Assembly (NCBI RefSeq): GCF_018304765.1
Contig: NZ_CP072642.1
Span: forward strand, 2,323,819-2,387,818
Length of the DNA stretch: 64,000 bases
DNA from: Chloracidobacterium sp. N
GTDB lineage: Bacteria; Acidobacteriota; Blastocatellia; Chloracidobacteriales; Chloracidobacteriaceae
Direction: 5' to 3'
Position numbers and translations under genes: made by a program. The notes under the pieces were generated by a model. That model worked only from the letters and a program-made list of their open reading frames with translations, was not told where the DNA came from and did not search any database. Positions 1-64,000 of the stretch are shown here, piece after piece. The number at the start of each line of letters is the position of its first letter. Within the stretch, counting starts at the first letter, position 1.

Positions 1-121
1 AGCCACGAATACCTTCAAAAACGGCGGTGCCGTAGTTGAACGCATGCGTCATGACGTTGATGTTGGCTTCGGCCAGCGGCACGAAGCGTCCTTCAAAAAA
101 GGCAATTTCACGATGGCGCAT
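1..121 (-). CDS. ilvE: Branched-chain amino acid aminotransferase, N-terminal fragment
   Basis: Only the first 40 codons lie in the window; the gene runs off the left edge. The readable protein starts MRHREIAFFEGRFVPL and continues with NVMTHAFNYGTAVFEGIRG. That is the N-terminal signature of class IV PLP aminotransferases of the branched-chain (IlvE) type, which make leucine, isoleucine and valine from their 2-oxo acids. An AGGGAG-like ribosome site lies about ten bases before the ATG. The gene is just downstream of, and co-oriented with, the MocR regulator, with a 112-base gap. D-amino-acid transaminase or aminodeoxychorismate lyase share the fold, but the HAFNYGTAVFEGIR stretch favours IlvE. 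Confidence 0.85.
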   Translation of the reverse strand, partial: MRHREIAFFEGRFVPLAEANINVMTHAFNYGTAVFEGIRG

Positions 122-233
122 GAGGTGTCATCTCCCTTGAATAAGGACTCTCTCAACCAACTTACACGCCCGACCGTCACATCGGAGCCAAAAAGTCATG
201 ACGCACGTAATTGCGCATAAACACTGCGCCGCA

Positions 234-1772
234 CTACACAAGCGGCACGGTCTGGCTGTGAAAACGCTCGGCCGTACGCCCGGTCGCACGCCCCAGCATG
301 GCTTTGGCCGTCGTACCAATAACGCGCATGCCGCGCTCGATCTGTTCGAGCGTGACATGACCGTAACTGAGCCGGAGCGTGTTCCGCTTCGGGTTGTCGC
401 TGTAAAACAACCGCCCGCGACTGAACACCACCCCCTGCTGGCGTACCTGATAGAGCAGTTCCGTCGCATCCAGGGACGGCGGCAGTGTCACCCACAGGAA
501 CAGCCCCCCGGCCGGCTGTGTCCACACGGTTTCAGCCGGAAAGTCCTCCGCCAGCCGCCGCAGCATCAGATCGCGGCGCGCCCGGTAAATCGGACGGATT
601 TTCTCCAGGTGCGCTTCATATCGCTTGCGGCGGCAAAAATCCCACAGGGCGGCCTGCAGCAGTGGCGAGGTTGTGATGTCGTTGTTCTGCTTGAAGGCGG
701 TCAGACGGGCAATCACCGGACGCGCCGCCGCACACCACCCGATGCGCAGCCCCGGAAGCAGACTCTTGGAGAAGTTGCTGACGTAGATGACGTGCTCGGT
801 GTCGTCCAGCGCCTTGAGATGCGGTAAGGCATCGCCGTCAAACCGCAGGTGTGAACCGTAGTCATCTTCGACAATCGGCAGGTTGTGCTCCCGCGCCAGT
901 GCCAGCAGGCGGCGGCGGCGCTCCCAGCTCAGACAGGCCCCCGTCGGATTCTGAAAACTCGGCACGACATAGACCAGCTTGGGACGCTGCACCTTGAGCA
1001 CGTTTTCCAGCACGTCCACACACAGCCCGTCTTCATCCACCGGAATGGGCAGCAGACGGGCGCCGGCCAGGGCAAAGGCCGTCATCGCGCCCGGATAGGT
1101 CGGATTCTCAATGGCCACGGCGTCGCCCGGCGAAATCAGGGCGCGGGCAATCAAATCCAGCGCCTGCTGCGACCCGCTGGTGACGATGATGTTTTCAGCC
1201 GTGACCTCGGAGCCGCTTTCGCGCATGCGCTGGGCAAGGTATTCACGCAGCCGCTCGTACCCGGCCACCGGCCCGTAGCGATAGATTTCATCCCCCAGCG
1301 TCCGCTCGGCAAAATGGAGTGAGTTGCGGAACTCGCGCGTCGGAAACGACGCCGCATCGGGAAATGACCCGGAAAAGGAGATAACGTCGCGCAGCGTGCT
1401 GACCTGATAGAGATCGAGCAGCGATTCAACCACCGGACTTTGCGCCCGTTCGGAAAACATCCCTTCCCAGACCATCTTGCGCGCCGGAGTCCGCCGCGCC
1501 GCGCGCTCATCAAGCCGGGCCACTTCCGCCAGCTTCTGCCGGGCGACGAATGTTCCCCGTCCGACAAACGATTCCACCACGCCATCGGCCAGCAACTCGT
1601 CGTATGCCATGGCGACCGTACTGCGATTGACCCCAAGCTGCCGCGCCCATTCGCGTGTGGCCGGCAGACGCGCGCCCGGCGCAAGCCGGCCCTCCCGGAT
1701 GGCATCCAGAACCGCCTGCTTGATTTGCAGGTACACCGGCGTTCGGGAATGATGGTCAAGCGGAACGTGCAT
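234..1772 (-). CDS. MocR/PdxR-type regulator (GntR HTH + aminotransferase-like domain)
   Basis: A 512-residue protein, the usual MocR size. Residues 1-75 form a GntR winged helix (PVYLQIKQAVLDAIREG, then LPATREWARQLGVNRSTV). A short linker leads to a class I aminotransferase-like domain with the PLP-lysine motif SNFSKSLLPGLRIGW. Such proteins bind DNA and sense PLP or amino-type ligands, often controlling vitamin B6 or amino acid genes. I chose the ATG at 1772 because MHVPLDHHSRTPVYLQ matches the family start; an open frame upstream to 1871 has no such similarity. It lies upstream of ilvE on the same strand and is divergent from the deacetylase gene, so the 163-base gap 1773-1935 should hold both promoters. 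The target genes are unknown. Confidence 0.88.
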   Translation of the reverse strand: MHVPLDHHSRTPVYLQIKQAVLDAIREGRLAPGARLPATREWARQLGVNRSTVAMAYDELLADGVVESFVGRGTFVARQKLAEVARLDERAARRTPARKMVWEGMFSERAQSPVVESLLDLYQVSTLRDVISFSGSFPDAASFPTREFRNSLHFAERTLGDEIYRYGPVAGYERLREYLAQRMRESGSEVTAENIIVTSGSQQALDLIARALISPGDAVAIENPTYPGAMTAFALAGARLLPIPVDEDGLCVDVLENVLKVQRPKLVYVVPSFQNPTGACLSWERRRRLLALAREHNLPIVEDDYGSHLRFDGDALPHLKALDDTEHVIYVSNFSKSLLPGLRIGWCAAARPVIARLTAFKQNNDITTSPLLQAALWDFCRRKRYEAHLEKIRPIYRARRDLMLRRLAEDFPAETVWTQPAGGLFLWVTLPPSLDATELLYQVRQQGVVFSRGRLFYSDNPKRNTLRLSYGHVTLEQIERGMRVIGTTAKAMLGRATGRTAERFHSQTVPLV

Positions 1773-1935
1773 GCCGTGGCAACCAGTGGGGGACGCGAAA
1801 GGCTGGATTGATTTTTGGCGCTTGGTACACCATCTTATGCCGGAGCAGCGTGAAGGAAACAGCCATTTCACATTTTTATCCCAGCCATTTTCGCCGACCG
1901 GAAACCGTCAGACCGGGAGTGGAGGTGCAACAACG

Positions 1936-2925
1936 ATGTCGCAGACGTGGCTTTTTGCTCCCCCAACCCATGCCAACCACGTCACAGGAACCCATCACCC
2001 CGAAACCGCGGCCCGCACGACCCGCATCATCCGCGCCCTTGAGCAGGACGTACACGTGCAGACCGCCTGCCGGTGGGGGACACCACGCCCGGCGACAACC
2101 GACGAACTGGCGCGGGTTCATACGCCAGACCACCTGGCACGGGTCGCCGAAGCCGGCCGGGCAGCGCAGGCGCGGCAGCAACTCGTGGCGCTCGACCCGG
2201 ATACGGTTATGTCGGCCGGGTCATACGAAGCCGCTGGTGACGCAGCCGGGGCCGTCCTGGCCGCCGTTGAGGCCATCCACCAGGGAAAGGCCCGGCGGGC
2301 CTTTGTAGTCGCGCGCCCACCGGGACATCACGCCACCCCGAACCGGGCAATGGGCTTTTGCCTGTTCAACAATGTGGCGGTTGGCGCACGGCATGCCCAA
2401 CATCTGGGCTTTCAGCGGGTTCTCATCGTGGACTGGGACGTGCACCACGGCAACGGCACGCAGGACATCTTCTATGCCGACCCGTCGGTATTCTTTTTTT
2501 CCATCCACCAGTTTCCGCACTATCCCGGTACGGGAAGCCAGTGGGAACGTGGCGTCGGTCCGGGCGAAGGTTTTACGCTCAACGTTCCACTACGCGCCGG
2601 AACGCCGGCTGCCGCGTATCTGGAAGCCTTTGAAGCCGGGTTGGAAACCATTACCAGTCACTTTCACCCCGACTTTGTGTTCATTTCGGCCGGTTTTGAT
2701 GCCCACGCCGCCGATCCGCTCGGCAACCTGAACCTGACCGACCGGGATTTCGTGCGGATGACGCATCTGGTCAACAAAGTGGCTGACCGCTTCAGCGCCG
2801 GGCGGCTCGTGTCGGTGCTGGAAGGGGGCTACAATCTGGACACCCTGCCCCAAACGGTTTGTCACCATGTGGCGGCGCTGGCCGGCGTGGCGGAAGAGGC
2901 GCCGGCAGCCGGGGAAGAACCATGA
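1936..2925 (+). CDS. Histone deacetylase-family (acetylpolyamine/acetoin-type) hydrolase
   Basis: A 329-residue zinc hydrolase of the arginase/deacetylase fold. Visible motifs are RPPGHHATPNRAMGFC (general-base histidine pair, near residue 127), VDWDVHHGNGTQ (zinc ligands Asp and His, near 166), SAGFDAHAADPLG (zinc Asp, near 254) and EGGYN near the C-terminus. The family removes acetyl groups from lysine or polyamines; the substrate cannot be told from sequence. The ATG at 1936 follows a GGAGGTG ribosome site. Its stop overlaps the next start as ATGA (2922-2925), so the two genes are translationally coupled. Confidence 0.92.
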   Translation: MSQTWLFAPPTHANHVTGTHHPETAARTTRIIRALEQDVHVQTACRWGTPRPATTDELARVHTPDHLARVAEAGRAAQARQQLVALDPDTVMSAGSYEAAGDAAGAVLAAVEAIHQGKARRAFVVARPPGHHATPNRAMGFCLFNNVAVGARHAQHLGFQRVLIVDWDVHHGNGTQDIFYADPSVFFFSIHQFPHYPGTGSQWERGVGPGEGFTLNVPLRAGTPAAAYLEAFEAGLETITSHFHPDFVFISAGFDAHAADPLGNLNLTDRDFVRMTHLVNKVADRFSAGRLVSVLEGGYNLDTLPQTVCHHVAALAGVAEEAPAAGEEP

Positions 2926-3617
2926 CACGCTCTGTCATCGCCAAGCGCCTGTCCAGACGACGCCGTTACGTCAAGGGAAACGGCCAACGCCCGACTGGTG
3001 GCAGACGGCCCCCGCTGGCACGGGCGCTGGCCCAGTTGCGGCGCATCAAGCAGCGTTTTGCGCGCTACATCGGGAAAACTTACGGGCATCTGGCGGCCGA
3101 CTGTGCGACCTGCCCGACACCCTGCTGCGCCGACGCCCAGTTTGTCAACGTCCACATTGTACGGCTCGAAGCCAAAGCCATGCTGGCCACCCTTCAGCAC
3201 AGCCCCAAGTATGGCCCGGCCAAAGTACGGGAAGTGCTTGCCCGGGCGGCCGACGCCATAGCGCGCTATGGGCTGACCGAAACCGGTGACACCTTCGGGC
3301 AGACTTACGCATGTCCACTCTTTGAGCCGGGCGTGGGCTGTCTTGTCCACTGGAAGGCCAAACCGGCGGCCTGTATTCAGCACGGGTGCTATGAACGCTG
3401 GGAAGACCTGCCGGAGACAGGCACGCAACGGCGCGTCGAACGCCAGGTGGCGGCTTTGGATGCGGCTGTCCACGGCGCACCTTCCACCTGGCTGCCCATT
3501 CCGCTGTGGTTGCTCAGGGCAGCCGATGAGGCGGATGAAAGCCTTGATTTCCGGGACGAAGCCGAGCCCCCGCCCCGCGTACAAACAGCACGCGAGGGCT
3601 TTGCCAGCCTGGATTGA
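2922..3617 (+). CDS. YkgJ-like cysteine-cluster (Zn/Fe-binding) protein
   Basis: A 231-residue protein with a basic, Arg-rich N-terminus and a cysteine pattern like the YkgJ/CxxCxxCC family: CATCPTPCC near residues 66-74, and CPLFEPGVGCLVHW followed by KPAACIQHGCY near 130-155. The family is thought to chelate zinc or iron; its biochemical role is not established. The first cluster is spaced C-x2-C-x3-CC. The gene overlaps the deacetylase by four bases. The arginine-rich first 30 residues could bind nucleic acid, but that is a guess. Confidence is good that the gene is real and moderate for the family. Confidence 0.7.
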   Translation: MTRSVIAKRLSRRRRYVKGNGQRPTGGRRPPLARALAQLRRIKQRFARYIGKTYGHLAADCATCPTPCCADAQFVNVHIVRLEAKAMLATLQHSPKYGPAKVREVLARAADAIARYGLTETGDTFGQTYACPLFEPGVGCLVHWKAKPAACIQHGCYERWEDLPETGTQRRVERQVAALDAAVHGAPSTWLPIPLWLLRAADEADESLDFRDEAEPPPRVQTAREGFASLD

Positions 3618-3685
3618 CCGCGTAAGATGCTTGGCCAAAAGGCAAGCCAGCTTGCCAAACGGAGAGGCCAAGCAGAGAGGGCGTC

Positions 3686-5347
3686 ATGCCACCCACGGTC
3701 TGGTGCGCACAGCATGCCGTGCGCTTCCCTTTCAATCCGGGATCAGATGAGCAGACCTGTCCGGCCGGACACAGCGTACGGCTCGAAGGCGTGGTGGGCT
3801 ACTGTCCAACCTGTGACATGCAGTGGGACGTGCGTGAAGTCGAACAGCCGGAAACCTGTCCCTACTGCCAGACAGGCAATGTCCGGCGGCATCTCTGCCA
3901 CACCTGCCAGCGGCTGACCTACCTGCCCCCTGAGTCGGCAGATACCACCTGCCAGGGTTGTGGGACGCCCTTTGCCCAGACAGTGCTTCCCCATGCGTGT
4001 CGCGTTCTGCGGGCAGAAGTTGTGACCGGTCGGCAGGTGTGCCCGGCCTGCCAGGAATCCATCCGGCAACGGGCACCTGCGCCGACGACCAAACAGAGCA
4101 CAAACGGAGTGACGCCAGCCGCCGTACCGGCGGCCGTACCGGCGGCGGCATCGGAGACCGGTGCAGAACCGACGGCCGGGACGGCCGAAGATACCGGGGG
4201 CATCCGGCTCACCGGACCTGTCCGGGTGCGGGCATTGCACGCCACCTATGGCTCCCGCCTCGTGCGCGTTCACTTCGACTACAACCGGCGCCGCTTTTTC
4301 CGCAACGAGAAAGGGCTGTTTTTTGCCTGCGGCGTCGGCGCTCCGCCGACGCACTACCACATCATTCCGAGTTGGTCGCGTTTTGGCGTCGCGGGTGATT
4401 TCGTCCACTGGTTTTCGGAGATATTCGACTGCCCGCAACCAAAAGGCGGAGACATCTGGGTTCATGCGCCGGCGGTGGCGGACGCCGAAGGAACCCTGCT
4501 CCACAAAGGACTTCTGGAGATTGACCGCCCGCCGGAAGCCGTCCTGTTGCCCCAGCCACAGTTGCACCATGCACCCGTTGAACCGGAAGCTCCGGCCCGG
4601 TATTTCCCTTCGCCGGCGCCACCGATGACTGCCGGTGTGCCGGTCAGTTCGGTCGTGGATGTGACTCCCGCAACGGTTGCTCAGCCCCAGCCGGCAGCCA
4701 TGAATACCAGACAGCCGGCCGGCGCACCGGTCAGCCGGCAGCCCCGGCCGGCAAGGTGGCGATGGGTGCTCGCCGGGCTTTTCCTGCTCTTTGTCGCCGT
4801 CGGTGTCGGGCTGGCGATCTACTTTGTGGCACTTGCCCCTTACCGACCGGCAAACCCAACCGTGAACGGCGGGAATCCAGCGCCAGTTCCTCGTCCAAAT
4901 CAGCCGCAGACGACAGACCAGACCAATCAGCAGGCCATCCTGGTTGCCCTGGAAGGGCTGACGCTCGCCTTCAACGGGCAACTGACAGAGACCTACGCCA
5001 CCTATTTTGACCGTACGCTGCGCCCGTATGGCGATCGCCGTGAAGCCCCGGCCAGGCAGGTCGTGGATGACCTGCAAAAGCTGGCCGAAACCTACACCGT
5101 GACGATGACGCACGAGAATCCGCAGGTGGCAGTTGACGCCCAGGGTACTCAGGCGACGGTCACGGTCAACCGCCTGCTGAGCGGCCGTCACCGGCAAACC
5201 GGCCAGCTTGTGAAAGATACCCAGCGTGTGACCTACCGCTTTGCCAAAAAGGGAACGAACTGGATCATCACCGGCATCAGCCACCCGGCCGTTTTCCCAT
5301 CTGCCACGGCCACGCCAAAGCGTACACCTGGCACCTCCCAACGCTGA
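3686..5347 (+). CDS. Zinc-ribbon membrane protein with extracytoplasmic C-terminal domain
   Basis: A 553-residue protein of unknown function. Residues 1-130 carry at least five CxxC pairs (CPAGH..CPTCD, CPYCQ, CHTCQ, CQGCG, CPACQ), forming several zinc ribbons. A Pro/Ala linker follows, then a middle domain (about 175-290) rich in aromatic residues. A second Pro-rich linker leads to one membrane helix near 355-378 (WVLAGLFLLFVAVGVGLAIY). The last 150 residues resemble an NTF2-like fold by pattern only. The ATG at 3686 has a GAGAGGG site. It is 68 bases after the YkgJ-like gene and may share its transcript. Zinc ribbons inside and a small domain outside suggest a sensor or assembly factor; this is inference. 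Confidence 0.72.
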   Translation: MPPTVWCAQHAVRFPFNPGSDEQTCPAGHSVRLEGVVGYCPTCDMQWDVREVEQPETCPYCQTGNVRRHLCHTCQRLTYLPPESADTTCQGCGTPFAQTVLPHACRVLRAEVVTGRQVCPACQESIRQRAPAPTTKQSTNGVTPAAVPAAVPAAASETGAEPTAGTAEDTGGIRLTGPVRVRALHATYGSRLVRVHFDYNRRRFFRNEKGLFFACGVGAPPTHYHIIPSWSRFGVAGDFVHWFSEIFDCPQPKGGDIWVHAPAVADAEGTLLHKGLLEIDRPPEAVLLPQPQLHHAPVEPEAPARYFPSPAPPMTAGVPVSSVVDVTPATVAQPQPAAMNTRQPAGAPVSRQPRPARWRWVLAGLFLLFVAVGVGLAIYFVALAPYRPANPTVNGGNPAPVPRPNQPQTTDQTNQQAILVALEGLTLAFNGQLTETYATYFDRTLRPYGDRREAPARQVVDDLQKLAETYTVTMTHENPQVAVDAQGTQATVTVNRLLSGRHRQTGQLVKDTQRVTYRFAKKGTNWIITGISHPAVFPSATATPKRTPGTSQR

Positions 5348-5466
5348 ACCATCGGCGACAGATGCCAGCCACCGCGCCCAATCGCTGAAAAGCAACCGCC
5401 GGCGCATCGGATTTCCGACACACCGACGGCGGCTGGGGTTGCGCGGGTAAGACTTACCCCCTTGGG

Positions 5467-6876
5467 CTATACGTCGAAGTACAGTTGAAACTCAATCGGG
5501 TGCGGACGCAGGCGCAGGGCTTCGACTTCGCGCTTGCGCTTGTACTCGATGTGGCGCGTAATCAGCTCCCTGGTGAAGACACCGCCGGCAAGCAGGAACT
5601 CGTGGTCGGCTTCGAGCGCCGCCAGAGCTTCTTCAAGCGAAGCCGGAAGACGCGGAATGTGCAGTTTTTCCGCTTCGTCCATGTCGTAGATGTCTTTTTC
5701 GAGCGGCTCGCCGGGATGAATTTTGTTCAGGATGCCATCGAGTCCGGCCATCAGCATGGCGGACATGGCGAGATATGGGTTGCAGCTTGGGTCGGGTGGG
5801 CGAAACTCCAGGCGCTTGGTCTTGGGATTTTTCGAGAAGACCGGAATCCGAATCGCCGCCGAGCGGTTGCGTGCCGAGTACGCCAGATTGACCGGGGCTT
5901 CATAGCCCGGCACCAGCCGCTTGTAGCTGTTGGTGGTCGGGGCGGCAAAGGCAATGACGGCCGGGGCGTGCTTGAGCAGGCCGCCAATGTAGTAGAGCGC
6001 CATTTCCGACAGGTCGGCATACTGGTCGCCGCCAAACAGCGGCTGCCCGTCTTTCCACAGCGACTGATGGCAGTGCATCCCGGAGCCATTGTCGCCATAG
6101 AGGGGCTTGGGCATGAACGTCACCGACTTGCCGTACTGGAGGGCGGTGTTCCGCACGATGTACTTGAACAGCATCAGGTTATCGGCGGTCGTCAGCATCG
6201 AGGCAAACCGGAAGTCAATTTCGCACTGGCCGCCGGAAGCCACCTCGTGGTGGTGACATTCGGGGGAGATGCCAACCGCTTCCAGGTTGAGGGCGATTTC
6301 AGAGCGCAAATCCTGCAGGGAGTCGAAGGGCGGAACCGGCACGTAGCCTTCCTTGGTCCGAATCCGAAAGCCCAGGTTTTCGTCAGGGTTATCGCTTGTC
6401 CAGTTGCCTTCGCCGCTCTCAAAGCGGAAAAACGCATGGTGCGGCTCGTTGAGAAAACTCACGTGGTCGAAGACGAAAAACTCAGCTTCCGGGCCGAAGT
6501 AGGCCACGTCCGCCAGACCGGTTGAGCGGAGATAGGCTTCGGCGCGCTCGGCTACGGAGCGTGGGTCGTAGGTGTACCCCTCGTGCGTCAGGGGTTCGAC
6601 GACATCGGCGAAAAGACAGAGGGTTGGTTCCTCGAAAAAGGGGTCAATCCAGAACCGCGACGGGTCTGGAACAAGCAGCATGTCGCTTTCGCTGATGTTG
6701 GCCCAGCCCCGAATGCTCGACGCATCAAAGCCGAAGCCTTCGGTAAAGCTGTCTTCCGTCAGTTGTGAGATGGGGAAGGAAATGTGCTGCCAGGAGCCTG
6801 GGAGGTCGGTGAAACGCAGGTCAACGAACTTCACGCCTTCGTCATTGGCGAAGTTCAGGACGGATTTGGGATCCAT
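5467..6876 (-). CDS. glnA: Glutamine synthetase type I
   Basis: A 469-residue enzyme, the expected GSI length, which makes glutamine from glutamate, ammonia and ATP. Motifs include [19 protein letters not shown] (metal-binding Glu), [34 protein letters not shown] and [10 protein letters not shown]. The stretch [16 protein letters not shown] keeps a tyrosine where GSI-beta enzymes are adenylylated, so control by GlnE-type modification is plausible. The ATG at 6876 follows an AAAGGT site. It is co-oriented with, and 108 bases downstream of, the glutaminase gene, so the pair forms a glutamine synthesis/breakdown module. Confidence 0.97.
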
Positions 6877-6984
6877 GTGGATACCTTTCGCGGTGAAAGA
6901 CTCAGCACGATATGCAGCCTGCCGCCGTGGGGGAGCAGCGGCCAGGGTTCAAAAATCTTCAGGCCGGATGGAAAGTGGCACAGG

Positions 6985-8085
6985 TCACGCAACACGGTGC
7001 GGCTCCGGCGGATGGGATGCCGTATGACCATTGCGCGCATCGGCTGTCCGGGCGGGGTGTTCCAGGTGGACTTCGTGGGCAGCCGCCGATGAGGGCAGAG
7101 TAAAGGCCAGATCAAAGATATGTGCGCCAAAGGCCTGCACAATCCCTTCGCAAACCTTGATGGCCCGGACGCTGTTGCCACGTTCGTCGAGCAGCGGCGA
7201 GAACACACCAATCCCAAATCGCCCCGGAACGACCGCCAGCAGCCCACCGCCAACCCCGCTTTTGGCCGGCAGGCCCACGCGATAGGCCCATTCGCCAGCA
7301 TAGTCATACAAACCACAGGTGAACATGACACTGAGAATGTCCCGGACATACTCGGCAGCGATGGCGCGTTCGCCCGTCAGCGGATTGACGCCCCGGTTGG
7401 CCAGCGTAGCGCCCATCACGGCCAGATCACGGCAGGAGACCATCAACGAACACTGCTGAAAGTATAAATCCAGGGCCTCGTCCACGTTGCCGTCAATCAT
7501 ACCGAAGTTGAGCATCAGGTGCGCAATGGCGCGATTGCGGTGGCCGGTCGTCCGCTCGGACATAAACACTGACATGTCGGCAAAGATGCCGTGGCCCGTG
7601 TAGCGTTGGAACAGATCGAGCAGGCGGTTGAGCTTGTCGGTCGGGTCGGTTCCCTTGATGATGCTCGTCATGGCGATAGCGCCGGCATTGACGAGCGGGT
7701 TGTGCGGACGCTTGGAACGCTCATCGAGCTTGATGATGGAGTTGAAGGCATCGCCCGTCGGCTCGACGCCCACCCGGGTCCGAACATAGTCACGGCCGTG
7801 GTCTTCGAGCGCCAGTCCATAGACAAAGGGCTTTGAGATGGACTGGATGGTGAACAGGTAGTCGTAGTCCCCCACCTCGAAGATTTGCCCATCCACGGTG
7901 GCGATGCAGATGCCGAACAGGTCCGGCGACACCTTGGCCAACTGCGGGATGTAGTCGGCTACCCGACCGTCCTGAAGGGATTTGTATTTCAGGTGCAAGT
8001 CGTTGAGAACAGAAAGGATACGCAACCGTTCAGCACTTTGGCGAACGGACACGGCTTCGGCTGAAACGTTGACTTGAAGGCTCAT
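6985..8085 (-). CDS. glsA: Glutaminase
   Basis: A 366-residue serine-dependent beta-lactamase-fold glutaminase that hydrolyses glutamine to glutamate and ammonia. The catalytic SxxK is in [13 protein letters not shown] (Ser82, Lys85). Other family blocks are [38 protein letters not shown] and [18 protein letters not shown]. Usual glutaminases are about 310 residues; this one has an N-terminal extension of about 25 residues and a 40-residue C-terminal tail with many His/Ala/Pro residues. The start has a GGAG site. Its neighbour is glnA, the opposing enzyme. Confidence 0.95.
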
Positions 8086-8398
8086 CAGAAAACTCCACCG
8101 AGAACAAGAACATAACCCCGGACCGGTTTCAACCCACGGAGCGGAGGCTTGCCCGATCCATCCCCTGCCGTGTTGGCAGCGATGGATTCAGCCTGGCCCC
8201 GTCCTTCGCCCAAGCCCAATCTAACGCATAATTCCAGTGCCGGGGAAAGCGTATCCCATCCCGCCCCCCGGCGCATAGCGACGCCGGGAATTGTCGCGTA
8301 GTGACGGACCGCCTGGGAGCGCGGGCATCCTGCCCGCATGGGGGTATGGGGCGACCGTGATCCGTGGGTTGAAACCCATCGTGGGTGAACCCACGATC

Positions 8399-8445
8399 CC
8401 GTGGGTTGAAACCCACGGCTAAATTCATCCGTCGCTACGCGACGG
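8399..8445. repeat. Composite double-hairpin repeat, copy 1
   Basis: A 47-base unit: palindrome ccgtgggttgaaacccacgg, spacer ctaaattcat, then palindrome ccgtcgctacgcgacgg. Each arm can fold as a hairpin on either strand. It is nearly identical to the unit at 8791-8836. Confidence 0.9.
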
Positions 8446-8790
8446 CGGAATTCCAACCTGGCGGTGTGGGGATTGCCCATACGCAATGATGCCGATTTTG
8501 GGATGCCCGTGACCGTGGGACGGAATCCGTGGACGTGGGCGTTGGTCGTGGGTTGCAACCGCATGTTTGTCGCGTAGCGGCAACAGAATTTTGCCGTGGG
8601 TTTCAACCCACGGATCGTGTCGCCCACCAATCGTTCCCGTCGCGTCAGCGACGGCTGAACCCCATCGTGGATGTCCCGATTCGTGGTGTATCCGTACGAT
8701 GGCGCCCGCATTCCCATGCGGGCGGGAAATTGTGTCGTTCCGGTGATATTCATCCGTCGCTACGCGACGGGGTGTGGGGGGTGTCGCGCT

Positions 8791-8836
8791 CCGTGGATTG
8801 AAACCCACGGCTAAATTCATCCGTCGCTACGCGACG
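8791..8836. repeat. Composite double-hairpin repeat, copy 2
   Basis: The same 46-47-base unit as at 8399-8445, with a single change in the first stem (ccgtggattgaaacccacgg), followed by the same ctaaattcat spacer and the cgtcgctacgcgacg palindrome. Confidence 0.9.
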
Positions 8837-9242
8837 ATGCATAAGGTGCAAACCTACAATGGGTTTCAACCCACGGTCGCTTGCCCCCACACACACCCAT
8901 GCGGGCGGGACGCCTGCGCTCCCAGGCCCTTCCCCCCGGAGTCCAAACGGCTTGCCCCACATCCCGCCTTCGCCTATCGTCGCAGGTGGTCGTCGTCCGT
9001 TCTATGCCGTACGTGCTGGGCGCCAGTGTTTGGGCCGATGCCGTTTGAACGGGAAGCTGCGGCCTTCACTTTGGGGCAAGACGCCACGGGCGCCGTGCGA
9101 TGAAGTGAAGCCAGGCTGCCCACCTGTCCATGCAGGTTCAAACGACGCGCCACGACGGCGGTGATGGTTGGCGACGACCCCCTTTGGCATCTCCCTCGTC
9201 AGGCGTGGGGGCCAGCCGACTTCCCCACCGGGTTTCCCAGAT

Positions 9243-10016
9243 ATGCTCCTCGTGATTGACGTTGGTAATACCAACACGACGCTGGGCGTTTATGCCGGCG
9301 AAGCGTTGATTGCCCACTGGCGGCTGACGACCGAACGTGAGCGCACCATAGACGAGTACGGTATTTTGTGCCGCAACCTGTTTACCATTTCCCAGCTCGA
9401 TCCGCGCGACATCACCGGCATTGCCATTGCCTCCGTCGTGCCGCCGCTCAACTTCACTTTTTTCCGCATGGCCCAGACGTACTTCGGGCGCGAGCCATTT
9501 TTCGTGCGCCCGACGGAAAACGTCGGCATGCCCATCCGGTACGACGTGCCGCAGGATGTCGGCGCAGACCGTATCGTGAATGCCGTGGCCGCTTATGCGC
9601 GCCACGGCGGGCCATGTGTCGTTGTGGACTTCGGTACGGCGACGACGTTCGATGCCATCTCCGAAGAGGGCGCCTATCTGGGCGGGGTCATTGCGCCGGG
9701 CATCGTCATCTCGGCCGAAGCCCTCTTTCAGCGGGCGGCCCGCCTGCCACGGGTGAGCATCGCCCACCCGGCCCAGGTCATTGGCTCCTCCACCATCGGC
9801 AGTATCCAGTCAGGGCTGTACTTCGGCTATATCGGCCTCGTGGAAGGGATTTTGCAGCGTATGCAGGCGGAGATGGGTCACTTGCGGGCCGTTATTGCCA
9901 CAGGCGGGTTGGCACGGCTGATTGGCAAGGGTTCGCCGCTCATCACCGAAATTGACGAAAACCTGACGCTCGAAGGGCTGCGCCTGATCTATCAGCGCAA
10001 CGCCCGGACGGCTTAG
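9243..10016 (+). CDS. coaX: Type III pantothenate kinase
   Basis: A 257-residue kinase that phosphorylates pantothenate in the first step of coenzyme A synthesis. The ASKHA-fold motifs are plain: MLLVIDVGNTNTTLGVY (phosphate 1), ADRIVNAVAAYARHGGPC, VVDFGTATTFDAI (phosphate 2), GAYLGGVIAPG and IATGGLARLI. The start at 9243 puts the DxGNTxT motif at the N-terminus as in all CoaX proteins; the frame stays open upstream into repeat DNA but is not family-like. No strong ribosome site is visible. It is followed 33 bases later by the asparaginase-like gene on the same strand. Confidence 0.96.
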   Translation: MLLVIDVGNTNTTLGVYAGEALIAHWRLTTERERTIDEYGILCRNLFTISQLDPRDITGIAIASVVPPLNFTFFRMAQTYFGREPFFVRPTENVGMPIRYDVPQDVGADRIVNAVAAYARHGGPCVVVDFGTATTFDAISEEGAYLGGVIAPGIVISAEALFQRAARLPRVSIAHPAQVIGSSTIGSIQSGLYFGYIGLVEGILQRMQAEMGHLRAVIATGGLARLIGKGSPLITEIDENLTLEGLRLIYQRNARTA

Positions 10017-10049
10017 CCCGGCGCAGCTTCCAGCACCTTCGCATCGCCT

Positions 10050-10559
10050 ATGTCACCGACTTCTCCGCCCCTGCGCATTCTGCTGACCGGCGGAACGCTC
10101 GATAAGGTCTATGACGAGCGTACCGGCAACCTCGTTTTTTCCCGGACGCACCTGTTCGACATGCTCGATCAGGCGCGGTGCTACCTGGCCAACATCACGA
10201 TTGAGCCGGTCATGCTCAAGGACAGCCTGGACATGACCGAAGCTGACCGGTCCATCATCCGTGCCGCCGTGGCGCGTGCACCGGAAAACCACATCATCGT
10301 GACGCACGGAACGGACACCATGACCGAAACCGCCCAAGTCGTGGCCGCCCAGGTCACGGACAAAACCGTGGTGTTTGTGGGAGCGATGATTCCCTATGCC
10401 TTTGGCGGTTCGGATGCCCTGTTCAACCTGGGCTTTGCCCTGGCATCCGCCCGGACGCTGCCGCCGGGCGTCTATATCGCCATGAACGGCACAGTCTTTG
10501 ACTGGCGCAATGTACGCAAAAACCGCGAGCGGGGACGCTTCGAGCCGCTCCATCTCTGA
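10050..10559 (+). CDS. Single-domain asparaginase-like protein
   Basis: A 169-residue protein matching only the N-terminal domain of L-asparaginases. It has the nucleophile motif ILLTGGTLDKVYD near residue 11 and the second active-site block VTHGTDTMTETAQ near 86. Full asparaginases are about 330 residues with a second domain that completes the active site of the partner subunit, and that domain is absent. Similar short asparaginase-domain proteins exist in other bacteria, so this is probably a family in its own right rather than a truncation. Activity is uncertain. It is likely co-transcribed with coaX. Confidence 0.78.
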   Translation: MSPTSPPLRILLTGGTLDKVYDERTGNLVFSRTHLFDMLDQARCYLANITIEPVMLKDSLDMTEADRSIIRAAVARAPENHIIVTHGTDTMTETAQVVAAQVTDKTVVFVGAMIPYAFGGSDALFNLGFALASARTLPPGVYIAMNGTVFDWRNVRKNRERGRFEPLHL

Positions 10560-10604
10560 TGCCGCACAGGGAAATGGCACAGGGTGGCTGTGACCCGTAC
10601 CAAC

Positions 10605-11018
10605 TCACGTCAGAAGGTGAATGGATGCCCCGGACCAGACGCCGGTGAGGGTGTCTGCATCGCCGATAATCTGCATGTGCGTGGTGTCGCCGACGGTGTA
10701 CAGAGTCACATCCTCGATGGCGCCAATCGCCTGTGGCGGGGGCGTGAAGTGCCGGACCGTTGCCGCCGGCCCCTGCTCGCGCATGGCCGCCGCTTCCTCG
10801 CACAGCGCCCGGCGGGTGGCTTCCGGCAGGTCGAGTGCAGCAATGGCTTCTTCATCCTGCACAAGCGCCATGCTTCCGTCCGCATCCACACTCCACAGGT
10901 AGGGGATGTCGAGAAGGAAATGCAGGTGTTCAGGCTGCGCATAAACGCCTAGAATCTGGCAACCAAACACATGCTTGACGACGTGTTCCTGGTGTTTCGT
11001 AAGCTGTCGGACTTCCAT
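10605..11018 (-). CDS. Hypothetical protein, 137 aa
   Basis: A 137-residue soluble protein I do not recognise. It has no signal peptide or membrane helix. Phrases such as HFLLDIPYLWSVDADGSMAL and LPEATRRALCEEAAAMREQ suggest a small alpha/beta fold with one amphipathic helix. Coding is supported by normal codon use and a reasonable length on this strand. Its ATG (11018) is only 11 bases from the ATG of the oppositely oriented transglutaminase gene, so each promoter must lie in or near the other gene's start, or one start is misplaced. Function unknown. Confidence 0.6.
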   Translation of the reverse strand: MEVRQLTKHQEHVVKHVFGCQILGVYAQPEHLHFLLDIPYLWSVDADGSMALVQDEEAIAALDLPEATRRALCEEAAAMREQGPAATVRHFTPPPQAIGAIEDVTLYTVGDTTHMQIIGDADTLTGVWSGASIHLLT

Positions 11019-11029
11019 GATTGACGCCC

Positions 11030-13273
11030 ATGAACATCGAGCAGTTTTTCAAGGCGGCATCCTATGCCCTGGTTACGGGTGGCTTTTTGACACTGGCGCT
11101 CACCGGACGGGTGGATGTGGTGACGTGTATCCTCTACAGCCTGGCGCTCATCGCAAGCTGGTTTGCCGACCGTCCGGGGCTGCGGCTGCAAATCAGCGAA
11201 CGGGTTGCCAACTGGTGCGTTGTGGGATACGCGCCCTTTGCCTACCTTGATTTCCGGTATCTCAGCAGTTCGTGGATCACGGCGCTCATTCACTTCGTGC
11301 TGTTCGTCTCGATTTTCAAGCTCTTCCAGGTCAAGCGCGACCGCGACTGGGTGTTTCTCTACCTGCTGGCCGTGTTTGAAATGCTGCTTGCGGCTGGTCT
11401 CACCATTGATGCCCTGTTCCTGCTGCTGCTTACGGGTTTCACGCTGACCGGACTGGCGGCCCTTCAGGCATTTGAGGTGGTACGGACGGGCCGCAACCTC
11501 CGTCAGCCCCTGCGTACGGTGACGCTGTCGTATGACGGGCAACAGGCGCGGCAGGCCAGTCGTCCGGTACGCTACCTGCTGGTGATGACACTGGTCATGG
11601 CGGCGCTCATCGGGGCCTTGAGTGTCCCGACCTTCTTCCTGTTGCCGCGCTGGAACACGGGCCTGCTGTCCCAGACCTTCAGCGAAGACACGGCGATGAC
11701 CGGCTTTTCTGACCTTTCCATTGCGCTTGGCTCGGTGGGCAACATCAAAAGCGACGAGCGTACAGCCATGCGCGTCCGGGTTGAAAAGCCGCTGCCACCC
11801 TACCTTCACTGGCGCGGCATGGTCATGACGCAATTCGATGGCAGGGAATGGACGCGGCCGGAAGCCAACCGGCGCGTGGCCGTCAGGCAGCAGAATGGCG
11901 GCTACATCCTTGGTGAGCAGCAACAACGTGGTCAGGTAGTGGTGCAGACCGTGTATGTGGAACCGATGAGCACCAGCGCCCTGTTTCACTGTGGCCGACC
12001 GGTGGCGGTGTCCAATCTGCGCGGACTGGCACAGGATTCAACCGGCACGCTCTACCGGGCGGAATGCGGGACGCGCCTGAGCTACACCGTGCTGTCCCAC
12101 CTGGATGAAACACCGGTGGAGCAGTTGCGGCAGGACCCGCTCAAGTATGACGCCCAGACCCGCGCCACCTTCCTGCAACTGCCGGCGACGTTTGATGCGC
12201 GGGTGACGCAACTCGCCCGTGAGATCACCGCCAACGCCACCAATGGCTACGACCGGGCGCGCGCCATCGAGCAGCACCTCAGAACACGCTGTGCCTACAC
12301 GCTTGAGCTGCAACGAGGAAACGAGCTGGACCCCATCGTGGACTTCCTGTTCGAGACGCGCCGCGGCCACTGTGAGTATTTTGCTTCGGCGATGGCGCTG
12401 ATGTGCCGCTCGCTGGGACTGGCCGCGCGGCTGGCCGGGGGCTATCACCTTGGCGAGTACAATGACATCAACAACACTTACATCGTCCGGCAGGCAGATG
12501 CCCATGCCTGGGTCGAGGTGTATTTTCCACAGACGGAAACCTGGGTCGAATTCGATCCCACACCGGGGGTAGCCCCCGCCCCCCCCACGGCGGCAGCCGA
12601 GTGGCTCGCTTCGGCGAGGCGCTACATCGAGGCTTTGCGCATGTTCTACATTGACTATGTCATTGCCTACGATGCCCAGCGCCAACGCGGGCTGGCGCAG
12701 GATGTGGGTCGCGCAGCCGCGCGGTATCAGACATCGGCTGAGGTTTACATCTACCGCTACCGCGAGCAACTCAGAATGTGGACCATCTCCCAAGTGATAT
12801 GGATGTACTCGGCCGTGACGGGTACGGAACTGTTCTATCACCTCACAGTGTTGCTGGTGCTGGCGGGCGCCATGTTGCTGACGCTGGCCGGCTACCTGCT
12901 CTGGCGGCGCATCCGGCGCCAACCACGACTTCTCTTTGAACGGCGGTGGTTGAGCTGGCTTGCCCCCCTGTTCCGCTGGACGCTGCGGCAGGACGAACGC
13001 CAGTCGGCTGTCCTGTTTTACGATGAGATGGCGGCGCTGCTGAGCCGCGCCGGACATCGCCGCGCGCCACATCAAACGCCGCTGGAATTTGCTTCGGCAA
13101 CGGGCTTCGAGGAAGTCCTCACCATCACGCGGGCCTACAACCAGGCGCGCTATGGCGAACGGCCCGACCTGGACAGCCGGCAGGTTGACCGGGCACTCCA
13201 AGGGCTGCGCCAGCGTTTGCGGCAGCGCCGGTCAGGGTTCTGGCGCACGCTCTGGCGGCCGGGGCGCAGCTAG
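11030..13273 (+). CDS. TgpA-type membrane transglutaminase-like protein
   Basis: A 747-residue membrane protein. Residues 1-210 hold about six helices (DUF3488/TgpA N-domain). An extracytoplasmic region ends in a transglutaminase core with the Cys of RRGHCEYFASAMALMCRS, the His of ADAHAWVEVYF and the Asp of WVEFDPTPG. A further helix near residues 605-630 precedes a DUF4129-like cytoplasmic tail (DERQSAVLFYDEMAALL). TgpA-like proteins are thought to act on envelope proteins or peptides and are often found beside MoxR/DUF58 genes, which are not seen here. I chose ATG 11030; a TTG at 11021 is possible. Neither has a clear ribosome site. Confidence 0.88.
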   Translation: MNIEQFFKAASYALVTGGFLTLALTGRVDVVTCILYSLALIASWFADRPGLRLQISERVANWCVVGYAPFAYLDFRYLSSSWITALIHFVLFVSIFKLFQVKRDRDWVFLYLLAVFEMLLAAGLTIDALFLLLLTGFTLTGLAALQAFEVVRTGRNLRQPLRTVTLSYDGQQARQASRPVRYLLVMTLVMAALIGALSVPTFFLLPRWNTGLLSQTFSEDTAMTGFSDLSIALGSVGNIKSDERTAMRVRVEKPLPPYLHWRGMVMTQFDGREWTRPEANRRVAVRQQNGGYILGEQQQRGQVVVQTVYVEPMSTSALFHCGRPVAVSNLRGLAQDSTGTLYRAECGTRLSYTVLSHLDETPVEQLRQDPLKYDAQTRATFLQLPATFDARVTQLAREITANATNGYDRARAIEQHLRTRCAYTLELQRGNELDPIVDFLFETRRGHCEYFASAMALMCRSLGLAARLAGGYHLGEYNDINNTYIVRQADAHAWVEVYFPQTETWVEFDPTPGVAPAPPTAAAEWLASARRYIEALRMFYIDYVIAYDAQRQRGLAQDVGRAAARYQTSAEVYIYRYREQLRMWTISQVIWMYSAVTGTELFYHLTVLLVLAGAMLLTLAGYLLWRRIRRQPRLLFERRWLSWLAPLFRWTLRQDERQSAVLFYDEMAALLSRAGHRRAPHQTPLEFASATGFEEVLTITRAYNQARYGERPDLDSRQVDRALQGLRQRLRQRRSGFWRTLWRPGRS

Positions 13274-13284
13274 ACGCAGCCTGT

Positions 13285-15174
13285 TCAGGCAGGGTGGGCG
13301 ACCCGCTTCCCGCTTCCAAGGTGAAGACTGAGAATGGCCAGCGCCGCCGGCGTCACGCCCGGAATCCGTGCGGCCTGTCCCAGGGTTGCCGGACGGATAC
13401 GCGCAAACTTGTCGGCCATTTCACGCGACAGCCCCGGCAACTGCGAAAACTCAAAATTTGCCGGAATGGCCACATCGGCGGCTTTCGACAGCTTCCGGGC
13501 CGTGGCCTCGTGGTGACGCACGTAACCCTCATACTTCAGGTTATTCACCGCCACCCCCAGCTCGGACTCGTCGAAATCCGTCACTCCGGCCCGGCGCAGG
13601 GCAGCCGCCAGATGTTCCGCCGTGACTTCCGGGCGCCGTGCCAGGGTGGACAAACGTTGCTTTTCCCGAACGACGATCCCGGTCTCGGCGGCAAGGGCGT
13701 CGGCTTCCCAGGAGTCCGGGCGGATGGAACAGGCTTCAAGCAGCGTGTGGCAGGTCTGGATGCGTGCCTGCCGCTGCTGGAAACGCTGGTAGTCGTCTTC
13801 ACTGACCAGGCCGACGGCGTGGCCGAGTGGCGTCAGGCGCTGGTCGCTGTTGTCAGTCCGCAGCAGAAGCCGCACTTCGGAGCGGGAAGTAAACATCCGG
13901 TAGGGTTCATCCACGCCTTGGGTTGTCAGGTCGTCCACGAGGACGCCAATGTAGCTGCTGGCGCGGTCGAGCACCACTGGCGGGAGACCCTTGGCCAGAC
14001 GGGCAGCATTGATGCCAGCAACCAGTCCCTGGCAGCCGGCTTCCTCATAACCCGTCGTGCCGTTGATCTGCCCGGCATGGAACAGTCCCCGGATGCGCTT
14101 GGTTTCCAAAGTCGGCTTGAGTTCCGTGGGGTCGACCATGTCGTATTCGATGGCATAGCCCGGACGGATGAGTTGCGCCTGTTCGAGACCGGGAATCGTG
14201 CGCACGAGGCGTTCCTGCACCTCAATCGGGAGGCTCGTCGAAATCCCGTTGACATACACCTCGTGGGTTTCAAAGCCTTCGGGTTCGAGAAACACCTGGT
14301 GGCGCGGTTTGTCGGGAAACTTCACAACCTTGTCCTCAATGGACGGACAGTAGCGGGGCCCGATGGACTGAATCTGCCCGCTGTACATGGGTGACTTGTC
14401 CAGGTTCTCACGAATCACCCGGTGGGTTTCTTCATTGGTATAGGTGATGTAGCAGGACAGTTGGCGGCGAGTGATGGCTTTCGTCCCGAAGGAAAAGGGG
14501 GTGGGATCGGCATCGCCCGGCTGCTCCTCACACTTTGACCAGTCAATGGTTTTGGCATGGACGCGCGGCGGCGTGCCGGTTTTGAGCCGTCCCACGCGAA
14601 ATCCGAGGCGGCGGAAGCTTTCGGCGAGCAGCAGCGAAGGCAGTTCCCCGGCGCGGCCGGCCTGGTAGGTGCGCGTACCGATGTGAATGAGACCGTTGAG
14701 GAACGTCCCGGTACAGATGACCACGGCTGACGCGCCGAGCCGCCGGCCGTCCCACATCTCGACGCCGATGATGCGTTCCTGTTCGACCATCAAATCAATG
14801 ACCTCGCCCTGCCGCAGGTGGAGGTTTTCGACGGTTTCAAGGAAGCGCCGCATTTCGGTCCGGTACAGTGCGCGGTCGGCCTGGGCGCGTGGCGACTGAA
14901 CGGCTGGCCCACGGCTTCGGTTGAGCATCCGAAACTGGATTCCGGTCCGGTCAATGATCCTGCCCATCAGCCCGCCCACAGCGTCCATTTCGCGTACCAG
15001 GTGTCCCTTGGCAATGCCGCCGATGGCGGGGTTGCAGGACATCTGGGCAATGAGGTCGAGGTTGAGCGTGATGAGCGCCGTCTGGCAGCCGAGCTTGGCG
15101 GCGGCGTGGGCGGCCTCGCATCCGGCATGTCCGGCGCCGATGACAATGACATCGAAAACTTCGTTGAACGGCAT
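13285..15174 (-). CDS. mnmG: tRNA uridine 5-carboxymethylaminomethyl modification enzyme MnmG/GidA
   Basis: A 629-residue FAD protein, the normal MnmG length. With MnmE it modifies the wobble uridine of several tRNAs. Motifs include [20 protein letters not shown] (FAD-binding), [41 protein letters not shown] and [20 protein letters not shown], plus the C-terminal [10 protein letters not shown] and [15 protein letters not shown]. The start at 15174 gives the conserved N-terminus [13 protein letters not shown]; the upstream open frame crosses palindromic repeats. mnmE is not in this window. Confidence 0.97.
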
Positions 15175-15308
15175 AATCCTGGGGCGCGGGCATCCTGCCC
15201 GCCGGAACAACATGGGAGTGCGGGCAGCCTGCCCGCAGGAAACCCGCATGAAAACAGAGGGGAGTGTACCGAGGGGCCAACCGGACTGACAACCACGCCC
15301 GGCGCGTC
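15175..15308. repeat. Spacer with two gcgggc palindromes
   Basis: Between mnmG and the nucleotidyltransferase gene lie two copies of the family B palindrome: gcgggcatcctgcccgc at 15186-15202 and gcgggcagcctgcccgc at 15220-15236. The first is identical to the copy at 8321-8337, which shows that the element is dispersed. No gene is seen. Confidence 0.88.
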
Positions 15309-16427
15309 TCACGCCTCTCCGGGGGCCAGTTGCCGTCGCTGGAGGGTGCGCAGCACGGTCAGCCCAAGAAACCGCAGGCGGCTCGGCCATCGGTCGTGAA
15401 GGCTTGACTGGTAGAGGTGTGCCGCCAGAAAAAAGCCGAGCTTGGCGCCCAGCGAGCGACGCGGACGGTTGTAACGGCGCATGGCCTGGTCAAAAAGGCG
15501 CTGGTTGAAGTGTAGCCACCGGCGGCGGCCGGGGGTCAGGCATGCGAGCAGGGGTGTCTCCACGCGCAATCGCTGGCGCAGCAACTCGCAGGCGAAAATG
15601 ACGGCGGTCGTCACCTGCCAGTCGTGCATGCGCCGACACAGGGTTTCCCAATCAAAAGCGGGATGCCGGTGCAGGAGCAGTTTCAGGTCAAACAACCAGG
15701 CCAGACGGGCAAAACTGTGGGCCGCCGCATGGACGCACAGAAAGAGAAATTCGTCTTCCGGGGCCAGCACCTGGATGAGCCGTCCACGCTGCGTTCGATA
15801 CGGCACGGCACGCGCCAGGAAATCCTCGGCCTGAAGCGTGACGCCGAAGCGCCGGAACAGGTGGAAGTGCAGCTCCAGCGGCGGCGAAATGTTGTCGAGA
15901 GCGATGTTGTGATCGCCGGCGAGCGCCTTTTCCAGCGTGGCCGCATCAGTCTGGTAGCCCAGGGCCGCCACGGCTGCCAGCGCCGGATGAACCTGCTGGT
16001 ACGGCACCAGCACATCCAGGTCACTGGATGACCGGAAACCATCGGCGCCGTACAGCCGCTCCCCAAGCAGTGGGCCTTTGAGCGGAACGGCCGCAATGCC
16101 AGCCGACTGCAAGGCATCCAGAATCCGGTCCATCTGGGCTGTGAGCTGGAGTGTCCAGGCCGCCTTGTGTGCCTGAAGCAACCGAACGTGTTCCCGGATG
16201 ACATCGGGCAGCAGCACACCAGTTCGGGTGAGCCGTCGAAACAGATAGTCTTCCAGCCCGTGCTGCTGGGCGCTCGTCAACAGCGCCGCCCAGTCCGTGA
16301 CTTCAGCCGCCAGATCGGACATGGCCGCTTCCTGCTCCGGCAAACAGGCCATGAGGCATTCAAGCTGGCGTTCCGCGACAACGCCGTTGTCCCGATGCGG
16401 CATGATGTCCGGGTAGCGCGTCGGCAT
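15309..16427 (-). CDS. Nucleotidyltransferase-family protein (PF14907-like) of the RiPP cluster
   Basis: A 372-residue protein resembling the uncharacterised nucleotidyltransferase family found beside PqqD and lasso-type genes. It has [13 protein letters not shown] followed by [13 protein letters not shown] (the GS-x-SDxD-type metal site, near residues 119-147), then a long helical C-terminal part ([21 protein letters not shown]). In known lasso clusters such enzymes act with a HPr-kinase homologue to decorate a phosphorylated C-terminus. It is last in a minus-strand cluster, 47 bases after pqqD. The ATG at 16427 is not certain; an internal Met nine residues later is possible. Confidence 0.75.
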
Positions 16428-16474
16428 GGTCTGTGCTGTCCATAAAGGTGGCCGAAGGACTCCGGCAAGTCACC

Positions 16475-16738
16475 TTAGACCCGCTCGATCAGCGCCGCCG
16501 CTTCGAGTTGGGCAAGCAACCGCCGGGTACTCTCCGCAAGGTATGCTTCGTCAGCATCGTATTCCGCGGCCAGGGCGGCGACAATCTCCGCTTCGGCTTT
16601 GCCCTGGGTGAGGTGGTGCCAGATGGCGGCCCCTGTACTGTTGAGCGTGAAATAGCGTTTTGTGTCGAGGTGCAGGATCACCAGAGCATCTTCCACTTCG
16701 GTGGAGACCACGGAGGGATGCGGCCGAAAAGTCGTCAT
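16475..16738 (-). CDS. PqqD-family peptide-recognition protein (RRE)
   Basis: An 87-residue PqqD-like protein. The readable pattern VVSTEVEDALVILHLDTKRYF, LNSTGAAIWHHLTQGK and IVAALAAEYD fits the PqqD winged-helix fold that binds the leader of a ribosomal peptide and presents it to modifying enzymes. Its ATG overlaps the stop of the radical SAM gene (16735-16738), so the two are translationally coupled, as for PqqD/PqqE pairs. The other pqq genes are absent, so the partner peptide is more likely the 51-aa product at 18852-19007 than PqqA. Confidence 0.9.
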   Translation of the reverse strand: MTTFRPHPSVVSTEVEDALVILHLDTKRYFTLNSTGAAIWHHLTQGKAEAEIVAALAAEYDADEAYLAESTRRLLAQLEAAALIERV

Positions 16739-17781
16739 ACCGACACACTCCAGGGCAACGGTTTGGAGTCCGCGGCTCGCCTCCGCCCAAGCTGCACGAG
16801 CGCCAACCCCTGCCAGGTTGTCTTGTCAAACGTGGCAATGCAAAAGTGACACGGAAACTCAGCCGTAGCGTCTCCGGCAGCCAGCGCCGCGTTGCGACGT
16901 TCACGCTGAAAGCGTGCCAGACGGTGAACCTGCTCACAAGCCTCCCGGAAAGAAGTCGTGCGCATATCGGCGATGACATCGGCTTCGCCCACCGCATGGC
17001 GGAAGTCTGACAGGTTGCAGCACAGCGTCAACCGCCCACGACAATCGAGATTGACCGTCTCTCCGGCAAGGGACACGCAGGGGGTGCCGGGAACCGGCAT
17101 CGAATGACCGGCGGCAAACTGCACGGGCATCCTGAGTATGGCATTCACGGCCATGGCTTCCTGCTCGGCCGCCCGCCGTTCATCCGGCGTCAGGGATAGC
17201 GTCCGGTCATACTCCTCTGAAGTCGGCAGCATGTGCATGAACTGCACGACATCGGCCCCAAGGCGTGCGCCCAGAACGGCCATGGCTTCAATGCTCCCGA
17301 CGCTGCGTTTGGTCACAACCATGTTGATGCCAAAGGGAAAGCCATGAAACCGGCACAGGGCTATCGCAGCCATGAGTTTGCGAAACGATCCCTTGCCCCG
17401 GACGGCATCGTGGGCGGCTTCCGTCGGCCCGTCCAGGCTGAAAAAAATCCGGTACAGTGCCGCTTTCGTTTCGCACAGCACTGGAACAGCCTTTGGAAAG
17501 TGCCACCCGTTAGTGACGAACGAGTAAGCCAACCCAAGCGCGGCCGTGCGGCGCAGAACATCCTGAAAACGCGGATGGAGCAGCACTTCCCCGCCCGTGT
17601 AGGTCACGGCCGTCACACCGTAATCCCGCGCCTGGCGCAGCACCTCATGCAACAGATCGAAATCCAGATGCTGTGTCTCAGCGACGCGCAGGCAGTAGTC
17701 ACAATCAAGGTTGCACAGGTTGGTCAACCCGACCGTGAGGCGTTTGACCGGCAGGACATCCGAAAGGGTAGCTTCAGGCAT
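16735..17781 (-). CDS. Radical SAM/SPASM peptide-modifying enzyme
   Basis: A 348-residue protein with the radical SAM cluster motif TNLCNLDCDYC (Cys23, 27, 30), the GGE motif TYTGGEVLLHP and a C-terminal SPASM-like cysteine set (TPCVSLAG, DCRGRLTLCCN, FPCHFCIATFD) for extra iron-sulfur clusters. Together with the overlapping pqqD this is typical of RiPP maturases of the PqqE/AlbA/sactisynthase group. The substrate peptide nearby has no cysteine, so thioether formation is unlikely; C-C, C-O or epimerisation chemistry would fit better (inference). I chose ATG 17781 over an upstream TTG (17802). It overlaps the end of the HPrK-like gene by eight bases. Confidence 0.9.
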   Translation of the reverse strand: MPEATLSDVLPVKRLTVGLTNLCNLDCDYCLRVAETQHLDFDLLHEVLRQARDYGVTAVTYTGGEVLLHPRFQDVLRRTAALGLAYSFVTNGWHFPKAVPVLCETKAALYRIFFSLDGPTEAAHDAVRGKGSFRKLMAAIALCRFHGFPFGINMVVTKRSVGSIEAMAVLGARLGADVVQFMHMLPTSEEYDRTLSLTPDERRAAEQEAMAVNAILRMPVQFAAGHSMPVPGTPCVSLAGETVNLDCRGRLTLCCNLSDFRHAVGEADVIADMRTTSFREACEQVHRLARFQRERRNAALAAGDATAEFPCHFCIATFDKTTWQGLALVQLGRRRAADSKPLPWSVSV

Positions 17782-18763
17782 GGTTGCAATGGAGCCGAAC
17801 AAGGTCAGTGGCCGTCAAATAGGCAGCCAGTCGGGAGGGTTCATACCACACATCGCGTCCGGCCAGCAGCGTGAAGCTATAGCACGACTCAGCCAGCTTA
17901 CGGTATGTCGCCAGGTGGGCCGCGGCGGTTTCGCGGTCGAGTGCCAGCCATGGGCTGTTCACCATCAACTGGGACAGGGCATCGGTTGCCGCCAGCGGCA
18001 AGACCTGTGTCTCTTCAGCCTCCCGGAGCTGACAGAAAAACAGAAATGCCGGTTGGACGGACAGCACCTGCCGCTGCGGCCAGAGCATGGCCGGATTGAC
18101 AACCCATTTCCCGGCGCGTTGCCAGCGCCGTTCGGCGTGGGGCTGCAAAGCCGGGAAACGGTCGAGCGTCGCACCTGTCACGGAAAACAATATCCGCCCG
18201 GCGCGCAGATGAACTGCGGCGGCGGCTCCGGGCGGCGGCACCTGCCTGACAAGCAGGGCATCGTCAGAAACGTAATCCCAGCCGGCTTCAATCAGCCCCA
18301 AAACGGCACTCGTTTTGCCACTCCCCGGTGGACCGGTGAACACGTACCCTTTCCCGGCCTAGACACAGGCTCCACCGTGCAGCTCAAACCAGCCAAGCCG
18401 CCGGAGCAGAAACAACAGGACGAGTCGCAGATATGAAAAGACTTCGTACGACGCCCTGGCGTCCGCCACCAATGGAACCTGTATCGGGATGATGCGCCGG
18501 CGAAAAACATCCAGCACAACCTGCCAGTCCCCGTAGGCTATGCTCAGCAGGCTGCCCTGGCGGTGAACCGTCAGTCCTTTCCACACCAGCCATAGCATCA
18601 ACTGGCGGACGCCCCCGGCTGGTCGCTCATCCGTCAGGATGATGTCCGCCGTCCCGGAAGCTGTCTCCGGCAGGCCAAGGTAGCGGCAGGTTTCAATGAC
18701 GAATTGCAGCGACGGGGACACCTGCCCCAGGACACCAAATGAAGGTCCCCGGCTTGCGCTCAT
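17774..18763 (-). pseudogene. HPr-kinase-like P-loop protein interrupted by one in-frame TAG
   Basis: Two open stretches in one frame, separated by a single amber codon at 18359-18361. Upstream part: 134 residues starting MSASRGPSFGVL and ending WFELHGGACV. Downstream part begins AGKGYVFTGPPGSGKTSAV. In HPr-kinase-like proteins of RiPP clusters, an LHAAAV-type strand is followed directly by the Walker A loop, exactly as the two halves would read if joined; the combined protein would be about 329 residues. A GTG at 18343 could start the second half, but no ribosome site precedes it and the fold would lack its N-domain. A recent nonsense mutation, a sequencing error or amber readthrough are all possible. 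The family phosphorylates serine, including the lasso peptide C-terminus. Confidence 0.85.
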
Positions 18764-18792
18764 TCAGTAAACCTGGAGAGCCGGACGGTCTG

Positions 18793-18828
18793 GAGAGAAA
18801 ACAAAGGGCTGGTCCCAACAACCAGCCC
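18793..18828 (-). terminator. Intrinsic terminator after the precursor-peptide gene
   Basis: On the minus strand an 8-base-pair stem (GGGCTGGT / ACCAGCCC, 18806-18813 with 18821-18828) and a 7-base loop are followed by TTTGTTTTCTC. It sits 23 bases after the stop of the 51-aa gene and before the HPrK-like gene. This would give much more precursor mRNA than enzyme mRNA, a usual arrangement for RiPP precursors. Confidence 0.82.
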
Positions 18829-18851
18829 GGTCATAACCTCAAGAGGCAAAC

Positions 18852-19007
18852 TTATGGGGCAAGGAAGCTGGCACTGAAAGCTTCCAGCACACGCAGCCCC
18901 TGGATTTGCTTTTCCAGGTGATCGAAGGCCTTGAGTTCGGGTTCAACAAAGACTTTTTTGGCCGGCATCGAATCGGTTGGAACCGTTTTGGTTTCAAGTG
19001 TGTTCAT
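18852..19007 (-). CDS. Putative RiPP precursor peptide, 51 aa
   Basis: A short gene read from the sequence, with a strong ribosome site (AGGAG, eight bases before ATG 19007) and a terminator right after it. The 51-residue product starts MNTLETKTVPTDSMPAKK and has VFVEPELKAF at 19-28 and a hydrophobic tail, GLRVLEAFSASFLAP, at 37-51. The F-x2-P-x-L pattern (Phe20, Pro23, Leu25) matches the Y-x2-P-x-L leader motif bound by RRE proteins in lasso-peptide precursors. A possible core starts at Gly37, with Glu42 as the only acidic residue in it. There is no Cys or Thr in the tail; Ser45 and Ser47 could be kinase targets. It lies between the B2-type protease and the HPrK-like gene. Precursor identity is inferred from context and motif. 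Confidence 0.78.
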   Translation of the reverse strand: MNTLETKTVPTDSMPAKKVFVEPELKAFDHLEKQIQGLRVLEAFSASFLAP

Positions 19008-19028
19008 CGTATGACTCCTGAAAATCTC

Positions 19029-19049
19029 GGGTTAGGGGGGTTAGGGGGG
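19029..19049 (+). repeat. TTAGGGGGG tandem, G-quadruplex-capable tract
   Basis: Three G-runs (3, 6 and 6 bases) separated by TTA lie in the 42-base gap between the B2 gene's stop and the precursor's ribosome site. The G-rich strand is the template strand for the peptide gene. It may form a quadruplex that affects transcription or processing, or it may be a slippage product. Confidence 0.7.
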
Positions 19050-19511
19050 TTACGTGGTCAACCCGGGCATCCGGTGACGAAACATCACGCGGAAGCACTC
19101 ACCCAGGTTGTGCGTCTCAAGCAATGGCTGTCCATTGACTTCAATCCAGCAATGAAGTGCCGGACGCCCAAGGCTGTCCAGGGAGCCAGCACCCAATACC
19201 AATGAAACATCTGTCCGCTGTTGACGACGTAGCATAGCATAAATCACCAGCGAGCGCAGCAGACATTCACCCATACCAAAACGCGGCAGACGACGTACGA
19301 TGGCGCGCGCCGTCTGCGCTATTGCCTCCGGGGGTACGGACCCCGCCGAAGCACGAACCGGCAGCCGATCCAGGTGGTCAAGCACTTCCGGCAAGGGCTT
19401 CCATCGTACCCGAAGCCACAGCCAACCGGACCACAGCAGACAGTCCACAATCCTGCCCAAAGGATGCTGCCGCCACACGAAAAAGGAAGGCTTTCCGACG
19501 TCAACCCACAA
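19050..19511 (-). CDS. Lasso-peptide-B2-type transglutaminase-like protease
   Basis: A 153-residue protein with the B2 (transglutaminase-like) signature: an N-terminal helix (VDCLLWSGWLWLRVRWKPL), the catalytic Cys83 in FGMGECLLRSLVIYAMLRR, and His120 in ALHCWIEVNGQPLLETH. B2 proteins cut the leader from lasso precursors, guided by an RRE partner. The usual third catalytic residue is an Asp shortly after the His; here Asn126/Glu124 occupy that zone, so the triad may be altered. The only start at the conserved N-terminus is TTG (19511), with a weak ribosome site. It is directly upstream of the precursor gene, and the PqqD protein in the same cluster can supply the RRE. Confidence 0.83.
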   Translation of the reverse strand: MWVDVGKPSFFVWRQHPLGRIVDCLLWSGWLWLRVRWKPLPEVLDHLDRLPVRASAGSVPPEAIAQTARAIVRRLPRFGMGECLLRSLVIYAMLRRQQRTDVSLVLGAGSLDSLGRPALHCWIEVNGQPLLETHNLGECFRVMFRHRMPGLTT

Positions 19512-19546
19512 GATGCAGCAACCGCTTGACTTAACGCAGATGAAAG

Positions 19547-19602
19547 GGCTTGCCTGTAGCCCTCACCCTACAAACCTCAACCATCAGGTGCAAGCCTTTT
19601 TT
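19547..19602. other. Candidate hairpin between ATP-grasp and B2 genes
   Basis: The arms GGCTTGCCTG (19547-19556) and CAGGTGCAAGCC (19585-19596) can pair with a bulge around a 28-base loop. The plus strand then reads TTTTTT. No plus-strand gene lies upstream, so a terminator role is doubtful; it could be an RNA structure in the minus-strand leader of the B2 gene. Confidence 0.35.
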
Positions 19603-19657
19603 CGGGCGCATGCGGGTTTCAGGACAGTCTGCCTCCCGATTCCCTCCTGGCTGGCCA

Positions 19658-20875
19658 TTACTCCGGCCGCTCCAGGGGCGGCACGACGGCGCAGTAATCC
19701 CGCTCAAAACGCGCCGTGTAGTCACGCAGCAGTTCCGTCACCCGCTCGTGGCGGTCAGAGCGCACAACCAGTCCAACGTGATACCGTTTCTTGACCCGGT
19801 ACACAATTTCCGGGTCGGTAAACGAGGACGTGTCCGGGTACTCCTGACGTGCCAGGGAAAGGGCGACACCACCGTATTCCTGGCGCGTCGGCGGCAGGAC
19901 ATAGGGAACCTCCCCACGCCCCAGCTCAATTTTCGCCCACTCCGCCCAGATGTTGACTCCGCTGGCGGCCTCAAGCGCCTCGGCAATGTAGGCGCCGCCC
20001 ACCCGACTGGCAATTTCCAGAAAATAAAACTCGCCGTCTTCGGCACTCTTGATGAACTCGGCATGCGTCGCACCACGCCGCATCCGCAAGCCGGTAATGA
20101 GCTTGCGGTTGATGTCCAGCAGGGCAGCCCGCTCCGGGCTGTCGTAGGGCAGGGTTTGGGTGGTGAAAACCCCACCATCGTGCGCCACGCTCATCGGTGG
20201 CCGCCCATACCGGTTCACCCCGGCAAAGACGACCTCTCCGTTTTCGACCAGTGAATCCACGTGGTACACATCCCCGGCAACAAATCGCTCCAGGACATAG
20301 TTGCTCGACCGCTCGCTGAGACGGTCGCGGGCATCCAGATAGTCAATCGTGCGCCAGACCTGCTCGCTGTCGTAGAGCTTCTTGATGCCAATGGCCGAGA
20401 CATCCGAGCGCGGTTTCATCACCCAGGGCGGCGGGACGCGCTTCATGTAGTCTTCCAGGTCCTGGTAGTTGAGCACGTGAACGAAGTCCGGCACCCGCAC
20501 GCCAGCCTGCTGTGCTTCGATGCGCATGGCAAGTTTGTCGCGGAAGTGCCGCGCCGTCGTGCTGCCCATGCCCGGCAGGCGCAGGTGTTCCCGGATGAGC
20601 GCTGCCGTCAACACGTCGAGTTCCTCCAGCGCCACGACCGTGTGCAGCTTGCGGGGACGTGCCAACTGCGCCACGGTGTAGATGAACAACTCCGGCGTGG
20701 CATCATTCGGCAGAGGGATCAACTCGTCGAGACTTTCAAACGGCCAGTCCTCGTGGCGAAACTTCTCTTTCGTCACCAGGACGACCCGGCATCCCTGGCG
20801 CTTGACTTCGCGCAGGAATTCGACGCCTTTGAAATAACTCGCCAAACAGACAACAGTTCGCTCGTGACTCGTCAT
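19658..20875 (-). CDS. ATP-grasp carboxylate-amine/thiol ligase-like protein
   Basis: A 405-residue ATP-grasp protein. The N-domain starts RTVVCLASYFKGVEFLRE. The central ATP-binding blocks are PPPWVMKPRSDVSAIGIKK, NYVLERFVAGDVYHVDSLV and the metal site GEFYFLEIASRVGGAYIAE. The family joins a carboxylate to an amine or thiol through an acyl-phosphate; the substrate is unknown. It is 146 bases upstream of, and co-oriented with, the B2 protease, so it may be the amide-forming enzyme of the RiPP cluster, which lacks a lasso cyclase. It could equally be an unrelated amino-acid ligase. No RiPP-specific domain is visible in it. Confidence 0.85.
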   Translation of the reverse strand: MTSHERTVVCLASYFKGVEFLREVKRQGCRVVLVTKEKFRHEDWPFESLDELIPLPNDATPELFIYTVAQLARPRKLHTVVALEELDVLTAALIREHLRLPGMGSTTARHFRDKLAMRIEAQQAGVRVPDFVHVLNYQDLEDYMKRVPPPWVMKPRSDVSAIGIKKLYDSEQVWRTIDYLDARDRLSERSSNYVLERFVAGDVYHVDSLVENGEVVFAGVNRYGRPPMSVAHDGGVFTTQTLPYDSPERAALLDINRKLITGLRMRRGATHAEFIKSAEDGEFYFLEIASRVGGAYIAEALEAASGVNIWAEWAKIELGRGEVPYVLPPTRQEYGGVALSLARQEYPDTSSFTDPEIVYRVKKRYHVGLVVRSDRHERVTELLRDYTARFERDYCAVVPPLERPE

Positions 20876-21011
20876 GGGTTAGGCCCTGACCCCTTCTGAA
20901 GCTTGGGAAAGCAGCTTGAAATGGCAGCGTGTGACCGCAGGATAACCCGCCAACCCGGCCGCAGGCAATCGCCAACCTGATGCACTGTCCGGTGCAGACA
21001 CCGGTCGGTTG

Positions 21012-21959
21012 CTATGGGTTCTCCGGGGGATAGGGTTCAACCCGGAGCGTGCCGCGCGCTGTCATCAGTTGCAGTTCGGCGCCTCCGACCCCAAACCGCC
21101 CACGGGTGCGCAGCCCAAAGGGGCTGTCCGGTGGAATCTCCGCATCACGGTTGATGGGATAGCGAATGTCCAGCGGTGTACTGGCTGCCAGAGCAACATC
21201 AGCCGCAAAACCACGTGGCACGCTCAACACAATGTCCCCCACCCCTACCTGCAAATCCAACCCAGAACCGCGCCAGCTTCGTCCATTGAGTTCGACTCGC
21301 ACCGTGCCCGTCGCCAGCCTTCCGACGACCGTTCCGGCTACGCCGCTCAGCACAACCCGTCCGCGCTGCACGGTAAACACAATGCCGCCGTAGATGTCAG
21401 CCAACGACAGATCGCCGTCAAAAACGGCGATTTCCAGGTCCGTGTATTCCGGGACGACGACCTTGTAATCCATGCGGTAGGGCAGGCGCAGCAGCGGACT
21501 GGCCAGCCCTTCGGAGACCGCGCGGCGCTCCTTGCGGGACAGGTTTTTGACAGCCGGACCCAGGGACATGAGGTGCAAACGGACATCGCGGGTGTCAATC
21601 TGAAAGCCAATCCGTTCGGCCAGAGCGGCCAACTCGGCGGATGATGCGCCTTCCACGCGAATCGTCGCCTGAACCACGAGTTCCGCCCGCTTGCTGCCGG
21701 TAATCGTCAGACTGCCCTGCGGCGGCAGGGTGATTTTGAGCGCCCGGCCATACTCGAAGCGCATCTTCTGCTCGCGGACATATTCCTGAAAGAGACGCCC
21801 GTCGTCAGTTTTTCCTTCAGCCTTGAGCGTGGCAGTGGCCGGCGGCACGGTTGGCGACGGCGGCACTTGTTGCGCCAGTGCGCCTGTTTCGGGCCAAAGA
21901 AGCCAGACCAGACCAGCGCCGACCAGCCACAGCCGGCAGACCTTCCCGCCCGGCCTCAT
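21012..21959 (-). CDS. Secreted DUF4097-like putative adhesin
   Basis: A 315-residue protein with an N-terminal signal ([16 protein letters not shown], cut near GALAQQ). The rest is beta-rich with repeating turns ([53 protein letters not shown]), as in DUF4097 beta-helix/adhesin-like proteins. Its ATG overlaps the carA stop (21956-21959), an odd but clear coupling. Function is unknown; the family appears in envelope and stress operons. Confidence 0.78.
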
Positions 21960-23077
21960 GCGGCCACCTCGGCCGGACGACTGGGCAACAGCGCCGTAAA
22001 CGCCTCGAACAGGTACGCCGCATCGTGCGGTCCCGGCGCAGCCTCCGGGTGGTACTGCACACAGAACACCGGCAGGTGGCGATGGCGGAAACCTTCGAGC
22101 GTACCGTCGTTGAGATTGATATGGGTCACTTCCAGTTCCTCCGGCAGACTTTCCGGGTCAACCGCAAAGCCGTGATTCTGCGAGGTGATTTCAACTTTGC
22201 CGGTCGTCAGGTTCTTGACCGGATGGTTGGCCCCACGATGCCCATACTTGAGTTTGAAGGTTCTGCCGCCAAACGCCAGCGCCAGCACCTGGTGTCCGAG
22301 GCAAATGCCGAAGGTGGGCAGGCGTTCCGCCAACAGGCGTACCTCGCGGGCAATATCGGCGAGTGGCTCCGGGTCACCAGGCCCGTTCGAGAGAAATACG
22401 CCATCCGGCTGCAGGCGCAACACCTCTTCGGACGTGGTGGTTGCCGGCACAACCGTGATGCGGCAGCCCAGCGCCGCAAGATGGCGCAGGATGTTGAACT
22501 TGACGCCGAAATCATACGCGACGACATGCCACCGTCGTCGTTGGTACTCCGTGGAGTCTTCAGCGGCAGCCAGCGGCCACGTGTAGGGTGCGGTGCAGGT
22601 CACGGTTTTTGCCAGAGCTGCCCCAACCATACCCGGCGCACCGGCCGCTTTGGCCACCAGGCGGGAGGCCTCGCGCTCAACCGTGGAGATGACGCCGCGC
22701 ATCGCCCCCCGCTCGCGGATGTGCTGCACCAGCGCCCGCGTGTCAATGCCCTCGATGCCGACAATCCCATGCCGCTTCAGGTAATCGCCCAGCGACTCCG
22801 TCGCCCGCCAGTTACTGACCACCGACGACAGTTCCCGCACGATGAAACCGGCCACGAAGGGTTGCCGTGACTCCACATCTTCGGGGTTGACACCGTAGTT
22901 GCCAATGTGCGGACAGGTCATCGTCACCAACTGTCCGGCGTAGGAAGGGTCGGTGAGCACTTCCTGGTAGCCCGTCATCGCCGTGTTGAACACGACTTCA
23001 CCCGTTGTCTCACCGGCGGCGCCGATGCTTTTCCCGTAGAACAGGCGCCCGTCTTCGAGCGCGAGGATGGCTTCCAC
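21956..23077 (-). CDS. carA: Carbamoyl-phosphate synthase small (glutaminase) subunit
   Basis: A 373-residue enzyme that releases ammonia from glutamine for carbamoyl phosphate, which feeds arginine and pyrimidine synthesis. It has the N-domain [36 protein letters not shown], the class I amidotransferase nucleophile in [17 protein letters not shown], and the catalytic His/Glu in [15 protein letters not shown]. The start is GTG at 23077, one base after the upstream stop. It belongs to a tight minus-strand run with hisD and DUF374. carB is not in the window. Confidence 0.97.
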
Positions 23078-23078
23078 G

Positions 23079-23834
23079 TCAATCCGTCTCCACGTTTGAG
23101 GCTGTTTCCGCCGCAGCGGTTGGGGATGAGTCTAGCACGTGCCGGTCAGAGGGCAGCGCGCCTGCCCTGCGTTGTGAGGACCTGCGTTGTGAGGGATGTT
23201 CTGTTTCCCACCGGTGCAGCAGGGTGTCCAGCTCCGCCTGCAACCGGGCCGTTGCGGCGGCAATGTCTTCCGCCGTCGCGCCCCGCCGCACCCAAATCGG
23301 TTGCCCGTAAAACACATGCCCGACCGTGAAGGGCTTGGGAACCCGGAAGGCATCCCAGGTGTTCAGCGTCCAGTGGTGTTCTGTCACGATACAGACCGGC
23401 TGGATGGGCGCGCCGCTCAAGCTGGCCAGCATCGCCGCCCCGTCTTTGGCGCGGTAGCGCGGCCCTTTGGGACCGTCAATGGTGAAGGCCGCATCGGCTC
23501 CCTGCCGAATGGCTTTGACCATGGCTTTGAGCGCCGTCACGCTGCCCCGCGTCGCCGATCCCCGCGCCGCCCCAAAGCCGAAACGCCGGATGACCTCGGC
23601 AATGATGTCCCCATCCCGGCTCTGTGAGGTCATCACCACAATGCCACGTCGCTGAAAAAACAGCGTCGCGGCCAGAATCTGGTTGTGCCAGAAGGTGTAG
23701 ATGATGGGTGTCGTCGGAGGCAGATGGCCGTGCAGCGGGTCGGGCAGGTCGCGCAGGTTGGACGTATCCAGGCGTATCGTCCACCCCAGAATCCGCAGGA
23801 CAAGCGTTGCCAGTCCGGCCCACCACCGTGTCAT
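23079..23834 (-). CDS. DUF374 lysophospholipid-acyltransferase-like protein
   Basis: A 251-residue protein of the DUF374 group, related to lipid A lauroyl/myristoyl-type and glycerol-phosphate acyltransferases. Conserved blocks are [17 protein letters not shown] (the HxxxxE/H-like site), [45 protein letters not shown] and GAPIQPVCI. It probably acylates an envelope lipid at the inner membrane. Its ATG overlaps the hisD stop (ATGA, 23831-23834). The C-terminal tail after residue 215 is low complexity and includes a duplicated SQRR coming from a 15-base tandem repeat. Confidence 0.88.
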
Positions 23835-25225
23835 GGCTCGTCGTTCGAGGCAGTCTCCGGCGGTGACTCCACGGCCAGAAGGTTCTGTTTGCTTTCGGTC
23901 AGTGGATTGGTCGTCGGGGCCAGGGGGCCGCTGTGGCGCTCCATCCGCAGGCGAATCGAGCGCGCATGCCCGTCCAGACCTTCGGCCTCAGCCAGGCACG
24001 TTATCATGTCGGCCGTTTTGACCAACCGCCCCATCGTGTAGCGGATGAGGTTTGTCCGCCGCACAAAGTCATACACGCCCAGCGGGGAGAAAAAGCGCGC
24101 CGTGCCGCCCGTCGGCAGCACATGGCTCGGCCCGGCAAAGTAGTCCCCCACGGCCTCCGCCGAGGCAGCGCCGATGAAAACCGCGCCGGCAAAGGTGATG
24201 TCCTCAGCCAAACGCTCTGGCTCAGCGGTCATGACCCCGACGTGTTCCGGCGCCATCCGGTTGACGAGCCGGACGGCCTCAGACAGGGACGCCACCAGGA
24301 AAATCGCCCCGAACCGCTCCAGCGCCGCCTCAACAACTTCCCGCCGCGAAAGGGTTGCTGCCTGATAGGCAAGCTGCTCAGCTACGGCCATGGCCAGCGT
24401 TTCGCTTGTGGTGACACAAACGGCTGCCGCCAGTTCGTCATGCTCGGCCTGCGCCAGCATATCGGCCGCCACGAGCACCGGGTCAGCCGTATCGTCGGCA
24501 ATGATCACCACCTCGCTCGGTCCGGCAATGGCATCCACATCCACGATGCCGTACACCTGCCGTTTGGCCTCGGCTACATACCGGTTGCCCGGCCCGACAA
24601 TCTTGGACACCCGCGGAATGCTTTCCGTGCCGTATGCCAGAGCCGCAATCGCCTGCGCACCGCCAACGGTATAGACCTCGCTGATGCCGGCTTCGATGAG
24701 CGCCGCGGCCAGCACCGGCTGGGTCAGAAAGGACTTGGCCGGGGTGACGGCCACCAACCGGGGGACGCCCGCGACCTGCGCCGGGACGGCCGTCATCAGA
24801 ACCGTCGAAGGATAGGCCGCCTGCCCACCGGGCACGTAGAGCCCCACCGCGTCCAGCGGCTGGATGCGGTGAATGAGCTGGACGCCATCCGCCTGCTCCA
24901 TCATCCGCGTGTATTCGCGCTGGAGTTCGTGGAAGTGGCGAATGTTGCCGGCGGCCACCCGCAGCGCCGTCCGTACTTCCGCTGACACCTGCCCGGCCAG
25001 CTTTTCGAGCAGGGCCGGTTCGACCCGCACGTTCTGCACCGACAGGGACACGCCGTCGAACTTCTCCGTCAGCGCGAACAACCCGTCATCGCCCGTCTCC
25101 CGTACCAACTGGAGGATGTCAGATACGGTACGGACCACATCCGGGTCGGCCACCAGCGTGTGGCGCTTGAGAATGGTGGCGAGGCGGGCCTGCCCCGCCG
25201 CCTCATCGAGACGAAAAACCTGCAT
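23831..25225 (-). CDS. hisD: Histidinol dehydrogenase
   Basis: A 464-residue zinc enzyme for the last two steps of histidine synthesis (histidinol to histidine, NAD-dependent). Seen are VGLYVPGGQAAYPSTVLM, TVGGAQAIAALAYGT, KIVGPGNRYVAEAKRQVYG, DAIAGPSEVVIIADD, AEHDELAAAVCVT and EHVGVMTAEPERL, with the C-terminal HVLPTGGTARFFSPLGVYDF. An extra 30-residue tail follows (SGPLAPTTNPLTE). No other his gene is near; it lies between tatC and the DUF374 gene, ten bases after tatC. Confidence 0.97.
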   Translation of the reverse strand: MQVFRLDEAAGQARLATILKRHTLVADPDVVRTVSDILQLVRETGDDGLFALTEKFDGVSLSVQNVRVEPALLEKLAGQVSAEVRTALRVAAGNIRHFHELQREYTRMMEQADGVQLIHRIQPLDAVGLYVPGGQAAYPSTVLMTAVPAQVAGVPRLVAVTPAKSFLTQPVLAAALIEAGISEVYTVGGAQAIAALAYGTESIPRVSKIVGPGNRYVAEAKRQVYGIVDVDAIAGPSEVVIIADDTADPVLVAADMLAQAEHDELAAAVCVTTSETLAMAVAEQLAYQAATLSRREVVEAALERFGAIFLVASLSEAVRLVNRMAPEHVGVMTAEPERLAEDITFAGAVFIGAASAEAVGDYFAGPSHVLPTGGTARFFSPLGVYDFVRRTNLIRYTMGRLVKTADMITCLAEAEGLDGHARSIRLRMERHSGPLAPTTNPLTESKQNLLAVESPPETASNDEP

Positions 25226-25235
25226 AAGCTTTGGA

Positions 25236-26342
25236 CTATCCTACGGAACGAAGTTCTTCGCCGGTCTCTGCGGCCGGAGCGCTTGCATCCGCTTCACGCG
25301 GCCGTCCGAACACATAGGCAATCCCCACACTCAGGAAGTACAGCGCCAGCATCGGAACGGCAAAGATCATCATGTTGGGAATATCCGAGGTTGGCGAGAT
25401 GATAGCCGCCAGAACCAGGATGATCATCACCGCCAGCCGCCAGATGCGGAGCAGAAACCCGGCCGTCACCAACCCAAGACGCGCCAGCACAAAGACGACT
25501 GTTGGTAACTCAAAGACAATGCCCAGGCCAAGCACGATGGTGATGATGAGGTCGAAGTATTCATTGACTTCAATCATCGGCTGGAAGTCCTTGGCCGTGC
25601 CCAGCAGAAACAGACACGCCTGGGGAAAGGCAATGTAGTACCCAAAGGCCGCGCCGAGCAGGAAAAAGCCGGTCCCCAACACCAGCACCGGATACACATA
25701 GGCGCGCTCGTGCCGGTAGAGTCCGGGCGCAACGAAGGCATAGAGCTGGTAGAGCGCAAACGGGATGGAAAAGAAAATGGCCGCGTAAAAGGCTACCTTG
25801 ATATACAGGTTGAACGCCCCCTGCACGGTATGCACCACCAACTGCCCCAGCGGATCAGGCGCAGCCGCCAGCAGTTCCGCCGAAGGCAGGGCAAAGCCCT
25901 CCGGCACGACCCGCTGCTGGATGACGAGCGTCTGGGCGGTTTCCAGGCGGCGTTTCCCCTGGGCATCCCGCGCAATTCGCGCTGGCACGGCCGTTCCCGG
26001 CGGCACGGTCAGCCCATCAATGGCGACGCCGGCCCCAAAGACATACGTCACCTGGGCGCCATCAGGTAAGTCAGACAGGCTTGGCAGTGGGGCACTGGTT
26101 CTGACCTGCGCCAGCCGCGAGGCCCGCAGGGCTTCCGCCACGGGCTTGGCCAGAAAGCCATAGATGACATCGGCAAAGCCCCAGCACACGATGAAGGCAA
26201 TGGCAATGAACGCCACGACATAGAACACCCGCCGCCGGAGTTCGTCCAGATGGTCGAGAAAACCCATCGTGGCGGCAGCTTCCTCTTCTTCAGGCGGCCC
26301 GGCAAAAGGCTCGTCGGGTCTGATTTTTGGTTCATCCGCCAT
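25236..26342 (-). CDS. tatC: Sec-independent translocase TatC with enlarged first periplasmic loop
   Basis: A 368-residue TatC. The family start MGFLDHLDELRRRVFYVV precedes helix 1. The Arg/Glu-containing helix blocks FSIPFALYQLYAFVAPGLYRHER, FQPMIEVNEYFDLIITIVLG and FELPTVVFVLARLGLV are clear. TatC is usually about 250 residues. Here roughly 90 extra residues lie in the first periplasmic loop between helix 1 and helix 2 (about 65-160), including VTYVFGAGVAIDGLTVPPG, and a 25-residue acidic N-tail is added. The insertion could bind a partner or substrate. tatB lies 50 bases upstream. I chose the start MADEPKIRP (26342). Confidence 0.95.
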   Translation of the reverse strand: MADEPKIRPDEPFAGPPEEEEAAATMGFLDHLDELRRRVFYVVAFIAIAFIVCWGFADVIYGFLAKPVAEALRASRLAQVRTSAPLPSLSDLPDGAQVTYVFGAGVAIDGLTVPPGTAVPARIARDAQGKRRLETAQTLVIQQRVVPEGFALPSAELLAAAPDPLGQLVVHTVQGAFNLYIKVAFYAAIFFSIPFALYQLYAFVAPGLYRHERAYVYPVLVLGTGFFLLGAAFGYYIAFPQACLFLLGTAKDFQPMIEVNEYFDLIITIVLGLGIVFELPTVVFVLARLGLVTAGFLLRIWRLAVMIILVLAAIISPTSDIPNMMIFAVPMLALYFLSVGIAYVFGRPREADASAPAAETGEELRSVG

Positions 26343-26392
26343 GGCACACACCCTGAATACGGCGGCAAGCGCCTGCACGCCGACCGCCAGCC

Positions 26393-26926
26393 CTAGCCTT
26401 CATAGCCAATGGCCTCGATGGCTTCCACTCCCCCCGGACGGGGAACGAACACCGGACCGGGAAACGCCGCGTCGGCCGGAGTCTCCACGGGCCGGGAATC
26501 CGGAGCCGAAACCGGGGCCGGGGATGCTGGCGGCGTTTCCGCCACCTCCACCGCCGGCGATGCCTCGGTGAGTGCCGCAGCGGGCGGCAGGGCTGACGAT
26601 GTGGCCGCCGGGCGGATGGATGCGCGGGACAGGGCCCCTTCGGCCGGCATGACTTCCGGCACGACCTCAGCCTCGGCCGCAGACGGAGCGGCAAGGTCAG
26701 CCGAAAGGTCCGGCAGCTTCACGTCCGATGCCAAATCCTTGGCCAGACGCGACCGCTCGCTTTCGACTTCCGCTTCCCAGGTCTGTTTGAAATCGTCGGC
26801 AGCCCGGCGCAACTGCGCCATGATTTCTCCCAGCCGACGACCAATCTCTGGAAGCTGGCGGGGGCCAAAAATGAAAAACCCAACGAGAAAGATGAAAATG
26901 AGTTCTGGCGTGCCGATTCCAAACAT
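26393..26926 (-). CDS. tatB: Twin-arginine translocase TatA/TatB-family protein
   Basis: A 177-residue protein with one N-terminal helix (GTPELIFIFLVGFFIFG), then the hinge GPRQLPEIGRRLGE and an amphipathic helix (IMAQLRRAADDFKQTWEAE). The remaining 110 residues are Ala/Pro/Glu-rich and probably disordered. The PELIFI...LPEIGR pattern and the length fit TatB better than TatA, but the two are not always separable. It is first in a run leading into tatC. Confidence 0.88.
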   Translation of the reverse strand: MFGIGTPELIFIFLVGFFIFGPRQLPEIGRRLGEIMAQLRRAADDFKQTWEAEVESERSRLAKDLASDVKLPDLSADLAAPSAAEAEVVPEVMPAEGALSRASIRPAATSSALPPAAALTEASPAVEVAETPPASPAPVSAPDSRPVETPADAAFPGPVFVPRPGGVEAIEAIGYEG

Positions 26927-27029
26927 CGTGTCCGTTGACGCTCCCGGCCGCGGCGGCGGCGCGTTTCCTCACTTTACCGGAGAAACCCACGCAACGCATC
27001 CTCCGGCTGGCAGACCAGCGCGGCGGGGT

Positions 27030-28013
27030 TCAGTCGTCTTCAAGGTAAAACAGGCTCAGGCGCGGTACACCGTAACGTTCCCGCAGTTGCCGCGCCACGT
27101 AGTTGGCATGGGTCTGGGCATAGACGGCCGCCGCCATGCCCTTGCGGTGCACCTTGAGCGCCGCCGTGGCTGCCTGGGCGGCTTCCGCCTGCACCTCCGG
27201 GGGCACATCCGCCTGAAGTGCGGCAAGCAGGCGGTCTTCCAGCTCGGACAAGGTCATTTCAACGGCTTCGAGATGAAGCAGCGTTTCCCCCTGCACCTGT
27301 CTGCTGAGCGTCCGAAGCTGCGCCACCACCGTCGGCAGCAATGCCCCAAGGTGTGCGTGCGGCGCATCGGGACGAATCCGGGTGGAAAGCTGCTGGTGTG
27401 CAGCAGCGAGCGCCGCGGCCGCCGTTTCCAGAAAGGCCGCGACTTTGGCGCGTGACATGCCGCCGGTTTCAGGAGCAGTGGCGGCGGCCGGCGGCGAAGC
27501 CGCCCCAACCTGGGAGGCCCGATAAGCGGTGAAAGCATCTTCGACAAACGACTGGCAGTAGCCCAGGGAACGCACGGGGCGCGGACGCCCCTTTGGCTGG
27601 CGGGACATTTTTCTCGCATGCGCTTCGCACGCCTGGGCAATGGCGCGCAGCACCACCGGCAGCGGAATGCCGGCTTTCTGCCAGCTTTCAACCAGCGCCC
27701 AGTCAAGCGGCGACATGTGGTAGGGCTTGCCGCGATGCGCCGTGAAAGCAGCTTCGATTTCGCTGAAGTAGCTGTAGTAGTTGAAATGCTTTTCGGGCGG
27801 TGGGGCCGGATCAGGCGTCACCGGGCCGGTTGACGACGGCAAAGGCGCCACTTCGTCCGGTTCAGGAAAGGGCAGATCGAGTACCCTGTTCGGCGGAGCG
27901 GCATCCGCCGGCAAGGGATCGAAGGGCGGCTGGGGGCGCTCCCGCGTAGTCCGAAAGCCCACGACGGGAAACGGAAAGGTCAGGAAGCGCGGCGGCTTTG
28001 GCGGATCACCCAT
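27030..28013 (-). CDS. Hypothetical protein, 327 aa, helical
   Basis: Not recognised. Residues 1-75 are Pro-rich and likely disordered. Residues 78-150 form a helical module with an aromatic start (HFNYYSYFSEIEAAFTAHRG, then HMSPLDWALVESWQKAGIP and VVLRAIAQACEAHARK) that recalls small replication or DNA-binding helical domains, though I cannot name one. The rest is Ala-rich helix with coiled-coil character. It has no signal or membrane segment. It lies 103 bases before tatB and 26 bases after gpmA, all on one strand. Confidence 0.7.
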   Translation of the reverse strand: MGDPPKPPRFLTFPFPVVGFRTTRERPQPPFDPLPADAAPPNRVLDLPFPEPDEVAPLPSSTGPVTPDPAPPPEKHFNYYSYFSEIEAAFTAHRGKPYHMSPLDWALVESWQKAGIPLPVVLRAIAQACEAHARKMSRQPKGRPRPVRSLGYCQSFVEDAFTAYRASQVGAASPPAAATAPETGGMSRAKVAAFLETAAAALAAAHQQLSTRIRPDAPHAHLGALLPTVVAQLRTLSRQVQGETLLHLEAVEMTLSELEDRLLAALQADVPPEVQAEAAQAATAALKVHRKGMAAAVYAQTHANYVARQLRERYGVPRLSLFYLEDD

Positions 28014-28039
28014 GGGCGATACTCAGCCGGCAGGTCTGG

Positions 28040-28645
28040 CTACAGATAGCGTTTGGCGAGGACGTTGCCCTCGGCATCCAGTTCATAGTAAAGCGGCGCA
28101 CCGGTGGGAATGTTGAGTTCGAGCACTTCCGCCGGCGACAGGCGATCCAGGTGCATCACCAGTGCCCGCAGGCTGTTGCCGTGCGCCACGACCAGCACGT
28201 TCTTTCCGGCCCGCAGCAAAGGCAGGATATGCGCTTCGTAGTAGGGCAACACGCGCGCCGCCGTGTCGGCCAGGCTCTCGCCGTTCGGCGGGCGCACGTC
28301 ATAGCTTCGCCGCCAGATTTTGACCTGCTCTTCACCGTACTGCTGGGCGGTTTCCGCCTTGTTCAGTCCCTGCAAGTCCCCGTAGTGACGCTCATTGAGC
28401 GCCTGATCGCGTGTGGTGGGCAGGTTGGTAAAACCGGCAGTGGCGCAGACCAAGTCAGCCGTCTGAATGGCCCGCTGCAACACGGAAGTAAACAGATGGT
28501 CGAAGGTCAGGCCGGCCAGCTTCGCACCGGCAGCACGGGCTTCCTCCTCCCCCCTGGGAGAAAGCGGCACGTCCACCCAGCCGGTGAAGCGGTTTTCAAG
28601 ATTCCACTGGGACTCCCCGTGGCGCAGCAGAACCAGGTAGGGCAT
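28040..28645 (-). CDS. gpmA: 2,3-bisphosphoglycerate-dependent phosphoglycerate mutase
   Basis: A 201-residue enzyme that interconverts 3- and 2-phosphoglycerate in glycolysis. The phosphohistidine motif [20 protein letters not shown] is at the N-terminus. [15 protein letters not shown] and the second histidine in [17 protein letters not shown] complete the active site; [14 protein letters not shown] is also conserved. It is shorter than the E. coli enzyme (250) and resembles the compact form seen in many bacteria. Confidence 0.95.
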
Positions 28646-28693
28646 GCGCAGCCTCGAAAGGGTTTTTCAGGTTGACGGCGCACCACACGTACA

Positions 28694-29470
28694 TCAGCGC
28701 CCGACGAAGTTGGGTTTCCGTTTTTCAAGGAAAGCACGTACGCCTTCCTCCTTGTCCTCGCTGGCGAAACACAGGGCAAACAAATCCACTTCCCGGCGCA
28801 GCCCTTCGTCCAGGCCGGAGCGGGCCGCGGTTTTGACCGCCTCTTTGGCCATGCGGAGCGCCACCGGGCTTTTCTCGGCAATTTTGGCGGCCAGCGCCAT
28901 GGTTTTCTCACGCAGCTCCGCGTGGGCAAAAACGTGGTTGACCAGTCCCACGGCATGGGCTTCCGCGGCCGTGATCATCTCCCCGGTGAGGATCATTTCC
29001 ATGGCCTTGCCTTCCCCGACGAGACGGGTCAGGCGCTGCGTTCCGCCGCCGCCGGGAATGACTCCCAGATTGATTTCGGGCTGTCCCAGCTTCGCCTGTT
29101 CGCTGGCCACCCGGATGTCGCACGACAGAGCCAGTTCCAGCCCCCCGCCTAGGCAGAAGCCGTTGATCATGGCGATGACCGGCTTGGGAAAGGCTTCCAT
29201 GGCATCAAACGCCCGGCGCTGGGTCATGACTTCCCGCTGGCTGAGCGCCGTCTGCCCGGCAAACTCCCCGATGTCCGCCCCGGCAATGAAGGCTTTGTCT
29301 CCCGCGCCGGTGATGACCAGCACCCGCACCTCCGCATCCGACTGGAGGGCATCGAGCGCCGCCAGGATTTCGTTTCGCGTCGCAATGTTGAGCGCATTGA
29401 GCTTGTTCGGCCGATTGACCGTCAGCACGGCCATGCGCTCGTGTTTTTCAACAAGCAGATTTTCGTACAT
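28694..29470 (-). CDS. Enoyl-CoA hydratase/isomerase (crotonase) family
   Basis: A 258-residue crotonase that hydrates enoyl-CoA esters, probably in fatty-acid or short-chain acyl-CoA breakdown. The oxyanion-hole blocks are KAFIAGADIGEF and MINGFCLGGGLELALSCD. The catalytic glutamates are in GQPEINLGVIPGGGGTQRL (Glu in both expected places), followed by LTGEMITAAEAHAVGLVN. The exact substrate is unknown. It is followed by gpmA after 48 bases. Confidence 0.95.
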   Translation of the reverse strand: MYENLLVEKHERMAVLTVNRPNKLNALNIATRNEILAALDALQSDAEVRVLVITGAGDKAFIAGADIGEFAGQTALSQREVMTQRRAFDAMEAFPKPVIAMINGFCLGGGLELALSCDIRVASEQAKLGQPEINLGVIPGGGGTQRLTRLVGEGKAMEMILTGEMITAAEAHAVGLVNHVFAHAELREKTMALAAKIAEKSPVALRMAKEAVKTAARSGLDEGLRREVDLFALCFASEDKEEGVRAFLEKRKPNFVGR

Positions 29471-29522
29471 GGTTCATTTCCCAACCTGTGTCCCACGCCG
29501 GCCCGGCCCCGGTTTGCCCCGA

Positions 29523-29570
29523 GTTACCTGCATCGTTACCTGCATCGTCACCTGCATCGTTACCTGCATC
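29523..29570. repeat. 12-base tandem repeat, four copies
   Basis: Four consecutive copies of gttacctgcatc (one has gtcacc; the first begins with an a-for-g-like variation) between the crotonase start and the trxB stop. The repeat is in frame and gives a short Gly-Asn-Asp-Ala pattern, but no gene uses it. It is likely a slippage array that could vary between strains. Confidence 0.85.
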
Positions 29571-29613
29571 CGGGCAAGCCATTTCCAGTGTTTCCGGCGG
29601 GGCGTGCCGAGGC

Positions 29614-30573
29614 CTAGTGGGCCGCGTGGGCCTGCTCTTCGAGCCACCGTTCGGCGTCAATGGCAGCCATACAGCCGGTGCCGGCGGCCGTCACCGCCTG
29701 GCGATAGGTAAAGTCCTGCACATCGCCGGCCGCAAAAATGCCCGGCACGCTGGTGTGGGTCGAGCCGGGCTTCGTCAGGATGTAGCCCTGTGGATTGAGG
29801 TCGAGCTGCCCGACGAACAGGGACGTATTCGGCTGGTGGCCGATAGCAACGAACAGCCCGTCGCATTTGTAGTCAAAGACTTCGTCGTTCGTCAGATTCC
29901 GCAACCGGAGACCGGTCACACCCGTTTCCCGCTGCCCGTGGACCTCTTCCACAACGGTATCCCAGAGAAAGGTGATCTTGGGATTGGCAAAGGCCCGCGC
30001 CTGCATGATTTTCGAGGCGCGCAGTTCACGCCGCCGGTGAATGAGTGTCACCTTCGTGGCGTATTTCGTCAGGAAGGTCGCTTCCTCAACGGCCGTATCG
30101 CCGCCGCCCACAACGGCGACTTCGCGATCCTTGAAGAAAAAACCATCGCAGGTGGCGCAGGCGGAAACGCCATACCCTTTGAGATGTTCTTCTGACGGGA
30201 GCCCCAGCCACTTGGCTGAAGCGCCGGAGGAAATGATGACGGCATCAGCCGTGTATTCGTCATCCCGCGCCCAGACCCGAAAGGGGCGCGTTGTGAAATC
30301 CACCGCTGTCACGTTGCGCGTCAGGATGTCCGTCTCGAAGCGCACCGCCTGGGCGCGCATGTTGGCCATCAATTCGGGGCCGAGGATGCCGTGCTCAAAA
30401 CCGGGATAGTTGTCCACATCGGTCGTAATCATCAGTTGCCCGCCGGGGATGTTTTCCGGACCCTCGCCCTCAAAAAGCAATGGCTTCAGGTTGGCTCGCG
30501 CGGCATAAATGGCGGCTGTAAAACCGGCCGGGCCCGAGCCAATGATGATGACTCTGCGATGCTGACTGGTCAC
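29614..30573 (-). CDS. trxB: Thioredoxin reductase
   Basis: A 319-residue FAD/NADPH enzyme that reduces thioredoxin. Seen are the FAD site RVIIIGSGPAGFTAAIYAAR, the redox disulfide SACATCDGFFF, the NADPH site VAVVGGGDTAVEEATFL with HRRRELRAS, and the C-terminal FAD block TSVPGIFAAGDVQD. I chose the GTG at 30573 because GGAGGAG precedes it by eight bases and the protein then starts directly before the FAD strand; an open frame continues upstream to 30774 without family similarity. Confidence 0.96.
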   Translation of the reverse strand: MTSQHRRVIIIGSGPAGFTAAIYAARANLKPLLFEGEGPENIPGGQLMITTDVDNYPGFEHGILGPELMANMRAQAVRFETDILTRNVTAVDFTTRPFRVWARDDEYTADAVIISSGASAKWLGLPSEEHLKGYGVSACATCDGFFFKDREVAVVGGGDTAVEEATFLTKYATKVTLIHRRRELRASKIMQARAFANPKITFLWDTVVEEVHGQRETGVTGLRLRNLTNDEVFDYKCDGLFVAIGHQPNTSLFVGQLDLNPQGYILTKPGSTHTSVPGIFAAGDVQDFTYRQAVTAAGTGCMAAIDAERWLEEQAHAAH

Positions 30574-30841
30574 GCGGGGAACTCCTCCAGAAACCGACGC
30601 ACCCGACCGTCTGGCCGGCTCGTCACAAAGTGCCCGGCATCTTATGTCTGCCACCTTTGGTGCTGCAAGCTTGTGTGCCATGCGCGGGACAGACCGGCGG
30701 CAGACGGGCATCGAACTGACAGCCCCGACCGGACAATTTGACAGCCCGTGATAAAGTTCCCGGTTTGATCGCACGCTGGTCAGGGACGCGCCACCCCAAG
30801 GGCCCCTTCCGGCGGCGTATGTTCACCAGGGAGGACATCGC
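30574..30841. other. Divergent intergenic region trxB / 3D-domain gene
   Basis: 268 bases separating two divergent genes, so both promoters should be here. A TTGACA hexamer (30738-30743, plus strand) is present, but no convincing -10 follows at normal spacing. The plus-strand gene has a GGGAGGACATCGC ribosome site before ATG 30842. No small gene or repeat is seen. Confidence 0.5.
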
Positions 30842-31429
30842 ATGAGCTTACGTGCATTGGGGGAAACGGTGCGTCGGGGGCTACGTCTCTTTTCATTCAA
30901 GCCCTTGTTCACCTTCATCCTCGTCCTGCTGTCCATGGTCGGCAATCTGGCCGCCCGCGCCCAGCAGGGACGCCCGACCCCGGCATCCACCCAGACACCA
31001 CAGCCAGACGAAGCACCACAGACCCCATCCCCTTCAACCCCATCCGTCGAGTTGACCCTCGACCTGCCAGCCACACCACCGCTGCTCGGTTCTTTTTCCC
31101 TGCGCAATGCCGAACCTTCCCCGCAGGCCATTCCGTTCGTCGCCACGGCCTACAGCCTGAAAGGACGAACGGCATCGGGGGAATACGTCCGGCCCGGCAT
31201 TGTCGCGGCTGACCCCCGCGTGTTGCCGCTCGGCTCGGTCGTCAAGGTTCACGCCGGGCAGTATTCCGGTGTCTATCACGTCAAAGATACCGGCGGCCGC
31301 ATTCGTGGACGCCACATTGACATCTACATGCCCTCCACCCGCGATGCCATCCGTTTCGGACGGCGCACCGTCCGGGTGGAAGTCATCCGTACCGGACGGC
31401 CACAGCGTACCAAACTGGGAACGCGGTAG
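30842..31429 (+). CDS. Exported 3D-domain (RlpA/MltA-like beta-barrel) protein
   Basis: A 195-residue protein with an N-terminal signal (FSFKPLFTFILVLLSMVGNL, cut near ARAQQ) and a Pro/Thr-rich linker. The C-terminal 3D domain contains FVATAYSLKGRTASGEY, GIVAADPRVLPLGSVVKV, VKDTGGRIRGRHIDIYM and FGRRTVRVEVI. The three Asp residues of the domain are present. Such domains occur in peptidoglycan lytic enzymes, so a wall-remodelling role is likely. The next gene, a NamZ-like muramidase, fits this. A strong terminator follows. Confidence 0.88.
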   Translation: MSLRALGETVRRGLRLFSFKPLFTFILVLLSMVGNLAARAQQGRPTPASTQTPQPDEAPQTPSPSTPSVELTLDLPATPPLLGSFSLRNAEPSPQAIPFVATAYSLKGRTASGEYVRPGIVAADPRVLPLGSVVKVHAGQYSGVYHVKDTGGRIRGRHIDIYMPSTRDAIRFGRRTVRVEVIRTGRPQRTKLGTR

Positions 31430-31459
31430 CCGCGCTCGTCCTTTCGGGCGGTGCCTGGC

Positions 31460-31495
31460 AGCGCGGATGGATGAAAACCTCATCCGCGCTTTTTT
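31460..31495 (+). terminator. Intrinsic terminator after the 3D-domain gene
   Basis: A perfect 10-base-pair stem AGCGCGGATG / CATCCGCGCT with an 11-base loop is followed directly by TTTTT. It ends transcription 30-65 bases past the stop at 31429, so the next gene should have its own promoter. Confidence 0.92.
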
Positions 31496-31544
31496 ATGTC
31501 GTTCCACGGCCCTCACCTCTGAAAGCCAGCCCTGAACACACCCC

Positions 31545-32711
31545 ATGCAGACCGGACTTGACCGCCTGTTCACCCACCACCTCGACCTGCTCCGCGACCG
31601 CCGCGTAGGACTCATCTGCAGCCCGGCTTCGGTGGATGTCATCTACCGCCACGCGGCTGACCTGTTTGCCGCCTGCCCGGCTTTTCGCCTGACGGCGCTG
31701 TTCGGCCCGCAGCATGGGTTTCGGGGCGAGACGCAAGACAACATGATCGAATGGGAAGGCTGGCCGCGTGATCCACGGCTGGGCGTCCCGGTGTTCAGCC
31801 TCTACGGGCAGACGCGCCAGCCAACCCCGGAGATGCTGGCCGAGGTGGACATTCTCGTGTTCGACGTGCCGGATGTCGGCACGCGCGTCTATACCTTCAT
31901 CTGGACAATGGCGCTGGCGATGCAGGCGGCCCAGGCGCAGGGCATTCCGTTTGTCGTGCTGGACCGCCCCAACCCGATTGGCGGTCTCGACATCGAGGGG
32001 GCCGTTCTCGAACGTGAATGGGCATCCTTCGTCGGGATGTACCCCATCCCGATGCGACACGCGATGACGGTTGGCGAACTGGCGCGCATGTTCAATGCCA
32101 CTGAGGGTATTGGCTGCGAGTTGCACGTCGTTCCCATGGAAGGCTGGTCACGGCCGCAGTGGTTTGACACCACCTGGCTGCCGTGGGTGATGCCTTCCCC
32201 GAACATGCCGACGCTCGATACCGCCACCGTCTATCCCGGCATGGTGCTGCTCGAAGGCACGACGCTTTCCGAAGGACGCGGCACGACGCGCCCGTTTGAA
32301 ATCTTCGGCGCACCGTTCATTGACCCCTATGAACTGGCAGCCGCGCTCGAACCGCTCCAGTTGCCGGGAGTCCACTTCCGGCCGCTCTGGTTTCAACCAA
32401 CGTTCAACAAGTTTGCCGGACAGGTGTGCGGCGGGCTTCAGCTTCACGTACAGAACCGCAACACATTTCGCTCGTACCGCACGGCCGTCGAAATTCTCAA
32501 GGCTGTCCGACGCCTGTATCCACAGGAACGTCTGTGGCGTGAGCCGCCCTACGAATACGTCTTTGACCGGCTTCCCTTCGATGTCATTGCCGGACAGGCG
32601 CGGCTGCGGGCTGCCATTGAAGCCGATGCCGACTGGGCTGATATTGCCGCAGCAGACGAACCGGCCCTGGAAGACTTCCGCCGCCGCCGTACCGCCTATC
32701 TGCTCTATTAG
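31545..32711 (+). CDS. DUF1343 / NamZ-like exo-beta-N-acetylmuramidase
   Basis: A 388-residue protein of the DUF1343 family, whose studied member NamZ removes terminal MurNAc from peptidoglycan fragments. Family blocks are RRVGLICSPASVD, ALFGPQHGFRGETQDN, PVFSLYGQTRQPTPEML, DVPDVGTRVYTFIWTM, VVLDRPNPIGG, PSPNMPTLDTATVYPGMVLL and TTLSEGRGTTRPFE. No signal peptide is visible at the chosen start, so it may act inside the cell on imported muropeptides. It is the last plus-strand gene before the minus-strand actin/tubulin cluster, whose terminal gene stops 18 bases away. Confidence 0.9.
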   Translation: MQTGLDRLFTHHLDLLRDRRVGLICSPASVDVIYRHAADLFAACPAFRLTALFGPQHGFRGETQDNMIEWEGWPRDPRLGVPVFSLYGQTRQPTPEMLAEVDILVFDVPDVGTRVYTFIWTMALAMQAAQAQGIPFVVLDRPNPIGGLDIEGAVLEREWASFVGMYPIPMRHAMTVGELARMFNATEGIGCELHVVPMEGWSRPQWFDTTWLPWVMPSPNMPTLDTATVYPGMVLLEGTTLSEGRGTTRPFEIFGAPFIDPYELAAALEPLQLPGVHFRPLWFQPTFNKFAGQVCGGLQLHVQNRNTFRSYRTAVEILKAVRRLYPQERLWREPPYEYVFDRLPFDVIAGQARLRAAIEADADWADIAAADEPALEDFRRRRTAYLLY

Positions 32712-32729
32712 CCACGGGAGCGGTGTGCC

Positions 32730-33767
32730 TTACTCGATACGCAGGCGTCCCCGCGCGGCAATCTGCCCACGGGCATCGAGCCGCGCCGGCGTCACCACCA
32801 CGACATAGCCGCTGCCGGGCCGGTCGCAGTCATAGACAAAGCTGTAGTTCTGCTGAAAGTCGCTGCCGTAGATGACTTCCTGCGCCGGAAAGACGAACCG
32901 TTCACCCCGCTCTTCGAGTTCCAGAAACAGCCCGCTTGGATTGAGGGAAAAATGCCGGGTGAGGGCGTCCACGTGGCCGGCCCGCAGGCGGTCCCGGTAG
33001 CGCGCAATGATGTCCGAAACCCGCTGGTTTTCAAATGGATCGGGCGGGGGCAGCGTATCGGCGGCGCTGGCTTGGGGCTCGGCAGGCAGGGTTTGCGCCA
33101 CAGCCATCCCGGATGACAACGTCGGCAACGGATGAGGTGGCGTCTCCGGCGAGACCAACAGCGTCGAAAGTTTGTTTTTCAGGTAGTCCACTTCGTCGCG
33201 CAGCGAACGCAGGTCGGACTGAAGGGCTGTCAAATCCGCGCGCAGCGCCGTTTCCGGGGCTGGCCCGCCGGCCGCCTCCGGTCTGGAAGCGTTGCCTGAC
33301 GTGGGCGGCGCGGGTTGGCTTTCAAGCCGCTGGAGACGTGCCTGCAACGCGCTGATTTCACCTTCGAGTTGCTGCCGCTGGGTACGCAGAAGCCACCAGA
33401 ACACAACGGCCACAACCACGAGTCCAACCAGCGCCACCACAAGGGTCAGCAGTGCCACCGGCCACACATCAGGCGCGGCCGCCACGGACGGGTCATCGAG
33501 CTTCCACCCGGCGGCTTTCACCGGCCAGACTTCCGGCGGCGTGCCCGGCTGCCCGGCAAAGGATGCCAACAGCCCGGCCAGGATCGCCAACCGGTAGACG
33601 GCGGGAAAGACGTGGCAGCGTTTCCGAACCTGGTCCCACACCGTTCGCCACTGGCGGGCAGGCATCAGCTCGCCGTGGCAATGCTTTTGCCAGGTTTCCA
33701 GGGTGCTGTCACATCGTCCTGTGCCCGGCAAACCTGCCGGCCGCTGTCTTACCAGCCGGTCACTCAT
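32730..33767 (-). CDS. Membrane-anchored coiled-coil protein of the actin/tubulin cluster
   Basis: A 345-residue protein of unknown function. A hydrophobic stretch near 59-75 and a strong helix near 103-126 (VALLTLVVALVGLVVVAVVFWW) anchor it. A coiled coil (RQQLEGEISALQARLQRLE, later LTALQSDLRSLRDEVDYLKN) follows, then a Pro-rich linker and a C-terminal globular part (ISDIIARYRDRLRAGHV-like start, ending YVVVVTPARLDARG). It is last in a six-gene minus-strand cluster, 23 bases after the actin-like gene. The layout suggests a scaffold linking that ATPase to the membrane (inference). Confidence 0.72.
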   Translation of the reverse strand: MSDRLVRQRPAGLPGTGRCDSTLETWQKHCHGELMPARQWRTVWDQVRKRCHVFPAVYRLAILAGLLASFAGQPGTPPEVWPVKAAGWKLDDPSVAAAPDVWPVALLTLVVALVGLVVVAVVFWWLLRTQRQQLEGEISALQARLQRLESQPAPPTSGNASRPEAAGGPAPETALRADLTALQSDLRSLRDEVDYLKNKLSTLLVSPETPPHPLPTLSSGMAVAQTLPAEPQASAADTLPPPDPFENQRVSDIIARYRDRLRAGHVDALTRHFSLNPSGLFLELEERGERFVFPAQEVIYGSDFQQNYSFVYDCDRPGSGYVVVVTPARLDARGQIAARGRLRIE

Positions 33768-33790
33768 AGGTCATCATCCCCCGGCGTGGC

Positions 33791-36700
33791 TCAGGTTCTT
33801 TCCGTCTGCGGCGGCTGGTCGTCATAAAAACCGGCCCGGCGGGCCATGTCCTCAATCAGCGGATAGGGCTGGTCCGGCAGACTCGTGACCAGTTTCAGGT
33901 CTGGGTCGGCGTAGAGTACGCCGGTCACAAAGACAGAGGCTGGCGTCATTGCCGGGTAGTGCCGTCCACCGGTCAGGTAGCCGTTGATGGTCGGCCAGCG
34001 CTTCTCCGGGATGAGGTCGGTGTTGCCCCGCGAAGTAAACAGGGTCAGCAGCACATCCAGCGGGGCGTTGGTCCCCGGCAGGCGGATGTTGACCTGGCGG
34101 ATGTCCACGTCCGTCTCCATCCCAAAACGGCGTTTGAGGTCAGCTTCACTCCAGCGGTCAAACCAGTTCACAGCCTGGGGACCATACTCCTGGGCGCCAT
34201 CGCCAAGCACCACCTGCGGCAGATTCACCCCGGTAAATGGAGCCGTTCGCCGGCCGAGGTTCTGGTTGGTCGCCACCGAGAGCGCCCCAATCGGGACGTT
34301 GGTCTTCGCGCGACTGATGTCGCCTTCATTGAGCAGGGTCACATCGTGGACGTGCAGATCGTGCAGGCAGGCCGCGGCTTCCGGCAGCAGGCTGCCACTG
34401 GCCCGCGTCTTGAGGCGATCCAGCAGCGTTTCGGCTTCCGCCAGCAACGCCTGCCCGGAACGCTCAAAATCGGCAAAGAGCAGCAAACCCCAGGCATTCC
34501 CGCCCAGCACCAGATGAATCCCGTGTGGCAACTGGTCCCGTCCCAGACGGCGCTCAATGGCGGCGGCCGCCGCCTGAATGATGCCGTACGCCAGGATGTG
34601 GCGGAAAAAGAGCTGGGCGCAAAACCGCTGGTAGGCGTCGCGGTAGCTTTGGTTCTCAGGCAGGGTGGTATCGCGCTGGCGCTTCAGAATGAGGTGTTCC
34701 CGCTGCACGAAGGTCTCGCTTTTGAGTTCGTTGACGCGCAGCAGGTAAAAGGTGGGGAGGCTCAGATTGTGGTCGCGCAGCCCCGGCAGGTCGCTCACAT
34801 CCATCTCCATGGGCGCAGCTTCCTCATTCGGCGCCAGCAACAGCCCCAGATGACGGCGAAACACACTGGCCTTGCGCAGCTTGACGCGGGGTGAAAGGTT
34901 CTGCTCGGCGGTGCGGAAAAACTGCCGGCCGGCCAGCCGCAGACTGTCCAGCACGAGGATTTCCGTCCCGCGCCGGACGGCAATATCGGTCGTGCCGCCG
35001 CCCACGTCAATGAACAGATCGAGCCGGTCGGAACTGGGCGGCAGGTTGGCCCCGGTCGCTGCCGCGGCACTTTCGTCCACGTCAGCACGGTAGTGGGAGG
35101 CCGCTTCAAAGTTGCGCATTCCGTGGCAAAGCCACTGGATCACCTGGATGTTCTCCCGGTTCTGCTTGTGGAACACATCCCGGTCAGTCCGGCTCATCGC
35201 CAGCGGAAAGGTGAAGGTGTAATCCGTCACCTGCGCCCGCCGGTTGAAGAACAGTTCGGCATGGGCAAACAGCAGCAGCAAACGCAGAAACAGCGCGCGG
35301 TAGGCGGAGGTCTGGGACTGTCCCCACTTGAGGTTGTCGTGCAGGTCCCAGGCGTTGGCGCCACTGCCGGCCGCCAGCAGCATGCGGTTGAGGCCGTCGG
35401 AGTAGAGGTTGGGAATGGCGGCGGCAAACAGGTGTTCGACCGTCAGCATCTCCGGCGATACTTCCCGCAGCGATGCAGAGCGGCGCGTCAGCAGGGTCGT
35501 CGAGAAATAGCCTTTGGCTCCGCCCCAGTTAAACGGTGCAAACCCCAGCCGGTTGGCTCCGTCGCCATTCCACAGACGCAGCGGGGCGAGAGAAAACCGC
35601 AGGGTGTCGGTCACACCACCGGCCGCAAAAGCCGCTGACGTGTTGCTCGTGCCGAAATCCACGGCGAGGTGGGCCGAAGTCGGCGTCCTTGCCCCGGCGT
35701 CCGGCAGCCGGGCGAGCCAGACAACGCCCCGCTCCACATCGCGTCCCTGGGCCGGCCACCACCAGCTCAGGGCGCGCGGACGATTCGCCCGGACCTGTCC
35801 GGTGGCATCCGCCGTTTCCTGCGGACGCAGCAGGGTGACGTATTCATCCTGCGACGCACCAAGCTCATACAGGTCGCCCAAGCGCCCGTTTTCATCCACC
35901 AACCGCCAGCGCCCGGAACGTTCCCGCAGACCCAGCCCGTGGGCCGCGTAAAAGTACCACTGCGGGTCCACCCTGGGCGGCCAGAGGGACAGAGAAGCCA
36001 CGGCCAAATCCCGGGCCTCAAAGTAGCGCGCCGTCCAGGTGACTTCCCGCCCGCAGAGCTGAAACGTCCACACCACCTGCTGCCCATCAAAGGCGATGCG
36101 GGACTGCAGGCCCGTTCCGTCTTCCGCCAGCAACTCCGGGAAATACGCCAGGAACCGGCTCGTGACTGGCGCCATACACACAGAAATCCGTGAGGCATCG
36201 GTCAGTCCCTGAAGCTTGTGCACCGGATGAATGAGCGCCAGCCGCTGGTCTTCACGCGGATAATCCACCCGTCCGACGAAATCGCTCACAAAGAGACTCG
36301 CCAGGTCAACGATCTCATCCCTGGCGTCAAGCGCCAGCGTTTCGAGCCGACCGCGCACTTCGACCCCGATGGCATTCGGTCCCAGGGCGCGGTAGCTGAC
36401 CGGCGAGGGCTGTCCGGGACCCAGGGCGGTTGTCATCCAGGCTGGCGGCTGAGGAAACTTGTCCACCAGGAAGTAGGTCTGCCCGCCGCGCTCATTCGGC
36501 TTGCGTAAGGGGTAGATGTCCAGCAGGTCTGTCGGTTTGGGCTGTTCGCGTACAAGCGGCCAGGCGGCCGGGCTGGAAGCCAGCCGTGGGGCCTGGTCAA
36601 GGCCGTAGGGTGCCGGCCCGAAGGCTTCGTCACACAGCCGTTCGAGAAGCCGGCCGAAGCTGAGCGGCAACACGTCCCGTGCCAGGCAGCGCAAATGCCG

Positions 36701-37234
36701 GTGGCACTTCTCACGCTCGAAATTATCGGTCAGCAACAGGGTCTGTGTGCGCGCCCAGGACAGGTGTTCACCGTCGAGGTATGGGCGCAGATAGTTTTCC
36801 TGCGACCAGTGCGAACGGGCACGCGCCGGAAAAAACACGACATCGGGATAGACTCCGCCCAGGGTCGTCGCGCCAACACTCAAAAGCTGAAACTCCCGCA
36901 ACCCACCACCCTGCGGATAGGTCGTCTCCAGGGCCGGGTGCAGCGCCGGCGGATATTCCCGCGCCAGCAGCGCCGGCGTCAGCGGTTCGGTCAGGTAGGC
37001 CACGCCCATGGCGTGCAGCACGAACAGCGTCAGCCACTCCCAACGTGCAGTCTCATCGCCCTGTTCGACAGCCTGACGAAAACGATAGGCCGCCGCCCAG
37101 ACTGTGGGGAGCGTCTCAAAAAAGCGGGGATTGGGAGCCGGCGGTGTGACCCGATGGGGGTCAATCGGGAAAAAGGTCTGCGCCCGAAATCCGCCGACTT
37201 CGCCAAGCATGCCCTGGTTGATGAGGAGTCCCAT
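33791..37234 (-). CDS. Giant actin/Hsp70-fold ATPase (SrfB-like)
   Basis: A 1147-residue protein. Three ASKHA nucleotide motifs are readable: LAVDFGTSNTSAAFA (phosphate 1, near 524), FIDVGGGTTDIAVRRG (phosphate 2, near 743) and HLVLGGNAWGLLLFA (adenosine, near 908). The first 500 residues are a separate, beta-rich and aromatic domain with no motif I know. The long actin-like part resembles virulence factor SrfB-type proteins in size and motif style, but that is only a pattern judgement. It has no signal or membrane helix. It is clustered with a tubulin-like protein, a vWA lipoprotein and membrane proteins. It may form a filament or act as an ATP-driven switch at the envelope. Confidence 0.8.
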   Translation of the reverse strand: MGLLINQGMLGEVGGFRAQTFFPIDPHRVTPPAPNPRFFETLPTVWAAAYRFRQAVEQGDETARWEWLTLFVLHAMGVAYLTEPLTPALLAREYPPALHPALETTYPQGGGLREFQLLSVGATTLGGVYPDVVFFPARARSHWSQENYLRPYLDGEHLSWARTQTLLLTDNFEREKCHRHLRCLARDVLPLSFGRLLERLCDEAFGPAPYGLDQAPRLASSPAAWPLVREQPKPTDLLDIYPLRKPNERGGQTYFLVDKFPQPPAWMTTALGPGQPSPVSYRALGPNAIGVEVRGRLETLALDARDEIVDLASLFVSDFVGRVDYPREDQRLALIHPVHKLQGLTDASRISVCMAPVTSRFLAYFPELLAEDGTGLQSRIAFDGQQVVWTFQLCGREVTWTARYFEARDLAVASLSLWPPRVDPQWYFYAAHGLGLRERSGRWRLVDENGRLGDLYELGASQDEYVTLLRPQETADATGQVRANRPRALSWWWPAQGRDVERGVVWLARLPDAGARTPTSAHLAVDFGTSNTSAAFAAGGVTDTLRFSLAPLRLWNGDGANRLGFAPFNWGGAKGYFSTTLLTRRSASLREVSPEMLTVEHLFAAAIPNLYSDGLNRMLLAAGSGANAWDLHDNLKWGQSQTSAYRALFLRLLLLFAHAELFFNRRAQVTDYTFTFPLAMSRTDRDVFHKQNRENIQVIQWLCHGMRNFEAASHYRADVDESAAAATGANLPPSSDRLDLFIDVGGGTTDIAVRRGTEILVLDSLRLAGRQFFRTAEQNLSPRVKLRKASVFRRHLGLLLAPNEEAAPMEMDVSDLPGLRDHNLSLPTFYLLRVNELKSETFVQREHLILKRQRDTTLPENQSYRDAYQRFCAQLFFRHILAYGIIQAAAAAIERRLGRDQLPHGIHLVLGGNAWGLLLFADFERSGQALLAEAETLLDRLKTRASGSLLPEAAACLHDLHVHDVTLLNEGDISRAKTNVPIGALSVATNQNLGRRTAPFTGVNLPQVVLGDGAQEYGPQAVNWFDRWSEADLKRRFGMETDVDIRQVNIRLPGTNAPLDVLLTLFTSRGNTDLIPEKRWPTINGYLTGGRHYPAMTPASVFVTGVLYADPDLKLVTSLPDQPYPLIEDMARRAGFYDDQPPQTERT

Positions 37235-37284
37235 AGTCCCTCCCTGCCCTGTCCGTCTTTATGCCAACCCGGACAACACGGTGT

Positions 37285-38307
37285 TCAGGCGGCTGTATCC
37301 CGCTTTTGCACGAGAAACGTGTTCGATAACTCGCCGTAGCGATAGCCCGTCCAGGCATCCTCCAGCACTTCCAGCACCTGACAATCCGCCTGAGCAATGA
37401 TCCCGAAAACCCGCCGCTGCGGCAACACATGCATTTCAACTTCCCCCAGGCGCGCCTTGGCCGTGCGCAGGTAGTCTTTGGCAACGAACGCATAGCCTTC
37501 CCGGTAGGTCGTGACCTGAAACAGCGCCACCCCACCAGGCAGCAGCGCCGACAGCAAACCTTCCAGGATCATCCGAATCACCGGCGGCGGATTGTGCTGC
37601 AGGACAATGACGGTGTACACCACGTGTACTTTGGGAAGGCGGACCACATCCTGTGGGTGTTGTATCTGAGAAAAGGCGATGTTGGTCAGTCCCAGCCCGT
37701 CCGTCCACTGCTTGGCCAGCGCCAGATGGGGCGCAGAAATGTCGTAGGCGTAAACCCGGCCGAAATGTTGGGCCAGCGCGTGCGTCACCCGCCCGACGCC
37801 ACAGCCGTACTCCAGCACAGCTTTGTCAGCCACCCCATCGGGAAAACAACCGTTGCGCCGCAAAAGATGGAGAAACTGCTCGGCATTGCCATGACCGGAG
37901 GCATAGAACCACTCGCGATTGGCAGCGAGGTTGGTCTGTTTGAATTCTTCGCTCGTCAGCACCGACCAGTGCGGCTCTTCCCGGCCGAGCTTCTGCCAGC
38001 TTGCCTGAATGTGGGCGAGCAGTCGTTCCAGTGTTGTGGCATTCACTTCATCTTCGAGCACCAGGGGAGGCTCGAAACCACTCAGGGATGGGCCACAGAG
38101 GATGCGCTCACGCTCCCGAAACTCCCGGCAGCCAAAGAATGCCTGCCGCAGACTCGTCAGGTCCGGGTAATGCAGATGGGCTGGGATGTCTTCGGGCAAC
38201 GGCTCCCGCCCCAGAATCAACCGGTACGCCCACCGTACAGCTTCCGGGGTGACTTCCGGGGGCAACGGCGGAGCCGGCTGGGAGGGCTTGGTGTCAGTGG
38301 ACATCAT
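37285..38307 (-). CDS. SAM-dependent methyltransferase with N-terminal DUF4214-like segment
   Basis: A 340-residue protein. Residues 25-75 (VRWAYRLILGREPLPEDIP, then LRQAFFGCREFRERE) resemble the DUF4214-type module often attached to glycosyl- and methyltransferases. A class I methyltransferase follows, with motif I in VLEYGCGVGRVTHALAQHFG and YAYDISAPHLALAKQW, and VVYTVIVLQHNPP. The ATG pair at 38302-38307 is chosen; the frame is open back to the preceding stop, so a longer form is possible. It lies between the tubulin-like and actin-like genes, so it may methylate one of them or a polysaccharide. Confidence 0.8.
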   Translation of the reverse strand: MMSTDTKPSQPAPPLPPEVTPEAVRWAYRLILGREPLPEDIPAHLHYPDLTSLRQAFFGCREFRERERILCGPSLSGFEPPLVLEDEVNATTLERLLAHIQASWQKLGREEPHWSVLTSEEFKQTNLAANREWFYASGHGNAEQFLHLLRRNGCFPDGVADKAVLEYGCGVGRVTHALAQHFGRVYAYDISAPHLALAKQWTDGLGLTNIAFSQIQHPQDVVRLPKVHVVYTVIVLQHNPPPVIRMILEGLLSALLPGGVALFQVTTYREGYAFVAKDYLRTAKARLGEVEMHVLPQRRVFGIIAQADCQVLEVLEDAWTGYRYGELSNTFLVQKRDTAA

Positions 38308-38448
38308 TGGTGTGTGGGAAAGGGCTTCAAATTGAAAGCTGTCTGGGAATCTGCGGCTGTCGGTCAGCACCCGGTTGAAGTTGTTTCTGCCTGCCTCACG
38401 GCCCACCACGGAGACGCGCTGCATCGCCCGTACCGGGTGGTACCACAA

Positions 38449-40158
38449 CTAGCTGGCCGCCCCGGTTCGGGCAAAGACATTCGCCCAGACGAGCCGGGCA
38501 TAGTCGCCGCGTCTGAATTCCGGCGGCGGTGTCCAACCGTAGAAGTCAAACGAGGTCAGTTCCACCTTCACCCGTCCAAAGCGCAGGGCTTCCTGGGGGG
38601 CATTGTCCGCCGCCAGGCCAAACAACCGCGTCCGGCGCTTCATGCGCTCGATGACGGCACTTTCCACCCCCGGTGCAATGAGTTTGTCCAGGTCGGCGCG
38701 AATGTCGGGACTCCAACCCATGGTACGGTCGGGCGAGACCATATCCCCCATGATTTCGCGGATGAGGTCGAGCGCCAGCCGATAGGCCAGCCGGTCCCGC
38801 TCCTGCCGCGCCGGATCAAGTTGGTAGAGGTGACGCAGCCCGCCCGGATCGTCACTCCAGCCACGGGCATCGGCATCCCATTCAATCTGGTATTGCAGCA
38901 GGTGGACGAGTACGGCCGTGGACAAAAACACCTTTTCGGCATCCACCGGCTGTCCCCCGACCATATAGACCGGAAGATCGGCCAGCCGCAGCACACTGGG
39001 CGACATATCTTTCGCACCCGAGGCCAGACTGTAGGACTGCCCGCTCCCCACGCGATTTCCGGCAAAGTAGTTGAGGGCGGTGATCGCGGCGGCAACTTCG
39101 GTGGCGTTGAGGGGATTGCGTTGGGTCTGCCCGCCGTTGCTCCAGCGCTGAAGGGCGTCCGGCTGGGCTTTTCCAATGAGGTAGAGTTCGTCGAAGGTCG
39201 GCGCCAGAATGTCGCGGTAATAAACCAGACTGTGACGTGAACGCAGGGTCAGGTCCTGCGGATCGGCATAAAAACCGGTCAGCACCTGCCGCGCCAGCGC
39301 CACGCGCTCTTCCTCATTGAGGACAGCAAAGGCTTCGTGCGTGGCAAACTGCTGTGCCATCCGCCGGGCTTCTTCATTCACGTAGCGCGCGTCGGACTGC
39401 CGGTCTTCGGGAAGCGGACTGAACGGCGGCGGCGGCGGCAGGAAGTAGGGCATCAGCAGACAGCCGCCGATGCTCCAGTTGAGGTTGCTGCGCTGGCGCT
39501 CGCGGGCCAGAAACTGTCCGATGACCGGCAGCGCACAGGCACCGGTGCCGCCATAGACGCTACCGCAGATGAAGAAACGCACCTGGGTTTGCTTGAGCGT
39601 GTTGAAGTCAATCTGACTTCCGGCCGGTGAGTTGCGGTCCATCAGCGACGCCGCAAAGGCCGCAATGACGGGCGAACCGATGAAAGGCTTTTGATAAAAG
39701 CCCCGGTTGATTTTCACATCCAGGTCCTTGTCCTCGTAGAAGGCGTGGAGCAGAGGCGTCCCGTCCTTCTTGCCCGGAAACTGGCCGAGCAACTCGCGCA
39801 GGGTCGAAATGGGTTTGTCGAAGCCGGGCAGTGCCAGCGGGTCAAAGTCCCGTACCTTGGTGTTGACCGTCATCGCCCACGGGCTGGCCGCCAGCGGCTG
39901 GGCGTCCAGCGGCGGCGGCTCGCCGTTGCCGTCCTGCATCAGGTGCTGAATTTGGCGATAGCGGCGCAACGTCTCATTCAGGACGGTGAGCGCACCGGCG
40001 CTGCGGTCGGGGTCAATGCGCCAGATTTCGAGTTCGTCACTGGCGCTTGTGGGAAGGTTGCCCTGCATCCGCGTCGGAAAGCCGATGGCCAGCAGCCGCA
40101 CGAGCGCATCAGCGACGCGCGTTCCATTCCCACCGGTCACGATGATGATGTTTTTCAT
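38449..40158 (-). CDS. Tubulin/FtsZ-like GTPase-fold protein
   Basis: A 569-residue protein. The N-terminus MKNIIIVTGGNGTRVADALV looks like the first Rossmann strand and glycine loop of FtsZ/tubulin. Near residue 199 the stretch CGSVYGGTGACALPVIGQFL matches the tubulin signature loop (GGTGxG-type, last Gly changed to Cys). This places it with the bacterial Tubulin_2-like proteins, which are large and uncharacterised. The C-terminal half is unfamiliar. It lies between the small membrane protein and the methyltransferase, in one transcript direction with the actin-like ATPase. GTP binding is predicted; polymer formation is not shown by the sequence. Confidence 0.75.
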   Translation of the reverse strand: MKNIIIVTGGNGTRVADALVRLLAIGFPTRMQGNLPTSASDELEIWRIDPDRSAGALTVLNETLRRYRQIQHLMQDGNGEPPPLDAQPLAASPWAMTVNTKVRDFDPLALPGFDKPISTLRELLGQFPGKKDGTPLLHAFYEDKDLDVKINRGFYQKPFIGSPVIAAFAASLMDRNSPAGSQIDFNTLKQTQVRFFICGSVYGGTGACALPVIGQFLARERQRSNLNWSIGGCLLMPYFLPPPPPFSPLPEDRQSDARYVNEEARRMAQQFATHEAFAVLNEEERVALARQVLTGFYADPQDLTLRSRHSLVYYRDILAPTFDELYLIGKAQPDALQRWSNGGQTQRNPLNATEVAAAITALNYFAGNRVGSGQSYSLASGAKDMSPSVLRLADLPVYMVGGQPVDAEKVFLSTAVLVHLLQYQIEWDADARGWSDDPGGLRHLYQLDPARQERDRLAYRLALDLIREIMGDMVSPDRTMGWSPDIRADLDKLIAPGVESAVIERMKRRTRLFGLAADNAPQEALRFGRVKVELTSFDFYGWTPPPEFRRGDYARLVWANVFARTGAAS

Positions 40159-40204
40159 GACACAGGCCCCCGCTTCTCAAATCAGAACGTCCCCGGCACA
40201 GTTC

Positions 40205-40663
40205 TCACCGTCGCCGGGGATAGAGATCACGCCGCCACGGACTCACTGCATGAGCCAGCAGCATCAGGAACGCATAGAACAGAATGCCAAAGACCATCCC
40301 GACCATCAGACCATAGCCGCCGATGATGTTGGCGTTGGACACGACGAACTTCCAGCCAATGAAACACAGCACAATGAGCGGGATGAACCCCAGGCAGACA
40401 AAGCCAACGGTTTCTCCCAACGACCAGTTGCGGGCCTGTGGGTTGGGCGCACTTTGCTTGCGGAGAAACTTCACCCCCAGCATTCCCAACGTGCACAGCA
40501 ACCCGGTAGCGACAAGGTAGAGAAACCACTTGTCACCAACCACCTGCCACTCGCTGTCGCTCGTGTCGCTGACGAAATACTGGATGAGTTGTTCCGGCAG
40601 CGCCAGATGATAGCCAGTCAACCCAAACCATGGCTGTTGAATGTATGCTGCACCGAACTCCAT
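40205..40663 (-). CDS. Three-helix membrane protein of the actin/tubulin cluster
   Basis: A 152-residue protein with helices near 46-66 (FLYLVATGLLCTLGMLGVKF), 84-106 (VGFVCLGFIPLIVLCFIGW) and 114-138 (IGGYGLMVGMVFGILFYAFLML). The basic C-terminus (WRRDLYPRRR) should face the cytoplasm. Not recognised. It is 37 bases after the vWA lipoprotein gene and 46 before the tubulin-like gene, so it is probably an integral part of the same machine, for example a membrane port or anchor. Confidence 0.72.
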   Translation of the reverse strand: MEFGAAYIQQPWFGLTGYHLALPEQLIQYFVSDTSDSEWQVVGDKWFLYLVATGLLCTLGMLGVKFLRKQSAPNPQARNWSLGETVGFVCLGFIPLIVLCFIGWKFVVSNANIIGGYGLMVGMVFGILFYAFLMLLAHAVSPWRRDLYPRRR

Positions 40664-40700
40664 AACGACTCACCCCAATATCGAAAATGCCGGACATCCC

Positions 40701-42137
40701 TCACTTGGGGCCAACGGCCAGGTAGATGTTGGCCACCATCTGGTTGCCCACTGGCGACCGTTCCCAAGTTCCCTGCCAGGTTGCCAGCAGATTGTAGGTG
40801 CGATTGGCCTGTGCAGCCACGCGATCATCGCGGGTGTTCCACTGTTCCAGCCAGGGCGGCAGGCGCTTTCTGGGGTCCAGGCGTCCGGTCAGGCGAAAAA
40901 TGCGCCAGACCGGTGTTTTGGTTTTGCTTTCCCAGGTCGGCTGAACGGTCATCACTGTCCCTTGGGGCCCGACCGTTACCTGCAGATCGTCCAGCCGGGG
41001 ATAGGCTTTGCCCGGTTCCTCCTGCGCCGGATACACCGGCGTGAGTTCCCACGTCACCAACTCCGCAAGCTGTGCAGCATCGGCTGTGTTCGTCGCCGCC
41101 TCAGACCACTGCGGCGCAATGGTGATGGACAGGCGGCGGTTGTTTTCCCGGCCAATCTGCACGTTGAACGATGGCAACGTCTCCGACTGTTTGTGTTTGA
41201 TCCTGGCCACGCGCGGCCCCAGCCCCGCGCCGGACGCCGCGCCGGCCACCTCGACCTGCGGCGGCCCGGCAACAAAACAGGCAGACAAGGGCAGTTCGTG
41301 AATTTCCGGTTTGCTTTCAAGCTTGCGCAGCTCGCGTCGCAACCGCGCCACATTGTTGTCGTGCTGGCTGGCATCGCTTGAAAACACGAGCAGGTAAAAC
41401 GGCCGCCAGGTCTGCCTGTCCTCTTCCGTCCGGTACGTAATAACCTGTTTGCGGTCCAACTCTGAGAACACTCTGCCGTCGAATTGGCTCCGAATGCCAA
41501 AGAGCGTGGCCTGCCAGGGCGGGTTTCCGTCACGGCCGGCCAGGAGTTTGAGACATTCATCCCGGAAGGCCACCGACAGCGTCGTGCCAATGGACTGCAC
41601 ACCATCCGTGACGAGCACGTGCATGCGCGGCGGCGGGCCCTTGGGTTTGCCTTCCAGATTGACGGAAAAACTGCGCACCGCCGCGGCCAAATCCGTATCG
41701 GGCAGGTTGTAAAACGCTTCCGTGTCCGGGGTTGGCGTCAGAGCGGCCCACGGGCGAGGCGGTTCGACCACACCGCCCACTCTGCGGAACTGAATCCTCA
41801 TGGGCGGCTCGAACAACGGGCCGATTTCCGTCAGCAGGCGCAGGGTTTCACGGTAGGCGCTCGCTCCACGCTGATTCACATAGCCACGCATACTGCCACT
41901 GCCGTCCAGATACACAATCAGATCATCACTGGCCGGCGCTGCGCCCGATGCCGCACACACCGGCTGGTCAAGACCGGCGAGGGCATTTTTTTCAATCAGC
42001 TCGTTCCAGCGCGGTGGAGGCGTCGCACAGCCGCCAACCATCCCCAAAAAGGCGCTCAGGAAAAAGACGCATCCGAATCTCCAGCGCCACTCAGGCCGCC
42101 GGTGCTTCAGCGTCAGTCGTATCTGTCCTTGGAACAT
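40701..42137 (-). CDS. von Willebrand factor A-domain lipoprotein
   Basis: A 478-residue protein. The start at 42137 gives a basic N-region, a hydrophobic stretch (FGCVFFLSAFLGMVGGC) and a lipobox-like VGGC, so it is predicted to be a lipoprotein. A vWA domain follows, with the metal site LIVYLDGSGSMRGY (DxSxS at residue 77) and the second loop HVLVTDGVQS. About 250 C-terminal residues form one or two beta-rich domains. vWA domains bind partner proteins through a metal ion. It is first in the six-gene cluster and probably extracytoplasmic, giving that system an envelope-facing part. Confidence 0.82.
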   Translation of the reverse strand: MFQGQIRLTLKHRRPEWRWRFGCVFFLSAFLGMVGGCATPPPRWNELIEKNALAGLDQPVCAASGAAPASDDLIVYLDGSGSMRGYVNQRGASAYRETLRLLTEIGPLFEPPMRIQFRRVGGVVEPPRPWAALTPTPDTEAFYNLPDTDLAAAVRSFSVNLEGKPKGPPPRMHVLVTDGVQSIGTTLSVAFRDECLKLLAGRDGNPPWQATLFGIRSQFDGRVFSELDRKQVITYRTEEDRQTWRPFYLLVFSSDASQHDNNVARLRRELRKLESKPEIHELPLSACFVAGPPQVEVAGAASGAGLGPRVARIKHKQSETLPSFNVQIGRENNRRLSITIAPQWSEAATNTADAAQLAELVTWELTPVYPAQEEPGKAYPRLDDLQVTVGPQGTVMTVQPTWESKTKTPVWRIFRLTGRLDPRKRLPPWLEQWNTRDDRVAAQANRTYNLLATWQGTWERSPVGNQMVANIYLAVGPK

Positions 42138-42249
42138 GAGGTTATGTCTCACGGTAGCCCTGCCAGGGTCGGCAGCCACGGAAAACGCCTCGTCAGCGGT
42201 TGTCGGGCAAAACTTGGGACAAATACTTGTTTTGAAAGCCATCTGCAAG

Positions 42250-43344
42250 TCATGGGAAGCCTTGGCAGTGAAGATGCCGCAGGGCGCGCCGATGGCCAGC
42301 CCAGTGCAGGCGCGTCAACGCGGCTTCAAAAGGCAGCCAGGCGCAGGCGTCATGTTCATCCGTCTGGAGTTGCACCGCGTCGGTCTCAACCTGCGCGGCA
42401 AAGGCATGCTCCCGGTTGAAGACCGGCCCGGCGGCGGGCGCAAACCAGGCGGCGTTCATCAGGGAGGTTTCGGCCAACCCCAACGCGGCCGGCTCGGTTG
42501 TCTGGCCGGTTTCCTCCCGCACCTCGCGCCGGGCGGCTGCCGCTGGCGTCTCACCCGGCTCTACCTGCCCGGTGACGGGCTGCCAGAAACCGCCACGGGC
42601 GTCTGTCCGCCGCAGCACGAGGTATTCCGTCTGCGCGCCTTGCCGCCGGAAAAGCCAGACCTGCACAGAAGCCTGCTCCAACTGCCGCCAGACGACCGCC
42701 CGCTCAAACACGCCGCCGAAGTGCCGTGTGACGTGACCGGCTACGTCATGGAGTGTTGGAGTCTGTCCGGTTTCCCTGGCAATGGACGTTACGGCCTTGT
42801 CGGTAATGCCGCAGGGCACGATGAAATCAAAATCCTCCAGGTGTGTCGTCACGTTGAGGGCAAAACCGTGGGACGTGATCCAGCGCGAGATGCGTACTCC
42901 CAGAGCTGCCATCTTGCGCTCACCGGCCACCCACACCCCCGTCAACCCCGCAACCCGCCCGGCGGCAATCCCGTACTCAGCAACAGTGCGGATGAGGACT
43001 TCTTCCAGATCACGCATGTAGCGGCGGATGTCGCGGCGGTCCGGGTTGAGATCGAGAATGGGATAGCCAACGAGTTGTCCCCACCCGTGATAGGTGACAT
43101 CCCCGCCGCGCCCTGTTTCATAGACGGCAATGCCCCGCCGCTCCAAAACCGCCTTTGGCGCAACGATATGCTCCGGCTCAGCCGCGCGCCCCAGCGTGAT
43201 GACCGGCGGATGTTCCAGCAGCAGCAGCGTATCGGGAACTTCTCCCTGCCGTCGCCGGGCGACGAGCTGCTCCTGCATGGCCAGCCCGGCAGCGTAATCC
43301 ACGACACCGAGCGGCCAAACCTCGACGATCCGTTGTGCGGACAT
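42250..43344 (-). CDS. lipB: Octanoyltransferase LipB fused to a Nudix hydrolase
   Basis: A 364-residue two-domain protein. Residues 1-215 are LipB, which moves octanoyl from acyl carrier protein to lipoyl domains: GRGGDVTYHGWGQLVGYPI, the catalytic Lys144 in GERKMAALGVRISRW and Cys178 in FIVPCGI. The usual YHGPGQ reads YHGWGQ. Residues 222-364 are a Nudix domain with the full box (Gly259 to Gly280: GQVEPGETPAAAARREVREE then TG). The Nudix half resembles dihydroneopterin-triphosphate-type hydrolases in layout, but its substrate is unknown. The start is 21 bases after the nhaA stop; the gene ends 112 bases before the vWA gene. Confidence 0.93.
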   Translation of the reverse strand: MSAQRIVEVWPLGVVDYAAGLAMQEQLVARRRQGEVPDTLLLLEHPPVITLGRAAEPEHIVAPKAVLERRGIAVYETGRGGDVTYHGWGQLVGYPILDLNPDRRDIRRYMRDLEEVLIRTVAEYGIAAGRVAGLTGVWVAGERKMAALGVRISRWITSHGFALNVTTHLEDFDFIVPCGITDKAVTSIARETGQTPTLHDVAGHVTRHFGGVFERAVVWRQLEQASVQVWLFRRQGAQTEYLVLRRTDARGGFWQPVTGQVEPGETPAAAARREVREETGQTTEPAALGLAETSLMNAAWFAPAAGPVFNREHAFAAQVETDAVQLQTDEHDACAWLPFEAALTRLHWAGHRRALRHLHCQGFP

Positions 43345-43365
43345 AAACTCCTGACCACAGACGAG

Positions 43366-44574
43366 CTACGGAGACGTAGTGACGTAATCCATCGTCTCCA
43401 GGTCACGGTCAGCGACATCCGGCTGTCCAAAGAACTTCAGCCATAAGAAGCCCACCGTGCCAGCCGTCAGTGAAGCCAGCAAAATGGTCATCTTGGAGGC
43501 GCTTACAATCAGAGCATTGTCGGGAAAGGCCAGGTTCGTGATGAAAATGGACATCGTGAAGCCAATCCCCCCCAGCAGCCCGGCGCCAAGCAGGTGTTTC
43601 CAGTTCAAATCCAGTGGCATCCGGCAGATGCCCAGCAGCACGGCCGCGACGCTGGCCAGAACGATGCCAACCGGCTTGCCAATGAACAGCCCCACGAAAA
43701 TCCCGACCCCGTTGGCGCTGGAGATAAGCGCAAGCACCCCCTGCTCGATGACAATGCCCGTATTGGCCAGCGCAAACAGCGGCATGATGCCAAAGGCAAC
43801 CGGCCGTTGCAGCCAGCGTTCGAGCCGATGGGAAGGCGAAGTCTCATCCTCGCTTTTTTCCGTGAACGGAATGGCAAAGGCCAGCAGGACGCCGGCTATC
43901 GTGGCATGAACGCCCGACTGGAACATACAGAACCACATGGCGATGCCACCCAGCAGGTAGGGCCACAGCGCCCTGATACCCCACCGGTTAAACATCAGCA
44001 GCACGACCAGAATGGCCAGCGTTGCGCCCAGGTAGCTCCAGGCCAGCGCCCCGGAGTAAAACAGGGCAATGACCACAATGGCGCCCAGATCATCAATCAC
44101 GGCCAGCGCCGCCAGAAACACCTTGAGCGAACCCGGAACACGGTTGCCCAACAGCGCAAGCACTCCCAAGGCAAAGGCAATGTCCGTCGCCATCGGGATG
44201 CCTATTCCCGGCTGGGTGACGGTGCCATTGTTGAGCGTGAAGTGAATGGCCGCCGGCACGACGATCCCGCCCAGCGCCGCCACAATGGGCAACAGCGCAT
44301 GACGAAGGTTGGATAGCTCGCCGACGTACAGCTCACGTTTGAGTTCCAGCCCGATGAACAGAAAAAAGACCGCCATCAACCCATCATTGACCCAGACCTC
44401 GACCGGAAGGCCCGCCACCTTGACGTGCCAGGCATGCAGATAGGCGTGCCCCAGTGGCGAGTTGGCCAGGATGAGGGAAACCACCGTGCAGACCAGCAGC
44501 AGAACACCACTCGCCTGCTCCGACAGCAAAAACCGCTTGAAGGTCGGCGACAGTCGAATTTCGATGATGGGCAT
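43366..44574 (-). CDS. nhaA: Na+/H+ antiporter NhaA
   Basis: A 402-residue antiporter that expels Na+ for protons, important for salt and alkali tolerance. Signature blocks are MAVFFLFIGLELKRELYVGEL, GIGIPMATDIAFALGVLALLG and AALAVIDDLGAIVVIALFY, which holds the Asp-Asp transport pair. About 11-12 helices are visible. I chose ATG 44574 because GGAGA precedes it at proper spacing and the protein then begins MPIIEIRLSPTFKRFL; the upstream open frame overlaps nuoN. It is 80 bases after nuoN on the same strand. Confidence 0.96.
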   Translation of the reverse strand: MPIIEIRLSPTFKRFLLSEQASGVLLLVCTVVSLILANSPLGHAYLHAWHVKVAGLPVEVWVNDGLMAVFFLFIGLELKRELYVGELSNLRHALLPIVAALGGIVVPAAIHFTLNNGTVTQPGIGIPMATDIAFALGVLALLGNRVPGSLKVFLAALAVIDDLGAIVVIALFYSGALAWSYLGATLAILVVLLMFNRWGIRALWPYLLGGIAMWFCMFQSGVHATIAGVLLAFAIPFTEKSEDETSPSHRLERWLQRPVAFGIMPLFALANTGIVIEQGVLALISSANGVGIFVGLFIGKPVGIVLASVAAVLLGICRMPLDLNWKHLLGAGLLGGIGFTMSIFITNLAFPDNALIVSASKMTILLASLTAGTVGFLWLKFFGQPDVADRDLETMDYVTTSP

Positions 44575-44654
44575 CAGACGTTCTCCGCTGGCAAGGGGCA
44601 GACTTTCCCGAAAACATTTCCGGGGCATCCAAAGCACACGCTGACCGACTACGG

Positions 44655-46250
44655 TCAACGCACGGCAATTCCGGGACTTTGAGCGTAAACAGTGGTGATA
44701 CTTCCGGCAACTATCTCGGCCACATCAATCAGTGGTTGCGGATAGATGCCGAAAAACAGGACGGCGGCGGCCGATACCACCATTGCAGCCCGTACGCCGG
44801 GCGTCAGGAGCAGCGGCGCGGCGTCCGCCAGATTTTCACTGGGCGGATTCAGAAACATCGCCCGCAGGAAACGGGCGTAATAGTAAAACGCAACCACCGC
44901 ATTCAGGACGGCAATGACGGCCACGTACGTCAGCCACGGCTTGCCGCTCTGAATGAGCGAACCAAAGAGCAGGTACTTGCCAACGAAACCGGCTGTGGCC
45001 GGAATCCCGGCCAGTCCCAGAACGAAGATGAGCATGAGTACAGCCACGCTTGGCGCTTTGGCAAACAGGCCGTTCAGGTCATCCAGTTTCTCGCCGATGA
45101 CCCCCTGCCGATGCAGGGCGATGATGACGGCAAAGACGCCGGTGTTCATCAGCGTGTAGGTCATGATGTGAAAGGCCACGCCCTGATAGCCCATTGGCGT
45201 GCCGGAGACGATGCCGAGCAGGATGTATCCGGCGTGCGCAATGCTTGAATAGGCCAGCAGCCGCTTGACATTGTCCTGTGTCACCGCGGCCAGGTTGCCA
45301 ATCGTCATCGTCAGCACGGCCACGACCGTCAGCATGGCGGCCCAACCCGGCAAATCCTGCATCTCCCGCAGGGGAGCCAGCGCAAACAGCAGCATGCGCG
45401 CCAGCAGGACGTATGCCCCGGCCTTGGGGCCCACCGACATAAACGCCGTCACCGTCGTCGGCGCGCCTTCATAGGCATCCGGCGCCCACATGTGGAACGG
45501 CACGGCCGCAATCTTGAACAGCAGCCCGGCCGCCACAAGCACCATTGCCACCAGCAGCAGCAACCGTGGGTCGCCGTTTTCCGCGCCGGCGCCCTGGACG
45601 TAGTCGGCGATGGTTTCCGCAATCAGCCCCAGGTTCGTGTGCCCGGTCACGCCATAGACCAGCGACAGGCCGTACAGAATGAGCGCCGAGGAAAAAATCC
45701 CCGTCAGAAAGTATTTCATCGCCGCTTCGTTCGAGCGCCCGTCGCGCTTCAGGTAGCCCACGAGCACATAGACGCTCAGCGACATCAGCTCAAACGACAC
45801 GAAAAGCGAAATGAGGTCGCCGCTGACGGCGACAAACATCATGCCCAGTGTCGAAAACAGAATCAGCGCGTAGTATTCACCGCGCTGCTCCCGTTCAAAT
45901 TCGAGGTACTTGATCGAGTAGAGAATCGAGAACGCCGCCGCGACAATGAACACAAAGCGGAACACGACGGACAGCCCATCAATGAACAGCATTCCGTAGA
46001 AGGCGCTGACAGGCAGCCGATCGGCCACGCCCATGACCTGCTGGGCCAGCGCCAGCGCGACGAACCCCAGTCCCACCAGACTCAGGTAGGCCGTCACCTG
46101 CTTTTTGCCACGCGGCAGCGCCACGTCCAGCACCAGCGCCGCGCAGGCAAACAGGGTCAGGATGATTTCCGGCATGATGAGTGCCGTCTCACGCAGGGTC
46201 GGCAGCGGAGGCAGTTCAACAAGCAGAGGCAGCATGGTCAGATTCAGCAT
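44655..46250 (-). CDS. nuoN: NADH-quinone oxidoreductase subunit N
   Basis: A 531-residue Mrp-type antiporter-like subunit of complex I in the inner membrane, with about 14 helices. Proton-channel residues are in SLFVSFELMSLSVYVLVGY (the conserved Glu) and LLFKIAAVPFHMWAPDAYEG (the conserved Lys). LLAYSSIAHAGYILLGI is also typical. It is the last gene of the nuoC-D-H-J-K-L-M-N run. A second Met at residue 6 is an alternative start; neither has a strong ribosome site. Confidence 0.96.
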   Translation of the reverse strand: MLNLTMLPLLVELPPLPTLRETALIMPEIILTLFACAALVLDVALPRGKKQVTAYLSLVGLGFVALALAQQVMGVADRLPVSAFYGMLFIDGLSVVFRFVFIVAAAFSILYSIKYLEFEREQRGEYYALILFSTLGMMFVAVSGDLISLFVSFELMSLSVYVLVGYLKRDGRSNEAAMKYFLTGIFSSALILYGLSLVYGVTGHTNLGLIAETIADYVQGAGAENGDPRLLLLVAMVLVAAGLLFKIAAVPFHMWAPDAYEGAPTTVTAFMSVGPKAGAYVLLARMLLFALAPLREMQDLPGWAAMLTVVAVLTMTIGNLAAVTQDNVKRLLAYSSIAHAGYILLGIVSGTPMGYQGVAFHIMTYTLMNTGVFAVIIALHRQGVIGEKLDDLNGLFAKAPSVAVLMLIFVLGLAGIPATAGFVGKYLLFGSLIQSGKPWLTYVAVIAVLNAVVAFYYYARFLRAMFLNPPSENLADAAPLLLTPGVRAAMVVSAAAVLFFGIYPQPLIDVAEIVAGSITTVYAQSPGIAVR

Positions 46251-46289
46251 AACGGTAGATGATTCCCGGAGATGACCCAGCAGTGATTT

Positions 46290-48113
46290 TCACTGCGGTG
46301 TTTCGGACGCACGGGTTGGCGAAACAGCCGCTTTCCCGGCCGCAGCTTTCTCGATGCGTGCCGCGTCGCGCTGGGCAAAGTAGTTCGGCCGCATCTGGCG
46401 CACGACGACTTCCGTCGTACCATTGAGCAGGGTGACAAGCGGCTTCGGGTACACGCCAAAGATGATCATGGCCGCGACGAGCGGCGTCAGGTAGGCCCAT
46501 TCACGGGCGTTCAAATCCGGCAGGTCGGCATTTTTCGGGTTTTTGACCGGCCCCAGAAACACCCGCTCATAGAGCCAGAGCATGTAGGCCGCGCCCAGAA
46601 TGATGCCCGTCGTCCCCCAGAAAGCCCAGGTGATGTTGGCTTCAAACACACCGCGCAGCCCGATGAACTCTCCCACAAAGCCGTTGAGCAGCGGCAGACC
46701 AACGCTGGCCATCGTCGCAATCATGAACATCACCGAAAAGGCCGGCATGCTGATGACGATGCCGCCGTAGTCGGCAATCTGGCGCGTATGCCGCCGCTCG
46801 TAAAGAATCCCAATCATGATGAACAGGGCCGCGCTTGTGACCCCGTGGCTCAGCATCTGCAGGGCCGCACCGTTGATGCCGTTCGGGTTGAAGGCAAACA
46901 GCGAAAGCATCGTCGTTCCCATGTGCGCCACGGACGAGTAGGCAATCGTCTTTTTCATGTCCTTCTGCGCCAGCGCCACGAGTGACCCATACACGATGCC
47001 GAGAATGGCCAGCGTGGCCATCACCGAGGCGACGCGCGCATCCATGGCGGCGTCGGGAAACATGGGAAAGTTGAAGCGGACAAAGCCATACGTGCCGATC
47101 TTGAGCAGAATCCCGGCCAGAATCGCCGAACCGGCCGTCGGCGCTTCGACGTGCGCATCCGGCAGCCACGTGTGAAATGGAACCATCGGTACCTTGATGG
47201 CCAGCGCCAAAGCAAACCCGGCAAACAGCCACAACTGCAAGGACAGCGGCACCAGCGGATTCCCCTGCCCGTCGCGGGCGCTGCCAATCGCCTGAAGCGC
47301 GTAGATGTTGAAAGTCCCGTATGCCGTCGGCTCGGCGTCATACGTTCCACCGCCGGCCAGCGCCGCCCGGTACACCCCGGCCCGGCGGGCCGTTTCAATC
47401 CCCTCCAGCACCATGCCGCGCATCGGTGCATTGTTGCCGACGATGACCTCCGCCGCGGCCCTGACCTCGTTCGGATACCTGGCCGCGGTTTCAGCCGCCG
47501 TGAAGTAGAACTTGAACACGGCCACCAGCATCAGCAGCGAGCCAACCAGGGTGTAGATGAAAAACTTGATGGCCGAATACAGCCGCCGCTCGCCGCCCCA
47601 GATACCGATGAGCAGGTACATGGGCACGAGCATGACCTCGAAAAACACGTAGAACAGAAACAGATCGGCGGCCGCGAACACGCCAATCATGAACGACTGC
47701 ATGATGAGCAGCAGCGCGTAGTATTCCTTCTCGCGCTTCTCGATGTAGCTCCACGAGCACAGCGCCACAATCGGGCCCAGAAAGGTCGTCAGCATCACCA
47801 GCGTCAGGGCCAGCCCGTCCACGCCCATCTGGTACTTGGCCCCGATGGCCGGAATCCACGCGGCCGTTTCCATAAACTGCAACCCGCGCACGTCGTAGTT
47901 CCACATCAGCACGAGCGGGAGCGAAGCCAGGAAACACAGCGTCATCCAGAGGGTGGCGAACTGCTTGATGAGGTCGGTACGGCGCTTGTCAAGGAAAAAG
48001 ACGATGACGCCCCCGACCAGCGGCAGCCAGGTGACGAGACTCAGAATGCCAATCGGCCCGAAGTACAGCTCGGCCGGGCCGGAGGATGCCAGAAAAACGT
48101 TGCTCAGTATCAT
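46290..48113 (-). CDS. nuoM: NADH-quinone oxidoreductase subunit M
   Basis: A 607-residue antiporter-like complex I subunit. Conserved blocks are FLFYVFFEVMLVPMYLLIGIWGG, KVPMVPFHTWLPDAHVEAPT and TIAYSSVAHMGTTMLSLFA. It is about 100 residues longer than most NuoM proteins. Much of the excess is an insertion near residues 210-295, between the helix in LVGSLLMLVAVFKFYF and the helix in WLFAGFALALAIKVPMVP, probably facing the periplasm. It lies between nuoL and nuoN. Confidence 0.96.
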   Translation of the reverse strand: MILSNVFLASSGPAELYFGPIGILSLVTWLPLVGGVIVFFLDKRRTDLIKQFATLWMTLCFLASLPLVLMWNYDVRGLQFMETAAWIPAIGAKYQMGVDGLALTLVMLTTFLGPIVALCSWSYIEKREKEYYALLLIMQSFMIGVFAAADLFLFYVFFEVMLVPMYLLIGIWGGERRLYSAIKFFIYTLVGSLLMLVAVFKFYFTAAETAARYPNEVRAAAEVIVGNNAPMRGMVLEGIETARRAGVYRAALAGGGTYDAEPTAYGTFNIYALQAIGSARDGQGNPLVPLSLQLWLFAGFALALAIKVPMVPFHTWLPDAHVEAPTAGSAILAGILLKIGTYGFVRFNFPMFPDAAMDARVASVMATLAILGIVYGSLVALAQKDMKKTIAYSSVAHMGTTMLSLFAFNPNGINGAALQMLSHGVTSAALFIMIGILYERRHTRQIADYGGIVISMPAFSVMFMIATMASVGLPLLNGFVGEFIGLRGVFEANITWAFWGTTGIILGAAYMLWLYERVFLGPVKNPKNADLPDLNAREWAYLTPLVAAMIIFGVYPKPLVTLLNGTTEVVVRQMRPNYFAQRDAARIEKAAAGKAAVSPTRASETPQ

Positions 48114-48181
48114 GCCGTGTAATCCCTTGATGAACTCCCTGAATACGCCCCTGTTTCAGCGTCCGGCGGCAAACACAAGCC

Positions 48182-50497
48182 TTACGGCGCCAGGACGCGC
48201 CCGGTCTGCGGCGACGAAGATGCCGGCGCCGGCGTGCGGCTCGGCGCAAACAGTTCCTTGAAGAGCGGATACCCCATGCCGGTAATGAACAGGAACAGCC
48301 CCAGCGCCATGACCAGGACGTAGTTCTGCATCAGCCCGGTCTGCAACGTGCGGAAGACCACCGAACCGGCGCGCGTCAGCCAGGCGAACATGTTAACGAT
48401 GGAGTCCACGACGAAATCCAGCCCCCACGCCCCCAGGTTGATCTTTTTGAACGCACCCACCAGATAGACATCAATGAACTCATCCCAGAACCACTTGCGC
48501 ACGCTCAGCACATACAGTGGGCGCAGGGTCTGGGCCAGCTTGTCGGGCAGTTCCGGGCGGATGACATAGAGAAAGTACGCCAACCCCATCATGGCCAGTG
48601 CCCAGACGACGCTCACCATGGCCAGCAGCCATTCGGTCGGGTTGACACCGGTGACGGGCTTTTCAGGATACAGCGTGGTGTCCATCACCGGAGCCAGCCA
48701 GTGATGGACGTAGTTGGGTATCGCGCCGCCTGTCAGCTCTTCCGACACACCGGCAAATCCGGCCCCAAAGGCGAACACCGCCAGCACGATGAGCGGGAGC
48801 GTCATCACCAGTGGCGACTCGTGCGGATGAAAATCCTTTGTCGCCGGAGCGTGGTGGTGCTCGTCGCCGTGATGGCCTTCCTGGAAATCCGGCCCTTCCA
48901 GAAAGCGTTCTTTGCCGAAGAAGGTCAGGCACATCAGGCGCGTCATGTAAAACGCCGTCACACCCGCCGTCAGAAAGCCCACCACATAGAGCGCCAGCCC
49001 CACGTCGTGGCTGAACACAGGCGTGTGCAGCGTCTTGGCCAGAATTTCGTCCTTACTGAAAAACCCGGAGAACGGGATGATGCCACAGATGGCAAACAGT
49101 GAGACCATCATCGTGGTAAAGGTGATGGGCATGTACTTTTTGAAGTTGCCGTAGTAGGTCATCTCCTGCTGGTGGCCGCTGGGCGAGCCGCCGTGGATGA
49201 CACTGCCGGAACCCAGAAAGAGCTGGGCTTTGAAAAACGCATGCGTCACGACGTGGAACACGCCGGCGACAAAGGCCCCCACCCCGCAGCCGACGAACAT
49301 GTAGCCAAGCTGCGAAACTGTCGAGTAAGCCAGAGCCTTTTTGATGTCGGTCTGGGTAATGCCAATGGTGGCCGCCACGAAGGCGGTCGCCATCCCAATG
49401 ACGGCCACGGTCAGCATGGCCGTTGGCGCGCGCTGGAAGAGCGGGTTACACCGCGCCACGAGATACACCCCGGCCGTCACCATCGTGGCGGCGTGGATGA
49501 GCGCCGACACCGGTGTGGGGCCGGCCATGGCGTCCGGCAACCAGGTGTAGAGCGGAATCTGGGCGCTCTTTCCGGCGGCACCCAGAAACACCAGCAGGGC
49601 AATGACCGTCAGCGTGCCGGTCGTGAAACTGAGCGCCGCCAGCCCCAGCGGCTCCTGTGGCAGCGCCTTGACCATCACCATCACGTCGGCATAGTCGAGC
49701 GTGCCAAAGACGGCAAAAATCGCCATCATCGCCAGCATCAGCCCAAAGTCGCCGACACGGTTCATCACAAAGGCTTTCTTGGCGGCCACCCCGGCTTCGG
49801 GCTTCTTCAGGTAGTAGCCGATGAGCAGATAGGATGCCAACCCAACGCCTTCCCACCCGACGAACGTCATCAGAAAGTTCGCGCCCAACACCAGGTTGAG
49901 CATCATGAACATAAACAGGTTCAGGTAGGCGAAAAACCGGTGAAAACTCGGATCGCCGTGCATGTAGCCGATGGCGAACAGGTGAATGAAAAAGGCGACA
50001 AAGGTGACGAACAGGATGTACAGCCCGGAAAGCTGGTCGAGTTGGTACGCCCACTTGATGGAAAAGTCCGCCAGGCGTCCGGCACTTGGTCCCAGCGTCG
50101 TCGTCAGTGCCCCGCCCGGCATCCACTCAAACAGCGTGACCACATAAGGTGTGGCCACTTCTTCCGAAGCGCCGGCTTTTTCGGGTGCAGCCTCCGACGC
50201 CTGCGGATTTTCAGCCGCTTTGGCCACTTCCTTGGCACGCCGGGACTCCACATCCTCGCCGGACACCCGCGCCATCAACTCGGCTTCGCGCTGCCTGGCC
50301 GCCGCCTGAACCTGGGCATCGTGCGCATGGTGGCTGAACGCATAGACGGCAACTGCCGAGCAGACAAACGAAGCCGCCACCATCGTGCAGGCAATGGCAC
50401 CGATGACCTTTTCAGAAAAACCAAGCCGCCGGGCAAACAGGCCGTTGATGATGAAACCGAGCAGCGGAAAGAACGGAACGAGTGCGACGAATTCCAT
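48182..50497 (-). CDS. nuoL: NADH-quinone oxidoreductase subunit L
   Basis: A 771-residue subunit with the long lateral helix typical of NuoL at the C-terminus. Motifs include FVGWEGVGLASYLLIGYY, KSAQIPLYTWLPDAMAGPTP, ALIHAATMVTAGVYL and LAYSTVSQLGYMF. NuoL is normally about 610-660 residues. Here an Ala/Glu-rich insertion of about 60 residues follows the second helix (QVQAAARQREAELMARV onward), and a His/Asp-rich loop (EGHHGDEHHHAPATKDFHPH) occurs near residue 530. ATG 50497 is five bases after the nuoK stop. Confidence 0.96.
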   Translation of the reverse strand: MEFVALVPFFPLLGFIINGLFARRLGFSEKVIGAIACTMVAASFVCSAVAVYAFSHHAHDAQVQAAARQREAELMARVSGEDVESRRAKEVAKAAENPQASEAAPEKAGASEEVATPYVVTLFEWMPGGALTTTLGPSAGRLADFSIKWAYQLDQLSGLYILFVTFVAFFIHLFAIGYMHGDPSFHRFFAYLNLFMFMMLNLVLGANFLMTFVGWEGVGLASYLLIGYYLKKPEAGVAAKKAFVMNRVGDFGLMLAMMAIFAVFGTLDYADVMVMVKALPQEPLGLAALSFTTGTLTVIALLVFLGAAGKSAQIPLYTWLPDAMAGPTPVSALIHAATMVTAGVYLVARCNPLFQRAPTAMLTVAVIGMATAFVAATIGITQTDIKKALAYSTVSQLGYMFVGCGVGAFVAGVFHVVTHAFFKAQLFLGSGSVIHGGSPSGHQQEMTYYGNFKKYMPITFTTMMVSLFAICGIIPFSGFFSKDEILAKTLHTPVFSHDVGLALYVVGFLTAGVTAFYMTRLMCLTFFGKERFLEGPDFQEGHHGDEHHHAPATKDFHPHESPLVMTLPLIVLAVFAFGAGFAGVSEELTGGAIPNYVHHWLAPVMDTTLYPEKPVTGVNPTEWLLAMVSVVWALAMMGLAYFLYVIRPELPDKLAQTLRPLYVLSVRKWFWDEFIDVYLVGAFKKINLGAWGLDFVVDSIVNMFAWLTRAGSVVFRTLQTGLMQNYVLVMALGLFLFITGMGYPLFKELFAPSRTPAPASSSPQTGRVLAP

Positions 50498-50502
50498 CGA
50501 AG

Positions 50503-50913
50503 TCACCACTTGAGCAGGTTGATTTCGTCAGCCGCCACCGTTTCGCGGTTGCGGTACAGCGCCAGAAGCAGTCCCAGCCCCAGCGCGGCTTCGGCCGCGG
50601 CCACCACGATGACGAAAATCGTCATGACGTGGCCGTTGTAGGCATAGAGACTCCCCTGGGTCTGCCAGTAGCGCGCGAAGGCAATGAAGTTGAGATTGGC
50701 TGCGCTCAGCATCAGTTCCACCGACATAAAGATGACGATGATGTTGCGCCGGATGAGCACGCCGCCGATGCCAATGCTGAAAATGATGGCGCTCAGCACC
50801 AGAAACTTCGAGGTATCCACCTCCTTCAGCCCCTGGAGGTAACGCTCCATAAACGATGGTTCAGCAACCTGCCGGGCGGCCCAACCGGCCGCCAACGCCA
50901 AAAACGTCATCAT
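50503..50913 (-). CDS. nuoK: NADH-quinone oxidoreductase subunit K
   Basis: A 136-residue membrane subunit with three helices. Typical are FLVLSAIIFSIGIGGVLIRR, VIFMSVELMLSAANLNFIAF (the conserved Glu) and IFVIVVAAAEAALGLGLLLAL (the second Glu). NuoK is usually about 100 residues; the extra 30 at the N-terminus (FLALAAGWAARQVAEPSF) are supported by the GGGAG site before ATG 50913. A shorter form from the Met at residue 22 is possible. Confidence 0.95.
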   Translation of the reverse strand: MMTFLALAAGWAARQVAEPSFMERYLQGLKEVDTSKFLVLSAIIFSIGIGGVLIRRNIIVIFMSVELMLSAANLNFIAFARYWQTQGSLYAYNGHVMTIFVIVVAAAEAALGLGLLLALYRNRETVAADEINLLKW

Positions 50914-50931
50914 CGGGTTTTCTCCCAGGGT

Positions 50932-51516
50932 CTAGTCGTAGGTTTCTTCCTGTCTGCGGTCACGCGCCAGCAGGACTGAACCCACAATCGCCATCAGCAG
51001 CAATACGGAAGCGATCTCGAAGGGCAGGACGGCGCGCGTGTACAGCGTCACGCCCAGCGTCTCCGTATCGGACGAGATCACACCGGCCGGGGCATTCGGG
51101 TCAGGGCGGGCATTCTCGATAGCCATGCGGTCGGCTGATGGGCGCGTTTTGAAGAAGCCCCCCCGCTGCTGCGTGTAGGTCACAGCGCCCAGCAGCGAAA
51201 GCCCCACCAGCGCCGCGATGACCGCCCCCGCCTTGTCCTGCCGGTTGAATGGATTTTCGACTTCGCTGCGGGTGTTGACGAGCATCAGCACAAACAGAAA
51301 CAGCACCAGAATGCCGCCCACATAGACCAGAATCTGCGCCCCGGCCACAAATTCCGCCCGCAGCAGCAGGAACAGTGCCGCCGTGGCAATCAGCGTCGAA
51401 ATCAGAAACAACGCGCAGTGAACCGGATTGCGCGCCGACACGGTAAAAACGGCAGCAAAGAGCGCCACCAGCGTCAGCATCCAGAAGAAGACGGCTTCCC
51501 AGCCAACGAGCAACAT
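50932..51516 (-). CDS. nuoJ: NADH-quinone oxidoreductase subunit J
   Basis: A 194-residue subunit with five helices. Visible are ARNPVHCALFLISTLIATAA, LLLRAEFVAGAQILVYVGGI and LVLFLFVLMLVNTR. A longer soluble loop (residues 115-155) precedes the last helix. A GGGGAG ribosome site precedes the ATG. It follows nuoH directly; the nuoI gene usually found between H and J is absent. Confidence 0.95.
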   Translation of the reverse strand: MLLVGWEAVFFWMLTLVALFAAVFTVSARNPVHCALFLISTLIATAALFLLLRAEFVAGAQILVYVGGILVLFLFVLMLVNTRSEVENPFNRQDKAGAVIAALVGLSLLGAVTYTQQRGGFFKTRPSADRMAIENARPDPNAPAGVISSDTETLGVTLYTRAVLPFEIASVLLLMAIVGSVLLARDRRQEETYD

Positions 51517-51569
51517 ACTTCTCCCCTTTCACCCAGCGGACCGACCGGCCATTACGGGCATCGCCCCGG

Positions 51570-52937
51570 TCAGACTCCGGCCGGCTTGACGCCGGGCGAC
51601 AGCTTGACCTTGCGCGTGCTGATGGGAATCGTCGTCCGCTGCGCGCGCAGGTTGAAACTCTTGGAATTGCGGTTGATGGCGTTGAGCAACGCCAGAATCG
51701 GAAACGCCGACAGAAGTCCGGCAACAGTGAAAAACACCTTGCCCTGCCAGTCCATTTCCAGTACGCCGCCGACGGAGCGCACCAGACCCAACTCTTTGCC
51801 AATGAGGAATATGGTGGCCGTCAGGACGATGTTGGCCAGCGCCGCCGGCATCAGCCACTTCCAGCCCAGCTCCATGAGCTGGTCGTAGCGGTAGCGGGGA
51901 AACGTCCAGCGCATCCAGATGAAAAGATAGAGGATGAGACCACACTTGATAGCAAAGGCCGTGACGCCGATGAGCGTCAGGACGGCTTCGCGGTACGCTT
52001 CAGGCGCCCGCGCGGCAATGGCGTCCATCCCCGGTACATACCATCCGCCCAGGTAGAGCGTCGCCCCAATCGCCGAAACGACGACCATGTTGGCGTACTC
52101 GGCAATGAAGAAGATGGAGAACCGAAAGCCGCTGTATTCCGTGTGAAACCCGCCGACCAGCTCGGACTCCGCTTCGGCCAGATCAAATGGCGCGCGGTTT
52201 GTCTCGGCCACAACCGAAACCAGAAAGACGATGAACGAGGGAAACAGAAAGAGAACAAACCACACGCCGAGACTTTTCTGGGCCTCAACAATGCCCTGCA
52301 TCGAAAACGTGCGGGTGAAAATGAGCGCCGAGACAATCGTCAGCCCAATGGCGGCTTCATAACTCACCATCTGCGCTGAAGACCGCAGCGCACCGAGCAG
52401 CGGATACTTGCTGTTCGACGCCCAGCCGCCCAGGATGATACCCAACACCCCAACTGACGAAACCGACAGGATGAACAACAGACCGATGTTGATGTTGGTG
52501 ATGCTGGCGTAGTGGGGGCCGTAGGGCAGGACCGCCAGAACAATGAACGCACACACCATACTGATGATGGGCGCCAGCGTAAAAATGGTCTTGTCGGCCT
52601 TGAAGGGAATGACATCTTCCTTGATGAGCAGTTTGATGCCATCGGCAGCCGGCTGGAGCAGTCCCAGCGGACCCGTGCGATTGGGTCCGACCCGCACCTG
52701 AATCCACGCGCTCACCTTGCGTTCCGCCAGCGTCAGATACGCCACGGCGGTCAACACCACGACCAGCATGACGCCAACCTGAATGAGCGGCCACACGATG
52801 AAATCCGCCGCGTCGGTTGCCGTCAGGTTGGCGGTTATCCATGTCGGCAGGTACGTGTAGAGCCACTCCACCAGCGACTCAATCCACTTCGGGGATGCGT
52901 TCAGCGCCAGCATCCAGGGCCAAGAGGTCATCATCAT
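51570..52937 (-). CDS. nuoH: NADH-quinone oxidoreductase subunit H
   Basis: A 455-residue quinone-site subunit. Conserved are [81 protein letters not shown] and [19 protein letters not shown]. It is longer than the common 330-residue form, with a 40-residue N-terminal extension and a C-terminal region ending in a basic tail. Its ATG overlaps the nuoD stop (52934-52937). Confidence 0.96.
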
Positions 52938-54070
52938 CGGTCAATCTCACCCAGCACAATATCGAGCGAACCAATCACGGCCACGACATCCGACACGAGC
53001 GAACCAATGGCCATCTTGCGCAATGCGCCCAAGTTAACAAATGAAGACGGACGCATGCGCAGCCGGTAGGGCTTTGTTCCCCCATCGGAAACCAGATACA
53101 GCCCCAACTCGCCTTTCGGGCCTTCGACCGAGTGATACACCTCGCCGGCCGGAACACGTATGACTTTTGGAACCTTTCCCATCACCGGGCCATCCGGCAG
53201 CCTGTCGAGCGCCTGCATGATGATGCGGCGGCTCTGGCGCATTTCTTCCATGCGCACAAGGTAGCGGTCGAAGGTATCGCCGTTTTCGCCAATCGGGATG
53301 TCAAACTCCAGGTCGGCATAGCACTCATAGGGATCGGTCTTGCGCACATCGTAATCTACACCTGACCCGCGCAGCGGTGCCCCGGTCAGGCCCAGACTGA
53401 TGGCGTCTTCGGCCGAGATAACCCCAATCCCAACGGTACGCCCCAGCCAGATGCGGTTTTCGTTGAGCAGCGTCTCGTACTCCTCCAGCCGCTTGGGAAA
53501 CAGGTCACAGAAGGCACGTACCTGAGCCTCAAACTCCGGGTAGGCGTCATAGGTCATCCCGCCAATCCGAAAGGCGTGGCAGGTCAGACGCGCCCCAAAG
53601 AAATTCTCGAAAATTTTGAGAATCTCCTCCCGCTCGCGGAAGGCATACAGAAAGACCGTAAAGCCGCCGATGTCGAGGGCGTGCGTCGCCAGCCACAGCA
53701 GATGGCTCGACAGCCGGTTGAGTTCGGTCAGAATGACCCGGAGGTACTGCGCCCGGGGCGGCACTTCAATCCCCATGGCTTTTTCGACCGTTTCGACATA
53801 GAGCAGCCCGTTCGAGACGGCAGCAATGTAGTCCAGGCGGTCGAAATACGGCGCAATCATCGGATAGAGCCGGTTCTCGAAGATTTTTTCCGCGCCCCGG
53901 TGGAGATAGCCAATGTCGCAGTCGAGGTCCACGACCCGCTCCCCATCGAGCTTGAGGATGACCCGCAGCACACCGTGCGTCGAAGGATGCTGCGGCCCCA
54001 TGCTGAGTACCATCTGGTCAGCGTCAAACAGGGTCTCGGTATGATGTGTCACGAGCGGAATTTGGTTCAT
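52934..54070 (-). CDS. nuoD: NADH-quinone oxidoreductase subunit D
   Basis: A 378-residue 49-kDa-type subunit lining the quinone channel. Conserved are [56 protein letters not shown] and [20 protein letters not shown] (family form), ending [11 protein letters not shown]. The length is slightly below the usual 390-410. It is translationally coupled to nuoH and 76 bases after nuoC. Confidence 0.97.
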
Positions 54071-54146
54071 ACGTCCTTCCTCACAGCGTTTCGGGCGCGC
54101 AGCCTGGGGAACGGTGCAACGCGGACAGGGGCATCGGGGTCAGCCA

Positions 54147-54941
54147 TTATTCAAACTTCCCGGTGAGATCAGCCCCTTCCGGGATTTCAAGGATGTTCAG
54201 GTTCTCCGTCACCCACTCGTTGGGACGGTATTCAACCGGGTACTCCTTGCGGAGCGGAAACCCAACCCAGCCCTCCGGCAACAGGATGCGGCGCAGATCG
54301 GGGTGCCCCTCGAAGCAGATACCGAACATGTCGTACACCTCACGCTCCAGCCAGTTGGCCGTCGTCCAGATGTCACAGACGGTGTAGATGGGCTGTTCCT
54401 CCGGCAGCTCCGCCTTGACCCGCAGCCGCCGGTTTTCCGCGATGGAATACAACTGATAGACCACCTCGAAGGCCTTGCGGTCGGGGTAGTGAACAGCGGT
54501 GACATCCGTAAGCATGTCAAACCTGATGGAGGCGTCGTAGCGCAGATACCAGAGCAGATCGCGCGCGCGTTCCGGCGCCACCCGCAGGATTTGCTGCCCA
54601 TTGCTGGTGACAGCCTCTTTGATGTCGTCCTGAAAAGCCGCGCGCAGGGACGCAATGAAGGAGTCGTCCTTGATTTCGGCATAAGCTGGTACGGCTTCTT
54701 TCTTGGCGGCGGCCTTGGCCGGGGCCTTGGCGGCGGCCTTGGCCGGGGCTTTGGCCGGTGCGGCCGGGGCCGCAGACTCGCCTTCCGGCGGTGCTGCCGC
54801 CGCCGCTTCACGGGCGGCTTTCGCCGCCGCCGCCTTGGCCTTGGCAGCGGCTATCTTGGCCTCACGTTCCGCATCCGGCGTGGCTCCCGCTTCGGAAGCC
54901 GGCGGCGCGGCGTCTGGTGTCGGCTTGGTTTCCTCAGACAT
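54147..54941 (-). CDS. nuoC: NADH-quinone oxidoreductase subunit C with Ala/Lys-rich N-extension
   Basis: A 264-residue 30-kDa-type subunit. The C-terminal 165 residues are the family domain ([60 protein letters not shown]). The first 95 are almost wholly Ala, Lys, Pro and Glu, with PAKA-type repeats, probably disordered and produced by repeat growth. I chose the start at 54941 (MSEETKPTP) over a codon six residues earlier. It is the first gene of this nuo run; nuoA and nuoB are not upstream. Confidence 0.94.
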
Positions 54942-55242
54942 GCGTTGCAAAAACCCCAATCTGGTGCAGGTTTGGGCGTCCTACAGGGGCGGAGACACCC
55001 TGCGCACGGGCTGCTTATAGCCCAGTGCAGGCACTGGTGACGAGTGTCCTTTCCGCCTTTTTTCCGTTGCAAGTATATGATTCTGAATATGTTAGAAAAC
55101 TCACGCTGCCCATTCGGCGCCATTTGCGGGACGGGCGGCAGGTGAACCTGCCGTGGCTAAACCGGAGATAACGACGGGCACCAAAAAGGGCGGGGTTGTG
55201 TCACCCCGCCCCAGTCTTCAGGGATAGCGTGGCTGCCGGCAG
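54942..55242. other. Intergenic region upstream of nuoC
   Basis: 300 bases between nuoC and the radical SAM gene, both on the minus strand. The promoter for the nuo run should be here. An AT-richer stretch (55070-55100) and the palindrome CAGTGCAGGCACTG (55023-55036) are the only visible features besides the terminator at 55183-55211. No gene is seen. Confidence 0.5.
55183..55211 (-). terminator. Intrinsic terminator after the Tes/Mss-like gene
   Basis: On the minus strand the stem GGGCGGGGT / ACCCCGCCC (9 base pairs, 6-base loop, forward 55188-55211) is followed by TTTTT (55183-55187). It lies 32-60 bases after the stop at 55243 and separates that gene from the nuo operon. Confidence 0.93.
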
Positions 55243-57384
55243 TTACTTCGTCGCCGGCCGCCCATGGCTGCCGGCCGCGGTGGCGACGGCAACCGTGTTC
55301 GATGGGGACGGCCCGGCGGCCACGGGGCTCACCCCGTTCCCATGGACAGCGCCGGCGCCGTTGGCGGCGGCTTTTTTGGCACGCCCAAGCTGAACGAGCT
55401 TGGTTTCGCCGTTCTTGATGCCAAGCACTTTCTCCCGGAAAAGCTTTTCCATCATCCGCTTTTCTTCAGCCGCGGTCATCGGCACTTCTTCATCACGTGG
55501 ACGAACGCGGGCCGCATCTTCGGGGTTGACGTTGAGGCTGTAGGGGGCATTCGGCAGCTCGACGTTCCGCCCCTTGGCGTAGATTTCGTGCTTGCCGTGC
55601 TCCTTGTACCACTTCGCCACCGTGGCGTTCTTGTGCATTTCCTCGATGATGTTCCGCCAGCCAACGCCGGTGTTGTAGGCGCAGAAGGAAATTTCACCTT
55701 CCTGGGTGCCATAGGGGATGATGCACATCTCCGTCCGCCGGAAGTCATAGTTGAACAGGTCCTGAAACCACATGCCGGCAATGAACAGGAAGTTCCACCG
55801 GTCACGCCGGCGTTTCTCGATGTCTTCCCGCGTCCGGTTGCCCTTGACGCTGCCGTAGTCCCGCCCCGAAATGCCCAGCGACTTGTCGAACTTTTCAATC
55901 AGGGACTTGAGCGTGAAGTGCGTTGGCGACTTGTAGGGGTCATAGTTCCGCAGCAGTGACAGGGCCATCATAAACGACGAGAAGGCGCGCCCACGGCCGG
56001 CGTCCGTAATCGCCTGCATGTCCTTGAGAAGCTGCGGCACATTGATGAACTCCGGCACCGGCACCATCTCCTTGGTTTCCTTGTCAATCATCACGGCCGT
56101 CCCGACGCCGCAGTTGGGGTGACAGCCACAGCTCAGATGCCCGAACTGGGCTTCCGGCCCGTGGGCCAGATCGGCAAAGTCGGCAATCGTGCTCATGACG
56201 GAAATCGGAAACCAGTCACGGGTCGGCTCCGTGATGCCCACCTGCTCTTTGACATCATGCGCGAGGTGCGAGAGCGTGTAGCGTTGGCGCAGCCGCCGCT
56301 CGTCGGTGATGTCTTCGTCCCGCCCGGTAAAGGAAACCGGCTGGAAGGAGATGAAGGCAATTTTCTTGGGATTGTCCAGGGCAAAACGAATCACCGGGGC
56401 CACCTGATCGTTGGTGACGCCGTTGACCAGCGTGACGACGAGCACGATTTCCACGCCAGCTTCGTGCAGGTTTTCAATCGCCCGGAGTTTCACATCAAAC
56501 AGGTTCCCAACCTGCCGGTGGCTGTTGGCGTCGTTGCCGATGCCGTCGAACTGGAGATAGACGTACCGCAGGCCGGCTTCGGCTGCCTTGCGGCAGAACT
56601 CCTTGCTCTTGGCAAACTCGATCCCGTTGGTGGCGCACTGGACGCTGTTGTACCCCAACTCACGGGCATACCGGATGGCCTCGAAGAAGTGGGGCGACAA
56701 GGTGGGCTCTCCGCCGGAAAACTGCACGGACATCTGCCGCCGCGGCTTGATGCTGATGGCGTTGTCGAGGATTTCCTTCACCTCTTCGAGCGACAGTTCA
56801 TGGACGAAGCCAACCTGGTTGGCGTCCATAAAGCACGGGTCGCACATCATGTTGCAGCGGTTGGTCAGGTCAATGGTCAGCACGGAACCGCGTCCGTGCT
56901 TGATGGAACTCGTGCCGTGGTTGTGCAGTTTGGCATCGTTGTGGGCATCAATGTCGCGCCCTGGAAACTGGGCCTCGATGTGGGCCAGAAAATTGGCATC
57001 AATGGCCATCAGGTCCTCAAAGCGGCCGTGGACCGGGCACTCTTTCTCCATCCAGACTTCATCCCGCCCGGTCTCCGGGTTGTGGCGCTTGACGATCTGA
57101 GCCTTGATTTCCCCCACCCGCTCGTTGATGAGGATGGTGTAATCCACCTCACCGCTCAGAATTTTCTCGCGCGCCTCCTTGACACACTTCGGGCACAGCG
57201 AGTCGGTCGTCCGTGGCCAGCCGAGCGTTGGTTTGGTCTTCTGCCATGACTTGAGCATGGGCTTGTCAGACCACTTGGGCGTGAAGGAAGGGGCTGGGCG
57301 GTACTTGTTGACTGACTGTATGGCTTCAAACAGCCCTCCTGCGAGCTTCGACAACGCCTTTTCAGCGTGTTTGATGGGCTTCAT
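55243..57384 (-). CDS. Radical SAM protein of the tetraether/membrane-spanning lipid synthase (Tes/Mss) type
   Basis: A 713-residue radical SAM enzyme. The N-terminal metal-binding module TTDSLCPKCVKEAREK (Cys64, Cys67) is completed by EKECPVHGRFEDL (Cys116). The core motif is LTNRCNMMCDPCFMDANQVG (Cys177, 181, 184), followed by MSVQFSGGEPTLSPHFFEA. More cysteines occur at SCGCHPNCGVGT. This layout matches MJ0619/Tes-like proteins, which join two lipid tails by a C-C bond; bacterial relatives (Mss) are linked to diabolic acid-type membrane-spanning lipids. I propose that role; the exact lipid is inferred. The start at 57384 follows an AGGA-type site. The last 45 residues are an Ala/Gly-rich tail. 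Not part of an operon. Confidence 0.78.
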   Translation of the reverse strand: MKPIKHAEKALSKLAGGLFEAIQSVNKYRPAPSFTPKWSDKPMLKSWQKTKPTLGWPRTTDSLCPKCVKEAREKILSGEVDYTILINERVGEIKAQIVKRHNPETGRDEVWMEKECPVHGRFEDLMAIDANFLAHIEAQFPGRDIDAHNDAKLHNHGTSSIKHGRGSVLTIDLTNRCNMMCDPCFMDANQVGFVHELSLEEVKEILDNAISIKPRRQMSVQFSGGEPTLSPHFFEAIRYARELGYNSVQCATNGIEFAKSKEFCRKAAEAGLRYVYLQFDGIGNDANSHRQVGNLFDVKLRAIENLHEAGVEIVLVVTLVNGVTNDQVAPVIRFALDNPKKIAFISFQPVSFTGRDEDITDERRLRQRYTLSHLAHDVKEQVGITEPTRDWFPISVMSTIADFADLAHGPEAQFGHLSCGCHPNCGVGTAVMIDKETKEMVPVPEFINVPQLLKDMQAITDAGRGRAFSSFMMALSLLRNYDPYKSPTHFTLKSLIEKFDKSLGISGRDYGSVKGNRTREDIEKRRRDRWNFLFIAGMWFQDLFNYDFRRTEMCIIPYGTQEGEISFCAYNTGVGWRNIIEEMHKNATVAKWYKEHGKHEIYAKGRNVELPNAPYSLNVNPEDAARVRPRDEEVPMTAAEEKRMMEKLFREKVLGIKNGETKLVQLGRAKKAAANGAGAVHGNGVSPVAAGPSPSNTVAVATAAGSHGRPATK

Positions 57385-58174
57385 GAGTCCTGTGTTTCTC
57401 CTGTGTGGGTGTAGTGATTCCCCGGTGATGAGTTTCTGACTTCGGGTAACAAACTTTGGTTGCACCCGTTGCCACCTGGTGAGCACCGCGCAACCGGCAT
57501 CAACCGAACAGTTTCAGCCAAGGTTAATCAAGCCAGCAGATGCCTGTCAGGATGCTGCCCGTGGGTGAAAATACAGAAACCGTCCTTTGATGCGCACGCA
57601 TCTTGTTGTCCGTCCTCCAAGGTGTCAAGACGAACCCGTGCAGCGCCAGTGTATCCGCTGTTCTTCATGCACCTGGAGCCGGTGCGCCCAAGCCGTACGG
57701 GCAGTTCCGGGGATTGCCCCTACCACTCGCCATTCGCCACTCGCCACTCACAGGTTCCACAAAGCTTCCACAGGGGACTGTAAACAACCGGTGAGAAGCC
57801 ACACTAACTCTTACCCACTAAACCGAACAAAAAAAAAGATTTCAATCTATAGATGGAGATAACTCGAAGTCTCTCAACAATTTGCCTTGGATGCACCGCT
57901 TCGCTGCCGGATGTGAGCGCAAAAGAGGGCTTGACACTTACTTTAGCCTTCAATAGATAACTCTCTGTCCAGAAAAGATTTCACAGATTCATCCAAGGGT
58001 GAGCAAGGGGAACGCACCACCAACCGGTCGCGGCAGCGGAGGGTTGTCTTTTCCACAGCGCCGGGTGCTGTCGGACGGCGGGTGGTGGCAGAAGCGGAAG
58101 TATCGGTCAGGGTAACACCCGCGCCCCGCATCTTGCGGCAGGAAGGGAGACACGCAGAAGGAGCAACATGGATT
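57385..58174. other. Long intergenic region between Tes/Mss-like gene and zinc-ribbon gene
   Basis: About 790 bases with no credible gene. It is less GC-rich than its surroundings around 57790-57960. A short direct repeat (cgccattcgccactcgccac, 57727-57746) and an A-run (57827-57838) are visible. The left part should hold the promoter of the minus-strand radical SAM gene; a plus-strand sigma-70-like promoter lies at 57931-57959. Confidence 0.55.
57931..57959 (+). promoter_or_regulatory. Sigma-70-like promoter for the zinc-ribbon gene
   Basis: TTGACA (57931-57936), a 17-base spacer and TAGATA (57954-57959): a perfect -35 and a -10 with four of six consensus bases. Transcription would start near 57966, giving a 5' leader of about 210 bases before ATG 58175, long enough for RNA control. 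Confidence 0.6.
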
Positions 58175-58576
58175 ATGGAAGCTGAGGACAAAGCACTTAC
58201 ACCGGTGTTTGAAGACATCCACCTCAACTGTGTCGAGTGTGGCGCGCCTTTTGTCTTCACCGTCGGGGAGCAACAATTTTTCTCTGACAAGGGACTGAAA
58301 AATCCACCGAAACGCTGCAAGCCGTGCAAAACACGCAAGAACGAGCGTTTCAACCAACTGCTGAGCATGATGGCGACGGATGGGAGCCGTCCGCGCATCC
58401 AGGTCGAAGTGGAATGTGCGGAGTGCGGTATCCAGACGACCGTGCCATTTTTACCAACGCAGGGGCGCCCGGTGCTCTGCCGGGATTGCTTCGTCCGCGC
58501 CCAGGTCACGGCACAAGTCACGACACCAGCCTGTACCAAACCAACCGTCAAGTACGTGCCGCCCACCGCGGCCTGA
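58175..58576 (+). CDS. Small double zinc-ribbon protein, 133 aa
   Basis: A 133-residue protein with two CxxC/CxxC modules. The first is LNCVECGAPFVFTVGEQQFF ... RCKPCKTRKNERF (residues 17-56), the known probable zinc-ribbon pattern with an aromatic middle. The second is VECAECGIQTTVPF ... VLCRDCFVRAQ (about 78-110). The C-terminus is Thr/Pro-rich. Such proteins probably bind nucleic acid or a protein partner. The ATG at 58175 lies 11 bases after AAGGAG. It stands alone between its own promoter and terminator, suggesting separate control and perhaps high expression. Confidence 0.85.
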   Translation: MEAEDKALTPVFEDIHLNCVECGAPFVFTVGEQQFFSDKGLKNPPKRCKPCKTRKNERFNQLLSMMATDGSRPRIQVEVECAECGIQTTVPFLPTQGRPVLCRDCFVRAQVTAQVTTPACTKPTVKYVPPTAA

Positions 58577-58691
58577 TCCTTTCGCCACAGAACATGGGAG
58601 ACCAAGCAGGCTGAGGGCAGCCACCGACGAGCCGGGTTCGCCACTTCAACCCCAGCGAAAGGCCCACGACGTTTCATGAACGCATCACACG

Positions 58692-58732
58692 GGCGATGTC
58701 ACGGCAACACAGCCGTTGACATCGCCTTTTTT
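58692..58732 (+). terminator. Strong intrinsic terminator after the zinc-ribbon gene
   Basis: GGCGATGTCACGGC pairs with GCCGTTGACATCGCC (one bulged T) around a six-base loop, then TTTTTT. It lies about 115 bases past the stop at 58576 and 42 before the end of the oppositely oriented htrA gene. Confidence 0.9.
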
Positions 58733-58773
58733 CAGCCCGTTGTGCGCTCCCGGTGGCTTTCCCCGACCGGTGG

Positions 58774-59952
58774 CTACGCGCTCGGTCGTTCCTGTAACGT
58801 CACGCTGACCGTCAGTGTCTGTCCGGTGCGCACGATGGTCACGGGGATGGTTTCGCCGATTTTTTTCTCCCGGAGCGAACGATACAAATCCTCATTGGAC
58901 CTGATGGGTACGTCACCCACTTTGACCAGCACATCCCCAACGATGATCTGTCCGCCCCGCTGGATGACCCGGTCACTGGCATACAGGCCCGCCTGTGCGG
59001 CCGGGCCGCGCGGTGCCAGTCCTGTCAGAATCAGCCCCTCACTGACCGGCAGGTTCAGCCGCTGCGCCAGCCGGGCGTTGAGCTGATACGTTCCGGTAAT
59101 CCCCAACCACGGACGGCGTACCCGGCCATATTCGAGCAGGTCGGGGATAATCTGCCTGGCAATATCCACCGGAACGGCAAAACCGATGCCGACGCTGCCT
59201 CCGCGCGGGGAATAAATTGCCGTATTGATGCCGATCATCTCGCCAGCCGAGTTGAGCAGCGGGCCGCCGGAGTTGCCGGGATTGATGGACGCATCGGTTT
59301 GGATGACATTCTCGATGGTGCGTCCATTCTCACTGCGGAGCGGCCGTCCCAAGGCGCTGATGATGCCCGAGGTAAGGGTCTGGTTCAGTCCAAATGGATT
59401 GCCGATGGCCAGAACCTTCTGCCCGACTTTCAGGTTACGTGACGACCCCAGCGGCACGACGCGCAGGCGCTCCGGCGGCGCCTGGATGCGGATGATGGCC
59501 AGGTCATTGTCCGGGTCCGCTCCGACGACCGTCGCCGGATAGGAAGTGTTGTCGGCCAGGGTGACATCCAGCCGGCTGGCCCCCTCGATGACGTGGTAGT
59601 TGGTCAGGATATGACCTTTGGTATCAATGATCGAACCCGACCCGCTTCCCTGCTGAGGATAGGCCCCAAAAAAGAAGTCTTCGACAAACGAGGTCGTGTT
59701 GATGTTGACCACGCCGGGGCTGACCCGCTCGTACACGCTGATGTTGTTGCGCTCATCGGCATCGAGTTGCGGGGGGGCCGCCTCCGGCAGCGGCTCGGAG
59801 CCGGAATTGACCGTGGAAGGCAGGGGCGGCGGTGTCTGCCGGGCATCGAGCCATTTGGCGGTGAAGTAGGCAGCAACTGTAATGCCACCGCCGCCAATAA
59901 TGGAAGCTGCAATGACCAACCAGATGACTTGGCGAATCGTCAGGCGAAGCAT
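58774..59952 (-). CDS. HtrA/DegP-type (S1C) periplasmic serine protease
   Basis: A 392-residue protease. One N-terminal helix (VIWLVIAASIIGGGGITVAA) acts as a membrane anchor or uncleaved signal. The trypsin-like triad is in ILTNYHVIEGA (His), PDNDLAIIRIQ (Asp) and NPGNSGGPLLNSAGE (Ser). One PDZ domain follows (residues 285-390, VSEGLILTGLAPRGPAAQAG). The single PDZ and the anchor resemble DegS/HhoA-type members. It degrades or senses misfolded envelope proteins. I chose ATG 59952; TTG 59964 is possible. The SDR gene is 23 bases upstream on the same strand. Confidence 0.95.
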   Translation of the reverse strand: MLRLTIRQVIWLVIAASIIGGGGITVAAYFTAKWLDARQTPPPLPSTVNSGSEPLPEAAPPQLDADERNNISVYERVSPGVVNINTTSFVEDFFFGAYPQQGSGSGSIIDTKGHILTNYHVIEGASRLDVTLADNTSYPATVVGADPDNDLAIIRIQAPPERLRVVPLGSSRNLKVGQKVLAIGNPFGLNQTLTSGIISALGRPLRSENGRTIENVIQTDASINPGNSGGPLLNSAGEMIGINTAIYSPRGGSVGIGFAVPVDIARQIIPDLLEYGRVRRPWLGITGTYQLNARLAQRLNLPVSEGLILTGLAPRGPAAQAGLYASDRVIQRGGQIIVGDVLVKVGDVPIRSNEDLYRSLREKKIGETIPVTIVRTGQTLTVSVTLQERPSA

Positions 59953-59975
59953 GGTCCGTACCAAAAGGGTTGCAT

Positions 59976-60803
59976 TCAGATGAAAAAGTCCGGCAGCAGT
60001 TCGGCCGAAGCGTCTATGGCGTAGGGCGTGAAGTCGGTAACGCCAGCGCTCCGCAAAACGTCTTCGTCAATGAAGAAGTTGCCCGTGCAGGCGCGGCTCG
60101 GCTGGGTCAGAATGGCATAGGCGGCATCGGCCATGATTTCCGGCTTCCGGCAGCGCCGAATCGTCTCGTCGCCACCGAGCAGGTTGCGGACGGCAGCCGT
60201 AGCAATCGCTGTGCGCGGCCACAGCGCATTGACCGCCACGCCCTGTTCACGAAACTCCTCGGCCATGCCCAGCACGCACATGCTCATGCCGTACTTGGCC
60301 ATGGTGTAGGCCACGTGGGGCGCAAACCACCGGGCTTCCATGTTGAGCGGCGGTGAGATGTTGAGGATATGCGGATTGTCCGCCTTGAACAGGTGCGGCA
60401 GACACGCCTGCGAGCAGACGAACGTGCCACGGGTGTTGATCCGGTGCATCAGGTCATACCGCTTCATGGGCGTTTGCAGCGTCGGGGTCAGGCTGATGGC
60501 GCTGGCGTTGTTGACCAGAATATCAATGCCGCCGAAGGTTTCGACCGTCTGCGCCACGGCTGCGGCCACCTGGTTTTCGTCCTGAATGTCCACGACAAGC
60601 GGCAGGGCTTTTCCGCCAGCGGCTTCAATTTCCGCTGCTGCCGTATAGACAGTTCCGGGCAGCTTCGGGTGAGGTTCGGCCGTTTTGGCGGCAATGGCGA
60701 TGCGGGCGCCATCGCGTGCAGCCCGGAGGGCAATGGCCAGCCCAATCCCACGGCTGGCGCCGGTAATGAACAGCGTCTTTCCGGTCAAATTGGCGGTTGT
60801 CAT
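59976..60803 (-). CDS. Short-chain dehydrogenase/reductase (HSDL2-like)
   Basis: A 275-residue Rossmann oxidoreductase. Cofactor motif TLFITGASRGIGLAIALRAA, the NNAS block VNNASAISLTPTLQTP, and the Tyr-Lys pair in VAYTMAKYGMSMCVLGMAEE. The usual Ser of the triad is in ILNISPPLN. The stretch AKTAEPHPKLPGTVYTAAAE is typical of the HSDL2-like subgroup, linked to lipid metabolism. The ATG at 60803 has a GGAAG site. It probably shares a transcript with the htrA gene. Confidence 0.93.
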   Translation of the reverse strand: MTTANLTGKTLFITGASRGIGLAIALRAARDGARIAIAAKTAEPHPKLPGTVYTAAAEIEAAGGKALPLVVDIQDENQVAAAVAQTVETFGGIDILVNNASAISLTPTLQTPMKRYDLMHRINTRGTFVCSQACLPHLFKADNPHILNISPPLNMEARWFAPHVAYTMAKYGMSMCVLGMAEEFREQGVAVNALWPRTAIATAAVRNLLGGDETIRRCRKPEIMADAAYAILTQPSRACTGNFFIDEDVLRSAGVTDFTPYAIDASAELLPDFFI

Positions 60804-60978
60804 TGGCAGTCTTCCATTTTGGTCCAAGGTGCGGCCACCGGGAAATGCCCTGCGGGCCGGACTGTCTTGTAACACAAGTGTCCGGGAAAAAGGGCGTCTT
60901 TCCTACGGATGGACTGTGTTAGCATGGGTTCAACAAGCGTCCCACACTTGAACACTGCAAGTCATGGAGGGAGTCGCC

Positions 60979-61101
60979 ATGGAAGACATCAGCAAGGTTG
61001 CCTGGGCGTGGTTTGGGGTTTTGCTGGCAATTTGCCTGATCGGGGCTTTTGGTAACTACGTGCCAAAGCTCTTCGTCAAAATGCTTATGTTTCTCAACTG
61101 A
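60979..61101 (+). CDS. Single-helix membrane peptide, 40 aa
   Basis: A short gene read directly from the sequence, with GGAGGGAG (60966-60973) five bases before ATG 60979. The 40-residue product begins MEDISKVAWAWFGVLLAICL; one helix spans about 8-27, and a basic/aromatic end (VPKLFVKMLMFLN) follows. The N-terminus is acidic, so it probably faces out or sits as a small subunit of a larger complex. It has its own terminator. I do not recognise the family. Because the next gene is a phytol kinase fusion, a small photosystem or pigment-protein subunit is one hypothesis; respiratory complex peptides are another. Confidence 0.7.
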   Translation: MEDISKVAWAWFGVLLAICLIGAFGNYVPKLFVKMLMFLN

Positions 61102-61169
61102 GGCTTTTCCTTACCGGGGGCAATGCCTGTACAAAGGTTTGCCCGACCGGGACGAGTTCAGTAGGTTGA

Positions 61170-61206
61170 AGGCAGGTGGCACTGGCGTCCCCTGCCTTTT
61201 CCTTTT
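61170..61206 (+). terminator. Intrinsic terminator after the 40-aa peptide gene
   Basis: The stem AAGGCAGG / CCTGCCTT (61170-61177 with 61192-61199) and a 14-base loop are followed by a T-rich stretch TTTTCCTTTT. It lies about 70 bases after the stop and just before the phytol-kinase gene, so it may terminate or attenuate transcription into it. Confidence 0.75.
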
Positions 61207-61222
61207 GAAGTGAGTATGCGTC

Positions 61223-62578
61223 ATGGAAGTCTTCGATCCCGCCTGGCGTGCAGCGTCGCTGGCTGGCGCAGCGGACAGCTCGGAGATGCGCCGGCGGCTG
61301 GTGCATGTCGGTATGGGGATTTTCGCCCTGGCCGTCGTTTCGTTCTGGCAAACCCTGTTGATGGGGCTGTCCGGGTTGGCTCTGGCCTGGGTACTCCCCA
61401 AGTGGATGCCCAGCCTGCTCCGCCCGCATGAGCAGGCGCAGGGTTACTCAGTGGGCGTCATCGCCTACCCGGCAGCGGTAGTGGTGCTCACCCTGATCTT
61501 TCCGAAGGACTTGTGGGTTGTGGCCGGCGGCTGGGCCATGATGGCGTACGGGGATGGCATGGCGGTGGTCTGTGGGCAGGGCATCCGCGGCCCGAAGCTG
61601 TGGTGGAATCCACGGAAAAGCCTCTTCGGAACACTGGGATTCATCCTGTTCGGATGGCTGGGCACACTCGTCACAGTGCTCGTGGTAGGCGGCCATCCCT
61701 TCACGCCACTGGGACTCGCCCTGGTCATTCTGGCGGCCGCTGGCGTGGCAGCGCTGCTGGAGTCGCTGCCCTATGACATCTGCGACAATCCCCTCGTGGC
61801 CGGTTCGGCGGCTGGCGTGCTGTTCCTGGCCACCCAACTCGACTGGACGGCCTGGCAGGCCGCCCAGGCCGGCGTCCTTGCCCGGCTGCCCTTGGCCTTG
61901 GCGCTGGCCGTCGTTCTGGGGCTTGTCGCCCGCGCGACGAAATCCGTGGACTGGTCGGGGGCGCTCACCGGCGCCGGCTTTGCGCTGATCCTCTATGCAA
62001 CGCTGGGCTGGCTGGGAGTGGGCGGACTCATGGCGTTTTTCATTGTCGGCACAGTCGCCTCGAAAATCGGCTATGAGAAGAAGCGCGCCAAGCGTACGGC
62101 GCAGGAAATCCGTACCTGGCGCAATGCCGTCGCCAATGCCGGCGTTGCGGCCTTGTGTGCCCCCCTGGTTGTCCTGACACCTCATGCCGGACTCTTTACG
62201 GTTGCCGTCCTGGGCTCATTTGCGGCGGCGGCTTCAGACACCGTGGCCGGAGAAATCGGCCGGGTCTATGGCGGCGTGCCCTACTCGATCACGACCTGGC
62301 GGCGCGCCCGGATTGGTGACAACGGCGCGGTGTCCGTCATTGGTCTGCTGGCCGGGTTGCTCACGGCCATTGCCTTTGGCGCGCTGGCCTACGCTGCCGC
62401 CGATGCCAATCTGCACCGGGCGGTCTGGTGCATTGCCATCGGGGGCATGGGCGGCAACCTGATGGACAGCCTGCTCGGCGCTACGGCTGAAAACGCCGGC
62501 TACCTGGACAACGAAGCCGTCAACTTCGTCTGCACGCTGTGCGGCGCGCTGCTTGCCGTTTTGCTTTTCGCGTTGTAA
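61223..62578 (+). CDS. Fused phytol kinase (VTE5-like) and phytyl-phosphate kinase (DUF92/VTE6-like)
   Basis: A 451-residue membrane protein with two halves. Residues 25-215 are dolichol/phytol-kinase-like: MRRRLVHVGMGIFAL, YGDGMAVVCGQGI and PRKSLFGTLGFILFGWLG hold the conserved Asp-Gly and Lys-Ser motifs. Residues 240-451 are DUF92: WSGALTGAGFALILYATLG, RNAVANAGVAALCAP, ASDTVAGEIGRVYGG, DNGAVSVIGLLAG and DSLLGATAENAGYLDNEAVN. In plants and cyanobacteria the two activities turn phytol freed from chlorophyll into phytyl diphosphate for quinones, tocopherol or new chlorophyll. The fusion would channel both steps. An organism with phytylated pigments is implied but not proven; geranylgeraniol or other prenols are possible substrates. 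Confidence 0.85.
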   Translation: MEVFDPAWRAASLAGAADSSEMRRRLVHVGMGIFALAVVSFWQTLLMGLSGLALAWVLPKWMPSLLRPHEQAQGYSVGVIAYPAAVVVLTLIFPKDLWVVAGGWAMMAYGDGMAVVCGQGIRGPKLWWNPRKSLFGTLGFILFGWLGTLVTVLVVGGHPFTPLGLALVILAAAGVAALLESLPYDICDNPLVAGSAAGVLFLATQLDWTAWQAAQAGVLARLPLALALAVVLGLVARATKSVDWSGALTGAGFALILYATLGWLGVGGLMAFFIVGTVASKIGYEKKRAKRTAQEIRTWRNAVANAGVAALCAPLVVLTPHAGLFTVAVLGSFAAAASDTVAGEIGRVYGGVPYSITTWRRARIGDNGAVSVIGLLAGLLTAIAFGALAYAAADANLHRAVWCIAIGGMGGNLMDSLLGATAENAGYLDNEAVNFVCTLCGALLAVLLFAL

Positions 62579-62636
62579 AAGCGAAGGCAAACCTGAGAGT
62601 TGGCACAAGGCGCAACGTGCGGCGAGGTAGCGTGGC

Positions 62637-64000
62637 ATGACGCTTCTCCAAAACCGGTATCTTCTGGGTGAGGAACTCGGCCGGGGTGCGTTCGGGAAAA
62701 CGTATCTGGCCACAGACACGCACTCGCCCTCGAACCGGAAGTGTGTTGTCAAGGAACTGATCTGGAGCGGCGACCCAGAGATGGCCGATCAGGTGCGCGA
62801 GCGCTTCCGACGGGAAGCCATCCTGCTGGAAAGTCTGGGGCGCGACTCGCAGGGGGGCATTCCCGAACTGTATGCGTACTTCAGCGAGAACGAGCGCCAT
62901 TACCTGGTTCAGGAATGGATTGACGGTGAGACCCTCACGCAAAAGCTGAAACGTGAAGGGCCCCAGACGGAAGCCGCCACGGTGCATCTGCTCCTGGGGG
63001 CGCTCCGGGTGCTGGACTACATCCACACGGGACTGACCCCGATCATTCACCGCGACATCAAGCCGGACAACATCATGCTGCGCCGTGCCACGGGGCAGGT
63101 CGTTCTCATTGACTTCGGTGTGGTCAAGGAAGTGACCCACACGGATGGTTACACCATGCAGACCGGGACGAGAGGGTATATGCCGCCGGAGCAGGTGGTC
63201 GGACGGCCCACCTTTGCCAGTGACCTCTATGCTCTGGCCATGACCGCCATTACCTATGCTACCGGTCGGCATCCACATTCCCTCGCAAACCAGGACCGCC
63301 TGGAACTCGACTGGCGCGGGATGGCCCCGGAGATTTCCCCGGCGCTGGCCGACCTTCTGGACCGGGCCATCCGATACGACCCGCAGGAACGGTTTTCATC
63401 GGCTCGGGCGTTTGCGCTGGCGATTATCCAAACACTTCGTCTGCCGGCATCGGAGGCAAACGACTGGCTGGCACCCAGCCGAAGCACGAATGCCAACGTC
63501 AGCCGGGCCACAGACCCCCTGCCTTTTACACAACTTTCGGCAACCCAACCGGCAGGTGGATTCCTGGACTCACCGACGATACCGCTGTTGTCCGTGCCGT
63601 CATCCCCTTCCAACAACCCCTCCATTCCACCGACCTACCGGGGACAACCATCCGCCCGCCAGCCGGAACAGTCCGGACCAATGCCGTCCCCGGTATCCAC
63701 CCGACTTGTTTTACCGCTGGTGAGTGTCAGCCTGGCCCTGGTTCTGTTCGTTGGCGCCGGACTGCTGATGTGGCGGATGTTTACCCCGGCATTGAATCAA
63801 TCCACGGCGTCATCCAAATCAACCAGGGACGAGTCAGAGGGGAAGACAGCACGCCCGTCCGTGGCCCCCCCCGACATGGTTCTGATTCCAGGTGGCGTCT
63901 TTCAGATGGGCAGCCCGAGCGCGGAAGACCCGGCCCACCAGGTCACTGTCAGTTCTTTCTTTATTGACAAATATGAAGTGACCAATGCCGCCTACGCTGC
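62637..64000 (+). CDS. Ser/Thr protein kinase with C-terminal formylglycine-enzyme-like domain (partial)
   Basis: The gene is open to the right edge (about 454 codons shown, no stop). Residues 1-275 are a Hanks-type kinase: LGRGAFGKTYLA (P-loop), CVVKEL (Lys), IIHRDIKPDNIM (catalytic loop), LIDFGVVKE (DFG) and GTRGYMPPEQ. A Ser/Pro-rich linker leads to one helix near 365-385 (LVSVSLALVLFVGAGLLMW). Outside, the sequence begins a sulfatase-modifying-factor (FGE-sulfatase) domain: MVLIPGGVFQMGS then FFIDKYEVTNAAYA. Kinase-FGE fusions are common in Acidobacteriota, Planctomycetes and cyanobacteria and may sense external ligands. ATG 62637 lies 58 bases after the phytol-kinase stop. Confidence 0.93.
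   Translation, partial: MTLLQNRYLLGEELGRGAFGKTYLATDTHSPSNRKCVVKELIWSGDPEMADQVRERFRREAILLESLGRDSQGGIPELYAYFSENERHYLVQEWIDGETLTQKLKREGPQTEAATVHLLLGALRVLDYIHTGLTPIIHRDIKPDNIMLRRATGQVVLIDFGVVKEVTHTDGYTMQTGTRGYMPPEQVVGRPTFASDLYALAMTAITYATGRHPHSLANQDRLELDWRGMAPEISPALADLLDRAIRYDPQERFSSARAFALAIIQTLRLPASEANDWLAPSRSTNANVSRATDPLPFTQLSATQPAGGFLDSPTIPLLSVPSSPSNNPSIPPTYRGQPSARQPEQSGPMPSPVSTRLVLPLVSVSLALVLFVGAGLLMWRMFTPALNQSTASSKSTRDESEGKTARPSVAPPDMVLIPGGVFQMGSPSAEDPAHQVTVSSFFIDKYEVTNAAYA

Follow-up and report, generated by a model that had tools for sequence, protein, structure and literature searches.

A conserved 51-residue peptide precursor in Chloracidobacterium probably feeds a lasso-derived RiPP pathway without a macrolactam cyclase

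The window analysed here, a stretch of 64,000 nucleotides from Chloracidobacterium sp. N, carries a six-gene operon on its minus strand (Table 1). In minus-strand order, the genes encode a B2-type leader peptidase, a short precursor peptide, an HprK-like kinase, a radical SAM protein, a discrete RRE and an NTP_transf_5 nucleotidyltransferase-like protein, and the operon is flanked by a conserved ATP-grasp gene and by a gene that by eye resembles gidA/mnmG. The precursor ORF had been predicted from the letters of the sequence, and re-inspection bore out its 51 codons, its start, its AGGAG site (seven bases before the ATG) and its residue numbering. The ATP-grasp neighbour (19658-20875) was considered as a further member of the cluster and rejected, since a 99% identical copy is present in a genus genome (G001) that is without the cluster.

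Table 1. Features of the operon, in minus-strand order, with the evidence for each.
Feature	Coordinates	Strand	Evidence
B2-type leader peptidase (lasso B2, transglutaminase-like)	19050..19511	-	NF033537 46.9 bits (cut-off 33); PF13471 41.4 bits (cut-off 26)
Precursor peptide, 51 aa	18852..19007	-	Eight homologues; purifying selection on residues 17-51
Predicted leader, residues 1-36, ending I35-Q36	18900..19007	-	Bsf-like spacing to Phe-17/Pro-14; inferred
Candidate RRE-binding motif Phe20-Val-Glu-Pro23-Glu-Leu25	18933..18950	-	Phe, Pro and Leu invariant in 9/9; anchor Phe in 34/34 of the wider family
Predicted core GLRVLEAFSASFLAP, residues 37-51	18855..18899	-	QIQG, E42 and F44 invariant in 9/9; cleavage site inferred
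Stem-loop with T-rich tail, attenuator/terminator-like, GGGCTGGTTGTTGGGACCAGCCC + TTTGTTTT	18806..18828	-	Terminator scan; minimum-energy folds
HprK-like kinase, N-terminal piece, catalytic-type His (FELHGGACV)	18359..18763	-	tblastn co-linear with intact kinases; codon alignment
HprK-like kinase, C-terminal piece, P-loop GPPGSGKT and SDD	17774..18343	-	TIGR04352 weak, 22.2 bits (below cut-off 200); motif check
Radical SAM protein, CX3CX2C, C-X13-G-X4-C and CX2C (presumed twitch-like auxiliary site)	16735..17802	-	PF04055 70.1 bits; invariant cysteines; model
Discrete RRE (PqqD/B1-like), Ser70 at the lasso-RRE Asp position	16475..16738	-	PF05402 68.2 bits; profile; residue column
NTP_transf_5 nucleotidyltransferase-like protein (presumed PsmN/LppN kind)	15309..16427	-	PF14907 148.7 bits; invariant K117, D136 and D138

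A search of relatives found eight homologues of the precursor in Chloracidobacterium and sister genera. The gene is present in six of the seven genus genomes (the window's own included), in the sister genus G007 and, in two copies, in G008. In the resulting alignment (A1, nine sequences with that of the window), M1, K17, K18, F20, E22, P23, L25, F28, D29, E32, Q34, I35, Q36, G37, E42 and F44 are invariant, so that the Phe20-x2-Pro23-x-Leu25 motif of the original prediction is found unchanged in all nine. The serines had also been expected to be conserved, which held in part: residue 47 is Ser in eight of the nine sequences and Thr in the other, but residue 45 is Thr in seven, Ile in one and Ser in the window only. 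Across ten pairs drawn from five genus genomes, NG86 estimates for residues 17-51 gave a dN of 0.01-0.10 and, in the eight pairs for which it was computable, a dS of 0.56-3.2. Codons 1-16 are free to vary, with 0-4 silent and 7-12 replacement codons per pair in the same five genomes. This conservation and purifying selection rule out a chance ORF, and on such comparative evidence the 51-codon gene is confirmed as a real, conserved peptide precursor. Scans of the precursor against NCBIfam and Pfam gave zero matches. The second copy in G008 stands alone on a short contig (L025:1433-1582), and its predicted core is identical to that of the first.

The entire operon is co-linear in the same six genus genomes (the other five being G002, G003, G004, G005 and G006), and its order is likewise kept in G007. 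In G008, the B2 gene and the precursor lie at a contig end, the contig stopping just past the precursor, and no radical SAM match at E ≤ 1e-20 was found in this genome, which is 90% complete and consists of 1090 contigs. Searches of G009, from the same family, and of G001, the seventh genus genome, found neither the precursor nor the radical SAM protein. Window positions 11000-15370 and 19653-23780 align to stretches of G001 that lie 116 bases apart; because both flanks align at this distance and a tail of NTP_transf_5 is left, the operon genes were lost there as a unit. Left behind at this site (L092:8691-8882) are 15 residues from the C-terminal end of the NTP_transf_5 protein. The reading frame of the precursor is thus kept among close relatives, the exception in G001 being the removal of a whole block rather than the loss of a frame, and homologues were found near RRE and B2 genes in other genomes; on both points the original prediction came through.

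A wider family of such cassettes was collected by scanning contigs with the radical SAM alignment, which yielded 38 loci. Thirty of these (L051-L080) are closely related; Candidatus Brocadia pituitae contributes one and Acidobacteriota the other 29. Within these 30, the kinase was matched at E < 1e-5 in 28, the RRE in 27, NTP_transf_5 in 25 and B2 in 19. A number of the missing genes are explained by contigs that stop early, as in several of the 11 loci without a B2 match. Wherever both genes were found (28 loci), the radical SAM gene adjoins the kinase. Each of the 27 loci that extend upstream of the kinase has a short ORF with the leader motif in that stretch, 25 having the strict motif and two (L075 and L078) a looser one. 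Most of these ORFs overlap the kinase or stop no more than ~40 bases short of its start, and three are 247-301 bases away. Among 5081 short ORFs in 37 loci, the strict motif occurs in 39, of which 30 are the kinase-upstream precursors. Loci L051-L054 and L078 repeat genomes G003, G002, G004, G007 and G409 and are not independent of the genome-based counts. In eight loci (L081-L088), matched at E 3e-12 or worse, the radical SAM proteins were judged unrelated and the loci removed, and L049 and L050, relatives of the radical SAM protein with no kinase or RRE match, were excluded from the cassette counts. In Pyrinomonadaceae-type loci, the B2 match sits on the opposite strand. A pair of putative membrane proteins also lies near the RRE in loci of this type (L058:10274-11655 and L047:4752-6226), with no Pfam match above cut-off for the L058 pair.

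Within a sample of 396 genomes drawn evenly from the phylum, seven had a radical SAM match at E ≤ 1e-40, two of them (G022 and G026) with no kinase or RRE match. Judged from these matches, the cassette family is scattered over Acidobacteriota and is not common. A profile of the precursor found G000, G005 and G007 among the 396 genomes, and five more matches (E 0.015-0.04) were taken as chance. This profile is not sensitive, since it missed G015, where precursors were later found beside the kinase; G015 was also the one real case among nine weaker precursor matches (E 0.19-1) in the first search of relatives. Its locus (L047) has two precursors flanking the kinase, radical SAM and RRE genes. 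A search of plasmids with the radical SAM protein gave no match.

Leader positions were numbered by setting the motif anchor as -17. Among the 34 distinct precursors counted, the anchor is Phe in all 34, the search motif having permitted Tyr or Trp as well. Pro at -14 and a hydrophobic residue at -12 are also found in 34 of 34, both being built into the search motif; the invariance of Pro -14 in particular is in part a product of selecting precursors by a Pro-containing motif. Position -2, which was not part of the motif, is Thr in 23, Ile in 10 and Gln in one, counts that include close kin, and because the Pyrinomonadaceae precursors are close kin the Thr count does not stand for 23 independent cases. 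In one study (PMC10368454), Thr at -2 is described as the usual lasso rule, and the Bsf lasso leader as having Tyr -17, Pro -14, Leu -12 and Ile -2. The window leader has its Phe, Pro, Leu and Ile at the same four positions. From this shared spacing, cleavage is predicted between Q36 and G37, which would release GLRVLEAFSASFLAP and lends backing to Gly37 as the proposed start of the core. That the leader is bound by an RRE in the lasso style, as originally suggested, likewise seems to be borne out by the comparison, both in the leader spacing and in the position of homologues beside RRE and B2 genes.

The predicted cores are 11-15 residues long in 33 of the 34 precursors and diverge strongly among lineages, as seen in a Pyrinomonadaceae example (FFQAVTSGATN) and in Brocadia (QSNGFFSAFVP). 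The Brocadia precursor (L077:6780-6971) has two consecutive F-x2-P-x-L motifs, the second of which yields Thr at -2 and was used to predict its core. The version in Vicinamibacteria (L078:6710-6979, equal to L048:6203-6472) has Gln at -2, and its leader is followed by a Gly-rich tail of 52 residues.

In a lasso peptide, the ring is closed from core residue 1 to an Asp or Glu at position 7-9. The original prediction held that the spacing from Gly37 to Glu42 is unsuited to such a ring, and Glu was indeed confirmed at core position 6 (position 5 in G007). The window contains no PF00733 match, the three matches of its own genome all lying outside it. Three Chloracidobacterium cyclases were used to build a lasso-C profile, which may miss distant cyclases; it gave no match in the window or in 38 cassette loci (some of these one place fetched twice), with L091 as the positive control. 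The whole Candidatus Brocadia pituitae genome also has no PF00733 (Asn-synthase-family) match though the full cassette is present; since PF00733 genes occur somewhere in the other 13 of the 14 genomes searched, this is the sole genome-wide cyclase negative. A lasso ring is therefore very unlikely in Brocadia. Three points led to the rejection of a classical lasso: no cyclase was found with the cassette, the ring spacing does not suit, and the Brocadia genome yielded no cyclase match at all. The comparison thus agrees with the original expectation that the modification is probably of another kind. One of the three PF00733 matches of the window's own genome belongs to a separate, true lasso cluster (L091, C1 1174000-1188000, at ~1.18 Mb), with two precursors, an RRE, a B2, a cyclase and a weak HprK-like match; read by eye, both precursors have Tyr at -17, Thr at -2 and Asp at core position 9. 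Adjoining PF00733 and PF13471 matches are found in five other genus genomes (G001, G003, G004, G005 and G006).

A profile comparison puts the operon's RRE closest to TbiB1 (5v1u/5v1v, E 1.2e-19) and TfuB1 (6jx3, E 1.5e-12), both of them lasso RREs. In the LPP study, the leader Tyr is described as held by an Asp both in LPP (LppB D70) and in an actinobacterial lasso complex, D70 standing four residues ahead of the pocket residue F74 (PMC13381572). By the same spacing, the Trp-binding PbaB1 would have Q79 at the equivalent position. Of 31 family RREs, two are cut by contig ends; in the 29 that cover this column, it holds Ser in 26 and Asn, Ala and Thr in one each, whereas Asp is found in five of five lasso RREs (three from Chloracidobacterium genomes, plus TbiB1 and TfuB1). 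A Phe anchor fits with a Ser in the pocket, since Phe offers no hydroxyl to hold, and a matched switch from Tyr/Asp to Phe/Ser may insulate this pathway from the true lasso cluster of the same genome. The co-occurrence of Phe and Ser may go back to one ancestral event. The RRE tree has the lasso RREs to one side of a branch with weak support (48/55) and gives no means of demonstrating repeated origins of the switch; as few of its branches are supported, it decides little. The Vicinamibacteria locus L078 has Thr in this column and, after the RRE, a 442-aa ORF that is cupin-like by eye.

The radical SAM protein has invariant cysteine sites at C242-X13-G256-X4-C261 and C318-X2-C321 (ORF numbering), a pattern that we take to be a twitch-like auxiliary site. 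Its model (pLDDT 84.7) is closest to SkfB, BlsE and SuiB, and SkfB and SuiB are peptide-modifying enzymes. The NTP_transf_5 model (pLDDT 86.2) gave weak matches to ANT(2'')-Ia, MenT1 and FKRP, with nothing at E 0.001 or better in the fold search, and K117, D136 and D138 are invariant. PsmN, a nucleotidyltransferase-like protein, is described as adding a hexose to phosphoserine in pseudomycoidin (PMC9266682), and in the LPP study deletion of lppN made no change in its test (PMC13381572).

The kinase was identified from weak profile matches and from the His, P-loop and DD motif described for lasso kinases (PMC9266682, PMC10368454), and its frame is open in relatives. The operon proteins do not reach the HPr-rel-A cut-offs (TIGR04352 for the kinase, 22.2 of 200 bits; TIGR04353 for the PqqD-like protein, 27.8 of 35 bits), and the best TIGR04352 score among the kinases scanned at other loci is 52.8 of 200 bits. 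His, GK[ST] and DD are kept in 31 kinase copies from relatives, 26 by the strict pattern and five, which are fragments, by eye. An in-frame TAG (18359-18361) interrupts the gene in the window strain only, six codons past the catalytic-type His and before the P-loop. Four relatives have CAA, CGG, TAC or ACA as the aligned codon, and in G005 the protein has His at this position. Because the kinase is interrupted, the full pathway may not run in this strain. A GTG and a purine-rich stretch follow the TAG, from which translation of the P-loop half could restart.

Sequence comparison places the cassette nearest to two known kinds, the LPPs and the phosphorylated lassos, and it stands apart by having B2 in place of the SpI of LPPs and an added radical SAM protein. 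LPPs share with it a discrete RRE, an HprK-like kinase, an NTP transferase, an aromatic-xxP leader motif and the absence of a macrolactam cyclase, and they too occur in genomes that also make lassos (PMC13381572). The LPP gene set of HprK-like kinase, RRE and NTP transferase without a cyclase is found here, with the kinase interrupted in the window strain. By the same account, LPPs have an SpI peptidase where the cassette has B2, a Tyr anchor where it has Phe, and an MsbA-like gene that is absent from this operon, and they are placed in Bacillota, whereas the cassette, with its twitch-like radical SAM protein, is found in Acidobacteriota and Brocadia. No SpI-like leader peptidase was found among the eight proteins scanned at the locus, the operon's peptidase being B2. 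The phosphorylated lassos paeninodin, pseudomycoidin and Bsf (PMC9266682, PMC10368454) share the RRE (B1), B2 and an H-P-loop-DD kinase; pseudomycoidin and Bsf add an NTP transferase as here, and Bsf the same -17/-14/-12/-2 leader spacing. They differ from the cassette in that the latter is without cyclase C, has a core of unsuitable ring spacing and has a radical SAM protein. For the lasso set of RRE (B1), B2 and a leader motif with Thr or Ile at -2, the picture is mixed: B2 is over its cut-off, the RRE is closest to B1 structures and the leader geometry and position -2 fit, but the Phe anchor falls outside [YW]xxPx[LIVFA]. Since neither SpI in the operon nor a cyclase was found, the cassette was placed within neither LPPs nor lassos.

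Two more distant likenesses are of note. SynChlorMet cassettes, compared by their NCBIfam models and names, bring together a kinase-like ScmC, a PqqD-like ScmD and radical SAM proteins; the matches are far under the curated cut-offs (ScmF 79 of 400 and ScmD 16 of 100 bits in the window, ScmD 22 of 100 and ScmC 18 of 125 bits in L058), and B2 and NTP_transf_5 set the present cassette apart. PQQ biosynthesis shares a PqqD-fold RRE with a radical SAM partner (PqqD and PqqE), but its precursor is different, it is here that kinase, B2 and NTP transferase are found, and the scores are 63 of 381 bits for PqqE and 21 of 46 bits for PqqD. No description of the cassette was found in a non-exhaustive search of open PubMed Central papers.

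Taken together, we estimate with a probability of about 75% that the precursor gives rise to a RiPP through a pathway of lasso origin in which the macrolactam cyclase was lost or never present. The biochemistry of the parts is described as established in LPP, Bsf and pseudomycoidin (PMC13381572, PMC10368454, PMC9266682). By analogy with homologous solved complexes, the RRE would clasp the leader through Phe -17, Pro -14 and Leu -12. The kinase would then phosphorylate a core Ser or Thr, most likely residue 47, a step that the TAG probably prevents in this strain, and the twitch-type radical SAM enzyme would make one further change to the core. By likeness to PsmN, the NTP_transf_5 protein may add a nucleotidyl or sugar cap to the phosphate, and B2 would cleave after Q36, with Ile at -2, releasing an unthreaded peptide of ~15 residues. 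Together, the leader Phe and Ser70 of the RRE would prevent crosstalk between the precursor and the genome's own lasso cluster with its Tyr/Asp pair.

Against this cyclase-free pathway, one may ask whether the macrolactam synthetase of that lasso cluster cyclises the core in trans into a classical lasso. The cluster does have a B2, an RRE and a cyclase, and the leader geometry of the operon's precursor is lasso-like; yet the cluster's own precursors combine Tyr -17 and Thr -2 with Asp at core position 9 rather than Glu at 6 (5 in G007), the RRE pocket residue is not alike in both pathways and Brocadia carries the whole cassette without a PF00733 match, which together make cyclisation in trans barely credible. 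A strict membership of the LPPs, in which the kinase alone would act on the peptide and the radical SAM gene would serve another substrate, is in line with the RRE, kinase and NTP transferase that form the LPP core and with the missing cyclase. Given a B2 rather than an SpI peptidase in the operon, Phe rather than Tyr as anchor, and a radical SAM gene that is never separated from the kinase in the 28 loci, we nonetheless judge it quite improbable.

A peptide matured into an intracellular cofactor or signal, as PqqA is into PQQ by PqqD and PqqE, rather than into a secreted natural product, also seems unlikely. PqqD with a radical SAM protein is the plan of PQQ and mycofactocin, no transporter gene is present among the operon's scanned proteins, and the core is strongly conserved inside the genus, unlike many antibiotics. 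Set against these points, the cores differ strongly among lineages, the operon is wholly gone in the close relative G001, and we know of no cofactor set composed of a kinase, NTP_transf_5 and B2. A more serious possibility, though still short of probable, is that the locus is decaying in the window strain, the kinase having been stopped by the TAG and the precursor heading for loss as in G001. The position of the stop between His and P-loop and the block loss in G001 both point that way, but the other five operon genes are open, purifying selection acts on the precursor throughout the genus, the TAG is possibly a single-base assembly error, and maturation could proceed without the kinase.

Returning to the cyclase-free pathway, we tentatively suggest, at slightly less than even odds, that the cassettes define a distinct RiPP class reaching from Acidobacteriota to Planctomycetota, which would combine a cyclase-free B1/B2 chassis with a twitch radical SAM enzyme, a polyphosphorylating kinase, an NTP transferase and Phe/Ser insulation, and whose product would carry both a radical SAM change and a capped phosphate. 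No description of these two modifications on one peptide was found in the papers searched, and if the radical SAM enzyme works on a phosphorylated core, both the order and the chemistry would be new. Genome mining by lasso cyclase would overlook such cassettes, and to our knowledge few peptides have been characterised from Acidobacteriota. Phe/Ser would be a third anchor and pocket pair beside Tyr/Asp and, by spacing, Trp/Gln, and such pairs bear on how co-resident RRE pathways separate their precursors. As one Chloracidobacterium genome carries both pathways, the Phe/Ser pair is directly testable.

The stem-loop between precursor and kinase had been read as a dedicated terminator, which is partly supported: a hairpin and a T-rich tail are there, but the excess of terminator-like sites is not significant on its own, as a simple scan of 18600-19800 gave three against 1.4 ± 1.1 in shuffles, and the hairpin is less distinct in G003 and G006, with a gap of only 22 nt in G004. 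Attenuator is the better name for it. By the same minimum-energy folds, made without a shuffle control, a strong hairpin also lies in the precursor-kinase gap of G005, G002 and G008 (G008a and G008b).
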